From Nitrosarchaeum sp. (lineage in GTDB: Archaea; Thermoproteota; Nitrososphaeria; Nitrososphaerales; Nitrosopumilaceae), in assembly GCA_021414365.1 (NCBI GenBank), contig JAIOOR010000013.1, positions 62,001-126,000 on the forward strand: 64,000 bases of DNA, written 5' to 3'. The position numbers and the translations under genes were made by a program. This document shows, in pieces, positions 1 through 64,000 of the stretch. The notes under the pieces are model-generated. The model was given only the letters and a program-made list of their open reading frames with translations. It ran no database searches and was not told the origin of the DNA. Every line of letters starts with the position of its first letter. Position 1 is the stretch's first letter.

Positions 1-606
1 CTTCCGCAAATTCCATATGCTTATGATGCATTAGAACCTCATATTGACGCAAGAACAATGGAGATTCATCATACAAAACACCACCAAGCATACACTGACA
101 AATTAAATACAGCACTAGAAGCCTGTCCAACAGAAATACAGAGCAAAGACATTTTGGAAATCTTGGCAAACATTAACCAAGTACCAGAATCACAAAGAGG
201 TGCAATTAATTTCAATGGTGGTGGATATGACAATCATAAGTTGTATTGGAACAACATGAAACCAAATGGAGGTGGAGAGCCTGGAGGATCAATTGCAGAT
301 GCAATCAATGATTCTTTTGGAAGCTTTTCTGCATTCAAGGAGAAATTCTCATCAACTTCTGCAGTAATTCAAGGCAGTGGCTGGGGATGGTTAGTATACA
401 ATCCTTCAACTAAGAAGGTTGAGTACAAGTCCATGCCAAACCAAACTAGTCCAAGAACTGAAGGATTAGTGCCATTATTGGGATGTGATGTTTGGGAGCA
501 TGCATATTATCTGAAATATCAAAACAAGAGACCTGACTACATTTCATCTTGGTGGAATATAGTTAATTGGGACGAAGTAGAAAACAGATTCTCCAAAGCA
601 AAATAA
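1..606 (+). CDS. sod: Superoxide dismutase (Fe/Mn family), 5' end outside window
   Basis: Converts superoxide to oxygen and hydrogen peroxide in the cytoplasm, an expected need for an aerobic ammonia oxidiser. The frame is open from base 1 and begins LPQIPYAYDALEPHI, the usual N-terminal segment of the family, so only a few residues are missing and the ATG at 58 is internal. HHTKHHQAY supplies the first metal histidine. A His in DNHKLYW and the Asp and His of DVWEHAYY near the C-terminus supply the remaining ligands. The WWNIVNW ending is also typical. Whether iron or manganese is used cannot be told from the sequence. A T-rich stretch follows the stop. Confidence 0.95.
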   Translation, partial: LPQIPYAYDALEPHIDARTMEIHHTKHHQAYTDKLNTALEACPTEIQSKDILEILANINQVPESQRGAINFNGGGYDNHKLYWNNMKPNGGGEPGGSIADAINDSFGSFSAFKEKFSSTSAVIQGSGWGWLVYNPSTKKVEYKSMPNQTSPRTEGLVPLLGCDVWEHAYYLKYQNKRPDYISSWWNIVNWDEVENRFSKAK

Positions 607-640
607 AGTTTTATCTTTATTTTTTTTATTGTTTAGTGTT
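606..640 (+). terminator. T-rich termination region after sod
   Basis: Directly after the sod stop codon the + strand becomes strongly T-rich, with an eight-T run near 621-628. Archaeal RNA polymerase terminates at such oligo-T stretches without needing a hairpin. No strong stem-loop is visible. The call rests on composition and position only. Confidence 0.4.
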
Positions 641-685
641 ATCTTATGAATGAATTTATAAACATCTCAAGGTGGTTTGTTGTAA

Positions 686-1111
686 ATGAGTGAAGAACAT
701 GCCCAACGATTGATGCAACAAATGCAAATGCTTGAAACTTACTATGCAGATTTGTCTCAACGCGAAGCAACCCTTGTCAATGTTCTAAGAGAGGCAATAT
801 CCGCAATTGAATCAATAAAGGCGCTTAGTGAAAAACCTAATTCTGATACTTTGGTTCCAATTGGAATGGGAACATTTGTGCAAACAAAAATTTCATCTAC
901 TGACAAAATTATTTTGAATATTGGTGCAGGAGTTGCTGTGGAAAAGCCACGTGATTCTGCAATAAACTATCTTGAGGCAAAAATTAAAGAAATTGAAGTT
1001 GCAATACAAGATACTTCTGCCAGAAAACAAGATGCAATAGCAAGGTTGGAACAAGGCAAAGAGCAAATGAATCTCCTGATGCAAGAAACATCTCAAAATA
1101 CTACAGGATAA
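686..1111 (+). CDS. pfdA: Prefoldin alpha subunit
   Basis: Subunit of the hexameric (alpha2 beta4) jellyfish-shaped chaperone that passes unfolded proteins to the thermosome. The 141-residue protein has the family layout: an N-terminal helix rich in Q, E and L, a central beta hairpin region (VPIGMGTFVQTKI, then the IGAGVAVE segment), and a C-terminal coiled coil. The length is normal. The stop lies four bases before the ftsY start, so the two are probably co-transcribed, as in many archaea. The partner beta subunit is encoded at 34064-34468 in this window. Confidence 0.93.
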   Translation: MSEEHAQRLMQQMQMLETYYADLSQREATLVNVLREAISAIESIKALSEKPNSDTLVPIGMGTFVQTKISSTDKIILNIGAGVAVEKPRDSAINYLEAKIKEIEVAIQDTSARKQDAIARLEQGKEQMNLLMQETSQNTTG

Positions 1112-1115
1112 AATA

Positions 1116-2195
1116 ATGTTTGATAATCTTCGCAATGCATTTTCAAATGCAGCGAAAAGTCTTGGTGAAAAAGAACTCAACGAAAAAGATATTGAAGCAA
1201 TCCTCTACGAGTTAGAACTTTCTTTGATGGAATCTGATGTAGCCAGTGAAGTTATCGATTCTATAAAATCTGACCTGAAAAGTCAACTAATTGGTTCTAG
1301 AGTAGATAGAAAAGAAATTGAAAAATTTGTCAAAGACAGCCTGATTTCAAGCATCTCTTCTTTGTTTGATGTCGCAGGAACAATTGATCTTTTTGAAAAA
1401 ATCAATGAAAAAAAGAAAACGGGTCAGCCTTTTCTTATTCTTTTTGTAGGGATTAACGGAACTGGAAAAACAACTTCTCTTGCAAAAGTAGCTCATATGT
1501 TGCAGCAAGCAAAATACTCTGTGGTAGTCGCAGCAGCTGATACATTCAGAGCAGGAGCTATTGAGCAACTACGTGAACACACAAATCGTTTGAATCTAAA
1601 ACTAGTCGCTCAAAATTATAATTCTGATCCTGCTGCAGTAGCTAGGGATGCAGTTCTTTATGCAAAATCTCACAAAACTGACTGTGTGTTAATTGACACT
1701 GCAGGCAGAATGCAAACTAGTAAAAACCTGATGGAACAAATTTCTAAAATCTCTAAAGTTGTAAATCCTGATTTTAAAATTTTTGTAGGTGATTCATTAG
1801 CTGGAAATGATACTGTAAATCAAGCTAGAGAATTCTTTGAACATGTAAAGTTCAATGGATCAATTCTAACAAAAAGTGATGCAGATGCACGTGGTGGAGC
1901 TGCATTATCAATTGTAAAAATTACTTCTACACCAGTTCTCTATCTCGGTGTTGGACAAGAATATCAAGATCTAAAACCATTTGATAAAGAAACTTTTCTA
2001 GAAACTGTATTTGGTTCATTGTCTGGAGTAGAGATAAAAGAAATTTCTCCAAAACCAGAACCAAAACCAGAACCAAAACCAGAACCAAAACCAGAACCAA
2101 AACCAGAACCAAAACCAGAACCAAAACCAGAACCAAAACCAGAACCAAAACCAGAACCAAAACCAGAACCAAAACCAGAACCAACCAAAAATTGA
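1116..2195 (+). CDS. ftsY: SRP receptor FtsY, NG domain plus KPEP repeat; C-terminal tail out of frame
   Basis: GTPase receptor for the signal recognition particle; it docks SRP-ribosome complexes at the membrane near SecYEG. Residues 1-100 form the helical N domain and about 105-303 the G domain. The P-loop is GINGTGKTT (113-120), followed by DTFRAGA (142-148), DTAGR (194-198) and TKSDADARGG (252-261). From residue 312 the protein is a perfect KPEP repeat, eleven copies, then TKN and a stop. The next 95 codons in another frame (2191-2475) look like the missing tail, so the stop at 2193-2195 is probably a frameshift artefact, a real mutation, or a recoding site. The NG domain itself is complete and should be functional. 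Confidence 0.9.
   Translation: MFDNLRNAFSNAAKSLGEKELNEKDIEAILYELELSLMESDVASEVIDSIKSDLKSQLIGSRVDRKEIEKFVKDSLISSISSLFDVAGTIDLFEKINEKKKTGQPFLILFVGINGTGKTTSLAKVAHMLQQAKYSVVVAAADTFRAGAIEQLREHTNRLNLKLVAQNYNSDPAAVARDAVLYAKSHKTDCVLIDTAGRMQTSKNLMEQISKISKVVNPDFKIFVGDSLAGNDTVNQAREFFEHVKFNGSILTKSDADARGGAALSIVKITSTPVLYLGVGQEYQDLKPFDKETFLETVFGSLSGVEIKEISPKPEPKPEPKPEPKPEPKPEPKPEPKPEPKPEPKPEPKPEPKPEPTKN
2049..2180 (+). repeat. Perfect 12-bp tandem repeat, 11 copies, in ftsY
   Basis: The unit CCAAAACCAGAA is repeated eleven times without a mismatch and encodes (Pro-Lys-Pro-Glu)11. Perfect identity at the DNA level, including third positions, indicates recent slippage expansion. Because 12 is a multiple of 3, changes in copy number keep the frame, so repeat length alone cannot explain the downstream frame change. 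The extended, alternating-charge PKPE chain should be a stiff linker. Confidence 0.95.
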
Positions 2196-2475
2196 AATCG
2201 ATTCTGATGATCCATTTGCTGGAATTTCAGATAATGATATTGCAAATTATTCAGACTTGTACGATATTGCTCCACCAGAAAATGACAATGAGGCAACTAA
2301 ACTTGGTGCAAAAATACGTGAATGGATAAAACAAGGACGACCAAAACCAGGAGAATCAAAAGAGAAAGCCAAAGATGTTGAATCTGAAGAATCTGAAAAA
2401 GAAAAACACAAACAAGATAAAGAAGAGGAAAAACCTAAAAAGAAACGAGGCGTATTTGGATTCTTTAAGAAATGA
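2191..2475 (+). CDS. Probable C-terminal tail of FtsY in a shifted frame
   Basis: Starting at 2191 this frame encodes an acidic stretch (IEIDSDDPFAGISDNDIANY), then a Lys/Glu-rich segment, ending in KKKRGVFGFFKK. It has no ATG start; the only in-frame alternative is TTG at 2257. The stop overlaps the argF start by four bases, which fits its being the true end of the upstream gene. Removing one A from the five-A run at 2187-2191 would join it to the KPEP repeat. The basic-aromatic ending resembles the membrane-binding N-terminal motif of bacterial FtsY, an inference from composition. Confidence 0.6.
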   Translation: MEIDSDDPFAGISDNDIANYSDLYDIAPPENDNEATKLGAKIREWIKQGRPKPGESKEKAKDVESEESEKEKHKQDKEEEKPKKKRGVFGFFKK

Positions 2476-3383
2476 AACTCAAAACAAAAGATCTACTCAC
2501 TTTGGCGGAATTAACTCCAAAAGAATTTACTGGATTAATTGATTATTCCATTAAATTAAAAAAAGAATCAAAAAATGGCAACAAGCCTTTACTAAAAAAT
2601 AAAACACTGACAATGATTTTTCAAAAACCATCAACTCGAACTAGGGTTAGCTTTGAAGTTGGAATGTTTCAGCTAGGTGGGCACGCAGTAAATCTCTCAT
2701 CAAATGAGATGCAACTGTCTCGAGGTGAGTCAATAGAAGACACTGCAAAAACTTTGTCGCGATACACTGATTGCATAATGGCACGAGTCTATGATCATGT
2801 TTTATTAGAAAAATTGTCTCTTTTTTCAACCATCCCTGTCATCAATGGATTGTCCGACTCTTTTCACCCCTGTCAAATATTGGCAGACTTTATGACAATC
2901 AAAGAAAAGAAAGGAAAATTCAATGGACTAAAGATTTCATGGATTGGTGATGGAAACAACGTATGCAATTCTATGATTTATGGATGTGCATTAGCTAATA
3001 TCAAATTATCAATTGCAACCCCCAAAGGATTTGAACCAGACAAGACAGCACTCAAAGAATCTAAAAAATCAATTGATGTTGAATTGACTACAGATCCATT
3101 ACAAGCAATCAAAAATGCTGATGTTGTAGTGACTGATACATACACATCAATTCACAACAATGATCCAAAACGAATCAAAAAATTTCTGCCAAAATATCAA
3201 GTCAACCAAGCTTTGATGAATCATGCCAAAAATAATGCAATCTTCATGCATTGTCTTCCAGCAAAAAGAGATCACGAAGTCACATCTTTTGTAATTGATG
3301 GACCTCAATCAGTAGTTTGGGATGAGGCAGAAAACAGACTCCATTCTCAAAAAGCTTTACTTGCTTCCATAATTCGCGCTTAA
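2472..3383 (+). CDS. argF: Ornithine carbamoyltransferase
   Basis: Transfers the carbamoyl group from carbamoyl phosphate to ornithine to give citrulline in arginine synthesis. The 303-residue protein has the carbamoyl phosphate loop STRTR (54-58), HPCQ (132-135) and the C-terminal HCLP motif of ornithine-specific enzymes (ornithine side-chain and active-site Cys). Length is normal. ATG at 2472 overlaps the preceding stop by four bases, so it is probably translated from the ftsY transcript. No other arginine gene is next to it. Confidence 0.94.
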   Translation: MKLKTKDLLTLAELTPKEFTGLIDYSIKLKKESKNGNKPLLKNKTLTMIFQKPSTRTRVSFEVGMFQLGGHAVNLSSNEMQLSRGESIEDTAKTLSRYTDCIMARVYDHVLLEKLSLFSTIPVINGLSDSFHPCQILADFMTIKEKKGKFNGLKISWIGDGNNVCNSMIYGCALANIKLSIATPKGFEPDKTALKESKKSIDVELTTDPLQAIKNADVVVTDTYTSIHNNDPKRIKKFLPKYQVNQALMNHAKNNAIFMHCLPAKRDHEVTSFVIDGPQSVVWDEAENRLHSQKALLASIIRA

Positions 3384-3385
3384 CG

Positions 3386-3393
3386 TATATAAG
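3386..3393 (+). promoter_or_regulatory. TATA box of the L18-S5-L30-L15-SecY operon
   Basis: TATATAAG lies 27 bases before the ATG at 3420. This is the spacing expected for an archaeal TATA box serving a transcript with almost no leader, which is common in this group. It sits just after the argF stop, so the ribosomal operon probably starts its own transcript here. Confidence 0.6.
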
Positions 3394-3419
3394 AGCAGTT
3401 TCAAACTCGTGTTCTATAG

Positions 3420-3902
3420 ATGGCCTATTCAAACATCCTCAGAAGACTACGCGAGGAGAAAACTAACTACAGAAAACGTGGAACTTTACTGATAGGTAGA
3501 CGTGATTTTATAACTGTAAATATTACTAATGAAAATACCCAAGTCCAAATTTTAAAGCCTGGCATGACTGGCGACAAAGTCATAGCATCTGCACATTCTA
3601 CTTATCTAATTAAAAAAGGCTGGAAAGGTTCTAGAAAAAGTGTACCTGCAGCATATCTTACCGGTTATCTTGCAGGAAAGAAAGCTCTTGGCAATGGTGC
3701 CAAAGATGCCGTCTTGTACACTGGAACTAGAAGATACACACAACGAATGGCAGCAGCATTAAAAGGAGTTGTTGATGCAGGTCTTAAAGTCCCAGCAGAT
3801 CCAGAAACATTTCCATCAGAAGACAGAATCAAAGGAGAACATCTTACAGTAAAAAACGATACTTCTAAAATTAAATCTGCTATTGACAGCGAGGTCAAAT
3901 AG
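3420..3902 (+). CDS. rpl18: Ribosomal protein uL18 (L18)
   Basis: 5S rRNA-binding protein of the large subunit. The 160-residue sequence starts MAYSNILRRLREEKTNYRKR, the archaeal/eukaryotic L5-like beginning. It continues with the conserved AAYLTGYLAGKKAL helix and GLKVPADPETFPSEDRI near the end. It opens the archaeal spc operon tail, two bases before rps5. Identification is firm from sequence and gene order. Confidence 0.96.
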   Translation: MAYSNILRRLREEKTNYRKRGTLLIGRRDFITVNITNENTQVQILKPGMTGDKVIASAHSTYLIKKGWKGSRKSVPAAYLTGYLAGKKALGNGAKDAVLYTGTRRYTQRMAAALKGVVDAGLKVPADPETFPSEDRIKGEHLTVKNDTSKIKSAIDSEVK

Positions 3903-3904
3903 AA

Positions 3905-4615
3905 ATGAGTCAAACAACACAAACTAAACCTGGAGGTAGAGGTGGACCTGGAGGTAGAGGCCCTCAAGTTTATGGTGGAGGCAAACCAAGTGGACAAGCT
4001 AGAAGACCAAGACGAGAACAAGAAGAAGAAGTTTGGATTCCAAAAACAATTCTAGGAAAAAAAGTTGCAGCCGGTGAAATTAACTCTATTGAAGAAATTA
4101 TTCAAGATGGTTTGAGAATTCAAGAATCTGGCATCATTAAAAAATTACTTCCTGATTTGAAAAGCGAAGTAATTGATGTAGGTATCATTCAAAAAATGAC
4201 TTCCAACGGACAATCAACTCGATTCAAAGCAATTGTTGCAACAGGTAATCAAAATGGTTACTTGGGAGTTGGCCAAGGAAAATCAAAACAAATGAGAATT
4301 GCAATTGAAAAGGCAACAAATCAAGCATTGTTAAATGTAAGTCCAATCAAACTAGGATGTGGCAGTTGGGAATGCAGATGTGATCAAAAACATTCTGTTC
4401 CATTTAAAATTAGAGGAAAAGGTGGAAGTGTTACAATTGAAATAATTCCAGCTCCACGTGGATTAGGTCTAGTGGCTGGCGGTAAAATTAAACGATTATT
4501 GGAATTAGCAGGACTCAAAGACGCATGGACAACAGCAAGTGGCTCTACTCCTACAATGAACTCTACTTCAAAAGCAATACTGAATTGTCTCAAGCAGACA
4601 TTTAGTCAGGGTTGA
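3905..4615 (+). CDS. rps5: Ribosomal protein uS5 (S5)
   Basis: Small-subunit protein that helps form the mRNA entry channel and contributes to decoding accuracy. The 236 residues comprise a Gly/Arg-rich disordered N-terminus of about 40 residues, the double-stranded-RNA-binding-like S5 N domain (GNQNGYLGVGQGKSKQMRIA), and the C domain with IIPAPRGLGLVAGGKIKRLL. The Gly-Gly-Arg extension is longer than in bacteria, as is common in archaea. It sits between L18 and L30 with short spacers. Confidence 0.96.
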   Translation: MSQTTQTKPGGRGGPGGRGPQVYGGGKPSGQARRPRREQEEEVWIPKTILGKKVAAGEINSIEEIIQDGLRIQESGIIKKLLPDLKSEVIDVGIIQKMTSNGQSTRFKAIVATGNQNGYLGVGQGKSKQMRIAIEKATNQALLNVSPIKLGCGSWECRCDQKHSVPFKIRGKGGSVTIEIIPAPRGLGLVAGGKIKRLLELAGLKDAWTTASGSTPTMNSTSKAILNCLKQTFSQG

Positions 4616-4621
4616 TGAAAA

Positions 4622-5089
4622 ATGGTAAAAGCGTATCTTGTAGTTAGAATTAAAGGCCAAGCAGACTGTCCTTATTGGGCAACCACTACTATGACTTTAT
4701 TAAAATTGGATAAAAAATATCGAGCTGTAATCTTACCTGCAAAAGATAACACATTGGGAATGCTAAACAAAGTAAAACATTATGTAACTTGGACTGAACT
4801 TGACGCAAGTCTTGCAAAAGAACTAGTTGATAAAAAGGCAAGAAAAGAAGGTTATCAAAAAGTCACAGCAGCTGATCTTAAAGAACTTGGATTTGATAGT
4901 ACTGATGCACTTGGCACTGCCCTATCTGAAGGAACCGCAACTCTTTCTAAACTAAAACCACTAAAACCTTGGTTTGCATTATCTCCACCAAGACATGGAT
5001 TTAAACGAAGTACAAAAAAACTATATGGACAAAAAGGTGTACTTGGACAAAACAAAGATCTTGGAACATTAGTGAGGAATATGATTTAA
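4622..5089 (+). CDS. rpl30: Ribosomal protein uL30 (L30)
   Basis: Large-subunit protein of the archaeal/eukaryotic L7/L30 type, 155 residues. The N-terminal fold (LVVRIKGQADCPYWATTTM) and the C-terminal FALSPPRHGFKRSTKKLYG segment are characteristic; bacterial L30 lacks the second part. Its position between S5 and L15 is the normal archaeal order. Confidence 0.95.
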   Translation: MVKAYLVVRIKGQADCPYWATTTMTLLKLDKKYRAVILPAKDNTLGMLNKVKHYVTWTELDASLAKELVDKKARKEGYQKVTAADLKELGFDSTDALGTALSEGTATLSKLKPLKPWFALSPPRHGFKRSTKKLYGQKGVLGQNKDLGTLVRNMI

Positions 5090-5090
5090 C

Positions 5091-5516
5091 ATGGCTACTC
5101 GATTAAGAAAAACAAGAAGATTAAGAGGCGGACGTCATATGGGATGGGGACAAGTAGGTCAACACCGTGCAAGTGGTCATAAGGGTGGTCTTGGAATTGC
5201 TGGATTGCACAAATATCATTTTAGTACTTTGCTAAAAGAAATACCAGATCATTTTGGACATGATTCTACTCATCCACCTCACCCAATCATCACAAGAAAA
5301 TGGGCCAGCGTCCGTGATCTTGATGATCTATTTGCAAAATTTGGTAAAGAAGAAGGAGGAAAAAAAGTCATAGACCTGATAACTGCTGGATATGACAAAC
5401 TCCTAGGAGGCGGTAAGGTATCAAACCCATACACCGTCAAAGTACCAAGATTCACTGCATCTGCAGAAGAGAAAGTAAAATTAGTAGGGGGAGAGGTGCT
5501 AGCTGATAATGGCTGA
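5091..5516 (+). CDS. rpl15: Ribosomal protein uL15 (L15)
   Basis: Large-subunit assembly protein. The 141-residue sequence starts MATRLRKTRRLRGGRHMGWG and has the basic glycine-rich N-terminal arm that threads into 23S rRNA. The C-terminal domain includes GGGKVSNPYTVKVPRFTASA. The last eight bases overlap secY, so translation of the two is probably coupled. Confidence 0.95.
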   Translation: MATRLRKTRRLRGGRHMGWGQVGQHRASGHKGGLGIAGLHKYHFSTLLKEIPDHFGHDSTHPPHPIITRKWASVRDLDDLFAKFGKEEGGKKVIDLITAGYDKLLGGGKVSNPYTVKVPRFTASAEEKVKLVGGEVLADNG

Positions 5517-6939
5517 GGGCAGTATCACTAACATTATTAGAAAAATTGTTTTCAAAGCAGAACCTTATCTTCCTCAAGTACCAAAACCAAAAAAAAAGAT
5601 ATCATTACAAACTAAATTAATCTGGTCAGGCCTTGTATTGCTTATTTACATGGTAATGGGTAATACCCCATTATTTGGAGCAACTGCACCTGCATTTGAC
5701 TTTCTACAATTTGCCAGAGTAATTTTTGCATCAAACCAAGGAACACTAGTTGAACTAGGAATTGGACCTATTGTCACTGCAGGTCTGCTGATGCAATTAC
5801 TTAGAGGTTCGGATATTCTGAAATTTGATTTTAAGAAACCTGAAGAAAGAGGAATATTTCAAACTGCTACAAAATTAGTAACATATCTAGTAATTGCAGC
5901 TGAATCAATTGTATATGCCACTGCAGTTTACGGTCATAATGTAGCCGAGCCATGGCACTTGTATGTCATGATTGGACAATTAATGGCCGCATCCATTATC
6001 ATCATGTTCTTAGATGAATTAGTTCAGAAAGGTTGGGGTCTTGGTAGTGGAATCAGTCTTTTCATTATGGCAGGTGTTGCTCAACAAATTTTATGGAGTT
6101 TATTCAGCCCATTACCAGCTGGAGATGGAGGTACTATTGGTATCGTTCCGTATATTGCTCAATCCATAGGCAATGGAGATTTATCTAATATTTTCTTCCG
6201 TGCAAACCAACTGCCTAGTATCTTTGGATTCTTTTTGACTGCTGGAATTTTGCTGATTCTAGTGTTTACACAAGGAATGAAAATTGAGATTCCAATTGTT
6301 TCTACAAAATACCGGGGATTTTCTGCAGTCTATCCAATCAAAATGCTGTATACCTCAAACATTCCAGTAATTTTGGCGTCTGCGTTAACAGCTAACGCCG
6401 TGTTTATGGGCCAGATGCTCTGGGCAAACTTTAACCCTCGAAACAATAATGCATTTTTGAATATTTTAGGTCAGTTTGATCCTACTAGTCCTTCCACTCC
6501 GATTGGAGGTATCATTTACTATGTTACTCCTCCAAGAGGAATAGCTATTGCATCATTAGATCCCGGAAGAGCGATTGGTTACATTTTGTTTATGGTTGGA
6601 ATTGTAGTTCTCTTTGGAAGATTGTGGGTTGAGCTTGGAGGTTTATCACCAAAGAGTGCGGCTCAAAATTTGCTTGATGCAGATGTGCAAATTCCTGGAT
6701 TTAGAAGATCCAATGCACCAGTAGAAGCATTACTAAACAAATACATTCCATCTGTAACAATTATCGGTTCAATAATTTTGGGTTTGTTATCCGGCGTATC
6801 TGATGTATTGGGAGTCTTTGGAGGTGGTATAGGAATTTTGCTAATGGTGGATATTCTCATCAACTATTACACTCAACTAGTGAGAGAACAGGTCGAAGTT
6901 GTAATGCCACGTCTTGGTGCTTTACTTGGCAGAAAGTAG
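5509..6939 (+). CDS. secY: Preprotein translocase SecY
   Basis: Channel-forming subunit of the SecYEG translocon in the cytoplasmic membrane. The 476-residue protein shows ten hydrophobic segments and family landmarks: a plug and helix 2 region after GNTPLFGATAP, GSGISLFIMAGVAQQ in the middle, the cytosolic loop VSTKYRGFSAVYPIKMLYTSNIPV, and a C-terminal basic tail. It starts inside rpl15 and ends inside the start of adk, the usual archaeal arrangement. It is the expected partner of FtsY at 1116. Confidence 0.96.
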   Translation: MAEGSITNIIRKIVFKAEPYLPQVPKPKKKISLQTKLIWSGLVLLIYMVMGNTPLFGATAPAFDFLQFARVIFASNQGTLVELGIGPIVTAGLLMQLLRGSDILKFDFKKPEERGIFQTATKLVTYLVIAAESIVYATAVYGHNVAEPWHLYVMIGQLMAASIIIMFLDELVQKGWGLGSGISLFIMAGVAQQILWSLFSPLPAGDGGTIGIVPYIAQSIGNGDLSNIFFRANQLPSIFGFFLTAGILLILVFTQGMKIEIPIVSTKYRGFSAVYPIKMLYTSNIPVILASALTANAVFMGQMLWANFNPRNNNAFLNILGQFDPTSPSTPIGGIIYYVTPPRGIAIASLDPGRAIGYILFMVGIVVLFGRLWVELGGLSPKSAAQNLLDADVQIPGFRRSNAPVEALLNKYIPSVTIIGSIILGLLSGVSDVLGVFGGGIGILLMVDILINYYTQLVREQVEVVMPRLGALLGRK

Positions 6940-7504
6940 AAAAGTTGTTGTGGTAGGAATACCAGGTGTTGGAAAAACTTCTCTATTGAAAAAAATAGTT
7001 GAAATAATTAAAGACCGTAACAAAAGTGTCAGTGTCAATAGTTTTGGGAGTATAATGTTTGATGTTGCAAAAGAAAATGGCATCAAAGACAGAGATGAAC
7101 TACGAAAACTTCCAGTTTCAGAACAGAAAAATCTTCAAAGAATTACAGCTGAAAAACTTGCAATGCTAGATGATGATGTGGTGATTATCGATACTCATGT
7201 TTTTATTAATTCTCCTGAAGGATATTATCCAGGATTGCCAGAACATGTTTTAAAAATTTTAAAACCTTCAAATTTTGTATCTGTTTCTGCAAAACCTGAA
7301 GAAATTTACAATAGAAGAATGAAAGATGACACTCGAAATAGAGACAAAATCTCAATTGATAATATTAAAAAAGAGTTAGATGTACAGTCAGGTATGATAT
7401 CTGCTTGCGCTGTAATTTCTGGTTCTCCTGTTAAACATGTTCTAAATAGAGAAGGAATGATTGACGAAGTTGCTGAAAAAATAATTAGGGCAATAGGACT
7501 GTAA
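6926..7504 (+). CDS. adkA: Archaeal adenylate kinase
   Basis: Catalyses AMP + ATP = 2 ADP. This is the archaeal AdkA type, unlike bacterial Adk. With TTG at 6926 as start the protein is about 192 residues and begins MAESRKVVVVGIPGVGKT, with the P-loop GIPGVGKT at 11-18. TTG at 6914 and GTG at 6917 are possible earlier starts. It overlaps the 3' end of secY by 14 bases. The KDDTRNRDK segment matches the family lid region. SecY-Adk-DUF106-Cmk is a conserved archaeal gene order. Confidence 0.92.
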   Translation: MAESRKVVVVGIPGVGKTSLLKKIVEIIKDRNKSVSVNSFGSIMFDVAKENGIKDRDELRKLPVSEQKNLQRITAEKLAMLDDDVVIIDTHVFINSPEGYYPGLPEHVLKILKPSNFVSVSAKPEEIYNRRMKDDTRNRDKISIDNIKKELDVQSGMISACAVISGSPVKHVLNREGMIDEVAEKIIRAIGL

Positions 7505-7505
7505 A

Positions 7506-8153
7506 ATGGATTTTAGTTCTATCTTATTATTTTTGAATTCAGTATTTCTTGAAGATAAAGGTGGAGGTATCTTTGGATTTCTTGGAGGTGGTGCTGGAAG
7601 AGGAGCACTGGGAAGTGATGATCCGATTGTTAAAGGTCTGGTTCTAACTGCATTTGCAGTAACTGGTTTTGGAATTTTACTGAATCTCTTTAATGCTGCA
7701 GTTAGAAAAAAAATGGTCGATAGAACAAAGCTAGCTCGAATTATGAAAGAGACACGTGCTTGGCAAAAAGAAAGAATGGCTGCAATGAGATCAAAAGATC
7801 AAGACAGAATAAATGAACTAAATAAAAAATCATCTTACATGAACAAGATGTCTATGGAGATGATGCAGATGAATATGAGACCAATGATGATTACATTTGT
7901 TCCATTGATCTTAATTTTTTACCTTGTATTACCCGTATTGTTTTCACACATTGTAGCTTTGTCTCCAATTTCTCTTGACATAATTCCAGGTAATTTCTTC
8001 CATCTTACTTGTACTGCAGAACAAGCTGCAGATACATCTGATGTATGTCCTGTAGAGAATGCTCTGTATCTTTGGGCTTGGTATTTTCTTTCATCCATTG
8101 CATTTAGTGGCATAATAATGAAAGTGACAAAAACCTCCATGGATCTTAGTTGA
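7506..8153 (+). CDS. DUF106 membrane protein (EMC3/Oxa1-like insertase)
   Basis: Predicted archaeal member of the Oxa1/YidC/EMC3 superfamily that helps insert membrane proteins. The 215 residues contain a Gly-rich N-terminus, a first membrane segment near 45-62, a cytosolic coiled hairpin rich in Lys, Met and Arg (about 70-120), and two further membrane segments near 127-150 and 188-206. That topology (three helices with a positively charged cytosolic hairpin) defines the family. Its place beside secY supports a role at the translocon. The reaction itself is inferred from the family. Confidence 0.88.
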   Translation: MDFSSILLFLNSVFLEDKGGGIFGFLGGGAGRGALGSDDPIVKGLVLTAFAVTGFGILLNLFNAAVRKKMVDRTKLARIMKETRAWQKERMAAMRSKDQDRINELNKKSSYMNKMSMEMMQMNMRPMMITFVPLILIFYLVLPVLFSHIVALSPISLDIIPGNFFHLTCTAEQAADTSDVCPVENALYLWAWYFLSSIAFSGIIMKVTKTSMDLS

Positions 8154-8710
8154 CCAAATCAATCGTAATTTCTGGTCCTCCAGCTGTGGGAAAAACAACT
8201 GTTGCTAAAGGTTTGGCAAATGAATTTAATCTTACATATCTTAGTGGCGGTGATATTCTCAAAGATATGGCAAAAGATCAAGGATTTGATGTAACTGGGG
8301 ATGACTGGTGGGATACTGAAAGTGGTATGAGGTTTCTTAGTCAAAGAGAAACCCATTCTGAATTTGACAAGCAAGTCGATGATAAATTAATAAAACTTTT
8401 CAACAAAGGTGGAATGGTAATTACAAGCTACACTCTCCCGTGGTTAGTTGATAATGGAATCAAAATTTGGCTAGCTGGTTCTCATGATAGTAGCTCAAAA
8501 AGAATGCAGAGTAGGGATAACATGACTTCTCAAGAAGCATATGAAATAACCAAAATAAGATATGACAAAAATCGAGCACTGTATAAGAAATTATATAATT
8601 TTGATTATGGAAAAGATATCTCAGTGTTTGACAAAATCATTGATACTGATAATCTTAATGCAACTCAAGTAATTAATATTGCAAAAGAAACAGTTAGGGA
8701 ATTATTATGA
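8150..8710 (+). CDS. cmk: Archaeal cytidylate kinase
   Basis: Phosphorylates CMP/dCMP using ATP. P-loop GPPAVGKT at residues 9-16; length 186 fits the archaeal CmkB family. The start is TTG within TTGA, overlapping the stop of the DUF106 gene by four bases. The stop overlaps cbf5 by ATGA. The SRDNMTSQEAYEITKIRYDK segment corresponds to the arginine-containing lid and substrate region. Confidence 0.9.
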   Translation: MTKSIVISGPPAVGKTTVAKGLANEFNLTYLSGGDILKDMAKDQGFDVTGDDWWDTESGMRFLSQRETHSEFDKQVDDKLIKLFNKGGMVITSYTLPWLVDNGIKIWLAGSHDSSSKRMQSRDNMTSQEAYEITKIRYDKNRALYKKLYNFDYGKDISVFDKIIDTDNLNATQVINIAKETVRELL

Positions 8711-9705
8711 CACTAAAACAACTACAGAATTTGATTGTAATTGATCAAGACATCACAGATGATGCATATGGGACATATTATGACAAAAGAACTATTGAAC
8801 AATTACTTGATTATGGTTTGATAATTTTAGACAAGCCTCCAGGGCCAACTAGTCATGAAACAGTGGCATGGACAAAAAGAATCTTAAAGATACCAAAAAT
8901 TGGTCACAGTGGAACCCTTGATCCTCAAGTTTCAGGTGTATTGCCTTTGGGTCTAGGTGAAGCAACTAAAGCACTTGGTGTGTTGCTGTATGGTCCAAAA
9001 GAATATCATGCCCTTGGAAGATTTCACTCTTTACCGTCAAAAGAAAAACTTAATGAAGTACTCGAAATGTTCAAAGGAGAAATTTTCCAAAAGCCACCGC
9101 AACGTTCTGCAGTATTAAGACAAACTAGAACCAGAACAATTTATGAACTTGAAGTACTAGAGCAAAAAGAGAGGTTACTTTTAACTCGTATACTATGTGA
9201 AGCTGGAACTTACATTAGAAAACTATACTATGACATTGGGGAGATTCTTGGTCCTGGTGCTACCATGATAGAGCTAAGAAGAACTAGAGTTGATCAATTC
9301 TATGAGGCTGATGGTTTGGTTACACTACATGAGCTTGCAAATGCTTTTGCACTTTGGGAAGAAAAAAAAGATTCGACTAAACTTATGACAATGATTAAAC
9401 CAATCGAGTATGCGCTAAGTGAACTAAAATCTGTAATGATTCGTGATTCTGCAGTTGATGCTTTATGTCATGGAGCTCAACTTGCAATTCCCGGCATCCT
9501 CCAAATTTCTCCAAATTTAAGAAAAGGCGACATTGTAGCAATCTATACACAAAAAGGAGAAGCCGTAGCTTTGGCAGAATCTACAATGTCTGAAGAAGAA
9601 ATTCGTGATTCAACCAAAGGTTACGCCTTTGTGACAAGTCGAATTATTATGGCTCCAAACACATATCCAAAGAAGTGGAGAACAAAATCTACTCCAAAGG
9701 ATTAA
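8707..9705 (+). CDS. cbf5: rRNA/tRNA pseudouridine synthase Cbf5
   Basis: Catalytic subunit of the H/ACA ribonucleoprotein, also able to make pseudouridine 55 in tRNA. The active-site motif is GHSGTLDPQVSG with the catalytic Asp at about residue 72, preceded by LDKPPGPTSHETVAW. A C-terminal PUA domain runs from about 240 (AVDALCHGAQLAIPGI through GDIVAIYTQKGEAVALAE). Length of 332 is normal. It closes the long ribosomal/SecY operon. Confidence 0.95.
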   Translation: MTLKQLQNLIVIDQDITDDAYGTYYDKRTIEQLLDYGLIILDKPPGPTSHETVAWTKRILKIPKIGHSGTLDPQVSGVLPLGLGEATKALGVLLYGPKEYHALGRFHSLPSKEKLNEVLEMFKGEIFQKPPQRSAVLRQTRTRTIYELEVLEQKERLLLTRILCEAGTYIRKLYYDIGEILGPGATMIELRRTRVDQFYEADGLVTLHELANAFALWEEKKDSTKLMTMIKPIEYALSELKSVMIRDSAVDALCHGAQLAIPGILQISPNLRKGDIVAIYTQKGEAVALAESTMSEEEIRDSTKGYAFVTSRIIMAPNTYPKKWRTKSTPKD

Positions 9706-9730
9706 AAAATCAAAGAAAAAACTCGAATAA

Positions 9731-10177
9731 TTGTTAGCTAAAAATCTTGTAATTTTTATCAGTGTTGGTGTTTTATCCGGCTTTTTGTTTGGATTTTATT
9801 TGCTTGATATGAAAAATACAAATCAACTTGTTTTTGTTGACGGTCCTTCAATTTCCATAGTGACAGAAAAATCTGATTTTAAGAAAGGCGAGGAAATCAA
9901 AATTACTATTGTAAATTCTGGAACCACCTCAATTACTTTTTCAGACTCTTCTTATGGATTGAAAATTACTGGTCTGTTTGGGATAATGATGTATTCTCCT
10001 CCTGCATCCCAAGTGATTACAACATTAAACCCAAAAGGCGAGGCTGTACTTGTATGGGATCAAATGAAAAATGATAATGTCCCTGTTTTGGAAGGTCTTT
10101 ACAAAATTAGTTCAGATGGAATAGATCCTGCTGGAAACAAAATTGAAAAATCTATCACTATTAACATCTGGAAGTAA
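9731..10177 (+). CDS. Small membrane-anchored extracellular protein, unknown
   Basis: Not recognised as a named family. With TTG at 9731 it is 148 residues: one N-terminal hydrophobic segment (about 5-25), then a beta-rich domain of about 110 residues. The pattern FKKGEEIKITIVNSGTTSIT followed by GEAVLVWDQ and GLYKIS resembles an immunoglobulin-like or intracellular-proteinase-inhibitor-like (BsuPI) fold. It probably faces outward, held by the N-terminal anchor. It follows cbf5 by 25 bases and may be read through from the operon. Confidence 0.75.
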   Translation: MLAKNLVIFISVGVLSGFLFGFYLLDMKNTNQLVFVDGPSISIVTEKSDFKKGEEIKITIVNSGTTSITFSDSSYGLKITGLFGIMMYSPPASQVITTLNPKGEAVLVWDQMKNDNVPVLEGLYKISSDGIDPAGNKIEKSITINIWK

Positions 10178-10190
10178 TTTTTTTATTTCA
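10178..10190 (+). terminator. Oligo-T terminator
   Basis: A seven-T run immediately follows the stop at 10177 and precedes the tRNA-Ser promoter. It fits factor-independent archaeal termination of the upstream operon. Evidence is composition only. Confidence 0.35.
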
Positions 10191-10200
10191 CATAACACAA

Positions 10201-10208
10201 TATATAAT
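10201..10208 (+). promoter_or_regulatory. TATA box for tRNA-Ser
   Basis: TATATAAT lies 36 bases before the mature tRNA 5' end. That is the position of an archaeal TATA box if the primary transcript has a leader of about ten bases, later removed by RNase P. Confidence 0.5.
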
Positions 10209-10243
10209 CAAATTTTCCCAATTTACTTTGTCGCAAGACTTGT

Positions 10244-10344
10244 GCCGGGGTCGCCTAGCCTGGTAGGGCGCGCGCCTGGAAATGATTTACCATAAAGCGC
10301 GTTCTCGCAAGGGAACGGGAGTTCAAATCTCCCTCCCGGCGCCA
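10244..10344 (+). tRNA. tRNA-Ser (GGA) with a 14-nt intron
   Basis: Acceptor GCCGGGG pairs with TCCCGGC, followed by discriminator G and an encoded CCA. The D stem is GCC/GGC. The anticodon stem is CGCGC (10271-10275) with GCGCG (10297-10301). A serine-type long variable arm is present (TTCTC-GCAA-GGGAA), and the T stem is GGGAG/CTCCC. The loop between the anticodon stems has 21 bases instead of 7. CTGGAA before and A after bases 10282-10295 rebuild a normal loop with anticodon GGA at 10278-10280. The 14-base intron therefore sits at the canonical 37/38 position. Confidence 0.93.
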
Positions 10345-10474
10345 TTTAATTTCTGAATTTTTGCCAACTGTTGATTATTGTAAAAATACATTCTAATAGA
10401 AATCAAAAACCTATTCAAGAGAAAGATGGACATTACATCAGCATACAGTTTAGAAAATGAATATTTTTAAAAGA

Positions 10475-11035
10475 TTAATTATAAATCATTAAATTTTTTT
10501 CTTCAAGTATGCTGTGAATTTGATTTACAGAGCGATGAACATCTTTTTCAACTTTAGCACCTACACAGACTAATTTACCTGATGAAAATATTAGAATTAC
10601 AGTTTTAGGATCTAGCATTCTGTGTATTAATCCTGGAAACTGTTCTGGTTCATACATACTTCTAGGAAGAGTTCTTGCTGCTTGTTCCAAATTAACTCTA
10701 CCTCCAAGATTAATTGATGACACGATATTTTGTATTGTAACTACAGCTTCATTTTTTATCTTGATTTTACCTTTCTTTAACATCCCAACTACTTTGGCTA
10801 CTGCTGCTTCTGCCAGTTCTTGAGATTTTGCACCAGTGCATACCATCTTTCCTGAGCTAAACAACAATGTAGCTGTTTTGGGATTTTTGAGTCTGAAGAC
10901 AGCTCCTGGAAATTGTTCTGGATGATATTCTACATCTGGGAATTTTTTTGTGATATCTACAAGATCTAATTTTTGGTCAATTGAAGCCGAAGCAACTACA
11001 TTGACTATTGAAATTAAAGGTCTTGTTTGAGTCAT
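10475..11035 (-). CDS. tbp: TATA-box-binding protein
   Basis: General transcription factor that binds the TATA box and recruits TFB and RNA polymerase. The 186 residues form the two direct repeats of the TBP saddle. The equivalent segments are HPEQFPGAVFRLKNPKTATL with LLFSSGKMVCTGAKS in repeat 1, and YEPEQFPGLIHRMLDPKTVI with LIFSSGKLVCVGAKVE in repeat 2. Next to the TFB gene on the same strand, 24 bases apart, so probably co-transcribed. Confidence 0.97.
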   Translation of the reverse strand: MTQTRPLISIVNVVASASIDQKLDLVDITKKFPDVEYHPEQFPGAVFRLKNPKTATLLFSSGKMVCTGAKSQELAEAAVAKVVGMLKKGKIKIKNEAVVTIQNIVSSINLGGRVNLEQAARTLPRSMYEPEQFPGLIHRMLDPKTVILIFSSGKLVCVGAKVEKDVHRSVNQIHSILEEKNLMIYN

Positions 11036-11059
11036 ATTTTTATCTGTTTTATCTCTAAC

Positions 11060-11980
11060 TTATAGATCTGTATTTTGATCCAATCTCAATCCTTTGTATC
11101 TGTTTCTTATCGTGACTTCAGTTACACTTGCAGCTTCTGCTATATCGCGTTGAGTCATATTTTCACCGTTTTTTACGCATGACAAGTAAAGTGCGGCTGC
11201 TGCCAAACCCATTGGATCCTTTCCGGCTGACTCTTCATGTTCTTTTGCTATTTTGAGTACTTTAACTGCATAACGTTTTGTTTTTTCTGTAATCCCTAGC
11301 TTACTTGCAATTCTTGCAACACATTGAACTGGATCAACTACTGGCATTTTTAGCTCTAACTCCTGATGTAAAATTCTGTAGCATCTGGCGATATCTTTTT
11401 TCTTTATGTTTCCAGCATCTGAAACGTCTTTTAGAGTTCTAGGAGTTTCTGTATCTCTACATGCAGCATAAAGTGCCGATGCAATTAATGCAGAAATCGA
11501 GCGTCCTCTTACCAAACCTTTCTCTAATGCTTTTCTGTAGATGTATGCTGCTTTTTCAACTACTGCATCTGAAAGTGCAAGTTTGTCTTTTAGACGTGTT
11601 AATTCACTTAATGCTTGACGTAAATTTCTATCTGCAGATGCATGAACTTTACTTCTACTGTCCCATGTTCTCAGTCTTTCGATTGTACTTTTCATAGCTG
11701 ATGTAAGTGGTTTTCCAGAAGAGTCTCTGTTTATTGGATTAATTATAGTGGCAAGTCCTCTGTCATGAATTGTCAGCGATGTTGGTGCACCAGTTCTAGT
11801 AGGATCTGTACCTCCTTCTTTTGAAAATGATCTCCATTCAGGTCCAGAATCATTTAACATCTCAGAAATAACATACCCACATTTTCCGCAAAATCTTTCA
11901 CCTGTAACATTGTCCGTTAGCATGCCGCCTTTTCCACAACGTCCGCAGTCAGTTTGTGTGTTGATACTTTGTAAAACCAA
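11060..11980 (-). CDS. tfb: Transcription initiation factor TFB
   Basis: Archaeal TFIIB homologue linking TBP-DNA to RNA polymerase and setting the start site. An N-terminal zinc ribbon has CxxC at 12-15 and CxxC at 31-34. The B-reader/linker includes SGPEWRSFS and GAPTSLTIHDRGLAT. Two cyclin repeats follow (about 105-190 and 205-295). The length of 306 is normal. Many thaumarchaea carry several TFBs, so this may not be the only copy in the genome. Confidence 0.96.
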   Translation of the reverse strand: MVLQSINTQTDCGRCGKGGMLTDNVTGERFCGKCGYVISEMLNDSGPEWRSFSKEGGTDPTRTGAPTSLTIHDRGLATIINPINRDSSGKPLTSAMKSTIERLRTWDSRSKVHASADRNLRQALSELTRLKDKLALSDAVVEKAAYIYRKALEKGLVRGRSISALIASALYAACRDTETPRTLKDVSDAGNIKKKDIARCYRILHQELELKMPVVDPVQCVARIASKLGITEKTKRYAVKVLKIAKEHEESAGKDPMGLAAAALYLSCVKNGENMTQRDIAEAASVTEVTIRNRYKGLRLDQNTDL

Positions 11981-12160
11981 AATAAAATCATAATAGATTA
12001 GTTTCTTTACTATAATAACCGGCTTATTTTCTGATTTTTCATAAAATGATGCAAAACTAAAGAATATCCGACATTAGATTTGAAGAAAAATTGACTTGAT
12101 ATGCCGATGATCCCGTTTCTAAATGAAATCTGATGTAATAATAGGTAAAATGACTAATTT

Positions 12161-13471
12161 CTATAATGCTAATTTTTCAACTATTTCGCTGAATTTCCAA
12201 AAACCACATTGCATATCTGAACTTTCATTTTCAATCATTCCTTTTTTGCTTAGATAATTTACCACATATGCAGAAAATGGCAATGCGCCAGTAGCACCTG
12301 GAGAATTATAGTTCAAAATATGAAAAGACATTGAATCTCCTTCTAAAATTGCATCTGGAACAAATTGCCCCTTGTCATCAATCACAGATGATCTAATACC
12401 TGCAGTTCCTTTTTCTCTAATTTTTTCTGGATCAATTTTTGGTAAGAATCGCTTTACTCTGTTGATCATTTTTGATTTTGACATTGAGGATTGAATTTCA
12501 TTTATCGCAAGTTCTTGGAATTGTTTATCAAATATTGCTTTTATTGCACCCGAATTTATCATCTCCAGCATTTTTGGAATGAATTCTTTGATGTTTTCTT
12601 TTTTATTATACCCGTATGGACTAAACACTGGTACTGCATTTGGTCCAATCTCACAATTTCCGTCGACTCTGATAATCCAATGTGGATCTAAAAATGGATA
12701 GTCTGTATATTCTGGTACTGAATAAACACTTGTTTTTGTTAGGTTGTTGTATTCTTTTGGTGCTCTCCAGTATTCTCCTCTAAAGTGAACATCTGTAAAT
12801 TTCTCTGCTACTCCAATCTTGTGTGCAATATCTATCGCTTCTCCACCAGCTGCATTGATTACAAACTCTGCAAAAATCTCTTGTTTGTTATTTAATGTAA
12901 TTTTCCATTTACCATCTATTTTTTTGATACTGGATACTTTGGAATCTAAAAGAAAATTCACTCCGTTATCTTTGCTGTCTTGCATCACCTCATGTGTAAG
13001 TCTGGAATAATCCGTAGAGCCATCCCTGTATACATAAAGCGCAGACTCGCATTTTATCTCAGGTTCAATTTTTTTTAATTCATTCTTATCCATTAATTTA
13101 ATGTCGTTGTCCTGTAATCCGTTTTGCTTTCCCCATTTCAAATATTTTTCAAGTACTTTAGTCCCTCTCTCATCTAAAGATACCTCTATGACACCATCTT
13201 TTTTGAATGGTATGTTTTTGATCTTGGAATATTCTTCCCACATTTCATATCCATGAAAAGCGGCTTTTGCAAACATCTTTTTCTTTTCTGGATTGTATAG
13301 ATACGGAGCATGAACCTTGCCTGTATTTCTTCCGCTTGTATGAAATGCAACACTGTGTGCTTGCTCTATTACTGCAATTTTTTTTGTTTTGTTAAGAAAT
13401 CCAAGAAAATACGAAATTGAAGAGCCTAATATTCCACCGCCAATTATTACAATATCAAAATCACGCGTCAA
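12161..13471 (-). CDS. lhgO: FAD-dependent L-2-hydroxyglutarate oxidase-like (DAO family)
   Basis: Member of the glycine oxidase/D-amino-acid oxidase fold closest in pattern to L-2-hydroxyglutarate oxidase/dehydrogenase. The N-terminal FAD-binding motif is IIGGGILGSSISY (9-21), followed by HTSGRNTGKVHAPYLY, the LhgO signature with the flavin-contacting segment. FRGEYWRAP and WIIRVDGNCEIGPNAVPVFS come later. Length of 436 is normal. It would return L-2-hydroxyglutarate, a side product of central metabolism, to 2-oxoglutarate. Substrate is inferred from family resemblance. Confidence 0.82.
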   Translation of the reverse strand: MTRDFDIVIIGGGILGSSISYFLGFLNKTKKIAVIEQAHSVAFHTSGRNTGKVHAPYLYNPEKKKMFAKAAFHGYEMWEEYSKIKNIPFKKDGVIEVSLDERGTKVLEKYLKWGKQNGLQDNDIKLMDKNELKKIEPEIKCESALYVYRDGSTDYSRLTHEVMQDSKDNGVNFLLDSKVSSIKKIDGKWKITLNNKQEIFAEFVINAAGGEAIDIAHKIGVAEKFTDVHFRGEYWRAPKEYNNLTKTSVYSVPEYTDYPFLDPHWIIRVDGNCEIGPNAVPVFSPYGYNKKENIKEFIPKMLEMINSGAIKAIFDKQFQELAINEIQSSMSKSKMINRVKRFLPKIDPEKIREKGTAGIRSSVIDDKGQFVPDAILEGDSMSFHILNYNSPGATGALPFSAYVVNYLSKKGMIENESSDMQCGFWKFSEIVEKLAL

Positions 13472-13554
13472 CGCATTCTATTTTTATATTCATCCATATT
13501 AAATTGGATATCTGGCAATCAAGATTAATATCGCATGAAATTTTAATTTAATCT

Positions 13555-13836
13555 GTGTTACCTGATAGGTGTTCTATTATGGAAAGTGGCAAACAATGCG
13601 TCAGCCCACCAGAATTTGTAGTATCTGTTGTGGTTGAAAAAGATGAGTATATGGTAGGCGTAACATGTAATCATCACAAACAAATTGTTTCTGGAAAAAT
13701 TCAATCTCTTCAAAATGAGAATAAAATACCTCATGGGAAAATCAGTTTTTCGCCATTAAAAGCAGTTGGAACTGATTGTATACACGGTGATCAGGATGAT
13801 TTTGTTCAATTAGATACAAAATTACCTAAAAATTGA
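13555..13836 (+). CDS. Small protein of unknown function with His/Cys
   Basis: Not recognised. 93 residues from GTG at 13555; an ATG at 13579 is an alternative start. It has Cys at positions 6, 16 and 39 and CNHHKQ in the middle. The CSIMESGKQC and CNHH groups could form a metal site, but the pattern does not match a named zinc finger. It is followed at once by a second small gene on the same strand. Confidence 0.65.
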   Translation: MLPDRCSIMESGKQCVSPPEFVVSVVVEKDEYMVGVTCNHHKQIVSGKIQSLQNENKIPHGKISFSPLKAVGTDCIHGDQDDFVQLDTKLPKN

Positions 13837-13862
13837 AATAATTTCTTTTTAATTGAATTGTA

Positions 13863-14237
13863 TTGCTTTTAGATATCTTATCAGATCTGTTAAAAATAGA
13901 TGATGTTTTGTTGATATTAAAAAATAACGCCGCTGTCTCTGAGATTAGAAGCAATTCTATGTCTATCAAACAGAAAGAAAAATGGATTACAATAGGTGAT
14001 AATGACGGACCGTCTCATATGCACATTAATGCTGAATTAATATCCTCTGCAGAGTTTGTTGAGGAAGAAAAACCAGATCGTACAAGTTTTAGTGTTAGGT
14101 TTTTTGATCAAAGTGGTGAGCGTGTCTTGGGTGCATTTTTTACAAAAATGTATGATCAAAATAATGAACTCATCGCTAAGCGAAAAAAAACATATGGTGA
14201 TCTTTGTCAAAAATACAATTCGAAAATTAATTTTTAA
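13863..14237 (+). CDS. Small protein, possibly ChuX/HutX-like
   Basis: 124 residues from TTG at 13863. The stretch DGPSHMHINAELISSAEF, then FSVRFFDQSGERVLGAFFTK and MYDQNNELI, is reminiscent of the ChuX/HutX/HemS family, whose members bind heme or heme-like molecules. I base this on remembered family pattern and not on an alignment. It follows the 93-residue gene by 26 bases, and an uncertain hairpin lies just after its stop. Confidence 0.6.
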   Translation: MLLDILSDLLKIDDVLLILKNNAAVSEIRSNSMSIKQKEKWITIGDNDGPSHMHINAELISSAEFVEEEKPDRTSFSVRFFDQSGERVLGAFFTKMYDQNNELIAKRKKTYGDLCQKYNSKINF

Positions 14238-14243
14238 AAAAAA

Positions 14244-14264
14244 CCTTGTCTGAAAAAAACAAGG
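14244..14264. terminator. Hairpin between convergent genes
   Basis: CCTTGT (14244-14249) and ACAAGG (14259-14264) form a six-base stem with a nine-base A-rich loop, placed between the + strand gene ending at 14237 and the minus strand frame ending at 14272. It may be a two-way terminator. The stem is short, so the call is weak. Confidence 0.35.
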
Positions 14265-14271
14265 AGAAGTT

Positions 14272-14361
14272 TTATTGTTCTGCTTGTTTTTTCTTCTTTT
14301 CTTTTTCAGACTGTTGTTTAGCGTATTCTAATTCTTCGTTTGTATGCTTAAATTTTTTCAA
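14272..14361 (-). CDS. Possible 29-residue charged microprotein
   Basis: Minus-strand frame from TTG at 14361. It reads KKFKHTNEELEYAKQQ, then a Glu/Lys-rich helix ending KKKKQAEQ. The amino-acid composition looks like a real amphipathic helix, and the other frames here give Phe/Ser-rich nonsense. No promoter or ribosome-binding site is clear. Could equally be chance. Confidence 0.35.
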   Translation of the reverse strand: MKKFKHTNEELEYAKQQSEKEKKKKQAEQ

Positions 14362-14440
14362 TCTGTTACTACTTTACATTCTTTGTATAAAAACTGCAGT
14401 TTTCTTTCCATACAATCCACACGTCAATTTGAGGCCAATA

Positions 14441-15412
14441 TCAATATCCTACAGAGTAAATTGGCGATTTTCCATTGATTCCTAGGTTCAAATTCTTTAC
14501 AGTTAGTTCTGCCATTTTTGCTCTTGTCTCATCCGTGGAGCTTCCGATATGTGGTGCCAAAACAACGTTTTGTATTTTTATTAATGGGTGATTTTTACTA
14601 ATTGGCTCTGATTCATACACATCAAGTGCAGCACCGGCGATTATTTTTTTATTCAGTGCTGTGATGAGATCTTTTTCATTGATTATTTTTCCACGTGCAG
14701 TGTTGATTAAAAACGCCGTTTTTTTCATTTTTTTAAAAATTTTCATATCAAATAACTGGTTTGTCTCTTTTGTATGTGGAACATGAATTGAAATTATGTC
14801 GCTGTCTGTTATCATTTTTTCAAATGTGACATATTTTGCCCCTAGTATTTTCTCTTTATTTTTTGAAACATCTTTTCTATTATGATATATTATTTTCATG
14901 TCAAATGCTTTGGCACGTTTTGCAAGTGTTCCGCCAATTCTTCCTAACCCAAAAATTCCCAAAGTTTTACCCTGTAGATCAGTCCCAACATAATCATATG
15001 CCCCATAGATTTGCTTCCATTTACCATGTCTAATTATTCTATCTCCTTCTGATACCCTGCGCAATACATCTATCATCAAAGAAAATGCCAAGTCTGCTGT
15101 CGCATCTGTTAGTACTTCAGGAGTGTATCCAACACGAATTTTCTTTTTCTTTGCATACTGAGTATCTATGTGATCAAAACCAACACTGTAGGTACTGATA
15201 ACTTTGAGATTTTTTGCGGCATCTATTAACTCTTTGTCGATTTTATCATATGGAAAACAAATCAACCCATCAATATTTTTGATTTTTAATTCTAGTTTTA
15301 TTTTTGGAATTGGAATTTTTCCAGAATGAATTTCAATCTGGTATCTCTTTTTCAACTCTTTTAATGCAAAATCATGCAGTGTTCTGGTAAGAAACACCCT
15401 CTTTTTTTTCAT
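14441..15412 (-). CDS. D-isomer-specific 2-hydroxyacid dehydrogenase
   Basis: NAD(P)-dependent reductase of the glyoxylate/hydroxypyruvate reductase or phosphoglycerate dehydrogenase group. The Rossmann motif is GLGRIGGTLAKRA near residue 155. The catalytic Arg lies in NTARGKIINEKDL, Glu in ALDVYESEP and His in APHIGSSTDE. Length of 323 fits a single-domain enzyme without the serine-binding ACT domain, so glyoxylate-type substrates are more likely than phosphoglycerate. The exact substrate is not determined. Confidence 0.88.
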   Translation of the reverse strand: MKKKRVFLTRTLHDFALKELKKRYQIEIHSGKIPIPKIKLELKIKNIDGLICFPYDKIDKELIDAAKNLKVISTYSVGFDHIDTQYAKKKKIRVGYTPEVLTDATADLAFSLMIDVLRRVSEGDRIIRHGKWKQIYGAYDYVGTDLQGKTLGIFGLGRIGGTLAKRAKAFDMKIIYHNRKDVSKNKEKILGAKYVTFEKMITDSDIISIHVPHTKETNQLFDMKIFKKMKKTAFLINTARGKIINEKDLITALNKKIIAGAALDVYESEPISKNHPLIKIQNVVLAPHIGSSTDETRAKMAELTVKNLNLGINGKSPIYSVGY

Positions 15413-15466
15413 TACTCATGAAATTTGTCTCAAACCATTTATACGATTTCTTTCTAGATAATCAAG

Positions 15467-15604
15467 ATGCCAGACACCGAAGAGGAATTTGCAATTTGTA
15501 TAGAGTGTGGAAATTCAATTGAAAAATGTGTCTGTGTCTGTCCATACTGTGGTGAACGTGATAAGTGTGAATGTGTATTGTTTGACTCATCTACAGGTGG
15601 TTAG
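15467..15604 (+). CDS. 45-residue cysteine-rich metal-binding protein
   Basis: ATG at 15467, stop at 15602-15604. Eight cysteines in 45 residues, read as CIEC, CVCVCPYC and CEC, preceded by an acidic N-terminus (MPDTEEEFA). The two CxxC groups and the CxCxC core suggest a zinc ribbon or small metal-cluster protein. A TATA-like TTTATAC lies about 27 bases before the ATG. It lies 53 bases before the ferredoxin oxidoreductase genes on the same strand. Function unknown. Confidence 0.75.
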   Translation: MPDTEEEFAICIECGNSIEKCVCVCPYCGERDKCECVLFDSSTGG

Positions 15605-15657
15605 TGCAATTAATTTGAACACCATTATTAATATTCTAAAAAACCAGATGAATATGT

Positions 15658-17568
15658 ATGGGCTCAGTTGATTTTACTTGGTTAATTGGAGGTCCACAAG
15701 GAAGTGGAGTTGACTCCGGTGCTAATGTTTTCTCTAAGGTATGTGCTAGTATGGGATACCAAATTTTTGGTAAGAGGGAATTTTACTCTAATATCAAAGG
15801 AGACCACAGCTATTTCACCGTTAGAGTATCTGATGAAAAAATCCACTCAAACATAAATGATGTTAACCTAATAGCTTCTTTTGATGCTGAAACAATTTTC
15901 AGGCATTATGATGAAGTTTCTGCCGGTGGTGGAATCCTTTATGACTCTGATTTAACTAAAGTGACAGTCGATGAGGTACACACTCTTGATATTTATTTTA
16001 AAGAAAGACTGATTAAAGAATTACAATCTAAAAACAAACCTCTTACCATTGCAGGAGTTCTTGAGATTGTACAAGAAAAAGGCGTTAATCTTTACCCTGT
16101 ATCTTTTAGAGAAATTTTATCAACTCTTTCTGAGCAAACAAGCAATCCCAAAATAAAAGGAATGGTGAGATTATTTAATGTAATTTCAGTTTCTTTGTCA
16201 CTAGGGTTGATCAAAATGTCAATTGATCCTTTATTCAAATCACTTGATTCTATATTTGCAAAAAAACCACAGATAGCAGAAATCAACAAACAAGCAGGAA
16301 TTTTTGCATACGATTATGTTAAATCAAAATTTAACAATTTTCCATTTATTTTATCTGGAACCACTAAAGAACCTGATACACTTCTTGTTCAGGGTCACTA
16401 TGGTTGTTCTATAGGAAAAATGGTCAGTGGATGCAGATTTCAATCATACTATCCAATTACCCCAGCTTCTGATGAAAGTGTTTATCTTGAATCCAATGAA
16501 CTTTTGGAAGTTAACAATGATAGACCTGGTTCAACTGCTGTAATACAATGTGAAGATGAAATATCTGCAATGGGTATGATGATTGGTGCTGCGTTAACTG
16601 GTACACGTTCTTCTACTTCAACTTCTGGACCTGGTTTTGCATTAATGACTGAAGCACTTGGTTGGGCTGGAATAAATGAAGTTCCAATTGTAATTACTTT
16701 GTATCAGAGAAGTGGACCTTCAACTGGTCTCCCTACAAGACATGGACAAGATGACTTGTCATTTGCAGTCCATGCAGGACATGGTGATTTTCCAAAAATT
16801 GTTTATGCATCAGGAGATATTGAAGAAAGTTTCTATGATACTGGTAGATGTTTTAACTATGCCGATGTCTACCAATTACCTGTTATTCACATGATGGACA
16901 AATTTCTTTCAAGTTCTGTAGTAACATGTAAAGAATTTGATCCTAAAAAAATTACTATTGATAGAGGTCTTTTGCTTGAAAAAGTAGAAGGCGAATACAA
17001 ACGATTTGCTTTTACAGAGGATGGAATCTCACCACGTTCTAGGTTGGGAATGGATAACGGTGTATTTTGGAATACGGGAGATGAATCCGATGAATTTGGT
17101 CATATTTCAGAGGATCCAATAATTCGAATTAAAATGATGGATAAAAGAATGAACAAACTAGATTTGATATTAGAAAGAATTCCAAAAGATGAAACGGCTA
17201 TCTCATTTGGTGTATCTGACTATACTATAATTTCCTGGGGTTCTCCAAAGGGCCCAATTTTAGATGCACTTACTATGCTCAAAAAAGAAGGAATCAATAT
17301 TGGATTTGTTCAAATTAAATTAATTCATCCATTTCCAACTGACTATGTAAAGTTTCTTCTAAAAGATGCAAAAACCATCATAAATATTGAGGCAAATTAC
17401 TCTGGGCAACTAGGAAAAATATTCAAACAAAATGTATTGCGAAACATTGACTATTCTATTCTAAAATTTACTGGAAGAGGAATGACTAGTACTGAAATTT
17501 ATGATTCGCTAAAAAAGATAGTTGAAAATAAGGCAAACAAAAGGGAGATCTTAACTCATGGCGCTTAA
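15658..17568 (+). CDS. korA: 2-oxoacid:ferredoxin oxidoreductase, fused gamma-alpha subunit
   Basis: Together with the next gene it oxidatively decarboxylates a 2-oxoacid (2-oxoglutarate or pyruvate) to acyl-CoA and reduces ferredoxin, or runs in reverse. The first 190 residues are the gamma (CoA/ferredoxin contact) domain, starting [18 protein letters not shown]. The alpha domain follows from about 240 with [30 protein letters not shown] and [11 protein letters not shown]. The pyrimidine-binding C domain ends the protein. The length of 636 fits the two-subunit archaeal form. Substrate cannot be set from sequence alone. Confidence 0.92.
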
Positions 17569-18520
17569 ACTAGCTGATTACAAAACCGAAGTGCACAATG
17601 ACTGGTGTCCAGGTTGTGGTGATTTTGGAATCGTCAATGCATTGCAAATGGCACTAGCTGAAATGGGAATAGAACGTGATAAAGCAACAATCTTTTCTGG
17701 TATTGGTTGCTCTGGAAAGACATCTCATTTTATCAACACATATGGTGTTCATACATTGCATGGTCGAGTTTTGACTTTTGCTCAGGGTGGAAAACTTGCA
17801 AATCCTGACATGACTGTTGTTGCAGTAGGTGGCGATGGCGATGGACTGGGAATAGGTGCTGGTCATTTTGTTGCAGCAGGAAGACGAAATATTGACATGA
17901 CTTACATAATATTTGATAATGGCGTTTATGGTTTAACTAAAGGACAAGCTTCACCAACACTAAAACTTGGTGAAAAAACAAAATCACTTCCTTCCCCAAA
18001 TACAAATTACAATGTAAATCCAATCGGATTGGCAGTTGCCAGCGGTTTTACATTTGTAGCACGTGCTTATTCTTATGATGTTAGACATCTAAAAGATCTA
18101 ATTGTTAAAGCAGTTCGTCATAAAGGACTATCGTTTTTAGATGTACTACAACCATGTCCAACCTACAATGATATCAATACCAGAGATTGGTATGCTGGAA
18201 TTGACCTAGCCCAAGAATCTTTGGACAGACATGCTAGGATCTATAAACTTGAAGATACCAAATTTGATCCTACAGTACACTATGAAGACGAGTCAGAACT
18301 CAATGAAAAATTATCTCAAGCCTTGATTAAATCTCTGGAATGGGGAAATAAAATTCCAATAGGCATATTTTATCAAAATGAAATAATTTCTGAATATTCT
18401 ACCAGGCTAACTGATAAAATACCAAATTACCTTGAAAATCCACCAGCAAAACAAACGATTTCAGAAAACGGGTTGCCTAACACAGATATTTCACAAATAA
18501 TTGATTCTCTTCGAGTTTAA
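17558..18520 (+). CDS. korB: 2-oxoacid:ferredoxin oxidoreductase, beta subunit
   Basis: Thiamine-diphosphate-binding subunit. [10 protein letters not shown] near residue 17 provides cluster/ThDP contacts, GIGCSGK follows, and [15 protein letters not shown] with a downstream Asn ([17 protein letters not shown]) is the ThDP/Mg motif. Length of 320 is normal. It overlaps the alpha subunit by 11 bases. A third cysteine in [12 protein letters not shown] fits the single [4Fe-4S] cluster of archaeal two-subunit enzymes. Confidence 0.93.
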
Positions 18521-18569
18521 TAATGCGTATAACCTAATGAGTTATAGACTAGTTTATCCGTAGTACACC

Positions 18570-19010
18570 TTGCTGTTGAACATAAACGATGCAAATAAAA
18601 TATTTAGAAAATCTATAATCAAAGGTTTCTTTGAGCCGGAGCTTGTTAATCTTGATTTTAAAAAATCATCAGTAAAACATCCTTCAATAACTGATGACGG
18701 TTTAATGCAATCTGACTTACTTCATGTGTTTTTTGATGTGGAAACTGGTTCTGATTATCCTGACGGTGATGAATGGTTTATTGTTGAACTTTTATTCCCA
18801 CATAATGTTAAACTTCCAGATCATCTGAAAGGTGCAGATTACTTTACAACTATTTCAGTTGAGGAAGGAAAAACATTCTGGCATCATCGTGAACTAATTC
18901 GTTACAAATATGGTAAATCAAAAAAACTCAACGACGCATTAGAATTTTTAGAATCAAAATACAAAGAATTACACGGTTTACTTGAACCGCTTCAAAAAGA
19001 TCTCAAATAA
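18570..19010 (+). CDS. Conserved-looking protein of unknown function
   Basis: 146 residues from TTG at 18570. Not recognised. Acidic and aromatic, with YPDGDEWFIVELLFPH in the middle and a helical C-terminus rich in Lys and Leu. No signal peptide or membrane segment. Its last eight bases overlap the convergent gene at 19003. Inverted repeat TATAAC/GTTATA (18528-18546) lies just before it and may include the promoter. Confidence 0.7.
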   Translation: MLLNINDANKIFRKSIIKGFFEPELVNLDFKKSSVKHPSITDDGLMQSDLLHVFFDVETGSDYPDGDEWFIVELLFPHNVKLPDHLKGADYFTTISVEEGKTFWHHRELIRYKYGKSKKLNDALEFLESKYKELHGLLEPLQKDLK

Positions 19011-19539
19011 CTGCATTCCATCTATCTCCACTGAAATTGTATCTTTTATTCTCCGATATTGCAGTGTTAAGGCGCCATCTTGTAGATCTAGGATCAAATT
19101 TGTAAATTATTTCTAAGACATCTGGAGGTAATTTTTCTGGATCTAAATGATAAGGAAGTAGTTCTAAAACAAAATCAATTTTTTCAATAGCATTGTCATA
19201 CCATAATCTGTCTTCAGTATCCAAGACAAAAACAATTTTTGGATTTCCCAAAAAATTGATGTTTATCTTCAAAGCATTTCCTGTTCCTCTACGCCTTTTC
19301 ATCTCTTTGAAAACCCCCTTCATTTTTTCCCAGCGTCTGTAATCAAACCATTTGAAAAATTCTTCGTTAAAAGTAAGCGGAATATCTAAATTCAAAAAAC
19401 TGACAAAATTATCGTCATTTGCCTCAATCTCTTCTTGAGCGATTAAAAATCTGGAATTCAAATACCCATAAATCACTTCAATCTCCCACGGTGATATCCC
19501 ATAATATTTTAGGGATATTTGCAGATTCTCATTACTCAC
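19003..19539 (-). CDS. Protein of unknown function
   Basis: 178 residues, unrecognised. It has many aromatic residues (KYYGISPWEIEVIYGYL, WFDYRRWEKM) and a basic loop KRRRGTGN. No Cys and no membrane segment. Start MSNEN at 19539 is ATG. It faces the 18570 gene with an eight-base overlap and is likely cytosolic. Confidence 0.7.
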   Translation of the reverse strand: MSNENLQISLKYYGISPWEIEVIYGYLNSRFLIAQEEIEANDDNFVSFLNLDIPLTFNEEFFKWFDYRRWEKMKGVFKEMKRRRGTGNALKININFLGNPKIVFVLDTEDRLWYDNAIEKIDFVLELLPYHLDPEKLPPDVLEIIYKFDPRSTRWRLNTAISENKRYNFSGDRWNAVI

Positions 19540-19640
19540 TAATTGAAAAACGTGAAAATTGTAATTAAATCTTCAAATCTGGTCTAGATTGAGTTGATTC
19601 CTCCTCAAAATTAAAATTATAGAGTCAAAAATATGCTATA

Positions 19641-19964
19641 ATGAAAAAAGAATTTGTTGTAAGAAGTATCGATGCTGCTCCTGATGGTGCACCGTACGTT
19701 ATAGTTTCTCTATCATCTGTAAAAGATCTCAAAGAAGGGACACAGTCGGCACCCTCTTTTGGTACTCCAAAAGTGATGGGATTTACAAACATGAATGACA
19801 TGATGAAGGATCTCAACAAAATGTTCTCTGGAATGGGTGGTATGGGTATGCAAAGCGGTGTAACTCAACTAAAACTAGAGATGCATGAATACAAAGAGAT
19901 GGGATTATCCGTAGGCGACAAGGTCTATCTTGAATTAACCAAAGCAGAAACTTTGGGTATATGA
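19641..19964 (+). CDS. Small protein, possibly arcadin-1-like
   Basis: 107 residues from ATG at 19641. Beta-rich ends (EFVVRSIDAAP at the start and MGLSVGDKVYLELTKAE at the end) surround a Met/Gly-rich loop (MFSGMGGMGMQSG). The C-terminal pattern recalls arcadin-1, a partner of archaeal actin, but this is a memory-based guess. No crenactin gene is in the window. Confidence 0.65.
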   Translation: MKKEFVVRSIDAAPDGAPYVIVSLSSVKDLKEGTQSAPSFGTPKVMGFTNMNDMMKDLNKMFSGMGGMGMQSGVTQLKLEMHEYKEMGLSVGDKVYLELTKAETLGI

Positions 19965-19988
19965 TTTATTTTTTCTTTTTTAATTGTT

Positions 19989-20537
19989 TTAGATTGTGTT
20001 GAGAAACTTCCACAGGTAAAATATGCTAACGGTTCCAATTACAAATAACATTGGTTTCCACGCAAAAACTGGAATGCTGGGAGTTGCAAGTTTTACTTTG
20101 TAATTATCAAAAATCATATGAACATTTTTTTTAATTTTATCATGCCAAATCTTGTAATCAACTTGGTATTTTTTTAATATCTCTTCAACTTCGTATATGA
20201 CAGGTGTTCTTTGTGATACTAGGTGTTGAAGATAATCTCTAGAAACTTCAACTTCGGCATGTATTCCTATCATTCCTTTTTTGAGATCTACCATTCTTAC
20301 ATGCATCTCCCAAGGTTTTTTTAATTTAAGATTAAGACCATTTCCAATTTGGTTTGGCTGTTTGTGTTCTAATTTGACTTTAGTAAATCCCTCGGCTGTA
20401 AAAATTCTCATTAATTCATCAAAGCTTTTCTTAACTACAATGTGAAGCTGCTCTACTCCTTTGTTATCTATGTCAATACAATGTTTTATTCCATCTAGAA
20501 ATGAAATTGTTTTGGGATATCTTGTGAGGTACTCCAT
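19989..20537 (-). CDS. C-terminally anchored membrane protein, unknown
   Basis: 182 residues. A soluble region of about 150 residues is followed by one hydrophobic segment near the C-terminus (PMLFVIGTVSIFYLWKF), so the domain probably sits in the cytoplasm with a tail anchor. No motif recognised. It starts 48 bases beyond the cofE stop on the same strand, so the two could share a transcript. Confidence 0.7.
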   Translation of the reverse strand: MEYLTRYPKTISFLDGIKHCIDIDNKGVEQLHIVVKKSFDELMRIFTAEGFTKVKLEHKQPNQIGNGLNLKLKKPWEMHVRMVDLKKGMIGIHAEVEVSRDYLQHLVSQRTPVIYEVEEILKKYQVDYKIWHDKIKKNVHMIFDNYKVKLATPSIPVFAWKPMLFVIGTVSIFYLWKFLNTI

Positions 20538-20585
20538 AATTCAGTCCTAAAAAAACCTCTATTTAAAGCAGAACTAAATCATATC

Positions 20586-21362
20586 CTAACTATTTGTAGG
20601 ATTTGTTAGACCTCTTACGTATACGCACTGATCAGGAGAAATTGCCATCTCCATTGGACTGATCTTTCTATCTGTAAGTTTTGCTCCTGAATTCCTAATG
20701 ATTGCAAATGGTTTTGATTCTGCGGCTTCACCCATTTTGTGATTTGCAATTGTTGCAAGATTATCTACAACTGCTTGAAAAGTTACCTTCAATGGATTTC
20801 CGTTAAGATCTTTTTCTGCTCTCATATCTAATACTGGTTCAATTCCTGCACATGCTACTGCAACGCCAGATGTTCCTATTCTTGATGGCATCAATCTGCT
20901 ATCTACTAAGATAACTCCTATGTGAACTAGAAATTTCAAAAATACTTTTCTTTTTATTTGCTCTGCTATAAGATACGGATTTTTTGGATATAGAATTATT
21001 TTCCCTTTCTTAGCATTTGATTTGTCAATTCCCGCATTTGGTGCCATTATGTTATCTGCAGATGTTATGACAAAACCTGCAATGCCACCAAAAATCTTAT
21101 CCGATTCCCTTAGAATTATTTCTGCAACTTCTCCTTTCATCTGAAATTTCTTGGATATTGTTGCTCCTTCTTTTGATGTCTTGACGTTGCTCAAATCAAT
21201 TAATCTTCCCTGTGAATTGGAGATGTATTTTGTTGATATTACCACCACATCTCCTTCCTCTAGTCTTTGATTGTTCTTATCTAATGTATCCAATAATGCC
21301 TCAAATACATCAAACTTGTTTTCTTTTCTCTCTGAAATCAGAGGCGATACAGTAAGAGACAT
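20586..21362 (-). CDS. cofE: F420-0:gamma-glutamyl ligase
   Basis: Adds L-glutamate residues to F420-0 using GTP, the last step of coenzyme F420 synthesis. The 258 residues show the CofE hallmarks: EGDVVVISTKYISNSQGR, DSRLMPSRIGTSGVAVACAG, and VVDNLATIANHKMGEAAES near the C-terminus. Length is normal for archaeal CofE. A likely F420 user is encoded at 53778-54098. Confidence 0.93.
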   Translation of the reverse strand: MSLTVSPLISERKENKFDVFEALLDTLDKNNQRLEEGDVVVISTKYISNSQGRLIDLSNVKTSKEGATISKKFQMKGEVAEIILRESDKIFGGIAGFVITSADNIMAPNAGIDKSNAKKGKIILYPKNPYLIAEQIKRKVFLKFLVHIGVILVDSRLMPSRIGTSGVAVACAGIEPVLDMRAEKDLNGNPLKVTFQAVVDNLATIANHKMGEAAESKPFAIIRNSGAKLTDRKISPMEMAISPDQCVYVRGLTNPTNS

Positions 21363-21400
21363 GTTTGTAAAGAGTTCTCTTTTCTTTTTTACTGTTGTGA

Positions 21401-22519
21401 CTAGCTAGTGTTCACGTTAGTTTTTGATAAAGTGATTGTAAATGTAGTGGGATTGTTTTTTACATTAATTGCCCCGCCATGCATCTCAAGAAATTGTTTA
21501 CATGATGCCAATCCAAGACCTGTTCCTAAAGGTTTTGTAGTAAACATTGGTTCAAATATTTTATCCATAATTTCCTCTGGAATTCCAGAACCTGTATCAA
21601 TTATTTTGATATCTACTGAATTCTCATGGTCTTCAACTATGATGCTTACTTCGCCCTTACCCTTGATTGCTTGAATAGCATTATGCAGAATATTTGTTAT
21701 GATTCCTTTGATCTTTGTCATATCACATTGAATCACACATGAATCTACAGACTGCGTTAATGTAATGGCATCAGGAATTTGCAATTCTTCAATTGAATTT
21801 TTTACAATGTCTTTTAAATCACAAGAAATCAATTCTAGCTTTGGCTGTCGAATAAATGTTAGAACATCATTAATTTGACTTGTAATATCACAAATGGCTT
21901 TTTCCATTCTTGAAATAGATGAACTCATTATCTCATCTTCCTGCTTTGTCTGCTTTATTTTCATTAGTTCAACTTGCATTTTTAAAACTGATAATGGATT
22001 TCTTATGTCATGAGCCATCTTAGAAGACATTTTACCAATCATCTCTAATCTTTGATTCTCATATACCTTAAATTCTGATTGTAAAATTGATTCTAACTTT
22101 TTTTGGTTTTCTTGTAGAGTAGTTCTCGCTTTTTTTAGTAACTGAGACTTAGAATTTATGTTCTCCTTTATTTCTTCTTGTAATTTTTTTTCTTCTTGAA
22201 TTTCTTTTGCTAATACCATTATTGCCTCTTCAGCTTTTTGAGGATCTATGTATTTTTCCAAAATTTTAGGAACTGTATTGGTTGGTTTCTTTACTGTTTT
22301 TTCTATTGCCTTATCTATGATGTCATCTACTGATTTCTTTAGGTTGTTTGTTATTGGTATCTGAGTTTGTTCTGATGAATTTACTTCAGTAGCTAATTTA
22401 GGATTGATATTTTCCATTTTTTGAAGAGGCTCTTCTTTATTGAAAAATATTGTTCTAGGATGTTCATCCATAGGATCCAATTCTTTATCTATTTGCTCCT
22501 TGTGCATGAATTTGCGCAT
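21401..22519 (-). CDS. Soluble sensor histidine kinase
   Basis: 372 residues with no membrane segment. About 170 residues of charged, coiled-coil N-terminus lead to an H-box, SSKMAHDIRNPLSVL. The ATP-binding domain follows: N-box ILHNAIQAIKGKG, G1 DTGSGIPEE, F-box IFEPMFTTKP and G2 GTGLGLASC. No response regulator is adjacent, so the partner is elsewhere. Its H-box region resembles the orphan HisKA protein at 47668-47994. The signal it senses is unknown. Confidence 0.9.
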   Translation of the reverse strand: MRKFMHKEQIDKELDPMDEHPRTIFFNKEEPLQKMENINPKLATEVNSSEQTQIPITNNLKKSVDDIIDKAIEKTVKKPTNTVPKILEKYIDPQKAEEAIMVLAKEIQEEKKLQEEIKENINSKSQLLKKARTTLQENQKKLESILQSEFKVYENQRLEMIGKMSSKMAHDIRNPLSVLKMQVELMKIKQTKQEDEIMSSSISRMEKAICDITSQINDVLTFIRQPKLELISCDLKDIVKNSIEELQIPDAITLTQSVDSCVIQCDMTKIKGIITNILHNAIQAIKGKGEVSIIVEDHENSVDIKIIDTGSGIPEEIMDKIFEPMFTTKPLGTGLGLASCKQFLEMHGGAINVKNNPTTFTITLSKTNVNTS

Positions 22520-22653
22520 AATAATATGAAGTAAAAAAACAATAATAGGAGAATTATGTGCAGATTAAACAAACAGCAATTTGTTGTACCTATTGCTGAT
22601 TTTTTGAGCACAAAACCTTAATGGTTTTTTATCTCAACTAGTCTTGCCGTCAT

Positions 22654-23370
22654 ATGGAATTTTAAATTCTCAAAAACCCCATGAGCGTATTGGAAGTAAG
22701 TCTAAAAAAAGACGAATATATCACTGCTGAAGCAGGTGCCTTGGTGTTTATGCAAGGCGATATTCAAATTGACACAAAGATACGTTCTGGAATTTTAAAG
22801 ACAGTCAAAGTTTCACTTTTAGGAAACGAGTCGTTTTTTGTAAACAAGTACACTGCAAAACATGATGGATGTGTTTTGGGTCTGACTGGTCCACCCGTTG
22901 GGGATATTATAGATATACCAATTAGCAGTGATTCAGGATTTATCATATAATCAGGATCTTATATTGCATCTACTCCTGGAGTTGACATTGATACAAAGTG
23001 GCAAGGATTTACAAAGGGAATTTTTGGAAGTGAACTATTCATGCTAAAGGCAACTGGAGAAGGAAAAGTGTTTTGTAATGCATATGGTGGAATAATAAAA
23101 AAAGAAGTTTTACCCGGCGAATTATTTGTTCTTGATAACTATCATCTTGTTACACTGAGTATTGATTCTGATTACCAAATCACAAAGTTTGGAGGACTCA
23201 AAAACACCATACTTGGTGGTGAGGGGCTAGTTACAAAAATTTCAGATCCTGCAAATGTATACTTTCAAACAAAGAATCTCAAAGAGCTAGTTGATTTACT
23301 TGGAGTTAAACACAATCAGGAAACTCAAGGCAATAACTTTAACATTGGTGGCTTTAAAGTTGGAATGTGA
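22654..23370 (+). pseudogene. AIM24/TIGR00266-family gene with two in-frame TAA codons
   Basis: From ATG at 22654 a single frame runs to 23370 (238 codons) and reads as a full AIM24-family protein: MEF, then ILKNPMSVLEVSLKKDEYI, AEAGALVFMQGDI, SGSYIASTPGVDIDTKW, and a C-terminal GGLKNTILGGEGL. Two TAA codons interrupt it, at 22663-22665 (codon 4) and 22948-22950. Both are one substitution from common codons (AAA/GAA/CAA), and no frameshift is present. A truncated protein could start at ATG 22681 or 23041. Simplest reading: a recently inactivated gene. Confidence 0.85.
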
Positions 23371-23446
23371 TTTCCAACACTTTTGATGAGATTTACTCTA
23401 GTTACATCTGAAAAGCTTTTAATCTGTAGTGCTAGTTTTTTTGATT

Positions 23447-24718
23447 ATGAATATAACTGAAAAGATACTTGCACGTGCTTCAGGAAGACAACGAGTTTCT
23501 CCCGATGATGTAGTTTTTGCAAATGTGGATAAAGTGATGGTTCACGATGTCTCAGGTCCTGGTGTTATCAAAGTATTTGACAAATTAAAAAAACAAGGCA
23601 TCAATGTTGATAAATTATGGGATCCGACAAAGGTCTGGGTTGCCGAAGATCACTTTGTTCCTTCTGCAGATAAGGTATCCGCTGAAAATATTGTAAAGTT
23701 ATCAAATTTCACAAAAAATTATGGTATTGAAAAACACTTCAAGTATGGCATGGGACAATATGGAATTTGTCACACCTTATCACATGAAGAAGCATTGGTA
23801 CTTCCTGGGGAGGTATACGTTGGAGGCGACTCTCATACTAATACCACTGGAGCATTAGGTTCATTTGCTTGTGGATTAGGGCACACTGATGTAGCCTATG
23901 TTTTACTAAATGGAAAAATCTGGTTTAAGGTTCCTCAAACATTATACTTTAAGCTAAATGGAAAACTTCCTGATCATGTTATGGCTAAAGACTTTATTCT
24001 AAAGATCATCGGCGATATCACAACTGAAGGAGGGGCATACAAGGCAATGCAGTTTGGTGGAAGTGGAATTAATGAAATGTCAGTTGAGAGTCGATTGACT
24101 TTGTGTAACATGACTACCGAGGCTGGCGCTAAAAATGGAATAGTTGAACCTGATCAAAAAGTAGTAGACTATCTTAGCAGCAGAGGTGCTACAAATATTT
24201 CATTGATCAAAGGCGATGATGATGCAGAATATGAAAAGATATACGAATACGAAGGTTCAGAAATGGAACCACTCATTGCAAAACCATTTTCTCCAGAAAA
24301 TATTTCTATAGTTAGAGAAGCTCCATCTGTAGAGTTGAACAAATCATACATTGGATCTTGTACTGGTGCAAAGTATGAAGATTTAGTAGCAGCAGCTAAA
24401 ATTCTTAAAGGAAGAACAGTTAAAATCAGAACTGAAATACTTCCTGCTTCGATTTCTATTTACAAACGTGCAATGGAAGATGGATTGCTCAAAATATTTC
24501 TTGATGCAGGTGTGACTGTTGGTCCACCAACATGTGGAGCATGTTGTGGTGCACATATGGGAGTATTGGCAAAAGACGAAATCTGTATTAGTACTACAAA
24601 TAGAAATTTCCCAGGAAGAATGGGCCATGTTGATTCTCAAACATATCTTTCATCCCCTCTAGTGGCTGCTGCATCTGCAGTTACTGGTAAAATTACTGAT
24701 CCGAGGGACTTGAAATGA
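23447..24718 (+). CDS. leuC: LeuC/HacA-type dehydratase large subunit (archaeal type)
   Basis: Aconitase-superfamily large subunit that isomerises 3-isopropylmalate or homoaconitate with its small subunit. ATG at 23447 gives MNITEKILARASG and 423 residues, the archaeal length. GDSHTNTTGALG is near residue 125. The [4Fe-4S] cysteines lie in IGSCTGAKYEDL and TCGACCGAHMGV. TTG/GTG starts a few codons upstream are possible. Could serve leucine, isoleucine or aminoadipate-type lysine synthesis; not resolved. Confidence 0.9.
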   Translation: MNITEKILARASGRQRVSPDDVVFANVDKVMVHDVSGPGVIKVFDKLKKQGINVDKLWDPTKVWVAEDHFVPSADKVSAENIVKLSNFTKNYGIEKHFKYGMGQYGICHTLSHEEALVLPGEVYVGGDSHTNTTGALGSFACGLGHTDVAYVLLNGKIWFKVPQTLYFKLNGKLPDHVMAKDFILKIIGDITTEGGAYKAMQFGGSGINEMSVESRLTLCNMTTEAGAKNGIVEPDQKVVDYLSSRGATNISLIKGDDDAEYEKIYEYEGSEMEPLIAKPFSPENISIVREAPSVELNKSYIGSCTGAKYEDLVAAAKILKGRTVKIRTEILPASISIYKRAMEDGLLKIFLDAGVTVGPPTCGACCGAHMGVLAKDEICISTTNRNFPGRMGHVDSQTYLSSPLVAAASAVTGKITDPRDLK

Positions 24719-25200
24719 AAGGCAACGTCATAAAATATGCAAGAGATAACATTGACACAGATGTAATCATTCCAGGACAGTATCTTAAAGTTCACGATTA
24801 TGCTGAGCTTGCAACACATGCCATGGAAGGACTAGACCCTAATTTTCACTCTAAAGTAAAAGAAGGTGATTTTATTTTGTCTGGAAGAAATTTTGGCTGT
24901 GGTTCATCACGTGAACATGCCCCAATTGCACTATCTCATTCGGGAATAAAGGCCGTACTTGCTTTGTCCTTTGCAAGAATATTTTATAGAAATGCAGTTG
25001 ATGGCGCATTTTTACTACCAATAGAAATTGATCAGGATGCATACTGTGATATTTCTGAAGGTGATGAGATTGATATTGATATTCACGCAAATCAAATCAA
25101 AAACCTAACAAAAAATAAAACATACACAATGAAACCATTTTCAGAAATTATTGGAAAAATTATAGAAGCTGGTGGTTTATTCAAATACAAACCATATTAG
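24715..25200 (+). CDS. leuD: LeuD/HacB-type dehydratase small subunit (archaeal type)
   Basis: Swivel-domain subunit of the enzyme above, 161 residues. [14 protein letters not shown] at the start and [17 protein letters not shown] in the middle hold the substrate-binding residues. The start overlaps the leuC stop (ATGA). The short length and the YLKV loop group it with archaeal isopropylmalate isomerase/homoaconitase small subunits. Confidence 0.9.
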
Positions 25201-25207
25201 GATTAAA

Positions 25208-26623
25208 ATGGAAAAAACACTTTTTGAAAAAATTTGGGATGCTCATATTGTTGTAGAAAAGAAAAACGGTCCTTCTCTAATCTATATTGACAGACATCTA
25301 GTTCATGAAGTCACTTCCCCACAAGCATTTGACGGGCTTCGCATGAATAATAGAAAAGTAAGGCGACCAGATCTTACCATTGCAACAATGGATCACAACG
25401 TTCCAACAAATAACAGAACACTTCCTATTTTAGATCAAACATCTGCAATTCAAATCCAAACTCTAGAAAAAAACTGTAATGATTTTGGAATCCAATTATT
25501 TGACATCAACAGTCCAAACCAAGGAATTGTTCACGTTATTGGACCTCAATTGGGAATTACATTACCTGGCAGTACTATTGTTTGTGGTGATAGTCACACT
25601 TCAACTCATGGCGCATTTGGGGCATTAGCATTTGGGATAGGTACAAGTGAAGTGGAGCATGTATTGGCATCACAAACTCTATGGTTAGAAAAACCAATCC
25701 CTTTTGAAATCAGAGTTGAAGGAAAGAGAAAGAACCCCCACGCAGTTACTGCAAAAGACATCATACTATCAATTATCAAAAATATTGGAACGTCTGGTGG
25801 CAATGGAACAGTCATTGAATACAGAGGTGATGGAATCTCTGATCTTTCCATGGAACAAAGAATGACTATATGTAATATGTCAATTGAGGCAGGAGCTCGT
25901 GCGGGATTGATTGCACCTGATGAGAAAACCTTCGAGTACCTACGAGGAAGAAAATACACCCCAAAAAACTACGAGTCACTAGTAGATTACTGGAGAGATA
26001 ATCTAAAAACTGACAGCGATGCAAAATTTGAAAAAAAATATACCTTGCACATTGATGATATAGTCCCTCAAGTAAGCTGGGGAACTAATCCTGGCATGAC
26101 CTGCGATGTCACTGAATCCATTCCGTCACCAGAAGAGTATTCCAAAGGTGATCAAAATCAAAAGAGAGGTGCTGAAAAAGCACTCGAATACATGGCACTA
26201 AAACCTGGAACTCCAATTACTGAAATCAAAATAGATAGAGTGTTTATTGGCTCTTGCACAAATGCAAGACTTGAGGATCTAATTGAAGCATCCAAAGTTG
26301 TCAAAGGAAAAAAAATATCGTCATATGTCAGAGCTATGGTTGTTCCTGGATCTCAAATGGTAAAAAAACAAGCAGAAGAATTGGGTCTTGATAAAATCTT
26401 TACAGATGCTGATTTCGAATGGAGAGATGCAGGTTGTAGTATGTGTCTTGGAATGAATCCCGATATTTTATCTCCAGGTGAGAGATGTGCAAGTACGTCA
26501 AATAGAAATTTTGAAGGAAGACAAGGAACTGGAGGAAGAACTCATTTAGTAAGTCCCGTCATGGCAGCAGCTGCTGCTATTGCCGGTCATTTTGTAGATG
26601 TTAGAGAAATGGATTTGAATTAA
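25208..26623 (+). CDS. leuC: 3-isopropylmalate dehydratase large subunit (bacterial type)
   Basis: A second large subunit, of the longer bacterial LeuC class. ATG at 25208 gives 471 residues starting [18 protein letters not shown], the classic bacterial LeuC beginning. [20 protein letters not shown] follows, and cluster cysteines lie in [12 protein letters not shown] and [11 protein letters not shown]. Clearly distinct from the 423-residue paralogue seven bases upstream of the pair boundary. Probably the leucine-pathway enzyme; HGT from bacteria is an inference. Confidence 0.93.
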
Positions 26624-26624
26624 A

Positions 26625-27209
26625 ATGCAATCTTTTACCAAAGTCAAAACCCTAATCACTCCTTTAGATAAGGTAAATGTAGATACTGATCAAATTGTCC
26701 CAAAACAATTCCTAAAATTAGTTCAGAAATCCGGATTTGGAAAATTTCTTTTTTATAACTGGAGATATGATGATAATGAACAACTAAAATCTGACTTTGT
26801 TCTAAATGATCTTAAATACAAAAACTCAAAGATTCTTGTAGCAGGGGATAATTTTGGATGTGGCTCAAGTAGAGAGCATGCAGTATGGGCATTACAAGAT
26901 TATGGATTTTCAGTTGTTATCTCTACCTCATTTGCAGATATTTTCTATAGTAACTGCTTCAAAAATGGAATCTTGCCAATAATTTTGGATAGCAAGACAG
27001 TAGAAAAATTACAACAAGAAACAACTGAGGTGGAAGTTGACTTGAAAAACCAGATAATCAAAACAAGTTCTCAAACAATCCCTTTTGATATTGATTCACA
27101 CAAGAAAAAAATTCTTTTAGAAGGGTTAGATGATATTGCTCACACTTTACTCTACGAGAAACAAATATCTGAATTTGAAAAACAGTCTAAAATCCCATCT
27201 GTTTTATAA
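26625..27209 (+). CDS. leuD: 3-isopropylmalate dehydratase small subunit (bacterial type)
   Basis: 194 residues of the bacterial LeuD class. NVDTDQIVPKQFLKLVQKSGFGKFLF is split here as NVDTDQIVPKQFLKL and FGKFLFYNWRY; the swivel motif is [17 protein letters not shown]. It follows its large subunit by one base. The 3' end overlaps the convergent nucleotidyltransferase gene by 23 bases. Confidence 0.93.
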   Translation: MQSFTKVKTLITPLDKVNVDTDQIVPKQFLKLVQKSGFGKFLFYNWRYDDNEQLKSDFVLNDLKYKNSKILVAGDNFGCGSSREHAVWALQDYGFSVVISTSFADIFYSNCFKNGILPIILDSKTVEKLQQETTEVEVDLKNQIIKTSSQTIPFDIDSHKKKILLEGLDDIAHTLLYEKQISEFEKQSKIPSVL

Positions 27210-27915
27210 TTTTTTTAACTGTAGCATCATTTCTTTCTAAGATCATTGGTGATTCAGCATCTATCCAATCTTTATCTCCAATATCGTAGGCGCTGATTTT
27301 TCCTTCCCCTGATAGTTGCTGTAAAATATCAAATGAGAGATTGATCTGTTTTTGTTTTGCTTTTGTTTTTATTTTCTTGATAATCTCTTTTCCTAAAATG
27401 TAGACTCCTAGGCATTCTGATAATTGTAATTTCATTATTGGTTTTTCTTTGAATTCTTTAATTATTCTGTCTTTGACTACTGCAAACCCTGTCTCTTCTT
27501 TTCTTGTTGTTCTAGTTGCAATGCATGCTATACTGTTTTTTTCTTTGAAAATTTTTCTCATTTTTTCTAAATCAATGGCACATAGATTGTCTACAAACCA
27601 CAAAACAAATTCTGAATCATCTTTTAATTTGTCTTCAATATGTAAAAGATCTCCACCTGTTCCACTTTGTGTGTCTTGCACAAATGTAATCTTTTTTCCA
27701 TTTTTTGTACTGCTGAAATAATTTTTAATCTGACCTCCAAGCCCATTGTAATCTGAAATTATGATAATTTCTTTGATGAAACTAAACGAATTCAGATATC
27801 TTACAACATAATCAATCAACGGAACGTCATGAATTGGCGTCATTGCTTTTGGAAAATATTCTGTATATGGCTTGCCTCTAGTTCCTTTGCCACCAGCTAA
27901 AATTACAGCCTTCAC
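27187..27915 (-). CDS. Sugar-phosphate nucleotidyltransferase
   Basis: NTP-transferase fold that activates sugar phosphates, such as glucose-1-phosphate, to NDP-sugars. 242 residues. The N-terminal signature is AVILAGGKGTRGKPYTEYFP, followed by KAMTPIHDVPLIDYV. The LWFVDNLCAID segment is at the place of the metal-binding Asp loop (usually GD/ND). No C-terminal left-handed beta helix, so it is of the short type. Located just downstream of rpsI and possibly transcribed with that operon. Sugar not known. Confidence 0.88.
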   Translation of the reverse strand: MKAVILAGGKGTRGKPYTEYFPKAMTPIHDVPLIDYVVRYLNSFSFIKEIIIISDYNGLGGQIKNYFSSTKNGKKITFVQDTQSGTGGDLLHIEDKLKDDSEFVLWFVDNLCAIDLEKMRKIFKEKNSIACIATRTTRKEETGFAVVKDRIIKEFKEKPIMKLQLSECLGVYILGKEIIKKIKTKAKQKQINLSFDILQQLSGEGKISAYDIGDKDWIDAESPMILERNDATVKKIIKQMGF

Positions 27916-27918
27916 AGC

Positions 27919-28368
27919 CTAACGGTATGATTTTTGCTTTCTTCTTCTTGCGCCAGGTCCGCCAAATTTCTTTGGTTCTTTTCTTCTAGCATCGCCACTA
28001 ATCAAATATTTGTCATAATCTGTGATTCTTTGTCTGAGGTCTTCTCTAGTTGATTTTGGAAATGGATGATCTTTTGGTTCTTTTTTAGATTTAGTCCAAC
28101 CTATTAGTGCCCTCGACATAGCAGTAGCTGCTGCACTTGCTTGTCCCATAAATCCACCACCTCTTACTCTGATAGAAATATCTATCTTGTCTCTTAAATC
28201 TCCAGTAATTTCTAATGGAGCTAACATTACTTCACGAGCAGTTTCTTGTGGAATCATCTCGATTGGAATGTTGTTTATTCTAATTTTTCCTTGTCCTTTT
28301 GTGATGTAGACATGTGCACTAGATGTTTTTCTAGTCGCAAAATAAATTTCTGTTTTCGGTGTGGTCAT
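27919..28368 (-). CDS. rps9: Ribosomal protein uS9 (S9)
   Basis: Small-subunit head protein whose C-terminal tail reaches the P-site tRNA. ATG at 28368 gives MTTPKTEIYFATRKTS and about 149 residues, with GQGKIRINN, IRVRGGGFMGQASAAATAM and the basic ending GARRRKQKSYR. I chose this start over ATG 28377 because it overlaps the L13 stop as ATGA, the pattern used throughout this operon. Confidence 0.95.
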   Translation of the reverse strand: MTTPKTEIYFATRKTSSAHVYITKGQGKIRINNIPIEMIPQETAREVMLAPLEITGDLRDKIDISIRVRGGGFMGQASAAATAMSRALIGWTKSKKEPKDHPFPKSTREDLRQRITDYDKYLISGDARRKEPKKFGGPGARRRKQKSYR

Positions 28369-28826
28369 TCTGTCCATCCTATGATTTTTGCAATGTCACC
28401 AACAGTTGTATAGTTTGCAGGCGATTTTGTAATTTTTGCTTCTTCAAATTGGATTTTTTCAAATCCTCCCAATTCTTTAGGTGTTCCTATGTATGTTCTC
28501 AGTCTTTTGTGAGCAGTAATTCCAGATGGTTTCTTTTTTGGTAACATTCCACGGACCATTCTTTTCATGATTGTGTCTGGTCTTCTTGCATGTATTGGAC
28601 CGTGTCTTGGATGAATTACACTGTTGACTTCAAGGAACTTTCTATAATGATAAATTATGTTGGTTCTTGTTCCACTCATCATTATTTTTTCACAGTTTAC
28701 AACTGATACTCTGTTTCCGTTTAGTAATAATTTAGCAACCTTTGAACATAATCTTCCTGCAATGTGATCAGTGGCATCCACTACGATTGGTTTGTCTACT
28801 GTTACAATGTTTTCTTGTTTAGCCAA
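28365..28826 (-). CDS. rpl13: Ribosomal protein uL13 (L13)
   Basis: Large-subunit protein, 153 residues. Typical segments: VVDATDHIAGRLCSKVAKLL, VVNCEKIMMSG, HPRHGPIHARRPDTIMKR and MVRGMLPKKKPSG. The start overlaps the L18e stop by eight bases. Part of the RpoD-L18e-L13-S9 operon conserved in archaea. Confidence 0.96.
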   Translation of the reverse strand: MAKQENIVTVDKPIVVDATDHIAGRLCSKVAKLLLNGNRVSVVNCEKIMMSGTRTNIIYHYRKFLEVNSVIHPRHGPIHARRPDTIMKRMVRGMLPKKKPSGITAHKRLRTYIGTPKELGGFEKIQFEEAKITKSPANYTTVGDIAKIIGWTE

Positions 28827-29166
28827 GTAGTGTCACTCCTTTTCCAGTTGGGTGTTTTTCAATCAACTCTGAAAAGCTAACTATCTTTCCACCTTTTTCT
28901 AAAATTTTAGTAGCTGCTGAAGTTGAAATTGAAAATGAGCAAAGTGTAATTTTATGGTCAATATCGCCAGTTCCTAATATCTTACCTGGGAAAACAACTG
29001 TATCTGAGTCCTTTGTTAGTTGACTTATTCTTTTCACATTGATGTGTCTTCTTGCAATAGATGGCTTTAACGCATATTCGGATAATTTTGCCCAAATTGG
29101 CGCATCGTTCTTGGTAGATGCCTTTTTGAGATCCTTTGCCATGCGTATGACAACTTGATTAGTCAT
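28819..29166 (-). CDS. rpl18e: Ribosomal protein eL18 (L18e)
   Basis: Archaeal/eukaryotic large-subunit protein related to L15. 115 residues. SIARRHINVKRISQLT and VVFPGKILGTGDIDHKITLC are characteristic. The start ATG at 29166 could be replaced by the ATG eight codons later (MAKDLKKAS). It follows rpoD by 45 bases. Confidence 0.94.
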   Translation of the reverse strand: MTNQVVIRMAKDLKKASTKNDAPIWAKLSEYALKPSIARRHINVKRISQLTKDSDTVVFPGKILGTGDIDHKITLCSFSISTSAATKILEKGGKIVSFSELIEKHPTGKGVTLLG

Positions 29167-29211
29167 GTGTATAAACCGGTTTGAAACCCAAATATAATGT
29201 CTATGCTTAGA

Positions 29212-29850
29212 TTATTCTTTTAATTGACCAATAATTTCTTTGAACTCTGATAGTCTGTTGCTTAGTTCGTCTACTCCTGCAAGAATTATCTGTTCTGGTT
29301 TTAATGCTCCTGTTGATTCTACTGTAAGTATTCGCTCGTCATCTTTACTGGTTTCAGTCAAAACTGCAATGTTTGATGAATTCCACTTTGCGTGCTCTGT
29401 TCCACGTCCTAGTCTAGCATAGCACTCAACTTTAATTCGTTGTCCTGCTGCAAGCTGAACAATAGGGATTTTATCTGAAATAGGTTTTACCGCATCATCT
29501 TCTGAAGTCAAATCGCTTGATAGAACAGTTCTAGTTACATCCGAATCCCCTGAATCTAAAACCAACATAACTTTACAGTTAGAACATCCAGTCTCGCTTT
29601 TACAATCACATTTTGATGGTTCGTTAAATCTTGATAAATCTGTCTTAATTGGAATCAATCCTAGTCTATGTGCCAAACCTTCGTCTGGTAATACAGATGA
29701 ATTTTCTATAATGTCTACCGTATCTATTGCAAATACTGGAATTCCGTTTAGACAAATACGTCTAAGTGCATTTGCATATTGTAGTGGAACCCCTTTCAGC
29801 TTTACTGACATCTTTTGATTATCCTTGTTAATTACCTCTAAAGAAGACAA
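29212..29850 (-). CDS. rpoD: RNA polymerase subunit D
   Basis: Assembly-platform subunit of archaeal RNA polymerase (bacterial alpha and eukaryotic Rpb3 homologue). 212 residues: an N-terminal dimerisation part with PLQYANALRRICLNGIPV, the insert domain with EGLAHRLGLIPIKTD, and a four-cysteine insert CDCKSETGCSNC. Such cysteines bind an iron-sulphur cluster in some archaeal RpoD proteins; whether they do so here cannot be decided. First gene of its operon. Confidence 0.95.
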   Translation of the reverse strand: MSSLEVINKDNQKMSVKLKGVPLQYANALRRICLNGIPVFAIDTVDIIENSSVLPDEGLAHRLGLIPIKTDLSRFNEPSKCDCKSETGCSNCKVMLVLDSGDSDVTRTVLSSDLTSEDDAVKPISDKIPIVQLAAGQRIKVECYARLGRGTEHAKWNSSNIAVLTETSKDDERILTVESTGALKPEQIILAGVDELSNRLSEFKEIIGQLKE

Positions 29851-30001
29851 ACCTTAGAAAAAATTTCCCATAGTCCACATAAAAATCTAGCTAGTTTTAT
29901 GTCTGAGTTACATACTTTTGAGATGGATAAACCATGTGTGTTTTAGGCATTATCTCAAATTGAACTAGTTTTCAATCCTTGCCGTTCTTCTTTTTTAGAA
30001 A

Positions 30002-30024
30002 TGGGATCTTGATTTATAATCCCA
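30002..30024. promoter_or_regulatory. Inverted repeat around the cupredoxin TATA box
   Basis: TGGGAT (30002-30007) and ATCCCA (30019-30024) are perfect inverted copies, 11 bases apart. The spacer and right arm contain TTTATAAT, the likely TATA box, with the GTG start at 30037. A repressor binding here would cover the promoter. The binding protein is unknown. Confidence 0.4.
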
Positions 30025-30036
30025 CCCGACCTAGAA

Positions 30037-30621
30037 GTGCGTCCATTGAATCGAAATTTCAAAATAGCAATTATTGTGGGCATTGTATCTATCGTAATTA
30101 TTTCTTCAACCTTAGTAATTCATTTTAGACTCTCAGAAAGTGAAAAATCTGAAGTGCAGTCCGGGGCTGAGCAAAATGAAAAAGAAACTCCTAGTCAAGT
30201 AGCAAATGAAATTGTAAACAGTATTCAAAACAAACCAAGCTCAGAATCAAATGAAAGTGGAGAATCACCTGGATCTGAATCAAATGAAAGTACTGAGCAA
30301 ACTACAACTCCAATAGCTAGTACAACTACAATTACCATCAAACAAGTAGATGGAGTGTATATGTGGTCAAATGTAACTGCAATTAATCCTACAATCACAC
30401 TAGTGGCAAATATGAAAAATCCACTTCACTTTACAAACCCTACTGATACAAAACACTCATTCATAATAGAACAAAATGGAACTGTATTCCTACAAACAAA
30501 GGATCTCGAAGCTGGCTTGTCAGGTAACATATCTATCAAACCAACAATTACTGGAATTTTTGACTATCATTGTAAATATCACCCAGATACAATGAAGGGG
30601 ATTTTACTAGTAATCCCATAA
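30037..30621 (+). CDS. Membrane-anchored cupredoxin (plastocyanin-like)
   Basis: Predicted blue-copper electron carrier on the outer face of the membrane. 194 residues from GTG at 30037: one N-terminal membrane segment (about 9-28), a Ser/Glu-rich linker (30-85) and a cupredoxin domain. The type-1 copper ligands are visible as His in TKHSFIIE and the Cys, His, Met of YHCKYHPDTMKG. Thaumarchaea replace haem cytochromes with many such copper proteins, so a role in the ammonia-oxidation electron chain is likely but inferred. Confidence 0.9.
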   Translation: MRPLNRNFKIAIIVGIVSIVIISSTLVIHFRLSESEKSEVQSGAEQNEKETPSQVANEIVNSIQNKPSSESNESGESPGSESNESTEQTTTPIASTTTITIKQVDGVYMWSNVTAINPTITLVANMKNPLHFTNPTDTKHSFIIEQNGTVFLQTKDLEAGLSGNISIKPTITGIFDYHCKYHPDTMKGILLVIP

Positions 30622-30679
30622 TCAAAAGACCGATTTTTGCGTATAGATAAATACCAAATTCTTGTATGATATTTTAGAA

Positions 30680-31366
30680 ATGACTGATGTAACTGTTGTA
30701 AGGTATTCATATGAGGGTGAAAAATTTGAAATTTTGGTAAAGCCTGATCCTGCGCTAGATTACAAAATGGGAAAGAAAAGAGATATTTCTGCAATATTGA
30801 TTTCTGATGAAATCTATACTGATTCTGGTAAGGGAACCAAGCCATCTACAGAAAAACTTCTCAAGGCATTCAAAACTGATGACGTAAATGAGATTGCCGA
30901 AATAATGCTAAAAAAAGGTGATCTGAATCTAACTACTGATCAAAGACGTAAAATGCTCGATGAGAAAAGAAAACAAATTGTTTCATTTATTGCTAAGACA
31001 TACGTCGATCCTAGAACACATCTCCCTCATCCTCCAATTAGAATTGAACAAGCATTAAAGGATGGAAGAATAACTATTGAACCACAAAAAAATGTAGATG
31101 AACAAGTTCCAGATATTGTGGAAAAACTTCGTTCGATTATTGCTTTGAAATCTGAAAACCTTGATCTTGAAATTACTATTCCTGCACAATATGCATCTCA
31201 ATCATATGCTGTTTTGAAATCTGTTGGGTCTCTAAAAAAAGAAGAATGGCAAAATAATGGTTCTTTAAAAGCAATACTTGAAATACCCGCTGGAGCAAGG
31301 CCAAATGTGATTGATAGATTAGGTTCTATAACAAAAGGTTCTGCCACAGTTGAGGTTATGAAGTGA
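30680..31366 (+). CDS. sbds: Ribosome maturation factor SBDS
   Basis: Archaeal homologue of the Shwachman-Bodian-Diamond protein, which releases the anti-association factor aIF6 from new 50S subunits. ATG at 30680 gives MTDVTVVRYSYEGEKFEIL and 228 residues; TTG at 30662 would add six. An FYSH domain with AILISDEIYTDSGKGTKPS comes first, then a helical domain (QIVSFIAKTYVDPRTHLPHP) and a ferredoxin-like C domain. It heads the exosome operon. Confidence 0.94.
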   Translation: MTDVTVVRYSYEGEKFEILVKPDPALDYKMGKKRDISAILISDEIYTDSGKGTKPSTEKLLKAFKTDDVNEIAEIMLKKGDLNLTTDQRRKMLDEKRKQIVSFIAKTYVDPRTHLPHPPIRIEQALKDGRITIEPQKNVDEQVPDIVEKLRSIIALKSENLDLEITIPAQYASQSYAVLKSVGSLKKEEWQNNGSLKAILEIPAGARPNVIDRLGSITKGSATVEVMK

Positions 31367-32046
31367 TGGAAAATAAAAGAAAATATGTTATTCCAGGCGA
31401 TGTAATTACAACCGGTCCTTACAGACCAGAACAAAATGTCATTCTTGATGGTAACAAAATTATTTCAACTACTATAGGAATTTCAGAAATTTTCGATGAT
31501 TCCATTAAAGTAATACCGCTAACTGGAAAATATATTCCAAAAATTGACGATCTTGTAATTGGTAAAGTCATATCTCATACATCATTATCTTGGGAACTGG
31601 ACATCAATTCATGCTATGTTGGATTTTTACCTGCCCAAGATGTCTTTGGAAGGGATTTTTCTGCACATGCAGATGAACTCACATCAAAACTCAAATCAGG
31701 TGATCTTGTTGCAGCACGAATTGCCAACTTTGATAGAACTAGAGACCCACTTGTAACAATTGCCGATAGGGATCTTGGTAAGATTGATTCTGGAGAACTA
31801 GTAAAAATCTCTCCTAGTAAAGTGCCACGCCTGATTGGAAAAAGAGGATCTATGATTCAAATGATTGAAATAGCTACAGGAGCCGCTGTGACTATTGGTC
31901 AAAACGGCTGGATAGTAATATCTGCTGAAACTCCCGAGGGATTATTAAAGGCTAAAAAAGCAATACAAATGGTCGATGAAAAGGCACATGTTGCCAATTT
32001 GACAGACCAAGTGAAAGAAATGTTAGAATCAAAAGGTGAATCATAA
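31363..32046 (+). CDS. rrp4: Exosome RNA-binding subunit Rrp4
   Basis: Cap protein of the archaeal exosome, guiding RNA into the Rrp41/Rrp42 ring. 227 residues: N-terminal domain starting YVIPGDVITTGPYRPEQNV, an S1 domain (DLVIGKVISHTSLSWELDI), and a KH domain (PRLIGKRGSMIQMIEIATG). It overlaps the SBDS stop by ATGA and rrp41 by one base. Confidence 0.95.
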   Translation: MMENKRKYVIPGDVITTGPYRPEQNVILDGNKIISTTIGISEIFDDSIKVIPLTGKYIPKIDDLVIGKVISHTSLSWELDINSCYVGFLPAQDVFGRDFSAHADELTSKLKSGDLVAARIANFDRTRDPLVTIADRDLGKIDSGELVKISPSKVPRLIGKRGSMIQMIEIATGAAVTIGQNGWIVISAETPEGLLKAKKAIQMVDEKAHVANLTDQVKEMLESKGES

Positions 32047-32780
32047 TGGGCGGTAGAGATACAACACTAGTGTTACTAGACGAAAACGGAATCCGTTGCG
32101 ACGGTCGTAAAGTTGACGAACCAAGACGAATTATGATAAAAGCTGGAGGATTAAAAAATGCAGATGGCTCTGCATATATTGAATTTGGCGATAATAAAAT
32201 TTTAGTTGGAGTGTTTGGTCCAAGAGACGTTCATCCAAAACACATGTCCAACACTGATACCGGTATTTTACGAGTTAGATATCACATGGAACCATTCTCT
32301 GTAACTGAGAGAAAAAATCCAGCACCATCAAGAAGAGAAATTGAAATTTCCAAAGTTATCAAAGAAGCATTAGAACCAGCAGTAATGTTAGAAAAATTCC
32401 CAAGAACTGCAGTTGATGTATTTATCGAAGTTCTTCAAGCTGACGGAGGTACTAGATGTGCTGCCCTTTCTGCAGCATCTGTGGCTTTGGCCGATGCTGG
32501 AATTCCTATGAGGGACATGGTTGCCGCATGTGCTGCAGGTAAAGCTGCCGATACAATTATTCTTGATGTTAACAACGAAGAGGATCAAGCAGGACAAGCA
32601 GATATGCCAATAGGTTACATGCCGAGTCTTGAAAAGATTACCCTGCTTCAATTAGATGGCATTTTAAGTCCAGCAGAATACAAAAAATGTGTAGAGACTG
32701 GAATTCATGGTTGTAAAATTGTTTATGAATTGCAAAAGAAAGCATTAACTGACAAATATTTTGGAAACGGGGAAAAATAA
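32046..32780 (+). CDS. rrp41: Exosome catalytic subunit Rrp41
   Basis: RNase PH-fold subunit that degrades RNA 3' to 5' with phosphate. 244 residues; GIRCDGRKVDEPRRIMIKAG at the start, EVLQADGGTRCAALSAASVAL with the phosphate-binding residues, and NNEEDQAGQADMPIGYMP with the catalytic acidic residues. Works as a hexamer with Rrp42, encoded next. Confidence 0.96.
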   Translation: MGGRDTTLVLLDENGIRCDGRKVDEPRRIMIKAGGLKNADGSAYIEFGDNKILVGVFGPRDVHPKHMSNTDTGILRVRYHMEPFSVTERKNPAPSRREIEISKVIKEALEPAVMLEKFPRTAVDVFIEVLQADGGTRCAALSAASVALADAGIPMRDMVAACAAGKAADTIILDVNNEEDQAGQADMPIGYMPSLEKITLLQLDGILSPAEYKKCVETGIHGCKIVYELQKKALTDKYFGNGEK

Positions 32781-33596
32781 ATGACATCCACTACTGTAAT
32801 TGATGATCTAAAGAAATCTCAAATTCTTGAATTATTAGAACAAGGAAAAAGAGTCGACGGAAGAGCATTAGATGAACCAAGAAAATTAGTAATTGAAGTA
32901 AATGCAATCCCAAAAGCAAATGGTTCCGCACGTGTTAGATTAGGTGACAGCGAAGTAGTTTGCGGTGTAAAGATTCAACCCGATAGACCTTTTCCAGATA
33001 TGGGTGACAAAGGTATCTTCATTTGTACTGCTGAACTTTTACCTCTTTCTCATCCAACTGTTGAAACTGGACCTCCAGGACCCGATGTCATTGAATTGGC
33101 AAGAGTAGTTGATAGAGGTATTCGAGAAAGCCACATGATTGATTTGTCTCAGCTAGTTATTGAAAAAAACAAATCAGTAGTTGGAGTCTTTGTTGATAAT
33201 GTTGTAGTTGATTACGATGGAAATCTATTTGATGCATGTGCTTATGCTGCAACAGCTGCACTTCTCTCATCAAAATCACCAAAATGGGAAATGAAAAACG
33301 ATGTGCCAACTTTAGTTGAAGGTGGAGAATCAGATGTCCCAATCACAACCATTCCAGTATCTGTAACTATGGGCAAAATTGGAAACCACATAATCGTTGA
33401 TCCAAACGGCGATGAATGGGATAGTATGGATGCAAGAATTACAATTACCACCGATTCAAATGGAAATATCTGTGCTTTACAAAAAGGAGGCACTGGAGGA
33501 TTTTCATTTGATGAGGTAATCAAATGCGGTGAATTATCTGTCAAAGTAGGCTCGAAAATAAGAGAAAAGTTAAAACAAGCAAAAGAAGGCGAATAA
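32781..33596 (+). CDS. rrp42: Exosome subunit Rrp42
   Basis: Non-catalytic RNase PH-fold partner of Rrp41. 271 residues: GKRVDGRALDEPRKLVIE near the N-terminus, then RVRLGDSEVVCGVKI and LPLSHPTVETGPPGPDVIEL. It lacks the acidic catalytic cluster of Rrp41, as expected. It begins at the base after the rrp41 stop. Confidence 0.95.
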   Translation: MTSTTVIDDLKKSQILELLEQGKRVDGRALDEPRKLVIEVNAIPKANGSARVRLGDSEVVCGVKIQPDRPFPDMGDKGIFICTAELLPLSHPTVETGPPGPDVIELARVVDRGIRESHMIDLSQLVIEKNKSVVGVFVDNVVVDYDGNLFDACAYAATAALLSSKSPKWEMKNDVPTLVEGGESDVPITTIPVSVTMGKIGNHIIVDPNGDEWDSMDARITITTDSNGNICALQKGGTGGFSFDEVIKCGELSVKVGSKIREKLKQAKEGE

Positions 33597-33600
33597 TAAA

Positions 33601-33810
33601 TTGGTTAAACAAAAATCACTAAAAGGATTGGGTGCCAGATATGGTATCAAGCACAGAAAGCTATATGCTAAAATCCACTTTCAACTAAAAGAAAAAAGAA
33701 CCTGTCCTGAATGTGGTTCTCAACAATTTAACCGAGACGCCGTAGGTATTTGGTCTTGTAAAAAATGCAGCTTCAAGATTGCTGGAACAGCATATGACGT
33801 CCAACTTTAA
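33601..33810 (+). CDS. rpl37ae: Ribosomal protein eL43 (L37Ae)
   Basis: Zinc-binding large-subunit protein, 69 residues. Start is TTG (VKQKSLKGLGARYGIKHRK follows). A zinc ribbon is formed by CPECGSQQF and CKKCSFKIAGTAY. Its position between rrp42 and the Pcc1 gene is common in archaea. Confidence 0.95.
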   Translation: MVKQKSLKGLGARYGIKHRKLYAKIHFQLKEKRTCPECGSQQFNRDAVGIWSCKKCSFKIAGTAYDVQL

Positions 33811-34039
33811 TGCAAAAATAGTCGTTGACGCTAAAGAAAAATCTAAAGCCATATTCTCATCAATTAATACCGACAATGAGTTTTATCCAGAAAATCCTAC
33901 AAAAACTCGAATGTCATTAAATGACAAGATAACCATATCAATAGAGTCTGATCAAATTCCACACTTGAGGGCAAATCTTAATTCAACTCTGAGATTAATT
34001 CAAGCAAGTTATGATTCAATTGAATCGGTAAAGATATAA
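33794..34039 (+). CDS. pcc1: KEOPS complex subunit Pcc1
   Basis: Small dimerising subunit of the KEOPS complex, which makes threonylcarbamoyladenosine in tRNA with Kae1 and Bud32. ATG at 33794 gives 81 residues and overlaps the L37Ae gene by 17 bases. The pattern (a beta strand NAKIVVDAKEKSKAIFSSI, RMSLNDKITISIESDQIPHL, LNSTLRLIQASYDSIESV) is the Pcc1 fold. The function rests on this pattern and the conserved context. Confidence 0.85.
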   Translation: MTSNFNAKIVVDAKEKSKAIFSSINTDNEFYPENPTKTRMSLNDKITISIESDQIPHLRANLNSTLRLIQASYDSIESVKI

Positions 34040-34063
34040 TGAAATACTAGATAACTAACTGAT

Positions 34064-34468
34064 ATGGCTTCTGAACAAATGCCTCCTTGGCTTCAAGAAC
34101 AACTCATGAAAATGCAACAATCACAACAAAATCTTCAATCAATAATGACGCAAAAGCAACATCTTGAAATGGAAAAAATTGAAACTGACAAGGCATTAGA
34201 AGAATTAAAAAAAGCTGCAGATGATGATGCTGTTTACAAACATGCAGGTTCCATTTTGATTAAATCTACAAAACTAGAGCTAATTGCTGATTTAGAAGAA
34301 CGCAAAGAGATGGCAAATACACGTTTGACTGTTCTTGAAAAGCAAGAAACTAGAGTTAAAGAATCTCTCAAAGAACAAGAAGTAAAAATTACTGAAATGA
34401 TGCGAGGTCCTGCAACTGGAGGCGCTCAAATGTCAAGACCTCCACCTGATGATAACCCAAGGAAATAG
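34064..34468 (+). CDS. pfdB: Prefoldin beta subunit
   Basis: Second subunit of the prefoldin chaperone. 134 residues: a long N-terminal coiled coil (LQEQLMKMQQSQQNLQSIM), a central hairpin with KHAGSILIKSTK, a second coil, and a disordered tail rich in Gly and Pro. It ends the SBDS-exosome operon as in many archaea. Partner of the alpha subunit at 686. Confidence 0.93.
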   Translation: MASEQMPPWLQEQLMKMQQSQQNLQSIMTQKQHLEMEKIETDKALEELKKAADDDAVYKHAGSILIKSTKLELIADLEERKEMANTRLTVLEKQETRVKESLKEQEVKITEMMRGPATGGAQMSRPPPDDNPRK

Positions 34469-34518
34469 TTTAGAAAACAAGATTTCAAAAAGATATTAAC
34501 AAATTAACAAAATTACAT

Positions 34519-35208
34519 TTGGTGAAATTAGAAAATTTAAGAATAATTGTAGATGAGAGGGAACGTAAAAGTGGAATTCCAGACCTATTGAAATCTGTAG
34601 GTCTTAACATTGAGATGAAGACATTGCCTATTGGCGATTACATTGTAGCTCCTGAGACAGTTATAGAGCGTAAAAGTATCCGCGATCTAATGTCTTCTAT
34701 TTTTGATGGGAGACTTTTTGACCAATGCACTAGACTAAAGGAAAACTTTCAATTCCCAATAGTGCTCATGGAAGGTAATGTAGATGAAATCGAAGAGATT
34801 GCCGATAATCCGTTGATCTTCTATGGCGCACTCTCTACTGTTGTAATTGATTTTAAAATTCCGATAATTCCCACACCAAGTGCAATTCACACTGCAAAAT
34901 TGCTTGTTTCACTGTGTTCCAGAAATGAATCTCATACAGGCCCTTATCTGAAAAAAATAAAAAAATCAAATGACTTGGAAAAACAACAACTCTCTGCTCT
35001 TTGCAGTCTACCTGGAGTTGGAGAAAAATTTGCAGTTAGAATGCTTGAAAAATTTGGAACCCCTCTCAAAGTTTACACTGCCACAACTAGTGATCTTGCA
35101 AAAGTCGAGGGGCTTGGTGATGCAAGGGCCAAAAAAATAAAAAAAGTACTTGAATCTCAAAGCAAACACCTCAAAAAATCAAATCAAAAAACTTTGCATG
35201 ATTTATGA
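34519..35208 (+). CDS. xpf: XPF/ERCC4-type nuclease with HhH
   Basis: Structure-specific DNA nuclease that cuts flaps and forks. 229 residues from TTG at 34519, or GTG at 34522. The catalytic core includes VDERERKSGIPDLL, LPIGDYIVAPETVIERKSI (the GD...ERK signature) and IFDGRLFDQ. A tandem helix-hairpin-helix region ends the protein (SLPGVGEKFAVRML, VEGLGDARAKKIK). There is no helicase domain, so this is the short archaeal form that normally works with PCNA. Confidence 0.93.
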   Translation: MVKLENLRIIVDERERKSGIPDLLKSVGLNIEMKTLPIGDYIVAPETVIERKSIRDLMSSIFDGRLFDQCTRLKENFQFPIVLMEGNVDEIEEIADNPLIFYGALSTVVIDFKIPIIPTPSAIHTAKLLVSLCSRNESHTGPYLKKIKKSNDLEKQQLSALCSLPGVGEKFAVRMLEKFGTPLKVYTATTSDLAKVEGLGDARAKKIKKVLESQSKHLKKSNQKTLHDL

Positions 35209-35242
35209 TACCATTAAATAATTTGAAAAATCTATACTGTTA

Positions 35243-36001
35243 ATGTTAGTATCAATAGAGTGGCTAAAAGATCATCACTCTGATCCGGATGTTGTAATTT
35301 TAGATACACGTCCTAAAACAATGTTTTTGTATGGACACGTCCCAAAATCACAATCATTTACGCTTAATCAAGTCATTGAATATGATCAATACGGTGCAAA
35401 TCTAGTTCTTGATGAAAAAAAAATCTCTGATCTTTTTGGCTCATTTGGAATTGATAATTCTAAAACTGTTGTACTTGTAGGTGATTCAATGGATCCTTCT
35501 TCTGCAAGAATTGCGTGGACTTTTTTATATTTTGGACATGAAAAAATATTTCTCTTAGATGCAAACATTATGTCATTGCAAAAAAATGGATTTGAATTAA
35601 CAAAAAAATTGTTTGTCCCAAAACAAACATCATTTATTCCAAAAACTAAATCCAAAATCAGAATAAACTCTGATCAGCTCAAAGAGAATCTAAATAATTT
35701 TGTAATCTTGGATGCAAGAACTCCTCAAGAGTTTATGGGAGGACATTTGCCTAATTCAAAACTAATCCCATTTACTGACGGAATAGCATACGGTGATAAA
35801 TTATTTCAAAACAAAGATTATTTGCAAAATCTATTTTCCAAAAATCAAGTGCCTAAAGAAAGTAAAATTATCTGCTATTGTATGCACGGTCATAGAGCAT
35901 CCAGTTTGTTTTTACAATTAATGATTGCAGGCTATGAAAATATCAAACTCTATGACGGATCATTCGTTGATTGGTATGGAAGGAGATTGCCCCTTGAGTA
36001 A
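35243..36001 (+). CDS. Two-domain rhodanese (sulfurtransferase)
   Basis: 252 residues with two rhodanese domains. The first (1-120) is inactive-looking. The second ends in the active loop ICYCMHGHRASSL, where the second Cys of CYC is the likely persulfide carrier. FVILDARTPQEFMGGHLP marks the second domain. Its 3' end overlaps the NOB1 gene on the other strand by 42 bases. Sulfur donor and acceptor unknown. A related enzyme is encoded at 37365. Confidence 0.9.
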   Translation: MLVSIEWLKDHHSDPDVVILDTRPKTMFLYGHVPKSQSFTLNQVIEYDQYGANLVLDEKKISDLFGSFGIDNSKTVVLVGDSMDPSSARIAWTFLYFGHEKIFLLDANIMSLQKNGFELTKKLFVPKQTSFIPKTKSKIRINSDQLKENLNNFVILDARTPQEFMGGHLPNSKLIPFTDGIAYGDKLFQNKDYLQNLFSKNQVPKESKIICYCMHGHRASSLFLQLMIAGYENIKLYDGSFVDWYGRRLPLE

Positions 36002-36466
36002 TTTTTTTTTTAGTGGTGTTCCGCACATTGGACACTCCTTTCCAACTGTATGATTTGTGTGACAGCCGGGGCAGTAATGAACCCATTTGCCGACATCTTG
36101 AAAAGTACTTGTCATAATTGGTGATACTTTCAATCCAATGTTTTTTGCAACATTGGTTATCGCAAAATCGTCTGAAATAATTTCCCCCTTGATGCTAATA
36201 CAAAGAGCGATAATTGAAATGTCTTGTTTTGATAGTTGTGGCAAGTCTCCCGTATCTCTTGCAGATGCGATGGCTGCATTAATTGATTCTTTGTCTGGGT
36301 CCATTATTTTTAATCGGTTAGTCTCAAGCAGTGTTCCTAATGCATCATGATTTTTTTTGATATGTTTTATCTCTTCATAAACCAGAGATGTTGTGTAACA
36401 ATCATTGGCTGATCCAAATGGAACTCCTGCATAAAATGCACTAGCATCTAATATTCTAAAATCCAA
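35960..36466 (-). CDS. nob1: NOB1-type PIN endonuclease
   Basis: Ribosome-biogenesis nuclease that trims the 3' end of 16S rRNA. 168 residues from TTG at 36466. The PIN domain begins FRILDASAFYAG with Asp in LDAS, then acidic residues in QDISIIALC and ISDDFAITNVA. A zinc ribbon follows (YCPGCHTNH, CPMCGTPL). It overlaps the NAD kinase gene upstream by 11 bases. Confidence 0.92.
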   Translation of the reverse strand: MDFRILDASAFYAGVPFGSANDCYTTSLVYEEIKHIKKNHDALGTLLETNRLKIMDPDKESINAAIASARDTGDLPQLSKQDISIIALCISIKGEIISDDFAITNVAKNIGLKVSPIMTSTFQDVGKWVHYCPGCHTNHTVGKECPMCGTPLKKKLLKGQSPSIPINE

Positions 36467-37271
36467 GTTTGCTCATCTGTCTCAGTCCTCGTTTCTTCAA
36501 TCTTACAAAGACTGCTGGTTTACTATACTTCTTTATAATTATCGGTTCGCCATAACCTGCCGACTTTACTACCTGTGCATCCATCACTATACTGCAGTCA
36601 TGAGATGATATTATTTCTATTTTTTCATCTGGCACTACAATTGATTCCAATCTGTACACTGGAGCAACAGGTGTTATTATCAATACATCAAGACTTTCAT
36701 GAAGAATTGGACCTCCTAAAGAAAAAGAATGTCCTGTGGATCCACTTGGAGTAGCAATTATCACGCCATCCATTTTTTGTTTGACTGTATCGTTTTGAAA
36801 CTTTATCTCAATTTCTGCAGTTTTAGTAAGATTTGTTCTACAAATGTAAATTTCATTTAATGCCGGTGGAAATTCTTTACCCCCACATGATGCCACTACT
36901 CTGGTTCGTTTATCTAAAAAGAACTTATCTTTTTGAATTTTGTCTATTGCGTCATCTATCTCTTCTAATGTTATCTCTGATAGTATGCCTCTATTCCCAC
37001 CTACGTTAATTGTTAGAATTGGTGTGTCGTTTTCTAGATATCTAAAAACCCTAAGAGTTGTTCCGTCTCCTCCAAGTGTAACTACTAGATTCAGTTTTAC
37101 TTTTTTTAACTCGTCTAAGGACTCTACTTTTTTTGCACCTTCTACCTCTATGGGTGAAATTGTAAAAACTGTAGACTTTTTTGCCAGGAATTTCTTTGCT
37201 ATTTTTTTAGCGGCATCTTCTGATTCTTTTGAACCTACCTTACTAACCACTGCCACTTTTTGAAGTTTCAA
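36456..37271 (-). CDS. nadK: NAD kinase
   Basis: Phosphorylates NAD to NADP. 271 residues from TTG at 37271. GGDGTTL (67-73) is the catalytic/nucleotide motif. GGNRGILSE and ATPSGSTGHSFSLGGPI follow. Length is normal. The start lies 93 bases from the divergent rhodanese gene. Confidence 0.92.
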   Translation of the reverse strand: MKLQKVAVVSKVGSKESEDAAKKIAKKFLAKKSTVFTISPIEVEGAKKVESLDELKKVKLNLVVTLGGDGTTLRVFRYLENDTPILTINVGGNRGILSEITLEEIDDAIDKIQKDKFFLDKRTRVVASCGGKEFPPALNEIYICRTNLTKTAEIEIKFQNDTVKQKMDGVIIATPSGSTGHSFSLGGPILHESLDVLIITPVAPVYRLESIVVPDEKIEIISSHDCSIVMDAQVVKSAGYGEPIIIKKYSKPAVFVRLKKRGLRQMSKLGF

Positions 37272-37364
37272 CCAGTTCTCCTAAATCCCATTTAGTTAAA
37301 AAGATATTTTTTATTTGATTTGATGCAAAAACAATTAAGTATGAATACTGATTTGTAGTATGAT

Positions 37365-38210
37365 ATGGCTTATGCTCATCCTGAAGTCTTAGTAAGCACG
37401 GATTGGGTATCAAAAAATACCCCAAACGAAAATCGAAAACTAGTTGAAGTTGATTATGATCCTGTAAACGGATATCAAAAAGGTCACATTAATGGTGCCA
37501 GCTTAATTTGGTGGAAACGAGACATTAATGATCCTTTAACTCGAGATATAATTAATAAAAAACAATTTGAAACACTAATGTCTAAAAATGGTATTACACC
37601 AAACGCTGAAGTGATTCTTTATGGTGATTTTAATAATTGGTTTGCCGCATTTGTTTTCTGGGTTTTCAAATATTATGGACATGAAAATCTGAAAATTATG
37701 GATGGTGGAAGAAAAAAATGGGAATTAGAAAAAAAACAATATACAGTAGAAGAACCAAAGTTTTCTCCAACCACATACAAAGCACAACCACCTGATGAAG
37801 GACTACGAGCTTACTTGTTTGATGTTAGCAGAGCATTAGGAAAAGAAGATACGGTTATGGTTGATGTGAGATCTCCAAAGGAATTCTCCGGTGAGATCAC
37901 TGCTCCTCCAGAATATCCAATGGAGCACGCACAAAGAGGTGGTCATATTCCTAAAGCAAATAATATTCCGTGGGCAACTGCTGTAAATGATGCTGATGGA
38001 ACATTCAAGTCTGTAGAAGAACTCAGACAAAATTATGAACCGAAAGGAGTTACTCCTGACAAAGATGTTATCTGCTATTGTAGAATTGGAGAAAGATCAT
38101 CACATAGCTGGTTTGTTCTAAAATATCTACTTGGTTACTCTAAAGTCCGAAACTATGATGGTTCTTGGACTGAATGGGGTAATATGATAGGCAACCCTGT
38201 GGAAAAATAA
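37365..38210 (+). CDS. Thiosulfate sulfurtransferase (rhodanese)
   Basis: 281 residues, tandem rhodanese domains. GHINGASLIWWKRDINDP marks the first. The second carries VMVDVRSPKEFSGEI and the active loop ICYCRIGERSSHSW. It resembles the classic two-domain thiosulfate sulfurtransferase, with an Arg/Glu in the loop instead of the KGV found in mercaptopyruvate enzymes. Followed at once by a small gene that may be coupled. Confidence 0.93.
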   Translation: MAYAHPEVLVSTDWVSKNTPNENRKLVEVDYDPVNGYQKGHINGASLIWWKRDINDPLTRDIINKKQFETLMSKNGITPNAEVILYGDFNNWFAAFVFWVFKYYGHENLKIMDGGRKKWELEKKQYTVEEPKFSPTTYKAQPPDEGLRAYLFDVSRALGKEDTVMVDVRSPKEFSGEITAPPEYPMEHAQRGGHIPKANNIPWATAVNDADGTFKSVEELRQNYEPKGVTPDKDVICYCRIGERSSHSWFVLKYLLGYSKVRNYDGSWTEWGNMIGNPVEK

Positions 38211-38211
38211 A

Positions 38212-38523
38212 ATGCTACTAGATCTGCCAATCCTAAAGTCGGGCTCCTACTATTTTATCAAAGATGGTAACTCTGCTTTTATCATGGAAGACAAAACAAA
38301 ACGAGGTCTTGCTGTAAAGGAGACATCCGCTGATGAAAAACTAAACGTCATTGCTGATAAGGGTATGATTCATGACATGGATGGAATTGGCCATTGGGTT
38401 CCGATTCGTTGGTATTTCTCAAAGGAACAATTTGACTTGAAGAAAATTACCGAATATGCAGAATCAATGGAAAAAAAATACACCGAACTTCGAGAGCTTA
38501 CATGTCCTGAAGATAATGACTGA
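38212..38523 (+). CDS. Small protein of unknown function, coupled to rhodanese
   Basis: 103 residues, ATG at 38212, one base after the rhodanese stop. A beta-rich half (GSYYFIKDGNSAFIMED) and a helical, Lys/Glu-rich C-terminus. A single Cys near the end (LTCPEDND). Tight spacing suggests that it works with the sulfurtransferase, perhaps as a sulfur acceptor, but no motif supports this. Confidence 0.7.
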   Translation: MLLDLPILKSGSYYFIKDGNSAFIMEDKTKRGLAVKETSADEKLNVIADKGMIHDMDGIGHWVPIRWYFSKEQFDLKKITEYAESMEKKYTELRELTCPEDND

Positions 38524-38559
38524 TAACCTTTTTAACTAAATTCAATCTAATAAAACCAA

Positions 38560-39510
38560 ATGTCATTGCTCTTAAAAGATCGAGTTTGGACAATGGAAGC
38601 TCCAACTGCAAAGCGTGGTGTATATCCTCTTCATGGTTTCAAACTAGGCCTTTATAGATTGCCAATAAAACTTGAAGATCCACTGGAAATAAAATCCGTT
38701 CATGATGGATTAAAAAAAGCATTTGAGATGGATGCTTATGCCGATAGAGTCTTTGCAACATATCGTTGGAAAGAACAAAACATGAAAGATCCCGATGCTA
38801 AAGGATATGAGGAAGTTGAATTATCAGTTACAGTTGAAATTGTTACCGGAGAGGTAGTTGATATCATTTATCAAGTTTTTCCAATTGAAAAATTTGGGGA
38901 TCCAAACTGGGTTAAAGACTATAGAAAAAAAGCAGACCATTTTGCAAAAATGGTAATTGATACTATCTTACGTAATACGATTTTGGCAGACAAGATGATC
39001 TCTTATCTTGCAAAAGCAGAGAAACTAAATCATACACAAGCACTACAAAGATTAGAAGATCTTACACCTCTTGCAAAAATTGTTCTTAATGCCAAACCCA
39101 AACCCATTGAAGGTACCGAAGATGAAATTGCTGAAGACGAAGGCGGTGACATTCCAATTCCAGATGGAGCAAAACCTGGCCCAATTGATGTTGCTTACAA
39201 ATCAAAAATGAAACCATCTGCTCCTTTTGAAGCAAGTGGACACACCATCAAAACTTGGGGAAGAAGAGGCGCCAACAATGGAATTCTTGGCGTTTGGGGT
39301 GAGTTTGTATCCGTAGATTATGATATCTGCATTGCCGATGGTGGATGCATTGAAGCATGTCCTGTTGGAGTCTATGAATGGTTTGACACTCCAGGAAATC
39401 CAGGATCTGATAAAAAACCACTAATGTCAAAGGAACCTGATTGTATATTTTGTCTAGCATGTGAAGGCGTTTGTCCTCCACAAGCAATCAAAATATTTGA
39501 GCAAAAATAG
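38560..39510 (+). CDS. Zinc-ferredoxin-like protein with an N-terminal extra domain
   Basis: 316 residues. The C-terminal 105 closely follow the zinc-containing dicluster ferredoxin of Sulfolobales: HTIKTWGRRGANNGILGVWG, then CIADGGCIEACPVGVYEW and CIFCLACEGVCPPQAIKIF. That gives cysteines for two clusters, with GGC instead of GxC in the first. The N-terminal 200 residues form an unrecognised helical domain that I would not expect on a plain ferredoxin. A plausible partner of the KorAB enzyme at 15.7 kb, which needs ferredoxin; this is inferred. Confidence 0.9.
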   Translation: MSLLLKDRVWTMEAPTAKRGVYPLHGFKLGLYRLPIKLEDPLEIKSVHDGLKKAFEMDAYADRVFATYRWKEQNMKDPDAKGYEEVELSVTVEIVTGEVVDIIYQVFPIEKFGDPNWVKDYRKKADHFAKMVIDTILRNTILADKMISYLAKAEKLNHTQALQRLEDLTPLAKIVLNAKPKPIEGTEDEIAEDEGGDIPIPDGAKPGPIDVAYKSKMKPSAPFEASGHTIKTWGRRGANNGILGVWGEFVSVDYDICIADGGCIEACPVGVYEWFDTPGNPGSDKKPLMSKEPDCIFCLACEGVCPPQAIKIFEQK

Positions 39511-39560
39511 CCAAATTATTTTACAACTATAAATAGCGATTAATCATCTCGAGAAACTAG

Positions 39561-41606
39561 ATGGTGCCAATCAACCCGTTTACTCAGTTCGTTTTTAATC
39601 TGTTTATTATTTCCGCAATTATTATTTCTGCTTACACTCTTAATTTCTACTATCTTACATATCTCTCAATAAAACGAAAGGCAATCAATCCTACTAAAGA
39701 AATGGGAACTCCAACTGTTACCGTTCAATTACCTATATACAATGAAAAGTATGTTGCAAAGAGGCTAGTTGACGCTGTATGTGCAATGGATTATCCAAAA
39801 GAAAAGATGACCATAATGGTTCTAGATGACTCGGATGATGAAACCGTAGATCTTTTGTTTGATGTTGTTGCAAAATACAAAAAAGAAGGATTTCAAATTG
39901 AACACATCAGACGCGGTACCAGAAAAGGGTACAAAGCAGGCGCTTTGAAATATGCCATGACAATTACAGATACCGAATTTGTAGCAATCTTTGATGCAGA
40001 TTTTATTCCACCACACTGGTTTCTAAAAAAAGCAATGCCTCATTTTGTCAAGTCCAACATTGGACTAGTTCAATGCCGCTGGGGCCATGTAAATGAAAAC
40101 TATTCTGCAATCACTCAAGCCCAAGCACTTAGTCTTGACTTTCATTTTCTAATTGAACAAAAGGCAAAAAGTAATTCTGACTTATTTATGAACTTTAATG
40201 GTACTGCAGGAATTTGGAGATGTGATTGCATTGCAGATGCAGGTGGATGGCATACTGCTACCCTTGTTGAAGATCTTGATCTAAGTTATAGAGCTCAAAT
40301 GAAGGGATGGAAATGTGTCTTCTTACCTGACATTGTAGTTGATGCAGAACTTCCAGTTCAAATGAATGCAGCTAAAAGACAACAGTTCAGATGGGCCAAG
40401 GGCTCTATTCAATGTGCAATTAAATTATTGACAGACATTGCACTCAAACGTAAAATTAGTGTAGAGGCAAAAATTCAGGCATTTGTGCAGCTAACGCGCC
40501 ACATTGTTTATCCTTTGATGCTGATACAATTTCTTGCATTACCTATTCTTTTAGCTTCTCACATGAATCTTTACTTGATTAGTATTGTTCCTGCATTGAC
40601 CATTGCAACATATCTTGCTATGGGCCCTGGTGCATACATTATGATCATTCAAAGTATGTATCAAAAATCTTGGAGGTCTAAAGTAAAAATTTTGCCTTCG
40701 TTACTAGTGTACAATGCTGGAATGTCTGTAAATAACAGTGTAGCAGTATTTGATGCAGTTTTTGGAAAGAAAAATGAATTTCTAAGAACTCCAAAATATG
40801 GAATCATTAACAAAAAAGATAACTGGAGAGATAAATCATACAATCTTCCTTTTACAAAAACAACATTACTTGAGATCTTTTTTGGCGTTTATGGATTGAT
40901 GGGAATTTTAATTTCAATTTTCTCAAACAATCCTGTTTTTGCACCCATAATTGGATTGCAAACAGTTGGATTTTTTTATATCTCGTACATGAGCCTATCT
41001 CATACGCGATTTAAAAGAATTAAATCAGACATTATACCTGTTTTAACCAAGACAGAAAAAATGGCAAAAAGAACATACCAACTTTCAATGATTGGAGTAG
41101 TTGGAATCATAGTTTTTGGAGGATTTATGGCAATCAATGGATATCAATCTGATATTTACCCTCTTGATAGAATAAGAGGAAACTTGGATGGTATTATTGG
41201 CTCCTCTGATCCAGTCGAAATCAAAACTCACATAGCTGCCATTAAACAAGACTTAGCAATTGTCATGGAAAAATTACCAGAAAGTAAAAACCCCGTTTGG
41301 ATATTTCCTACAGAATCTACAAATTTCCTTCGAATTGACCGTGATATCAGTAACATGCAAGTAAACATTGAAACAATTTCCGGAGTATCAAAAGATAGTG
41401 CAGCATTTCATACTGGTATAACTAGCATTGGTGAACGCTCTGTTGCAATTCGCCAAAACATTATGGATGCTACCCCCTACATGTTTGTCAGCGTATCTAA
41501 TATTGTATTTAGTACAATGTGGATATCTGCAATATTGGGAATCTTTGCAGTTCTTAAACGAAGAAAAGATCAACTAACTAAATTTGATGAAACAGCTGGC
41601 GTTTAG
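39561..41606 (+). CDS. Membrane family-2 glycosyltransferase
   Basis: 681 residues. A membrane segment near 10-30 precedes a GT2 domain (50-300) with all motifs of processive beta-glycosyltransferases: VLDDSDD, FDADFIPP, VEDLDLSYRAQMKGW and QFRWAKGS (the QxxRW signature). At least four more membrane helices follow, and an outside loop with coiled character near the C-terminus. Such enzymes make cellulose-like or glucan polymers or lipid-linked glycans. The product here is unknown. The last bases overlap the convergent coiled-coil gene. Confidence 0.92.
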   Translation: MVPINPFTQFVFNLFIISAIIISAYTLNFYYLTYLSIKRKAINPTKEMGTPTVTVQLPIYNEKYVAKRLVDAVCAMDYPKEKMTIMVLDDSDDETVDLLFDVVAKYKKEGFQIEHIRRGTRKGYKAGALKYAMTITDTEFVAIFDADFIPPHWFLKKAMPHFVKSNIGLVQCRWGHVNENYSAITQAQALSLDFHFLIEQKAKSNSDLFMNFNGTAGIWRCDCIADAGGWHTATLVEDLDLSYRAQMKGWKCVFLPDIVVDAELPVQMNAAKRQQFRWAKGSIQCAIKLLTDIALKRKISVEAKIQAFVQLTRHIVYPLMLIQFLALPILLASHMNLYLISIVPALTIATYLAMGPGAYIMIIQSMYQKSWRSKVKILPSLLVYNAGMSVNNSVAVFDAVFGKKNEFLRTPKYGIINKKDNWRDKSYNLPFTKTTLLEIFFGVYGLMGILISIFSNNPVFAPIIGLQTVGFFYISYMSLSHTRFKRIKSDIIPVLTKTEKMAKRTYQLSMIGVVGIIVFGGFMAINGYQSDIYPLDRIRGNLDGIIGSSDPVEIKTHIAAIKQDLAIVMEKLPESKNPVWIFPTESTNFLRIDRDISNMQVNIETISGVSKDSAAFHTGITSIGERSVAIRQNIMDATPYMFVSVSNIVFSTMWISAILGIFAVLKRRKDQLTKFDETAGV

Positions 41607-43120
41607 GAAATGCCTAACTCAGTTCGTATTTCATCTACGGCTCTAATTCCGTAAATATCTCTAATCTGTTGTACTCTAACTGCTTCTTTTAGTAACTCTT
41701 TGCCAATTGTATTTATCAAAATTGCAAATATGTCACTAAATCTAATCTCCCACTTGTCTGCACAATCCAAAATCTTGCTGATTGCCCATTGTCTTACTTC
41801 ATGTGGCAATGGAATTTTTTCTCCTGCCTCTATTGATAATTTATCAAACAAATTTACAATTTCTGCTGTTTGCATTGCCATGTTTTCAAGATCTTTTATG
41901 TCTCCGTACTTTGATTCTGCATGCATTCTAATGTTTGATTGATATTCTGAGAGCTTTAGTAATGCCATTACTTCTTTTGATGATTCTTTGGATGTCTTGC
42001 TTGTGACATTTTTCACAAATTGCATCTCTTCAAACATTTTGTCTGATTTTTTATGAAATTCTGCAACTGATGCATCTTGTCTTTTTAAAATATCTGACAC
42101 TGAAGAGATTTTTTGTTCAATGTCGTCTGTTTTCTCAAATACATTTTTTTTAAAATTTGAAAAGTCTTCTTGGACTGATTTTAATCCCTCCCCAACAAAC
42201 GCGGTAGAGTCTGCTCTGTGAGCCAACGAATTTATCTCTGTCTCAATTTTATCTATTTTTCCTGAGATGCCTTTGATTGAATTCATGCTCAAATCTGATG
42301 TAGAATCTGCTTTTCCGGCAATTGTGGCAAACTGTTGCTTTAATCCCTCAATAACCCCTCCTAGAGAATCAATTTTTGATGCTTTTCCAGCTATTGCATC
42401 AATTGCAATTTTAATTGCATCTAACTCCATGTTTGTTTTTGATACTGTGTTTACATCGTCTTTGATCTTTCCAAGTTCTTGGTTTAAGCTAGAAACTATT
42501 TGAGCACTCACTTCCATGTTGCCTGCTTTTTTGTTTATCTCATCAATGCTGTTTTTTAGATTGTCCATTTCTTTACCGATATTTGAAAACGAATCTGCTT
42601 TTCCCGATACTTTTCTAAGATCATCTCTTACCTCGTCGATTCTTTGTGCTATTTTTATTATCATCTGTGTATTATTCTTCATGGAATTCATACTGTCCTC
42701 CACTTTCTGTGATAGTTCCTGGGGTTTTGGAGCTGATTTTTGCAATTCGTTTATCTTGTTAATCTCTTCTTGTAATCTTGTAGTCTGATCATTAATTTTT
42801 GAAACTAAGTTTGATTGAGTCCTTACATGATTTAATCCTGCATAAAGTTTCTGTGTGTCATCTTCTAAAATGTTAATTTGCTTTGATTGTTTTTGTATGT
42901 TTTCTAGCGTTGAAGTTAGAGTATCAATCATTCCTTTCATGGAGACAAGGATTTTCTGATTATCTCCAAAAATCTTTGACATTGATTTGATTTCTTTTTG
43001 TAATGCCTTGCTGGAATCTGTTACTGCTGCCACTTTTTTTAGTATCACTGCTGGCGTAGGCTCTCGTTTTGTGACTTTTTTTGATTTTTCTGTTTCTTTG
43101 TCTATCTTCTTAGCAGCCAT
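41603..43120 (-). CDS. Long coiled-coil protein
   Basis: 505 residues from ATG at 43120 (TTG-type start at 43132 possible). A basic N-terminus (AAKKIDKETEKSKKVTKREP) leads into nearly 370 residues of heptad-rich helix with few Gly or Pro. The final 100 residues are a compact helical domain (PLPHEVRQWAISKILDCADK to DIYGIRAVDEIRTELGIS). No membrane segment and no motor or methyl-acceptor motif. Possibly a structural or cell-organisation protein; function unknown. Confidence 0.85.
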   Translation of the reverse strand: MAAKKIDKETEKSKKVTKREPTPAVILKKVAAVTDSSKALQKEIKSMSKIFGDNQKILVSMKGMIDTLTSTLENIQKQSKQINILEDDTQKLYAGLNHVRTQSNLVSKINDQTTRLQEEINKINELQKSAPKPQELSQKVEDSMNSMKNNTQMIIKIAQRIDEVRDDLRKVSGKADSFSNIGKEMDNLKNSIDEINKKAGNMEVSAQIVSSLNQELGKIKDDVNTVSKTNMELDAIKIAIDAIAGKASKIDSLGGVIEGLKQQFATIAGKADSTSDLSMNSIKGISGKIDKIETEINSLAHRADSTAFVGEGLKSVQEDFSNFKKNVFEKTDDIEQKISSVSDILKRQDASVAEFHKKSDKMFEEMQFVKNVTSKTSKESSKEVMALLKLSEYQSNIRMHAESKYGDIKDLENMAMQTAEIVNLFDKLSIEAGEKIPLPHEVRQWAISKILDCADKWEIRFSDIFAILINTIGKELLKEAVRVQQIRDIYGIRAVDEIRTELGIS

Positions 43121-43181
43121 ATCTATTAGCAATAAAATATGATCATAAAAAAGTTAGGTGTAAAATAAAAAATGTAAAGAG

Positions 43182-43289
43182 TTACTTGTTGACAACTTCT
43201 GGCTCATGAAGTAATTCATGAAATGTTTTTTCAGCCAATCCGTTTGCTGTGTCAATAAATCCTCTTGGACAATATTCACATTGAATCAT
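43182..43289 (-). CDS. 35-residue C2H2-like zinc-finger microprotein
   Basis: ATG at 43289, stop at 43182-43184. It starts MIQCEYCPRGF and has CxxC (4-7) and His at 24 and 28 (TFHELLHEPEVVNK), a CxxC-x16-HxxxH spacing suited to one zinc ion. The region otherwise has no gene between 43121 and 43534. The start codon is four bases from a strong inverted repeat. Small zinc-finger proteins of this kind are frequent in thaumarchaea (general knowledge); target unknown. Confidence 0.75.
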   Translation of the reverse strand: MIQCEYCPRGFIDTANGLAEKTFHELLHEPEVVNK

Positions 43290-43293
43290 ATGG

Positions 43294-43343
43294 TACGGTA
43301 TGGTACCGTACTATTAGTACTATGGTAATTGTGATGTTACCAT
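43294..43343. promoter_or_regulatory. Cluster of inverted repeats before the zinc-finger gene
   Basis: Three nested or adjoining palindromes: TACGGTA-TGG-TACCGTA (43294-43310), TAGTACTA (43315-43322) inside GTAC-TATTA-GTAC (43308-43320), and ATGGTAA-8nt-TTACCAT (43322-43343). They share GGTA/TACC half-sites. They lie directly upstream of the minus-strand start codon at 43289, over the place where its promoter should be. This looks like an operator for one or two dimers. Confidence 0.6.
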
Positions 43344-43534
43344 GCGCAGTCAGATACCCCAGGTCATATCTCTACATTAATTTCAGCTGACCTACTCATC
43401 ATTCTGCAATTTTATTAATTATGATTGAGGATAAAGAGGTTCAAAACATAATGGATTGCCATAAAATAATGTGCTGAAAATCAATTTTTTGCTCACCAGT
43501 AACTGTTTTTAAACAAATTAACTGAAGAAAAATA
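43344..43534. other. Intergenic stretch before the antiporter
   Basis: No convincing gene. It holds only an 18-codon open frame near 43420, T/A-rich DNA and the likely promoter of the antiporter gene at 43535. With the operator cluster it separates two divergently transcribed genes. Confidence 0.4.
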
Positions 43535-44857
43535 GTGGATAATTTTGCCCAGCAAATTGATTTATCTGGAATTTCTGATACTCTGAATCAAATTTCCTCT
43601 GATCTTTTGGGTGCTGTAACCTATACACCTCACACTTCTTTCATTACTGATTTAGCTTTTATCATGATAATTGGTGCGATTGCAACTCTTGCTTTTTTTA
43701 AAATAAAACAACCTCTGATCATCGGTTATCTTTTTGCAGGTATGCTGATCGGTCCTCTGTCCCCTCTCTGGTCTTGGGTTTTGCCTGCAGAGAGCCAATC
43801 TTCTGATATGTTGGCAAGTACGGGAATTCTGACTGATGTATCTGCACTGAATCTTTTCTCTGATATTGGAGTCATCTTACTTCTTTTTGTAATTGGAATC
43901 GAATTTCCTTATGCAAAAATTAAGAGTACTGGGAAAATGGCAATTGGTGTAGGCACCATTGGTCTATTTGCAACATTGGGTGCAATCTTTTATGTCGCAA
44001 ATTTGCTTGGCCTAAATTCCATGGACTCGCTATTTATTGCAGCTGCCCTCTCAATTTCAAGTACTGCTGTAATAGTAAAAATTTTGGAGGATATGGGGAG
44101 AATCAGAAATGAATCGACAATTCTAGTGTTGGGAATATTGATTGTTGAAGATGTAATTGCGGTCATTTTAATCTCATCTCTTCAATCAGTTGCTCTTGTT
44201 GGAACCGTATCTGTGGAGTCCATCATAGTTGTAGTTATTGTTGCAATCGGTTTGATTGTTGGTACATTCACACTTGGAACTCGATTTATCACACCGTTAA
44301 TTGATAGAGTCGCAGCAGCTGAACATCGTGAAATTTTACTGTTAAGTGTTCTTGGAGTTTGTTTTGGATATGCGTTATTGGCAAATATTGTGGGATTGTC
44401 TGTTGCAATAGGGGCGTTTCTTGCAGGCGTATTGGTTGCAGAATCCAAATCCTCTGAAGTCTCCAAACTCTTGGCAAGTCCTATTAAAGATATGTTTGTA
44501 GCGATTTTCTTTATTTCAGTTGGTGCTCTGATGGATGTGTCCCAACTCCAAAATTACATCTTTTTGTCTATTGCATTGATTATAGTTGCAATTGTCATGA
44601 AGTTTAGTGGTAGCATACTTGGCAACTTTTTATTTCGCCAAAAACGTGGCAAGGCAATCCATTCTGCATTTACACTTGCTGCACCCAGAGGGGAATTTTC
44701 AATTGTTATAATAAAAACTGGCGTTGATATTGGTGCCGTAAGCACATTTTTGTTCCCAATGATAGGTGTGATTTCAATTGTTACTGTATTTCTTGCACCG
44801 TATATGATAAAGGCAAGCGATAAAATAGTTCCAATGTTGGAAAAGGAAAATGTCTGA
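43535..44857 (+). CDS. Cation:proton antiporter (CPA2/Kef-type)
   Basis: 440 residues from GTG at 43535 with about twelve hydrophobic segments. Landmarks: FKIKQPLIIGYLFAGMLIGP early, DIGVILLLFVIGIEF, SISSTAVIVKILEDMG and the C-terminal IFFISVGALMDVS, all standard in Kef/NapA-type carriers. There is no cytosolic RCK (TrkA-N) domain. It probably exchanges Na+ or K+ for H+ across the membrane. The next small gene overlaps it by eight bases and could be a regulator. Confidence 0.92.
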   Translation: MDNFAQQIDLSGISDTLNQISSDLLGAVTYTPHTSFITDLAFIMIIGAIATLAFFKIKQPLIIGYLFAGMLIGPLSPLWSWVLPAESQSSDMLASTGILTDVSALNLFSDIGVILLLFVIGIEFPYAKIKSTGKMAIGVGTIGLFATLGAIFYVANLLGLNSMDSLFIAAALSISSTAVIVKILEDMGRIRNESTILVLGILIVEDVIAVILISSLQSVALVGTVSVESIIVVVIVAIGLIVGTFTLGTRFITPLIDRVAAAEHREILLLSVLGVCFGYALLANIVGLSVAIGAFLAGVLVAESKSSEVSKLLASPIKDMFVAIFFISVGALMDVSQLQNYIFLSIALIIVAIVMKFSGSILGNFLFRQKRGKAIHSAFTLAAPRGEFSIVIIKTGVDIGAVSTFLFPMIGVISIVTVFLAPYMIKASDKIVPMLEKENV

Positions 44858-45281
44858 TGAGTTAAAAAAATTATCTGAACAGGTCCATGAAAATGTAACC
44901 ACATTTGATTTTGATGGTAAGGATGTACCGTGTATAATTTTAGGTGAAATCAAATACGATGAAATAATATCCAAAGTCGCAGGAACCTCTCTTGCAATTG
45001 ACACTGATCTTAATATCTTACAAGATGGATTGGGACATGTTTTTGTAGAAATTGTTTTGACATTTTCTCAGGGTGGGATTGTTGAAAAATTACTGCTAAA
45101 TGCAAACAAAGATCTTTCCTTTTTTGAAGCGCTTGCAAAAACTTCAATGCTTGCAATTTCATCACCAAAATCGCATTATGGGAAAGATAATGTCTTTATG
45201 ATTCAGCTGCCAAGACCTGAAAAAGCTGAAAACGCATTAGAGATAATAAAACGAGGATTAGAACCAAGTAATCAAAGATAA
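44850..45281 (+). CDS. Small protein coupled to the antiporter
   Basis: 143 residues starting MSDELKKLSEQVHENV, eight bases inside the antiporter gene. Beta-rich core (CIILGEIKYDEIISKVAGTS, ILQDGLGHVFVEIVLTF) and helical ends. No known motif. Overlap with the transporter suggests a regulatory or accessory role. It ends one base before the tRNA-Gly gene on the opposite strand. Confidence 0.75.
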   Translation: MSDELKKLSEQVHENVTTFDFDGKDVPCIILGEIKYDEIISKVAGTSLAIDTDLNILQDGLGHVFVEIVLTFSQGGIVEKLLLNANKDLSFFEALAKTSMLAISSPKSHYGKDNVFMIQLPRPEKAENALEIIKRGLEPSNQR

Positions 45282-45282
45282 A

Positions 45283-45359
45283 TGGTGCAGTTACCGGGAT
45301 TTGAACCCGGGTCACGAACTTGGCAAGCTCGAATATTAACCAAACTGTACTATAACTGC
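45283..45359 (-). tRNA. tRNA-Gly (GCC)
   Basis: Reading the minus strand: acceptor GCAGTTA pairs with TAACTGC, discriminator A and an encoded CCA. Anticodon stem CGAGC/GTTCG surrounds the loop TTGCCAA, anticodon GCC. T stem CCGGG/CCCGG has loop TTCAAAT. The D stem is short (GTA/TAT). No intron. Its 3' end abuts the stop of the + strand gene at 45281. Confidence 0.93.
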
Positions 45360-45422
45360 AACAAACCTAAGGAAAGAATTTGCATATTAAACTGTTTTTA
45401 ACTATTATCTTCAAGATTAATC

Positions 45423-45683
45423 ATGGATGAAATACTGTTTGAAAAAATCAAACAAAAAATTCACGAGACTATTTCAAACAAAGATGAAATACAACAAATT
45501 ATTCAATCCCTCTCAAGCATTGATAATTCAAAATCATTTGCACTAGGAATTGTTGTTGGACGACTCTACAATGCCTTTTATTATCAGACAAAAAGAATTC
45601 TAAACCGCGAACCAACAGAATCTGAATTTGCAGAATTTTTGGAATTTATAAAAAGTAAGAAATCTAATCTAGAATTATGGTGA
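45423..45683 (+). CDS. Small helical protein, unknown
   Basis: 86 residues, mostly helical, rich in Ile, Lys and Glu, with FALGIVVGRLYNAFYYQ in the middle. No Cys and no clear membrane span. Its end overlaps the L10e gene by nine bases on the other strand. Not recognised. Confidence 0.7.
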   Translation: MDEILFEKIKQKIHETISNKDEIQQIIQSLSSIDNSKSFALGIVVGRLYNAFYYQTKRILNREPTESEFAEFLEFIKSKKSNLELW

Positions 45684-46184
45684 CATTTTTTGTTCCCAAG
45701 GAATAACTCTAATAGTTGGGGTTCCTGGTATCTTCACACAAGAGCTTTTGAGAGCTATCTTTGCTTTTTCTAAATATTGTGCGTTTACATAAAACTCCAT
45801 GATGCATTGACCCCGAGCTACTCTTGCACCCAAACTTGTAGCCTTTCCCCAAGCTCTTCGCATTCCCTCTGAAATTCTATCTGCACCTGCAGTTGCAACC
45901 ATTTTATTTTCTCTAAGTAAAACGTGGGGATAAATTCTTAATCTGGAGAAATAACCTGTTTCACCAGCTGTTTCTTCTAGTTTTTTGTTTGCTGATAATC
46001 TACAAGACTCTATTGCCATGTGTCTTATCTGTACTTTTTCATTAATGAGTAATTGAACACAGTAATCATAATTTGCTCTTTTTCCACCTTGGAATTTTGC
46101 AATTTTTATCTGAGGATTGCCTTTGATGAATTCTTTTCTACAGAATGGCTGTCCTTTTCCAACCCTATAATTTGCCCCATGCAT
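45675..46184 (-). CDS. rpl10e: Ribosomal protein uL16 (L10e)
   Basis: Large-subunit protein near the peptidyl transferase centre. ATG at 46184 gives MHGANYRVGKGQPFCRKEFI and 169 residues, the usual archaeal start; upstream in-frame codons (up to 46244) do not look coding. LRIYPHVLLRENKMVATAGADRISEG and GKATSLGARVARGQ are split here as typical L10e segments. It diverges from the EndA-like gene. Confidence 0.93.
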   Translation of the reverse strand: MHGANYRVGKGQPFCRKEFIKGNPQIKIAKFQGGKRANYDYCVQLLINEKVQIRHMAIESCRLSANKKLEETAGETGYFSRLRIYPHVLLRENKMVATAGADRISEGMRRAWGKATSLGARVARGQCIMEFYVNAQYLEKAKIALKSSCVKIPGTPTIRVIPWEQKMSP

Positions 46185-46279
46185 GATAAACTCAAACCAA
46201 AATGCCCATATTTTAACGGTTAGACAACATACATTCGTATTCAATACTTATATGGAAAATCATCAACTTGCTCTTCATA

Positions 46280-46843
46280 ATGGAAGAAGCTCCTTTAGTG
46301 AAAGGTGAATTGGTATCAGATCAAACCTGCATCTCAAATAAAGAAATGATCCATGAACTTCAACTCAAAGGATTTGGCGAAATTGAAAAGGAAAAATTAT
46401 TTCTGAAGTCATTTGAATCCCTTTACCTGTTATACTCTGATAAATTAATTTTACATAAAGGCAAAAAGAAAATTAATTTTGATGATTTGATGGGTATATG
46501 CCAAAAAAATGATTCTGAAACCCTGACAAAATTTTTGATTTACAGGGATTTGAAAACTAGGGGGTATGTAGTCAAAGATGGTTTTGGATTTGGATCTGAT
46601 TTTCGAGTATACGAAAGAGGGCAATTTGGTGAAAAAGGAGCAAAATTTCTGATTTTTGGTCTTAACGAAGGTCAGCAAGAAAAGATGGGAACTCTCCAGA
46701 AAAAAATTGAACAAATCACACAAATGGGAAAAGAACCCGTAATAGCAGTTATTGAACGACGTGGTGAAGTCATCTATTATAAAATTAATAGGATGAACTT
46801 TTATGAAAACAAAGCAGGACTGGAAGAATTATCTCAGCTTTAA
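46280..46843 (+). CDS. endA: tRNA-splicing endonuclease subunit (EndA-like)
   Basis: Homologue of the archaeal enzyme that removes tRNA introns at bulge-helix-bulge sites. ATG at 46280 gives 187 residues; TTG at 46268 would add four. Conserved blocks: FLIYRDLKTRGYVVKDGFGF and DFRVYERGQFGEKGAKFL. The Tyr of VYERG is kept and a Lys lies near KEPVIAV, but the usual His of the HxxYLV segment is Gly here. That suggests a structural (non-catalytic) subunit, or a displaced histidine. A TATA-like TTATAT lies 26-30 bases before the ATG. Confidence 0.87.
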   Translation: MEEAPLVKGELVSDQTCISNKEMIHELQLKGFGEIEKEKLFLKSFESLYLLYSDKLILHKGKKKINFDDLMGICQKNDSETLTKFLIYRDLKTRGYVVKDGFGFGSDFRVYERGQFGEKGAKFLIFGLNEGQQEKMGTLQKKIEQITQMGKEPVIAVIERRGEVIYYKINRMNFYENKAGLEELSQL

Positions 46844-47493
46844 ACTCCTAATACCCACTCTGATGAATACTTTAAAAGATTATTTTTTTCCGCATACATA
46901 AAATCATACACCTCAACATATTTTGTATTGTTTCCCCATAGGTCTTCAAAATCTTTTATCTTCCTTTCCACTCTTGATTTATCATTCCATGATGTGAATA
47001 CATCTACTGACTCAAAATCTCTTATATGTGTAGAAAGAGATGATGATGTTCCAGTAAATGCAATCGCTTCCCCATTTTCGTCTTTGAATATTCCTATTCT
47101 TTCTGAAAATAAATTAGATATTTCCTCTGAATTTGGGATTGCAATCTTTAATTCTATTTGCCCATTGTTTATGAAATCTTGCAGTTTTTGAATTTTATTG
47201 TCTCTGATTAATTTTCCATCAAAACGTTTTGTGTATTTTTCATTGAAAAGTTTTGTCAGTATATTCAGATCTGATATTTTGAATCTATTTCCTGTTATCA
47301 TTCTTAGTCTTGCTTTGCCTGCAGTGAAATTGTCAAAACCCATAGCTATTCCAGCCAAACCTCTAATGGATAAAAAATCTACACACCTATCATACTCCAT
47401 ACATCTACTCAGGCATGGAAAGAAAAATTCTGATACTACGTCATTTCTGTCTGAACGATATTCTTCTATAATTTTGATATCTCTGAATCCCAA
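46840..47493 (-). CDS. Orphan PLD-like domain protein
   Basis: 217 residues from TTG at 47493. It follows the phospholipase-D-like domain that usually stands in front of SNF2 or DEAD helicases: a middle TGNRFKISDLNILTKLF, then RIGIFKDENGEAIAFTGTSS and ESVDVFTSWNDKSRVERK. Here there is no helicase part. The HxK motif is replaced (SER-IGIFKD), so nuclease activity is doubtful. Overlaps the EndA gene end by four bases. Could be a remnant. Confidence 0.65.
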   Translation of the reverse strand: MGFRDIKIIEEYRSDRNDVVSEFFFPCLSRCMEYDRCVDFLSIRGLAGIAMGFDNFTAGKARLRMITGNRFKISDLNILTKLFNEKYTKRFDGKLIRDNKIQKLQDFINNGQIELKIAIPNSEEISNLFSERIGIFKDENGEAIAFTGTSSSLSTHIRDFESVDVFTSWNDKSRVERKIKDFEDLWGNNTKYVEVYDFMYAEKNNLLKYSSEWVLGV

Positions 47494-47667
47494 TAATTTT
47501 TTAATGTGATTTTATTATTTAAACAAACAATCCTCTGATAATTTGAGTTTATAATATATGATTTTCATGCCTGAATTTTTTTAATTCCATTTACCATCAA
47601 CTCACTCAAAATATGGTTTTAAGATGAACAGACAATTTGTTTTAGATACATTTCATTTTAAAAAATT

Positions 47668-47994
47668 ATGGGGGAACCGGCAAAACATCTAGAAAAAATA
47701 CAACAAGATATTTTAAAACAGAATCAACATTTAGAAAATCAAGTGAATATACATGCTGAACAATCCGTCAAAACTGAAATATTGTCTATGAATAGTACAA
47801 TGATTTCTAAAATAGCACATGATCTGAGAAATCCTTTACAAATAATTCAAGTAACCTCTGAACTTTTAAAACTGGAATTCGAAAAACAAATGAGTGATAA
47901 AGCGCAATTAAGATTCAATTCTTTACAGAGTTCTATTATTAAAATGAACCAAATAATTGACGATATACTGAATTTTGCCAAAACCTCATCATAA
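47668..47994 (+). CDS. Orphan histidine-kinase dimerisation domain (HisKA only)
   Basis: 108 residues: an N-terminal coiled coil and one HisKA four-helix half with the H-box ISKIAHDLRNPLQII. The frame stops right after DDILNFAKTSS, where a HATPase domain would normally start, and no such domain follows in any frame. It could be a phosphotransfer or dimerisation partner for a full kinase (such as 21401-22519) or a decayed kinase. Confidence 0.8.
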   Translation: MGEPAKHLEKIQQDILKQNQHLENQVNIHAEQSVKTEILSMNSTMISKIAHDLRNPLQIIQVTSELLKLEFEKQMSDKAQLRFNSLQSSIIKMNQIIDDILNFAKTSS

Positions 47995-48210
47995 CATGTC
48001 AAATCGCCTCTTAACCCAAAACAACAAAATTGTTAGAATGATGTCTTATCAGCGTCTTGATGCAATAAAATAAATTCATACTGTGGTATAGATAAGTCAA
48101 TTTGGTTTGACTCATAATGTTCATTATAATGAAAATTGGTATTTTAGACTAAATTACTCTGATCTCCTTTTGTTCTCAACTTTTTAATCACATACATACA
48201 ATAAATCATC
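47995..48210. other. Intergenic region upstream of pirin
   Basis: 216 bases without a gene. It carries two small symmetric motifs listed separately (48095-48112 and 48122-48131) that could regulate the pirin gene. Confidence 0.5.
48095..48112. promoter_or_regulatory. Inverted repeat AGTCAA-6nt-TTGACT
   Basis: Perfect six-base arms 48095-48100 and 48107-48112 about 100 bases upstream of the pirin start. Ten bases further lies CATTATAATG (48122-48131), a perfect palindrome. Placement suits a repressor site, but it is some distance from the pirin promoter, so confidence is low. Confidence 0.3.
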
Positions 48211-48927
48211 ATGTTAAAAATAATAAAAAATCAAGAAAATTTTAAAACTGAAATTGATTGGTTAACCAGCTATCATCATTTTTCATTTGGAGAACATTTT
48301 CATCCTGATAAAACAAATTTTGGCCATTTGCGAGTATTCAATGATGATACAATTCAGTCAGGGAAGGGATTTGGTTTTCATCAGCACCATGATATGGAAA
48401 TTGTAACTTATGTTCTTGAGGGAACACTAGAACACAAAGATAATTTTGGAAATAATGGCATAATAGAGGCTGGTGAAGTACAGAGAATGAGTGCAGGTAC
48501 TGGAATCTTTCACTCCGAGTATAATCATTCACAAACTGACCCTTTGAAATTACTTCAAATTTGGATTCTTCCAAGTCAAAAAGGACTAAAGCCTTCTTGG
48601 GAACAACATAAATTTTCTAAAGAAGAACGATTAAACAATTTTCTTTGTGTAGTTTCACCTAGAACAAATGATTCTTCTTTATTGATACACCAAGATGTCT
48701 CATTTTATGTTTGCAGACTGGATAATTCCAAAATACAACATAATTTTACTGAAAAGAGAATGGGATACCTTTTTGTCATTTCTGGAAAAATACAAATGAA
48801 TGACATGAATCTTGATACAAAAGATTCTGTAATAATACAAGAGGAGCAATCAATTGTTTTAAAATCATCTGTACCCTCTGAAGTAATATTGCTTGACTTA
48901 CCTGTAAATCATGAAGGTTTATCATAA
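48211..48927 (+). CDS. Pirin family (quercetinase-like) bicupin
   Basis: 238 residues, two cupin domains. HLRVFNDDTIQSGKGFGFHQ and HHDMEIVTYVLEGTLEHKDN carry the four-metal-ligand cupin motif (His-His-Glu pattern). MSAGTGIFHSEYNHS completes it. Pirins of this type show quercetin 2,3-dioxygenase activity in some bacteria and are also linked to transcriptional control; the role here is unknown. Confidence 0.9.
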   Translation: MLKIIKNQENFKTEIDWLTSYHHFSFGEHFHPDKTNFGHLRVFNDDTIQSGKGFGFHQHHDMEIVTYVLEGTLEHKDNFGNNGIIEAGEVQRMSAGTGIFHSEYNHSQTDPLKLLQIWILPSQKGLKPSWEQHKFSKEERLNNFLCVVSPRTNDSSLLIHQDVSFYVCRLDNSKIQHNFTEKRMGYLFVISGKIQMNDMNLDTKDSVIIQEEQSIVLKSSVPSEVILLDLPVNHEGLS

Positions 48928-49065
48928 TTCTAAATTTTTGATAAAGTAAAAAGTTAGAATGTTGGGTTTGACTACATACTAACATTATAATCAAAATTGT
49001 ACTTTTCATCATAGTTTTGAAAAAGGGCAAACGGCGACGACCTTGTCTATACCCCAAAATAATCA

Positions 49066-49141
49066 TGCTCCCGTCGGGATTTGAACCCGAGATCACTGCC
49101 TTGAGAGGGCAGTATGCTTAGCCGGACTACACCACAGGAGC
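49066..49141 (-). tRNA. tRNA-Glu (CTC)
   Basis: Minus-strand cloverleaf: acceptor GCTCCTG pairs with CGGGAGC (one G-U pair), discriminator A, no encoded CCA. Anticodon stem CTGCC/GGCAG, loop CTCTCAA with anticodon CTC. T stem TCGGG/CCCGA with loop TTCAAAT. No intron. A short T-rich stretch follows its 3' end. Confidence 0.94.
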
Positions 49142-49252
49142 TTGTTCAAAAACAATCTCAGTCTCAATTTAAAGGAAATGTTTTGACAATGAATCCATTG
49201 GTAAAAATTAGTAAGTTTGTTGCTTTATACAAAATTTAAAACAAATAACTTT

Positions 49253-50134
49253 ATGGATTTGAAAAAATTAGTTGAAGAGCAATCATTGGCAAACTCACCT
49301 GTTGGATTAGGCGGGTGTAGAACAACAAGTCTGTTTTTAGATTCATGTGATTACGATGTCACAATATTTGATGATAAACCTGAGTCAGATAAAATTATTT
49401 TACATGGTAACAGTTTTGTAAAAATTCATCACGGTTCATTAAAAGAAACCAAGTCTAATATTCTTGTAAAGTATGATGGGATGCAAATAATCCATGATGA
49501 GTCTTGGGAGCTTCGAATGTTTCTATCGAAAATTAAGGAAAAACGTTTGATGCTTTACAAAGACTATGCAAAAAATTGCCTCTTTGATTCTCTTTTCTTT
49601 TGTGAAAAAACCAAGAAAGGAATTAAAACTTCAAATGCTTTTTCATCATGTTGGCAAATATGTGCATCATATTTTTTAGCTGATGCTATTTGTTTGCTAA
49701 ATACGTATCGACCAAACCCAACCCATATGTTGGATGTAATGAGAAAATTTGAAAAAAATCCAATTAATGAGCAAATTTCTACAGTAACCCAAACTATAGG
49801 AATTGAAAGAGCTACTCCACTGCTATTGGAAAGAATACTCAAATCTACAATTGGGTTTTCTGATTTGATAGAAAAAAACAACTCAAAAATAATTCAACAA
49901 AAACATGATTTATTTGTAAAAAATTCCATGTTATCTGATTGCTACTTTTACATGGGATACATCAACCGAGACAACTTTGTAAAAATTAACAATAGTATTG
50001 ACCACCAGTCAGATCTTATCCATATCCTGAAGGTAGCTTTTGATATTGAGGCTGACTCCAACCTGCTTGAAAATAATGCAAAACTCATTCAAAAATCATG
50101 CACTTTCATACTCGGTCTTCTTTCTAGTGCGTAG
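49253..50134 (+). CDS. Unknown protein, possible nucleotidyltransferase-like N-terminus
   Basis: ATG at 49253 gives MDLKKLVEEQSLANSPV and 293 residues (TTG at 49217 would add twelve). GLGGCRTTSLFLDSCDYDVT, then IFD, recalls the GS-x10-DxD motif of minimal nucleotidyltransferases. The rest is helical with a Cys-rich middle and no membrane segment. The motif match is by eye only. It follows tRNA-Glu on the opposite strand and shows no operon partner. Confidence 0.75.
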   Translation: MDLKKLVEEQSLANSPVGLGGCRTTSLFLDSCDYDVTIFDDKPESDKIILHGNSFVKIHHGSLKETKSNILVKYDGMQIIHDESWELRMFLSKIKEKRLMLYKDYAKNCLFDSLFFCEKTKKGIKTSNAFSSCWQICASYFLADAICLLNTYRPNPTHMLDVMRKFEKNPINEQISTVTQTIGIERATPLLLERILKSTIGFSDLIEKNNSKIIQQKHDLFVKNSMLSDCYFYMGYINRDNFVKINNSIDHQSDLIHILKVAFDIEADSNLLENNAKLIQKSCTFILGLLSSA

Positions 50135-50186
50135 TTTTCTAAAGTCATGTACTAACATTTTAAAATAAGTAATGTGAATGTGTACT

Positions 50187-50330
50187 ATGACAGATCAAGC
50201 ATGTGGATGCGAAGCAGACAGCGGCGATCCAACTTATTCCTGCGATTGTGATATGCAAGGTCATTGTATATGCAGCGCAGATTGCAAATGTAAAACTGAC
50301 GTTTGTAAAGAAGCAGTTAAACAACTGTAA
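50187..50330 (+). CDS. 47-residue metallothionein-like protein
   Basis: ATG at 50187, TAA at 50328-50330. Nine Cys in 47 residues: CGC, CDC, CIC, CKC and one more (DVCKEA), plus one His (GHCIC). Acidic and Gly-rich at the start, Lys-rich at the end. CxC spacing with no aromatic core except one Tyr matches metallothioneins and not zinc ribbons. It would bind several copper or zinc ions. A short leader with GTGAATGTG precedes it. Confidence 0.8.
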   Translation: MTDQACGCEADSGDPTYSCDCDMQGHCICSADCKCKTDVCKEAVKQL

Positions 50331-50358
50331 ATAGTTGCTTTAATTTTATTTTTTCTTT

Positions 50359-50526
50359 TTAATTTTCTTCTTCTTCAAGTCCCCATGACTTTACTAATTC
50401 TTTTTGGAACTTGTCTGATTGTTTTCCATCTAATGCAAACCCGCAATTTTTATGAGTTGGAACTACTGTCATTCCGTCAAGTTTGAACTCTACTTCGTAC
50501 AAGTGAACTTTTGAGCACTCACACAT
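50359..50526 (-). CDS. 55-residue small protein with an N-terminal CxC
   Basis: ATG at 50526, stop at 50359-50361. Begins MCECSKVHLYEVEFKLDG, then PTHKNCGFALDGKQSDKF, and ends with an acidic tail. Three Cys and two His could bind one metal ion. Convergent with the metallothionein-like gene, 28 bases between stops. Upstream TATA-like sequence not clear. Not recognised. Confidence 0.7.
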   Translation of the reverse strand: MCECSKVHLYEVEFKLDGMTVVPTHKNCGFALDGKQSDKFQKELVKSWGLEEEEN

Positions 50527-50637
50527 TATGAAATTTCTAGAATTTTCCTCTATATTTGCTTATTTGAATTACTTCAAACTAGTGAATTTTGAAATTATTG
50601 GAATAACCTTTAACTAGGGAATTTCGTAATTATTGGT

Positions 50638-52155
50638 GTGAATCAGATTCTAGTTGCATCTGCTTTTTTGATTGTTATGTTTAGTCTTGGATTTTCAAAT
50701 CTTTCATTTGGTCAAGGTGTCCAGACATCTGGTGGTGTTAATGTGGAGGGTTCTTGGTATTTGGGTGAAGGCCTCAAAGACGGAGATTATTTTGAATATT
50801 CTTTATGTCAATTAGACCTTCATGATTGTGCACCTATCACATTAAAAATGTGGGTCAAGGGGTTAGTGCAACATGGAACTGAAAAATTATGGGATACAGA
50901 AGTTGTAATTATTGATGGAAATAAAATTATTAAAGGCTCAATGGGTCTTGGTGACACTGCACCCGAACCTATCACATTTGATGAACCACTACATGATTAT
51001 GCTATTGCGTTCAAATCTTCTTTATCTTGGTTGTCTGCTTTTGCTACTGGAAATCCACATGACTTAATCCATGGACCAAAAGAATTCAAAGATGCAGCAT
51101 GGGGAAAGATAGGTGCAATTGGTGGTGCTCAATTAATTCCGTTACGAGCAGAAAAAATTTACACTCCTGCAGGATCTGTTGATACTATTGTTGTTGGTTG
51201 GTATAGTGGTAACAATAATGAAATCTGGATATCTGACGGTTTTCCTTTTCCTGTTAAAGCATTAACTTATGCATGGATTACAACTGGTGTTGCTCCTGTC
51301 ATGTTTCAGTTTGAATTACAAAAATATCAAGAACATGTTGTAAATGATCCTTTCATAAGTGTTGAATCAACCGTCTCAAAAACAGATTTGCTAAAATGTG
51401 CTACAGATTTCTATGAATATACAAGTGGTCGTCAATCTACAAATACACATACCATGATGATTCAGTACAATTATTCTCCTAAAGTACCAATTGAAGGATG
51501 TTTTATTGATTGGAAAATTAACTTTATGAATAAATACAATGATGTACAATTTGTTGATCAAGTACATTATGATATTTGGGTTGTAGATAATGATGGTAAG
51601 AGGTTACGTTCATACGCAGAAGACATTGGACGTGCAGATTTGTTTAATGGATTTGGACAAGCACATGTGCTTCTTCCAATAAAAGAAAAAGCGGGATTAG
51701 TACATTACATAATATTTGTTCATGGCACAGGATCAGAAATCGATGTTCCTGATGCATCAATGGGTGGATATGCTGCCATAGATGTTCAAATTGCTGAAAA
51801 CCCTCTTCTTGCAGGACTAGATGGTAATACTCCTTCAATTCCTGCATGGATTAAAAACAATGCTGGATGGTGGAAAGAAGGTAAAATTGATGATAATTCC
51901 TTTGTTCAAGGAATACAATATTTGATTAAACAAGGAATAATGAAAATTCCACCAACATCTCAAGGTGCAAGTTCTGCAGACAATTCAATTCCTGCATGGA
52001 TTAAAAACAATGCTGGATGGTGGGCAGAAGGTTCAATTGATGATAACTCCTTCATTCAAGGAATCCAATTTTTGATTCAAGAAGGAATAATGAAGATTCA
52101 ACAACCCTCCTCTACACCCAAATCCGGCTATCAACCTGAAACTCCATTTGGTTAA
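50638..52155 (+). CDS. Secreted protein with C-terminal IPAWIKNNAGWW repeats
   Basis: 505 residues from GTG at 50638. A signal peptide (residues 1-24, hydrophobic core SAFLIVMFSLGF) precedes a beta-rich extracellular domain of about 375 residues. Two copies of a 50-residue repeat end it, each starting SIPAWIKNNAGWW and containing DDNSF(V/I)QGIQ(Y/F)LI. The repeat occurs in many thaumarchaeal surface proteins (general knowledge) and may mediate anchoring or binding. Overall function unknown. Confidence 0.88.
   Translation: MNQILVASAFLIVMFSLGFSNLSFGQGVQTSGGVNVEGSWYLGEGLKDGDYFEYSLCQLDLHDCAPITLKMWVKGLVQHGTEKLWDTEVVIIDGNKIIKGSMGLGDTAPEPITFDEPLHDYAIAFKSSLSWLSAFATGNPHDLIHGPKEFKDAAWGKIGAIGGAQLIPLRAEKIYTPAGSVDTIVVGWYSGNNNEIWISDGFPFPVKALTYAWITTGVAPVMFQFELQKYQEHVVNDPFISVESTVSKTDLLKCATDFYEYTSGRQSTNTHTMMIQYNYSPKVPIEGCFIDWKINFMNKYNDVQFVDQVHYDIWVVDNDGKRLRSYAEDIGRADLFNGFGQAHVLLPIKEKAGLVHYIIFVHGTGSEIDVPDASMGGYAAIDVQIAENPLLAGLDGNTPSIPAWIKNNAGWWKEGKIDDNSFVQGIQYLIKQGIMKIPPTSQGASSADNSIPAWIKNNAGWWAEGSIDDNSFIQGIQFLIQEGIMKIQQPSSTPKSGYQPETPFG
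51838..52137 (+). repeat. Two 150-bp protein repeats (IPAWIKNNAGWW)
   Basis: The repeat at 51838-51987 and that at 51988-52137 have the same 50-residue period. The DNA is nearly identical over the first 40 bases and drifts later. Both encode IPAWIKNNAGWW followed by EG.IDDNSF. Selection at protein level with recent duplication would explain this. Confidence 0.85.
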
Positions 52156-52218
52156 AAACATCTATAATCTTTCATGTGTTACATTCAAATTATTAGATTT
52201 TAAAAACCAAGTTGTAAA

Positions 52219-52578
52219 ATGATAGGCCTTTTTAGCTATCCAAAAAGACATCTCAAAAAATTAGTAAAAGATGGAAATTATGTCGAAGCCTTGGAGTTTG
52301 GAAAGAGTTTACAAGAAAAATTTTCTAATGACTCTGATTACATGTTTATGATGGGAAGTATTTACTTTATTTTAGAAGATACAAAAAAAGCAATTGCATA
52401 TTTTGAAAAGGCTTTGGAATTAAATCCAAACGATGTTGAAACTCTGACTCTAAAAACAAACGCTCATCTTTCATTACAACAAAAAGATGAAGCAATAGAC
52501 TGTTGCAAAAAAATCATAATGCTAAATCCTGATAACTATGAGGCATACGGTCTGCTTGAAAAATTAGAGTCTATCTGA
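52219..52578 (+). CDS. TPR-repeat protein
   Basis: 119 residues with three tetratricopeptide units: YVEALEFGKSLQEKFSNDSD, FMMGSIYFILEDTKKAIAYF with EKALELNPNDVE, and DEAIDCCKKIIMLNPDNYEA. TPR proteins mediate protein-protein contacts. No other domain. Confidence 0.9.
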   Translation: MIGLFSYPKRHLKKLVKDGNYVEALEFGKSLQEKFSNDSDYMFMMGSIYFILEDTKKAIAYFEKALELNPNDVETLTLKTNAHLSLQQKDEAIDCCKKIIMLNPDNYEAYGLLEKLESI

Positions 52579-52589
52579 TTTCTTAAATG

Positions 52590-53090
52590 TTATCCTGTTT
52601 TTATCTCATACGCATTTTCCATTAGCCAATCACAAAATTTTGTAACCTTTTCATCAAACACAGTCCATATGTGCACAGAGTGGGGAAGAATGTCTATTTT
52701 CCAATTATCTGTAAAAACTCTGACTCCTTCTTTGTTTTCATACATGTAGGCATCTTCAACTTGAACGTCTCCTAAAATTTCCTTTGCCTTTTCTTTGATT
52801 ACCTCTCTATTGATTGAAAATTTCTTCTTGTCATAATCTATAATCAAACTAAGATCTCGTTTGCCATACATTTCAAATTCTTCTATTCTTCCTTCTTTTG
52901 GAAAGTTTACTATTAGTTTGATGTTGTATTTTTTACCTACCTCCTTTCCGATTTCAACTATTCTCATATATCCCATACCTTGATTCTTCTTTAGCATGAA
53001 ACGAATCTGTGGCAGATTTGATTTCAATTGTTGCTGAAGATCCAAAACCAACTCTGAAAATATCATGTTATATGTAGTTTGATTTCCCAT
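52590..53090 (-). CDS. Protein of unknown function
   Basis: ATG at 53090 gives MGNQTTYNMIFSELVLDLQQ and 166 residues. Codons further upstream (to 53234) read unlike a protein, so this start is preferred; ATG at 53099 is an alternative. Alpha/beta, lysine-rich, ends WTVFDEKVTKFCDWLMENAY. Diverges from the 53162 gene across a 71-base gap with shared AT-rich promoter DNA. Confidence 0.75.
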   Translation of the reverse strand: MGNQTTYNMIFSELVLDLQQQLKSNLPQIRFMLKKNQGMGYMRIVEIGKEVGKKYNIKLIVNFPKEGRIEEFEMYGKRDLSLIIDYDKKKFSINREVIKEKAKEILGDVQVEDAYMYENKEGVRVFTDNWKIDILPHSVHIWTVFDEKVTKFCDWLMENAYEIKTG

Positions 53091-53161
53091 TATAATCATT
53101 AATCTTGTGACTGGATTAGTTTTTTTAGATGTAAAAATAATTGAAGTTATTGGCACTACCA

Positions 53162-53794
53162 ATGGATTATGACGGTGTACGAATAGATGATGGCTCAGAA
53201 AGAACAGATAATGTAAATGATTACAAAATAACATGTATTGATTTTATCAAAGATATTTCTCATGACTATGAGGCATGGGTTGATTACTACAAGCTTCCAG
53301 AAGATGAAGACAAGAGAAGACGAGCTGGAATTAGAGCAACAATAGAAAGAACAAACGAATGGATTGCAAAAGTTGCTCAGACAATAAAAGCAGTAGATGT
53401 AGTGATGAATGATGGAATTCAAAAGATGGCAGAATCCACTGCAGGAAAGCCATTTGAGATAGGTGTTTTTGTAAATGGCAAATCAAGTTACACTCTTGGA
53501 AAATCTGGAATCATAGATGTTAACGTAAAGTCTAGTGGCAGACAAGGAAGAAAAACAAAACTTGGTTTTCATTTCAAAGATGACCGATTTAGAATCGAAT
53601 CCACATGTGGAGCATTTTTGGATGAAACTAGTTTGCCCACTAACGAATTTGATTTGATGGACATTCACCTTAAACTTAATGCAGAAAAAGCACAACAACG
53701 TGATGTGATATCATTTACTGTTACTGTTAGTGAAATGGAAAATGATCTAGAATTTGACCGTAGAGGCGTCTCTACTATTATTCACATAGTGTGA
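53162..53794 (+). CDS. Protein of unknown function, beta-rich C-terminus
   Basis: ATG at 53162 gives MDYDGVRIDDGSERTDNVND, 210 residues; TTG at 53141 would add seven. TAAAAATAA about 26 bases before this ATG could be a TATA box for a leaderless message. A helical middle (AGIRATIERTNEWIAKVAQT) and a beta-rich C-terminus. No Cys-rich or membrane features. The 3' end overlaps the Ddn-like gene by 17 bases. Confidence 0.75.
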   Translation: MDYDGVRIDDGSERTDNVNDYKITCIDFIKDISHDYEAWVDYYKLPEDEDKRRRAGIRATIERTNEWIAKVAQTIKAVDVVMNDGIQKMAESTAGKPFEIGVFVNGKSSYTLGKSGIIDVNVKSSGRQGRKTKLGFHFKDDRFRIESTCGAFLDETSLPTNEFDLMDIHLKLNAEKAQQRDVISFTVTVSEMENDLEFDRRGVSTIIHIV

Positions 53795-54098
53795 TCTCTA
53801 AGGCGACTCTTTTTTCATCTGCTCTTTTCTCTCCGGGATATTTTAATTGAGAAATTTTATCCTCCAACTTTTCATCTTCAACTAATTTTGCTTTACCTTT
53901 GTAAGTTTCATCTTTGTATTGTATTGTTACATCTGGATTTACCATGGCGTTTTTGAACCAATCTCCGTCTGGTCTGTGTCTTGAAAAATAAATTTTATCA
54001 TTGTATTTTACAGCGCGAAGCATAATAGAGTGCTGCTTTCCTGTCTTCCTACCTTTTGTGCTTAAAATTGCTCGAAACAGACTCTCTTCAATTGCCAT
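53778..54098 (-). CDS. Ddn-like deazaflavin-dependent nitroreductase family
   Basis: 106 residues with the short split-barrel pattern of the F420-dependent Ddn family: LSTKGRKTGKQHSIMLRAV, then YFSRHRPDGDWFKNAMVNP. DVTIQYKDETYKGKAK follows. Family members use reduced F420 to reduce quinones or nitro compounds. CofE at 20586 shows that the cell makes F420. Substrate unknown. Confidence 0.85.
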   Translation of the reverse strand: MAIEESLFRAILSTKGRKTGKQHSIMLRAVKYNDKIYFSRHRPDGDWFKNAMVNPDVTIQYKDETYKGKAKLVEDEKLEDKISQLKYPGEKRADEKRVALEITLCE

Positions 54099-54185
54099 GA
54101 GCCTGTATTTCTGTCAAGTAATTTAACCTCATTGATAGAAATTTCTGATATTGGGTATGATAAGCAAATCTGAATAATGTAGTGC

Positions 54186-54638
54186 ATGTCAGTAAAACTA
54201 GAAAATATTCCTAAAAACATGTCCATAGCCGATGACTTTGTTGGAAAAAAAGTCAAAGACAGAGAGGGCATAGAATATGGTAAAGTCAAACACATTCACA
54301 TTAACCAAAAAACTCTAGCAGTATCCGGAGTTACAATTCATCAGGGATTTCACAGGGACTATTTCCTTTCTGCTGATTATATTGACAAGTTCACTGAAGA
54401 GACTTTGTTACTAAGCCAATCTCCAATTAGGACAGGAGTCGATGTAGTTGACATTGATGGTCATAAGATAGGAAAAATAACACGATTAGTTAGACATCCT
54501 GATACAAATGAGCTAGAATCTGTTGAAATTCACGATGGAATAATTCATTCCAAAATTATACATAAATCAGAAATTTGGGGTATCGGTGAAAAAATTATTC
54601 TCAAAACAACCAAAGAAGAATACAAAAAACTAGCATAG
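54186..54638 (+). CDS. PRC-barrel domain protein
   Basis: 150 residues. Two PRC-barrel-like repeats: ADDFVGKKVKDREGIEYGKV with KHIHINQ, and GVDVVDIDGHKIGKITRLVR with HPDTNELESVEI. In other organisms PRC barrels take part in RNA processing or photosynthetic reaction centres; a specific role here is not evident. Confidence 0.88.
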   Translation: MSVKLENIPKNMSIADDFVGKKVKDREGIEYGKVKHIHINQKTLAVSGVTIHQGFHRDYFLSADYIDKFTEETLLLSQSPIRTGVDVVDIDGHKIGKITRLVRHPDTNELESVEIHDGIIHSKIIHKSEIWGIGEKIILKTTKEEYKKLA

Positions 54639-54648
54639 TCTTTAATTT

Positions 54649-54756
54649 TTAATTACGATCTTGTGTCTTTTTGTTGCACTTTAGACAAATGGGAATTCCT
54701 TTTTCAACTGTAATTTCCACATTTGATGAATGACATTTTTGGCAAAGCCCCTTCAT
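54649..54756 (-). CDS. 35-residue zinc-ribbon microprotein
   Basis: ATG at 54756, stop at 54649-54651. Begins MKGLCQKCHSSNVEITV, then CLKC near the end (ICLKCNKKTQDRN). Two CxxC pairs 16 residues apart make a single treble-clef-like zinc ribbon. Convergent with the PRC gene. In other frames the region is unremarkable. Likely a true gene although very short. Confidence 0.75.
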   Translation of the reverse strand: MKGLCQKCHSSNVEITVEKGIPICLKCNKKTQDRN

Positions 54757-54843
54757 AATCTTATCGCTATGAAAGGTCTTTAAATTTTTTATGAGTATCT
54801 CACTACGCTTAACAATTTATAATTGATAAAAGCGATCTAATCA

Positions 54844-55839
54844 TTGTATTCTGTAGAGACTAAATCTCTCTCAAAACTTTTTGGTACTGTAAAAGCAGTA
54901 GATGCCATTTCATTTTCAGTTGAGGCAGGCGAAATCTTTGGATTTCTTGGTCCAAACGGTGCAGGTAAAAGTTCTACAATTATGATCCTCACTACATTGC
55001 TCAAACTAACTTCTGGACAAGCTCTGGTTTCTGGATTTGATGTAATGAAGCAAGCAAAACAAGTGCGTCAAAACATTGGATATGTGCAGCAAGAATCAAC
55101 CGTCGATGAATATCTTACAGGAAGAGAAAACTTGCTTTTGCAGGCAAGACTCAATCATATTCCAAAAGATCAAATTGATAAAAGAATTGATGGCATTTTA
55201 GAACTAATTGAATTATCTGATAAACAAAATGATTCCGTAGTTACGTATTCTGGAGGAATGAGAAAAAGACTTGATATTGCTGGTGGATTATTACATCATC
55301 CCAAAGTTTTATTTTTAGACGAGCCTACTGTTGGGCTGGATATTCAAACACGCCGAAAAATTTGGGAGTATATTAAAAAAATTCACAAGGAATTTGAAAT
55401 GACGATATTTCTCACCACTCACTACATGGAAGAGGCAGATCAGCTATGTGATAGAATCGGAATTATTGATCATGGAAAAATTCAGATAATTGATTCTCCA
55501 CAAAACATGAAAAACGCTATGGGTAACGAAGTAATTTCTTTGACATTTGAAAATGGAAATTCTGTTGGCTTTTTGTCTCAATTACATCAGATTGATTTTA
55601 TTAAAAAAATAAACAAAGATGATAACAAACTGACTATTTTCACATCTAATGGTACAGAAGTAATTCCTAAAATTTTTCAGATATCTGCTAATCTTCAAAT
55701 CAAAATAATTTCTATATCTTTAACTCAACCAACTCTAGATGATGTCTTTATTTCTTACACTGGTCGTGAAATCAGAGATGATAATGCTGGATTCAATCGA
55801 AAACTAGAACATGCAAAAATGAAGAGGCTACGTGCATGA
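54844..55839 (+). CDS. ABC transporter ATP-binding protein (DrrA-like)
   Basis: 331 residues from TTG at 54844. Walker A GPNGAGKSS (about 40-48), signature YSGGMRKRLDIAGGLLHHP, Walker B VLFLDEP, and H-loop LTTHYMEEAD. Long C-terminal extension with LTQPTLDDVFISYTGRE as in daunorubicin-type exporters. Overlaps the permease gene by ATGA. Confidence 0.93.
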   Translation: MYSVETKSLSKLFGTVKAVDAISFSVEAGEIFGFLGPNGAGKSSTIMILTTLLKLTSGQALVSGFDVMKQAKQVRQNIGYVQQESTVDEYLTGRENLLLQARLNHIPKDQIDKRIDGILELIELSDKQNDSVVTYSGGMRKRLDIAGGLLHHPKVLFLDEPTVGLDIQTRRKIWEYIKKIHKEFEMTIFLTTHYMEEADQLCDRIGIIDHGKIQIIDSPQNMKNAMGNEVISLTFENGNSVGFLSQLHQIDFIKKINKDDNKLTIFTSNGTEVIPKIFQISANLQIKIISISLTQPTLDDVFISYTGREIRDDNAGFNRKLEHAKMKRLRA

Positions 55840-56618
55840 CTTTGATGTATGATACGTATACTATATTTTGGAGAGAGCTCAAACGATACAAAAAATCTAG
55901 AAGTGGAGTTTTAATTCGACTAATCCAACCAGCGATTTGGATTATTGTAATTGGAAATACATTTTCAGGAACTCAACCATTGATTCAATCCGTTGGATTT
56001 GAAGGAAAATATATTGAATTTATGGCACCTGGCGTGATAATACTAACTGCAATTTTTACAAGTATTTTCGGCGGAGTCAATACTTTATGGGATAGGCGGT
56101 ATGGCTTTATGAACAAGGCATTGACATCTCCTATTTCACGTTCTTCTATTGCACTTGGAAAAATGAGTGCAATATCTTTGATTTCTGCATTGCAATCTAG
56201 TTTAATCATTGGAATTGCTTTGGCAATAGGTGTATCATTTCCAAACCCGTTAATGATTATACCAATCATGGCAATTGTAATTTTGTTTTCTATGGGATTT
56301 TCTGGAATCTCTGTTATAGTTGCTGCCACTGCAAAATCTCAAGAGACTTTTTGGGGAGTGATCAACTTTCTTGGAATGCCTTTATTCATGTTAAGTCCAG
56401 CTCTTTTTCCGCTGGAACTACTTCCTAATTGGCTTGCCACTGTAGCAAAACTCAATCCTGTAACCTACACTGTTTTACTAGTCAGAGAAATGATGACCGG
56501 TGTTTCTGAAGGTGGAATTTCCGCATTACTAAGCATAGCAATAATCAGTGTGTTTGTTTTGATTATGGTTGGTTTATCTAGCTATGTCTTCACTAGGGAA
56601 GTCAACAAACCATTTTAA
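55836..56618 (+). CDS. ABC-2 type permease (DrrB-like)
   Basis: 260 residues, six hydrophobic segments. Near the start: FWRELKRYKKSRSGVLIRLI, then GVNTLWDRRYGFMNKAL (the ABC-2 signature region) and PALFPLELLPNW. Forms an exporter with the preceding ATPase. Cargo unknown; a lipid, drug or polysaccharide is possible. Confidence 0.92.
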   Translation: MTLMYDTYTIFWRELKRYKKSRSGVLIRLIQPAIWIIVIGNTFSGTQPLIQSVGFEGKYIEFMAPGVIILTAIFTSIFGGVNTLWDRRYGFMNKALTSPISRSSIALGKMSAISLISALQSSLIIGIALAIGVSFPNPLMIIPIMAIVILFSMGFSGISVIVAATAKSQETFWGVINFLGMPLFMLSPALFPLELLPNWLATVAKLNPVTYTVLLVREMMTGVSEGGISALLSIAIISVFVLIMVGLSSYVFTREVNKPF

Positions 56619-56759
56619 TCAAAAATAGTATTGAGTAATTATCTATATAGAAAAATACAAAAATCCAATTGGATCGTAAAAATGTAAATCATTACTAGAA
56701 AAATAGATTAAAAATACCAAAAGTATTGATACTGATTAAACTCAAAAAGGAAAATATCT

Positions 56760-57434
56760 ATGTCTTATTCAAATTTACAAATCTTCCTAGTTGAATTAAT
56801 TGGAACGTTTATTCTTGTTGTGTTTGCAACTGGCTCTATTGTTTATGATGCTCAGAAAGATGGAACCATGGGAATTGCTTTTGCTGCTGTTGCACCATTC
56901 ATTGCATTAATTATCGGGGTTTATTCTTTTGGAAAAATTTCACTTGCACATTTTAATCCGGCAGTGACAATCGGATATTATATCACAGGGCATATCTCTA
57001 AAATTCAAATAATGTATTATTTTGCTGCAGAGATTATTGGCGCCATCCTTGCTTCTTTGTTTGTCAAGAGTTTCATTGGAACTGGTACAAATCTTGGAGC
57101 AAATACTCCCAATTATGATTTTCCTTTATTCGTGATATTCCCAATTGAAGTATTGGCATCTGCATTACTTATGGCTGTAATCTTTACAGTTGTCTATACC
57201 AAAGGACTCAAGGGATTTGGTGGAGTTGCAATAGGTGGAATTGTTGGATTGGATATATTCTTCTTGGCTTTTATTTCAGGCGCTTCTATGAATCCTGCTC
57301 GGGCGTTAGCTCCTGCTTTGGTCTCTGGAGTTTTCGATGATTTGTGGTTGTATTGGACTGCCCCCTTTGTTGGAACTATTATTGTTGCATTCTTGTTTCG
57401 AAACAAATTTCGTTCTAGTAATGCTTGTTCTTAG
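56760..57434 (+). CDS. Aquaporin/glycerol facilitator (MIP family)
   Basis: 224 residues with six helices and two NPA boxes, HFNPAVTIGY and SMNPARALAPALVSG. Ar/R position Arg after the second NPA is kept. Channel for water or small uncharged solutes (ammonia, urea and glycerol cannot be told apart by sequence). An interesting candidate for ammonia or urea entry, but that is only inference. Confidence 0.93.
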   Translation: MSYSNLQIFLVELIGTFILVVFATGSIVYDAQKDGTMGIAFAAVAPFIALIIGVYSFGKISLAHFNPAVTIGYYITGHISKIQIMYYFAAEIIGAILASLFVKSFIGTGTNLGANTPNYDFPLFVIFPIEVLASALLMAVIFTVVYTKGLKGFGGVAIGGIVGLDIFFLAFISGASMNPARALAPALVSGVFDDLWLYWTAPFVGTIIVAFLFRNKFRSSNACS

Positions 57435-57523
57435 AGGAACATTCCTTACATAGTAAACATAGTTCCACCTAATCTAAAGTCATTTTCCTTATAGTTTTGT
57501 GATGATGGTGTAATGATATCTTG

Positions 57524-57937
57524 ATGCACAACACTGACCTTGAGCATAATTTGGAACTAACAAGACTATGTCAAGATATTCTAGCCTCAAATGATCGAAT
57601 TTATTTTGTATCGACCGTTAATAGAAATGGCAAATCCACAGAATCCAAATTTCGCAATGACAGAATTATTAAAAATATGACATTACAAGAGATTGAAATG
57701 TTGTACATGCAACGAGTTTTACAGTCTTTTCTGAATAAAGAATTTGATGATGTCTTGGGGTCTCTAGACTTTATCACAGTACAAAGAGAGACACTGTTAG
57801 AATTTATTTTTCCATTTTCAGATGGGATTGTTCTTGTTATAGCTGACTTGGATGTGATCTCTAGATATCTTGCGAAAACAATTTCATTTTTGATTAGAGA
57901 CTTTGAGTTTAGACTCAAAGATTCTCTGTATGCATAA
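57524..57937 (+). CDS. DUF6659-like small protein
   Basis: 137 residues from ATG at 57524. Pattern LTRLCQDILASNDRIYFVST, EIEMLYMQRVLQSFLNKEFD and FPFSDGIVLVIADLD agrees with a thaumarchaeal family I know as DUF6659, with a roadblock-like fold. The family name is from memory. Cytosolic, function unknown. Confidence 0.72.
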   Translation: MHNTDLEHNLELTRLCQDILASNDRIYFVSTVNRNGKSTESKFRNDRIIKNMTLQEIEMLYMQRVLQSFLNKEFDDVLGSLDFITVQRETLLEFIFPFSDGIVLVIADLDVISRYLAKTISFLIRDFEFRLKDSLYA

Positions 57938-58068
57938 TATAATTTCTAATTTATGTTGAATAGCGTTATACGTTTTACCATACCCATTTACGTAAGGAAC
58001 ATATTTTTATCTTACTTTACTAATTTCACATAAAATGTTTAGGATATTTTTTTAGATCGGCATTCATA

Positions 58069-58200
58069 ATGTTTTTCATGCAAAAAACTCAATGCAGTAA
58101 ATGTGGAAATAAGGATACAGAAATTTTGAGACGTGGCAAGTTTTCACATGACGTTTTATTTTGCCCTTCCTGTGATGATATTTGCAATAAACTAGGATAG
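58069..58200 (+). CDS. 43-residue zinc-ribbon microprotein
   Basis: ATG at 58069, or ATG at 58078 (MQKTQCSKCGNKD). Two CxxC groups, CSKC and CPSC, then an extra Cys near the end (DICNKLG). The fold should be a zinc ribbon of about 40 residues. The first three residues are hydrophobic (MFFM), so the shorter start is likely. No operon partner upstream; a further small frame follows at 58228. Confidence 0.75.
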   Translation: MFFMQKTQCSKCGNKDTEILRRGKFSHDVLFCPSCDDICNKLG

Positions 58201-58227
58201 GATCAGAAAATCATTCTATATAGAACA

Positions 58228-58455
58228 ATGATGTTTTATAGACATACTGAAAGTAAATGCAATTTTGTTTTAAAATATAACAACACTCTATCATCAATGA
58301 ATGCCAAAAACTCCCTTGAGCATGACAAATTATCATTTTCAAAAATTTTATTGTCAAAAGAAGTGGCAGACATTATCAAACATGTCGTAAAAGAGTCCAC
58401 CCCGACCGTACGTCATCAATGCCATGATAGGGAGAACCACAAATCTGAGGGATGA
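58228..58455 (+). CDS. Small hypothetical protein
   Basis: 75 residues from ATG at 58228. Weak coding look: LLSKEVADIIKHVVKEST appears helical and natural, while the first 20 residues are less convincing, so an internal start (ATG 58297, MNAKNSLEH) may be true. HQCHDRENHK near the end has Cys and His. A tiny frame starts two bases after its stop. Confidence 0.45.
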   Translation: MMFYRHTESKCNFVLKYNNTLSSMNAKNSLEHDKLSFSKILLSKEVADIIKHVVKESTPTVRHQCHDRENHKSEG

Positions 58456-58456
58456 T

Positions 58457-58549
58457 ATGTCCAAGTTCACAGAGTTTCAATGCAGCCCAAATTGTTGGTG
58501 TAAACAAGAAAAATCATACACGTATCCATATGATGATACACATGCCTGA
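58457..58549 (+). CDS. 30-residue Cys-containing microprotein
   Basis: ATG at 58457, stop 58547-58549. Reads MSKFTEFQCSPNCWCKQEKS and ends YTYPYDDTHA. Three Cys (CSPNCWC). Begins two bases after the 58228 frame stops, which supports co-translation. Short, so chance is possible. Confidence 0.45.
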   Translation: MSKFTEFQCSPNCWCKQEKSYTYPYDDTHA

Positions 58550-58605
58550 AAATTCTCAAATTTAGTAATATTACGAATAATAATGACCTCTATCAGAATT
58601 GATTA

Positions 58606-59883
58606 TTGTCCAAATCTCAAAAATTATTTAATGATTCTAAAAAGGTCATTCCTTCTGGCGTAAACAGCCCAGTTAGATATTTTGAACCATATCCATTTTT
58701 TACCAAAAAATCCAATGGCTCGTACATTTGGGATGAAGACAACAAAAAATACATTGATTTCTGTAACGGTTATGGGGCATTACTTCTAGGACATAGGAGA
58801 AAAGAAGTATTGGATGCTGTATTGAAACAATTAACTCAAGGAACTCTGTTTTGTACTCCTACCCATTCTGAAATAGAATTATCAAAATTAATCATTGGTA
58901 ATTTTCCATCTATTGAAAAAGTAAGATTAGTAAATACTGGTGGTGAGGCAACAATGACTGCTATTAGACTAGCTCGCGGATTTACAAAAAAGAAAAAGAT
59001 CATAAAATTTGAAGGGTGTTATCACGGTGCACATGATTCTGTTTTAGTAAAAGCTGGTTCTGGTTCTGCACATAATGGAATATCTGTGTCTGATGGCGGA
59101 CTAGACGAAGTTGCAAAAAACTCTCTAGTTGTACCATATAATAATTCTGAAGAACTTGAAAAAGTCATTACAAAAAACAAGGATGTTGCAGGAGTAATCA
59201 TCGAACCAGTCTTAGCTAATATGGGATTGATTTTACCTGAAAAAAACTTTCTTTCACAAGTTAGGAAAATCACAAAAGACAATGACGTCCCTTTGATTTT
59301 TGATGAGGTGGTAACAGGATTTAGAGTATCGCCAGGTGGTGCACAACAACATTTTGGAATTAAACCTGACATCACAACTTTAGCAAAGGCATTAGGAAAC
59401 GGATTTGTAGTTGCAGCAGTTGGTGGTAAAAAAGAAATAATGAACTTACTCTCTCCTGGAGGTAAAGTCTACCAAGCAAGTACGTATGCAGGAAACCCAG
59501 TATCTGTCAGTGCAGCTATATCATCAATTAAAACAATAAACAAAATAAAAAATAAACTCTATTCAAAACTTGAACAGTACAATTCAACACTTACTCGTGC
59601 CATAGGCGATATGGCATGTGACCTGAAAATTCCCCACCAAATCAATTCTACCTCTTCTATGTTTCAAATTTTCTTTACAGACAAACCTGTGACTGACTAT
59701 GTCTCTTCCAAAAACGCAGATGCAAATAAATTCAAAAAAATGTTTTCTACATTATTGAAAAAAGGTGTTTTTATTGCACCGTCTCAGTTTGAAGTGGTTT
59801 TTCTATCTGATGCACACACAAAATCTGACATAAAATATACAATAAACGCTTATGATATAGCATTAAAGTCGGTGAAGAATTGA
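58606..59883 (+). CDS. hemL: Glutamate-1-semialdehyde 2,1-aminomutase
   Basis: Converts glutamate-1-semialdehyde to 5-aminolevulinate in the C5 pathway. 425 residues from TTG at 58606. PSGVNSPVRYFEPYPFF, then GAALLLG-like EVRGYGALLLG region at 50-60, LVNTGGEATMTAIRLARG, and the PLP-lysine segment TLAKALGNGFVVAAVGG. Length normal. Starts the tetrapyrrole cluster, but hemA and hemB are not adjacent in this window. Confidence 0.94.
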   Translation: MSKSQKLFNDSKKVIPSGVNSPVRYFEPYPFFTKKSNGSYIWDEDNKKYIDFCNGYGALLLGHRRKEVLDAVLKQLTQGTLFCTPTHSEIELSKLIIGNFPSIEKVRLVNTGGEATMTAIRLARGFTKKKKIIKFEGCYHGAHDSVLVKAGSGSAHNGISVSDGGLDEVAKNSLVVPYNNSEELEKVITKNKDVAGVIIEPVLANMGLILPEKNFLSQVRKITKDNDVPLIFDEVVTGFRVSPGGAQQHFGIKPDITTLAKALGNGFVVAAVGGKKEIMNLLSPGGKVYQASTYAGNPVSVSAAISSIKTINKIKNKLYSKLEQYNSTLTRAIGDMACDLKIPHQINSTSSMFQIFFTDKPVTDYVSSKNADANKFKKMFSTLLKKGVFIAPSQFEVVFLSDAHTKSDIKYTINAYDIALKSVKN

Positions 59884-60815
59884 AGTATGTAGTTGGTGCA
59901 AGAGGCAGTAAATTATCTATTGCACAAACTAATTGGGTAATATCTGAACTAAAAAAAATAAACGGCGATATTGAATTTGAGATAAAAACAATAAAAACAA
60001 AAGGCGATACTGACGCAAGACCTCTATTTACTATTGATCAAAAAGGAATATTTGAAAAAGAAATTGATAGGGCAGTTGCGGATGGTGAAGTGGACTTTGC
60101 AGTGCATAGTCTAAAAGATGTTCCGTCCCAACTAGTTGAAAATTTAATTTTATCCTGTGTTCCAAAAAGAGAAAAGATAAACGATGTTTTTATCTCATCT
60201 GATGGAACTACTCTTGATTCTATAAAATCTGGGGCAGTAATTGGTACAAGCTCTTTGCGACGTGCTGTACAAATAACAAGAAAAAGATCTGATGTGACAG
60301 TTAAGCCAATTAGAGGAAACATTGAAACAAGAATTAACAAAGTATTTGAAAAAACATTTGATGCAATTGTTCTTGCAGAAGCAGGAATTTTAAGATTAGG
60401 TGTTGACACTAAATTCATACCGCTACCCATTAAGGATTTTTCTCCATCTCCAGGACAAGGCGCTCTAGCTATAGTTTCAAGAAAAGATGACTCTGATGCA
60501 ATTTCAATGCTGAAAAAAATCGAAGATGATGATTCAAGATTGGAAATTGAGGCAGAACGTTCTCTTTCGGACTATATTGATTCTGGATGCCGTTTTCCAA
60601 TTGGCGCATACGCAAGATCTAATGGAAATCAAATGACTTTGAGCGTGTCTGCTTTTTCAGTTGATGGGAAAAAATTACTCTTTGTGGAAAAGTCTGGAGA
60701 CAAAAATGATCCGTTTTCTCTGGGTAAAATAGTAGGCATGGAACTCCGTGAGAAAGGCGTAAATGACCTTGCAATAAATTGGAGAAAAAAAGTGGAGGAA
60801 TGGAATAAACAATGA
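59880..60815 (+). CDS. hemC: Porphobilinogen deaminase (hydroxymethylbilane synthase)
   Basis: Links four porphobilinogens into hydroxymethylbilane. 311 residues from TTG at 59880, overlapping hemL by four bases. VGARGSKLSIAQTNWVI at the start, HSLKDVPSQL, GTSSLRRAVQI and the cofactor-binding Cys in DSGCRFPIGAY. Normal length. Confidence 0.95.
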   Translation: MKYVVGARGSKLSIAQTNWVISELKKINGDIEFEIKTIKTKGDTDARPLFTIDQKGIFEKEIDRAVADGEVDFAVHSLKDVPSQLVENLILSCVPKREKINDVFISSDGTTLDSIKSGAVIGTSSLRRAVQITRKRSDVTVKPIRGNIETRINKVFEKTFDAIVLAEAGILRLGVDTKFIPLPIKDFSPSPGQGALAIVSRKDDSDAISMLKKIEDDDSRLEIEAERSLSDYIDSGCRFPIGAYARSNGNQMTLSVSAFSVDGKKLLFVEKSGDKNDPFSLGKIVGMELREKGVNDLAINWRKKVEEWNKQ

Positions 60816-61561
60816 TAGGTAAGGTGTATCTTGTTGGGGCTGGACCAGGTGATAGTAAGTTAATCACATTAAGGGCAATTGAACTCCTGCAAAAAGCAGA
60901 TGTTGTCCTATATGATAGACTGGTAAGCAAAAAAATAATTTCAATGATTCCAGAGTTTGCTAAAAAAATTTATGTTGGAAGAGAAGTGGGTGATGACACA
61001 ACTCATCAAAATAATACTAATGAATTAATGGTGAAGTTTGCAAAATCCAAGAAAAATGTTGTTAGACTAAAGGGTGGTGATCCAATCATCTTTGGAAGAG
61101 GTGGAGAGGAAGCAGAATATCTTAAAGAAAATAAAATAAAATATGAAATTGTTCCAGGAATTACCTCTGGAATTGGTTCTGCAACTTATGCAGGAATTCC
61201 GCTAACTCATAGAAAGTATGCATCATCTGTTGTGTTTGTTACAGGACATGAGGATCCTGATAAGAAAAGCGAATCAGTCAAATGGAAAAATCTTGCAAAA
61301 TCTGTTGATACAATTGTAATTATGATGGGTCTCTCACGAATCGATGTTATTTGCAAACAACTTGTTGCAGGTGGGCTAGATAAACAAACACCAGTGGCTG
61401 TTATTCAAAATGGTACAACGCCACAACAAAAAATGATCATTGGAACAGTATCAAATATTGCAAAACTTGTAAAGATAAATAAAATCAAACCTCCCACCAA
61501 TATCATAATAGGTAAAGTTGTGAATCTATCAAGTGTAATAGGATGGAGAAAAAATGCTTAA
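60812..61561 (+). CDS. cobA: Uroporphyrinogen-III C-methyltransferase
   Basis: SAM-dependent enzyme that makes precorrin-2, the branch to cobalamin and siroheme. 249 residues. GKVYLVGAGPGDSKLITLRA, VRLKGGDPIIFGRGGEEAEY, VPGITSGIGSATYAGIPLTH and VAVIQNGTTPQQ all match the family. Overlaps hemC (ATGA-type) and hemD. Confidence 0.95.
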   Translation: MIGKVYLVGAGPGDSKLITLRAIELLQKADVVLYDRLVSKKIISMIPEFAKKIYVGREVGDDTTHQNNTNELMVKFAKSKKNVVRLKGGDPIIFGRGGEEAEYLKENKIKYEIVPGITSGIGSATYAGIPLTHRKYASSVVFVTGHEDPDKKSESVKWKNLAKSVDTIVIMMGLSRIDVICKQLVAGGLDKQTPVAVIQNGTTPQQKMIIGTVSNIAKLVKINKIKPPTNIIIGKVVNLSSVIGWRKNA

Positions 61562-62354
61562 GGGAAAAACTATAGCAATCACTCGTTCAAAAGATGATTC
61601 TTCTGAATTCATAGATTTAGTAATTAAAAATAATGCCCGACCAATTTCATTGCCTACTATTGAACTAGTAAGTAAGGGAGAAAAAATAGTTGACGAATTT
61701 TTAGATTCAGTAAAGCAATACAATCCTGACTATTCTGTATTCATGAGTTCCAAGGCAGTCGCTCTTCTTTTTGATACTGCAAAAAAAGTTTCTAAATTTG
61801 AAAAATTACAACTAGCCGTGGCAAATACCATTGTAATTGCAGTAGGCCCAAAAACAAAAATTGCGTTAGAAAAAGAAGGAATTAAACCTGCATACATGCC
61901 AAATATTTATTCATCAGTTGGCGTCGGAGAACTATTCACAAAACTACATGCTGTTGGAAAAAAAGTAATTGTGCCTAGGAGTGGTGCATCCACTCCATTT
62001 TTGAAAGAGTTATTGAATAAAATTGGAATTGATGTAAAAGAAATTCATCTCTATGATGTGTGTGCTTTTAGGGATACTACTCAATGGAATGAATTTAGGG
62101 AGTTATTTTCTCAAAACAAAGTAGATGGAATAGTGTTTACAAGTGCTTCTTCTGTTAGAGCCTTTTTTGAAATAATGTCAAAAGATTATGATGATGATTC
62201 ATTGCTTAGTAATTTGGATAAATTATCTATTGTTTCAATTGGCCCTTTTACAGCTGATGAATTAAAAAAATTTAAAATAAAAAATACTGTTGCGCATGTT
62301 CATACTGTACAGGGTGCTTTTGATGCCGTCAAGAATATTTTTTCAGCAGCCTGA
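61554..62354 (+). CDS. hemD: Uroporphyrinogen-III synthase
   Basis: Closes the ring with inversion of ring D. 266 residues, two-domain family with weak conservation. KTIAITRSKDDSSEFIDLV, MSSKAVALLFDTA, TKIALEKEGIKPAYMP, KVIVPRSGASTPFLKELL and DGIVFTSASSVRAFFEI support it. The position after hemC and cobA makes it firm. Overlaps cobA by eight bases. Confidence 0.92.
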   Translation: MLKGKTIAITRSKDDSSEFIDLVIKNNARPISLPTIELVSKGEKIVDEFLDSVKQYNPDYSVFMSSKAVALLFDTAKKVSKFEKLQLAVANTIVIAVGPKTKIALEKEGIKPAYMPNIYSSVGVGELFTKLHAVGKKVIVPRSGASTPFLKELLNKIGIDVKEIHLYDVCAFRDTTQWNEFRELFSQNKVDGIVFTSASSVRAFFEIMSKDYDDDSLLSNLDKLSIVSIGPFTADELKKFKIKNTVAHVHTVQGAFDAVKNIFSAA

Positions 62355-62395
62355 TTTTTCTAAATTATTTTGTATTTTGATTTTTTTACCATTCT
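62355..62395 (+). terminator. T-rich termination region after hemD
   Basis: Begins at the hemD stop; several T runs of five to seven bases on the + strand. Expected for archaeal termination. No hairpin seen. Confidence 0.35.
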
Positions 62396-62543
62396 TCTAA
62401 TTTATTGACTAGATAATTGCAATTTGATTTGGATTTATTTGATCGCTAGAGTCTTTAGATCTAGTTTCAGATTTTTTCGAACTATTTGCTAAGTACGTAT
62501 TATATGAATAGTTAATATATCACCGATATTTTATCATTAAACA

Positions 62544-64000
62544 GTGAATTCACAAATTATCTTATTTTCAATAGTTTTTAGTGTATTTTTAGTTGGAACT
62601 ACATCTTACTCTTTTGCTACAACAAACTCTGTCGATGTACTTGAAAATCTGCCTGTAACATTAGTTGGTCAAGGAATAGATGAGGACAATGAAACCCTGA
62701 CATTCAAATGGGTTCAAGTTGATGGTGAACCTGTAACTCTATCTTCAGATACTGTCGCTGAACCAACATTTATGGCCCCTGAAGTGGCAAACGGCCAAAT
62801 CAAAGTTCTCACATTTACCCTAACTGTATCTGACCCACAAGGTGCAACTAGTTCTGATACAGTCGAAGTTGTAGTAAATCCAGTTAATCATGCTCCAATA
62901 GTTAGTGCAGGACGAGATCAAGTAGTTTTCAAAACAATCAATGTTGTTACTCTAATTAGTAGCGCTGTAGACCCTGACGGTGATTCGTTAACTTATAGCT
63001 GGAAACAAACTGGTGGTCAACCAGTACAATTAGCATCTACAACTGGAAAATATATTCAAATTCTACCAATGGGAATTGATTTTACAAATGCAACACCTTT
63101 GACATTTCAATTAACAGTTAATGACGGATTTGGTGGTACTGCAAGTGACAGTGTTAACGTAATTCCTTTATCTGGCCTTCTTTCAAATAGATTAATTTCA
63201 ATTAATGCAGGACCAATGCAAACTGTTCATGAAGGAGAAAGAGTTACACTTGGTGCAACTGGACAAACATCTAATGGTGCACCAATTACATACTCTTGGG
63301 TTCAACTGATTGGAACTGAAGTTAACTTAAACTCTTACAGTGGTCCATCAGTACAATTTACAGCACCTGACCTTCCTGGCGATGCTGAAATGATTCTGTC
63401 CTTCCAAGTCACAGGTTACTCTGCTGGAAATGGTTGGGCAAATGCATTAGCACTAGTTAAAGTAATTCCTTCTGAAGGCTCTCCAACGGCTAACGCAGGA
63501 CCTGATCAAACTGTAAATGAAAATGTTCAAGTCAAATTAATCGGAACTGGTACTGATCCAAAGAATGGAGTTTTACATTATTCTTGGAAACAAATATCAG
63601 GAATGAATGTTGATATTTATTCAAGAACTTCATCATCTGTCTATTTCTTTAGTCCAATGATTGGTGGCACCTCTGAAAAATTAACTTTTGAATTAACCGT
63701 TACTGATTCAAATGGCAACTCTGCAAAAGATGATGCAACTGTAACTGTGACTAAAGTCAACCTACCACCAAGTGCAAACGCTGGTCCTGACAGAAAGGTA
63801 ATCGGTGGCACCAATGTGGATATTACTGGTTCAGGTTTTGATCCTGAAAACGGCCCATTGACCTATTCTTGGAAACAAATTGCAGGTGACTCTGTAACAT
63901 TTGATGCTACTAAACCAGAATTCTCATTTAAAGCACCATCGGTAGCTTCTGGTGAAACTAAACGTCTGGTATTTCAATTAACCGTAACAGATAATGTAAA
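62544..64000 (+). CDS. Secreted PKD/Ig-like repeat protein, 3' end outside window
   Basis: GTG at 62544 gives a signal peptide (LFSIVFSVFLVGTTSYSFA) and then at least five beta-sandwich units of about 95 residues. The recurring parts are AGPDQTV-like starts (AGRDQ, AGPMQTV, AGPDQTV, AGPDRKV), YSWKQ (or YSWVQ) in the middle and LTFxLTVxD endings. They match the K319L/PKD repeat type found in surface proteins. The frame is open to base 64000, 485 codons so far. Probably a cell-surface or adhesion protein. Confidence 0.85.
   Translation, partial: MNSQIILFSIVFSVFLVGTTSYSFATTNSVDVLENLPVTLVGQGIDEDNETLTFKWVQVDGEPVTLSSDTVAEPTFMAPEVANGQIKVLTFTLTVSDPQGATSSDTVEVVVNPVNHAPIVSAGRDQVVFKTINVVTLISSAVDPDGDSLTYSWKQTGGQPVQLASTTGKYIQILPMGIDFTNATPLTFQLTVNDGFGGTASDSVNVIPLSGLLSNRLISINAGPMQTVHEGERVTLGATGQTSNGAPITYSWVQLIGTEVNLNSYSGPSVQFTAPDLPGDAEMILSFQVTGYSAGNGWANALALVKVIPSEGSPTANAGPDQTVNENVQVKLIGTGTDPKNGVLHYSWKQISGMNVDIYSRTSSSVYFFSPMIGGTSEKLTFELTVTDSNGNSAKDDATVTVTKVNLPPSANAGPDRKVIGGTNVDITGSGFDPENGPLTYSWKQIAGDSVTFDATKPEFSFKAPSVASGETKRLVFQLTVTDNV

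What the first reader, a model, noticed from the sequence alone, without database searches (positions are those of the whole stretch)
50187..50330. Metallothionein-like 47-residue protein in a copper-dependent archaeon
Nine Cys as CxC pairs and one His in 47 residues, preceded and followed by intergenic DNA. Thaumarchaea depend on many copper proteins and need copper buffering; archaeal metallothioneins are little described. Too short for most gene callers.
Basis: partly seen in the sequence, partly recalled or inferred. Interest (0 to 1): 0.75.

Follow-up and report, generated by a model that had tools for sequence, protein, structure and literature searches.

The report
Metallothionein-like protein in ammonia-oxidizing archaea
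A 47-residue protein with nine invariant cysteines, missing from the protein-family libraries, is kept by almost every genome of one major family of ammonia-oxidizing archaea; it looks like a metallothionein that probably holds copper, and many of these genomes also carry a second copy tethered to the cell membrane.

Summary
Window 50187-50330 (+) is a real gene for a 47-aa, 19% Cys, acidic protein: four CxC pairs plus one single Cys. It is found in 132 of 136 near-complete genomes of the host's family (Nitrosopumilaceae by record titles), and essentially nowhere else in a 300-genome phylum sample. All nine Cys and their spacing hold in all 133 loci fetched. dN/dS is 0-0.16, gene order is conserved, and a leaderless promoter and T-rich terminator flank it. 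It matches no Pfam, NCBIfam or PHROG family and no solved structure convincingly. Its last seven Cys reproduce the Neurospora/Agaricus Cu-metallothionein spacing except the final gap (4, not 2). New here: (i) a second copy forms the C-terminal, predicted cytosolic tail of a signal-peptide/transmembrane protein in 26 of 44 family genomes; (ii) the family lacks stand-alone CopZ-type HMA chaperones (1 of 136) and Csp copper-storage proteins (none found), which soil ammonia-oxidizing archaea carry. Best reading: a cytosolic metal-thiolate buffer or chaperone, most likely for Cu(I), standing in for CopZ/Csp. That it is a real, selected, probably metal-binding protein is nearly certain. The metal is inferred; zinc is the main rival. 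Structure prediction was uninformative (pLDDT 52).

The parts
50187..50330 (+). 47-aa metallothionein-like gene, CxC-x10-CxC-x5-CxC-x3-CxC-x4-C
50150..50171 (+). conserved extended promoter TACTAACATTTTAAAATAAGTA (BRE/TATA about 25-30 nt before the ATG, implying a leaderless mRNA); flanking TACT...AGTA dyad is a possible operator
   Evidence: 99 distinct upstream sequences; A at -33 100%, TTT at -29..-27 95-99%, AA at -25/-24 99-100%; exactly one match with up to 2 mismatches in each of 5 genomes, always this gene, 0 in control
50340..50369 (+). T-rich tract, probable archaeal terminator, present after the stop codon in homologues
   Evidence: inference
50359..50526 (-). convergent conserved 55-aa frame (MCECSKVHLYEVEF...), syntenic neighbour of unknown function; not claimed as part of the system
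   Evidence: median 87% identity outside the genus
49253..50134 (+). upstream co-directional 293-aa syntenic neighbour (no Pfam or NCBIfam hit); not claimed as part of the system

Best explanation
The gene makes a small, mostly unstructured cytosolic protein whose nine thiolates wrap around a metal cluster. Shown: a real, strongly selected single-gene unit with its own promoter, invariant Cys spacing, and near-universal presence in this family. Inferred: the cluster is mainly Cu(I), and the protein buffers cytosolic copper and hands it on, taking the place of the CopZ-type chaperone and Csp storage protein that soil ammonia-oxidizing archaea use. Inferred: the fused copy is a type I membrane protein whose metallothionein tail lies under the membrane on a flexible linker and docks or collects metal there, while the stand-alone copy is the mobile pool.
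For: 132/136 near-complete family genomes carry it, including 0.8-Mb reduced genomes; 44/44 family genomes in the phylum sample have the stand-alone gene and 26/44 also the fused copy. Nine Cys and spacing invariant. Residues 19-40 read CXC-X5-CXC-X3-CXC-X4-C in all 96 distinct sequences, versus CXC-X5-CXC-X3-CXC-X2-C in Neurospora/Agaricus Cu-thioneins (PMC4755600). dN/dS 0-0.16. Median identity outside the genus is 85% versus 45-78% for most neighbours. HMA occurs in only 31/136 family genomes, inside roughly 700-845-aa P-type-ATPase-sized frames; only one genome has a 79-aa HMA frame. Csp (PF03860) is found only in family f8, never in f1; f8 genomes carry 75-104-aa CopZ-like frames. N. [quoted passage not shown] Tail topology: signal peptide, one transmembrane segment, basic SNRSLK after it.
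Against: No metal-binding or expression data. No copper gene adjoins either copy. The CopZ/Csp anticorrelation is one split in the tree, so it is a single event, not many. Non-Cys residues are unusually conserved for a metallothionein, which may mean a fixed fold and a specific partner rather than simple buffering. Nine Cys also fits Zn3Cys9. Cu-dependent soil relatives do without it. P1B-type ATPases are present in some family members, including the host.
Confidence: 0.55

Rival explanations
1. It is a zinc-type metallothionein: nine Cys hold a Zn3Cys9-like cluster that buffers zinc (or removes cadmium), with little role in copper.
For: Nine Cys match Zn3Cys9 stoichiometry; bacterial metallothioneins with known function include a Zn protein (SmtA) and a Cu protein (MymT) (PMC7387436). 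Many family members carry a His between CxC pairs.
Against: The spacing is nearest to fungal Cu-thioneins; the His is not conserved; the copper-handling gap in this lineage is otherwise unfilled.
Confidence: 0.25
2. It is a rigid structural Zn-Cys domain (CXC/pre-SET-like or half a UBR box) used to bind a protein or nucleic acid, not a metal buffer.
For: High conservation of non-Cys positions (M1, D3, G7, E9, G13, D20, M23, Q24, D32 invariant in 78 distinct type A sequences); fused copies keep the domain; weak profile match to UBR boxes (E=0.015).
Against: 0 of 96 sequences fit the published CXC-superfamily consensus or its C-terminal Asn (PMC3447885); the UBR alignment covers only part of the domain and does not share the CxC pairs; the AF2 model has no confident fold.
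Confidence: 0.12
3. It is a thiol redox or NO/ROS scavenger in which metal binding is secondary.
For: Metallothioneins can scavenge reactive species (PMC7387436) and these archaea are exposed to NO and peroxide (general knowledge).
Against: Strict CxC spacing is not needed for scavenging; no CxxC redox motif occurs in any sequence.
Confidence: 0.06
4. Chance or artefact: a Cys-rich reading frame without a product.
For: Cys-rich frames do arise by chance (3/30 simulated windows).
Against: Family-wide conservation, purifying selection, promoter, fused paralogue.
Confidence: 0.01

Closest known systems
Fungal short Cu-thioneins (Neurospora crassa / Agaricus bisporus MT; PDB 1t2y for N. crassa)
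   Same: CXC-X5-CXC-X3-CXC Cys spacing over the C-terminal seven Cys; small Cys-rich protein
   Different: Last gap X4 instead of X2; an extra N-terminal CxC and a conserved acidic N-terminal segment; a C-terminal KEAV segment; acidic; no detectable sequence homology; archaeal
Bacterial metallothioneins PF02069 (SmtA, Pseudomonas MT)
   Same: Small cytosolic Cys-rich protein, nine Cys as in SmtA and Pseudomonas MT; possible hairpin plus C-terminal helix in the low-confidence model
   Different: No PF02069 match in 41 genomes; no C.C..C.C motif; no conserved His ligands
Mycobacterial MymT
   Same: Small prokaryotic Cu(I)-thionein, a functional analogue
   Different: Different Cys spacing and no homology (from memory; not aligned here)
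CopZ (HMA) chaperone and Csp copper-storage protein of soil AOA
   Same: Proposed role: holding and passing cytosolic Cu(I)
   Different: Unrelated folds; complementary distribution
CXC / pre-SET Zn3Cys9 domains
   Same: Nine invariant Cys within about 45 residues
   Different: Cys order and spacing and the terminal CxN signature are not met

Membership tests
Metallothionein (functional class) | Small protein, high Cys content in CxC / CxxC motifs | tested here: met
   47 aa, 19% Cys, four CxC
Metallothionein (functional class) | Conserved Cys array under selection | tested here: met
   all nine Cys in 133/133 loci; dN/dS 0-0.16
Metallothionein (functional class) | Binds several d10 metal ions in thiolate clusters | not testable with these tools
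   needs recombinant protein and mass spectrometry
Metallothionein (functional class) | Metal-responsive expression | not testable with these tools
   unique conserved promoter dyad seen, but no expression data
PF02069 bacterial metallothionein | Match to the family profile | tested here: not met
   0 families for the protein; 0 of 41 genomes, control rings in Synechococcus
PF00131 eukaryotic metallothionein | Match to the family profile | tested here: not met
   2 of 15 members match weakly, best E=0.018; window protein none
Neurospora/Agaricus Cu-thionein (family 8) | CXCX5CXCX3CXCX2C | tested here: not met
   0/96 exact; 96/96 with the last gap 4
CXC / pre-SET superfamily | CX[C/H]X2-13CX4-7CXCX5-60CX2-4CX1-2CX2-15CXN | tested here: not met
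   0/96, consensus from PMC3447885
UBR box | Profile-level homology over the whole box | tested here: not met
   E=0.015 over 30 residues of a 77-aa chain only

The most novel reading that the evidence does not exclude
Nitrosopumilaceae, among the most abundant cells in the ocean, replaced the CopZ/Csp copper-handling set with a home-grown Cu(I)-thionein that acts as a dedicated copper chaperone for their copper enzymes, together with a membrane-tethered form that docks the metal at the membrane.
Probability: 0.3. Interest if true: 0.85.

Novelty: new variant of a known kind. Interest (0 to 1): 0.68.

Why it matters
Ammonia oxidation by these archaea drives much of ocean nitrification and depends on copper, yet how most of them hold cytosolic copper without CopZ or Csp is open. 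A universal, tiny, unnamed Cys protein with a membrane-bound sister form is a concrete candidate and is testable in culture. It would be an archaeal metallothionein family, for which no paper was found in the held library, and a membrane-tethered metallothionein domain is unusual.

Tried and rejected
Pfam, NCBIfam and PHROGs scans gave nothing for the protein. PDB searches gave only weak UBR-box matches, judged chance or, at most, a minor rival. AlphaFold2 on the 47-mer (pLDDT 52) and on the fused protein (pLDDT 32, 8 sequences) was too poor for fold searches, so none was run. The viral contig scan and phage tblastn were empty. The plasmid hit in haloarchaea proved to be the Cys region of a permease with a different Cys arrangement and E=0.7. 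Literature: no paper on metallothioneins in ammonia-oxidizing or other archaea in the held library. The gene neighbourhood gives no functional hint: neither copy adjoins a recognisable copper gene. The promoter element does not mark a wider regulon: one site per genome.

Full report
OBSERVATION. The frame at 50187-50330 is as described: nine Cys in 47 residues as four CxC pairs plus one. Cys richness alone is not proof, since 3 of 30 simulated windows held such a frame. Conservation is. Same-genus genomes differ by 4-8 synonymous and 0-3 non-synonymous changes, and dN/dS stays at or below about 0.16 out to other genera.

DISTRIBUTION. A profile of 15 diverse members finds the domain in 132 of 136 near-complete genomes of the host's family and 18 of its 20 genera, including 0.8-Mb reduced genomes. 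The four misses are draft assemblies. In a phylum sample of 300 genomes, all 44 hits at E<=0.001 are in this family; the only other hit is E=0.004. Record titles of matching loci are Nitrosarchaeum, Nitrosopumilus, Nitrosopelagicus, Cenarchaeum and unnamed Thaumarchaeota, so the family is taken as Nitrosopumilaceae and the window as Nitrosarchaeum or close. Two MAGs titled 'Nitrososphaeraceae' (L039, L080) carry Nitrosopumilaceae-type copies in the usual synteny, probably mislabelled bins. Family f8, which lacks the domain, is taken as Nitrososphaeraceae from genome size and gene content (inference).

SEQUENCE. All 133 loci fetched have the nine Cys, with spacing 1-10-1-5-1-3-1-4, or 1-9-1-5-1-3-1-4 in 6 of 96 distinct sequences. 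Two subtypes exist: type A (DQACGCEADSGDP) and type B (DAACGC, one residue shorter). Many non-Cys positions are invariant in type A, so the protein is less free to drift than metallothioneins usually are; median identity outside the genus is 85%, against 45-78% for most neighbours. The convergent 55-aa neighbour is equally conserved (87%).

ANATOMY. The gene sits in conserved order between a 293-aa co-directional gene and a convergent 55-aa gene. Ninety-nine distinct upstream sequences align without gaps on a BRE/TATA box about 25-30 nt before the ATG at 50187. This implies a leaderless transcript and supports that start codon. A 22-bp extended element, TACTAACMTTTTAAAAYAAGTA, occurs once per genome in five genomes tested, always here. 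Whether it is an operator is unknown. A T-rich tract follows the stop codon.

SECOND COPY. A homologous domain ends a roughly 456-aa protein encoded elsewhere in the host genome (L002). That protein has a signal peptide, a Cys-free outer domain, one transmembrane segment followed by basic residues, a linker (Pro-rich in Nitrosopumilus-type members) and then the Cys domain. By the positive-inside rule the Cys tail is cytosolic (inference). 26 of 44 family genomes have both copies. The outer-domain family also occurs in families f2, f3 and f8, where the Cys domain was not detected, so the tail looks like an addition made in this family. In several Nitrosopumilus-type genomes the fused domain is type A, close to the stand-alone type and often still carrying its start Met (TPTMIDQACGC), whereas in Nitrosarchaeum it is type B and about 48% identical to the stand-alone copy. 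Gene conversion or repeated fusion would explain this; it was not tested with a tree.

COPPER CONTEXT. Soil AOA have CopZ, CopA and Csp (PMC7785015), and an earlier genome paper found the CopZ/P-type ATPase cluster in Nitrososphaera but not in other AOA (PMC4084955). Here, HMA occurs in 31/136 family genomes, inside ATPase-sized frames with one 79-aa exception. Csp occurs in 14 f8 genomes and in no f1 genome. Stand-alone 75-104-aa HMA frames are common in f8. So the lineage that has this protein lacks the usual soluble Cu(I) carriers. This is a single evolutionary contrast, not independent replication.

MECHANISM. The last seven Cys have the CXC-X5-CXC-X3-CXC array of Neurospora/Agaricus Cu-thioneins, with the final gap four instead of two. 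Most likely the protein holds a Cu(I)-thiolate cluster and buffers or passes on cytosolic copper. Zinc remains a serious rival. The strong conservation of non-Cys residues suggests a partner surface, which favours a chaperone role over passive storage (inference).

LIMITS. No expression or binding data. Structure prediction failed. Genome names are hidden for the handles. The literature library is open-access only, so absence of papers is not proof of novelty.

Noticed in passing
50359-50526 (-): Convergent 55-aa frame (MCECSKVHLYEVEFKLDGMTVVPTHKNCGFALDGKQSDKFQKELVKSWGLEEEEN), median 87% identical outside the genus, no Pfam or NCBIfam hit; not detected in the Nitrosopelagicus-type loci L060, L064, L065, L091 and L102.
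   Followed up: partly
15467-15604 (+): Another small Cys-rich frame (45 aa, MPDTEEEFAICIECGNSIEKCVCVCPYCGERDKCECVLFDSSTGG) just upstream of a 636-aa gene starting at 15658; conservation not tested.
   Followed up: no
L002:283-1638 (host genome C4): Outer-domain family of the fused protein: Cys-free, no Pfam or NCBIfam hit, found across families f1, f2, f3 and f8 but not in most other families of the order; a candidate conserved surface protein of unknown function.
   Followed up: partly
50638-52155 (+): 505-aa predicted secreted protein with IPAWIKNNAGWWxxGxIDDNSF repeats, fast-evolving (median 45% identity) although its position is conserved.
   Followed up: no
L039, L080: MAG records titled Nitrososphaeraceae carry Nitrosopumilaceae-type copies in the usual synteny; probably mislabelled bins.
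   Followed up: no
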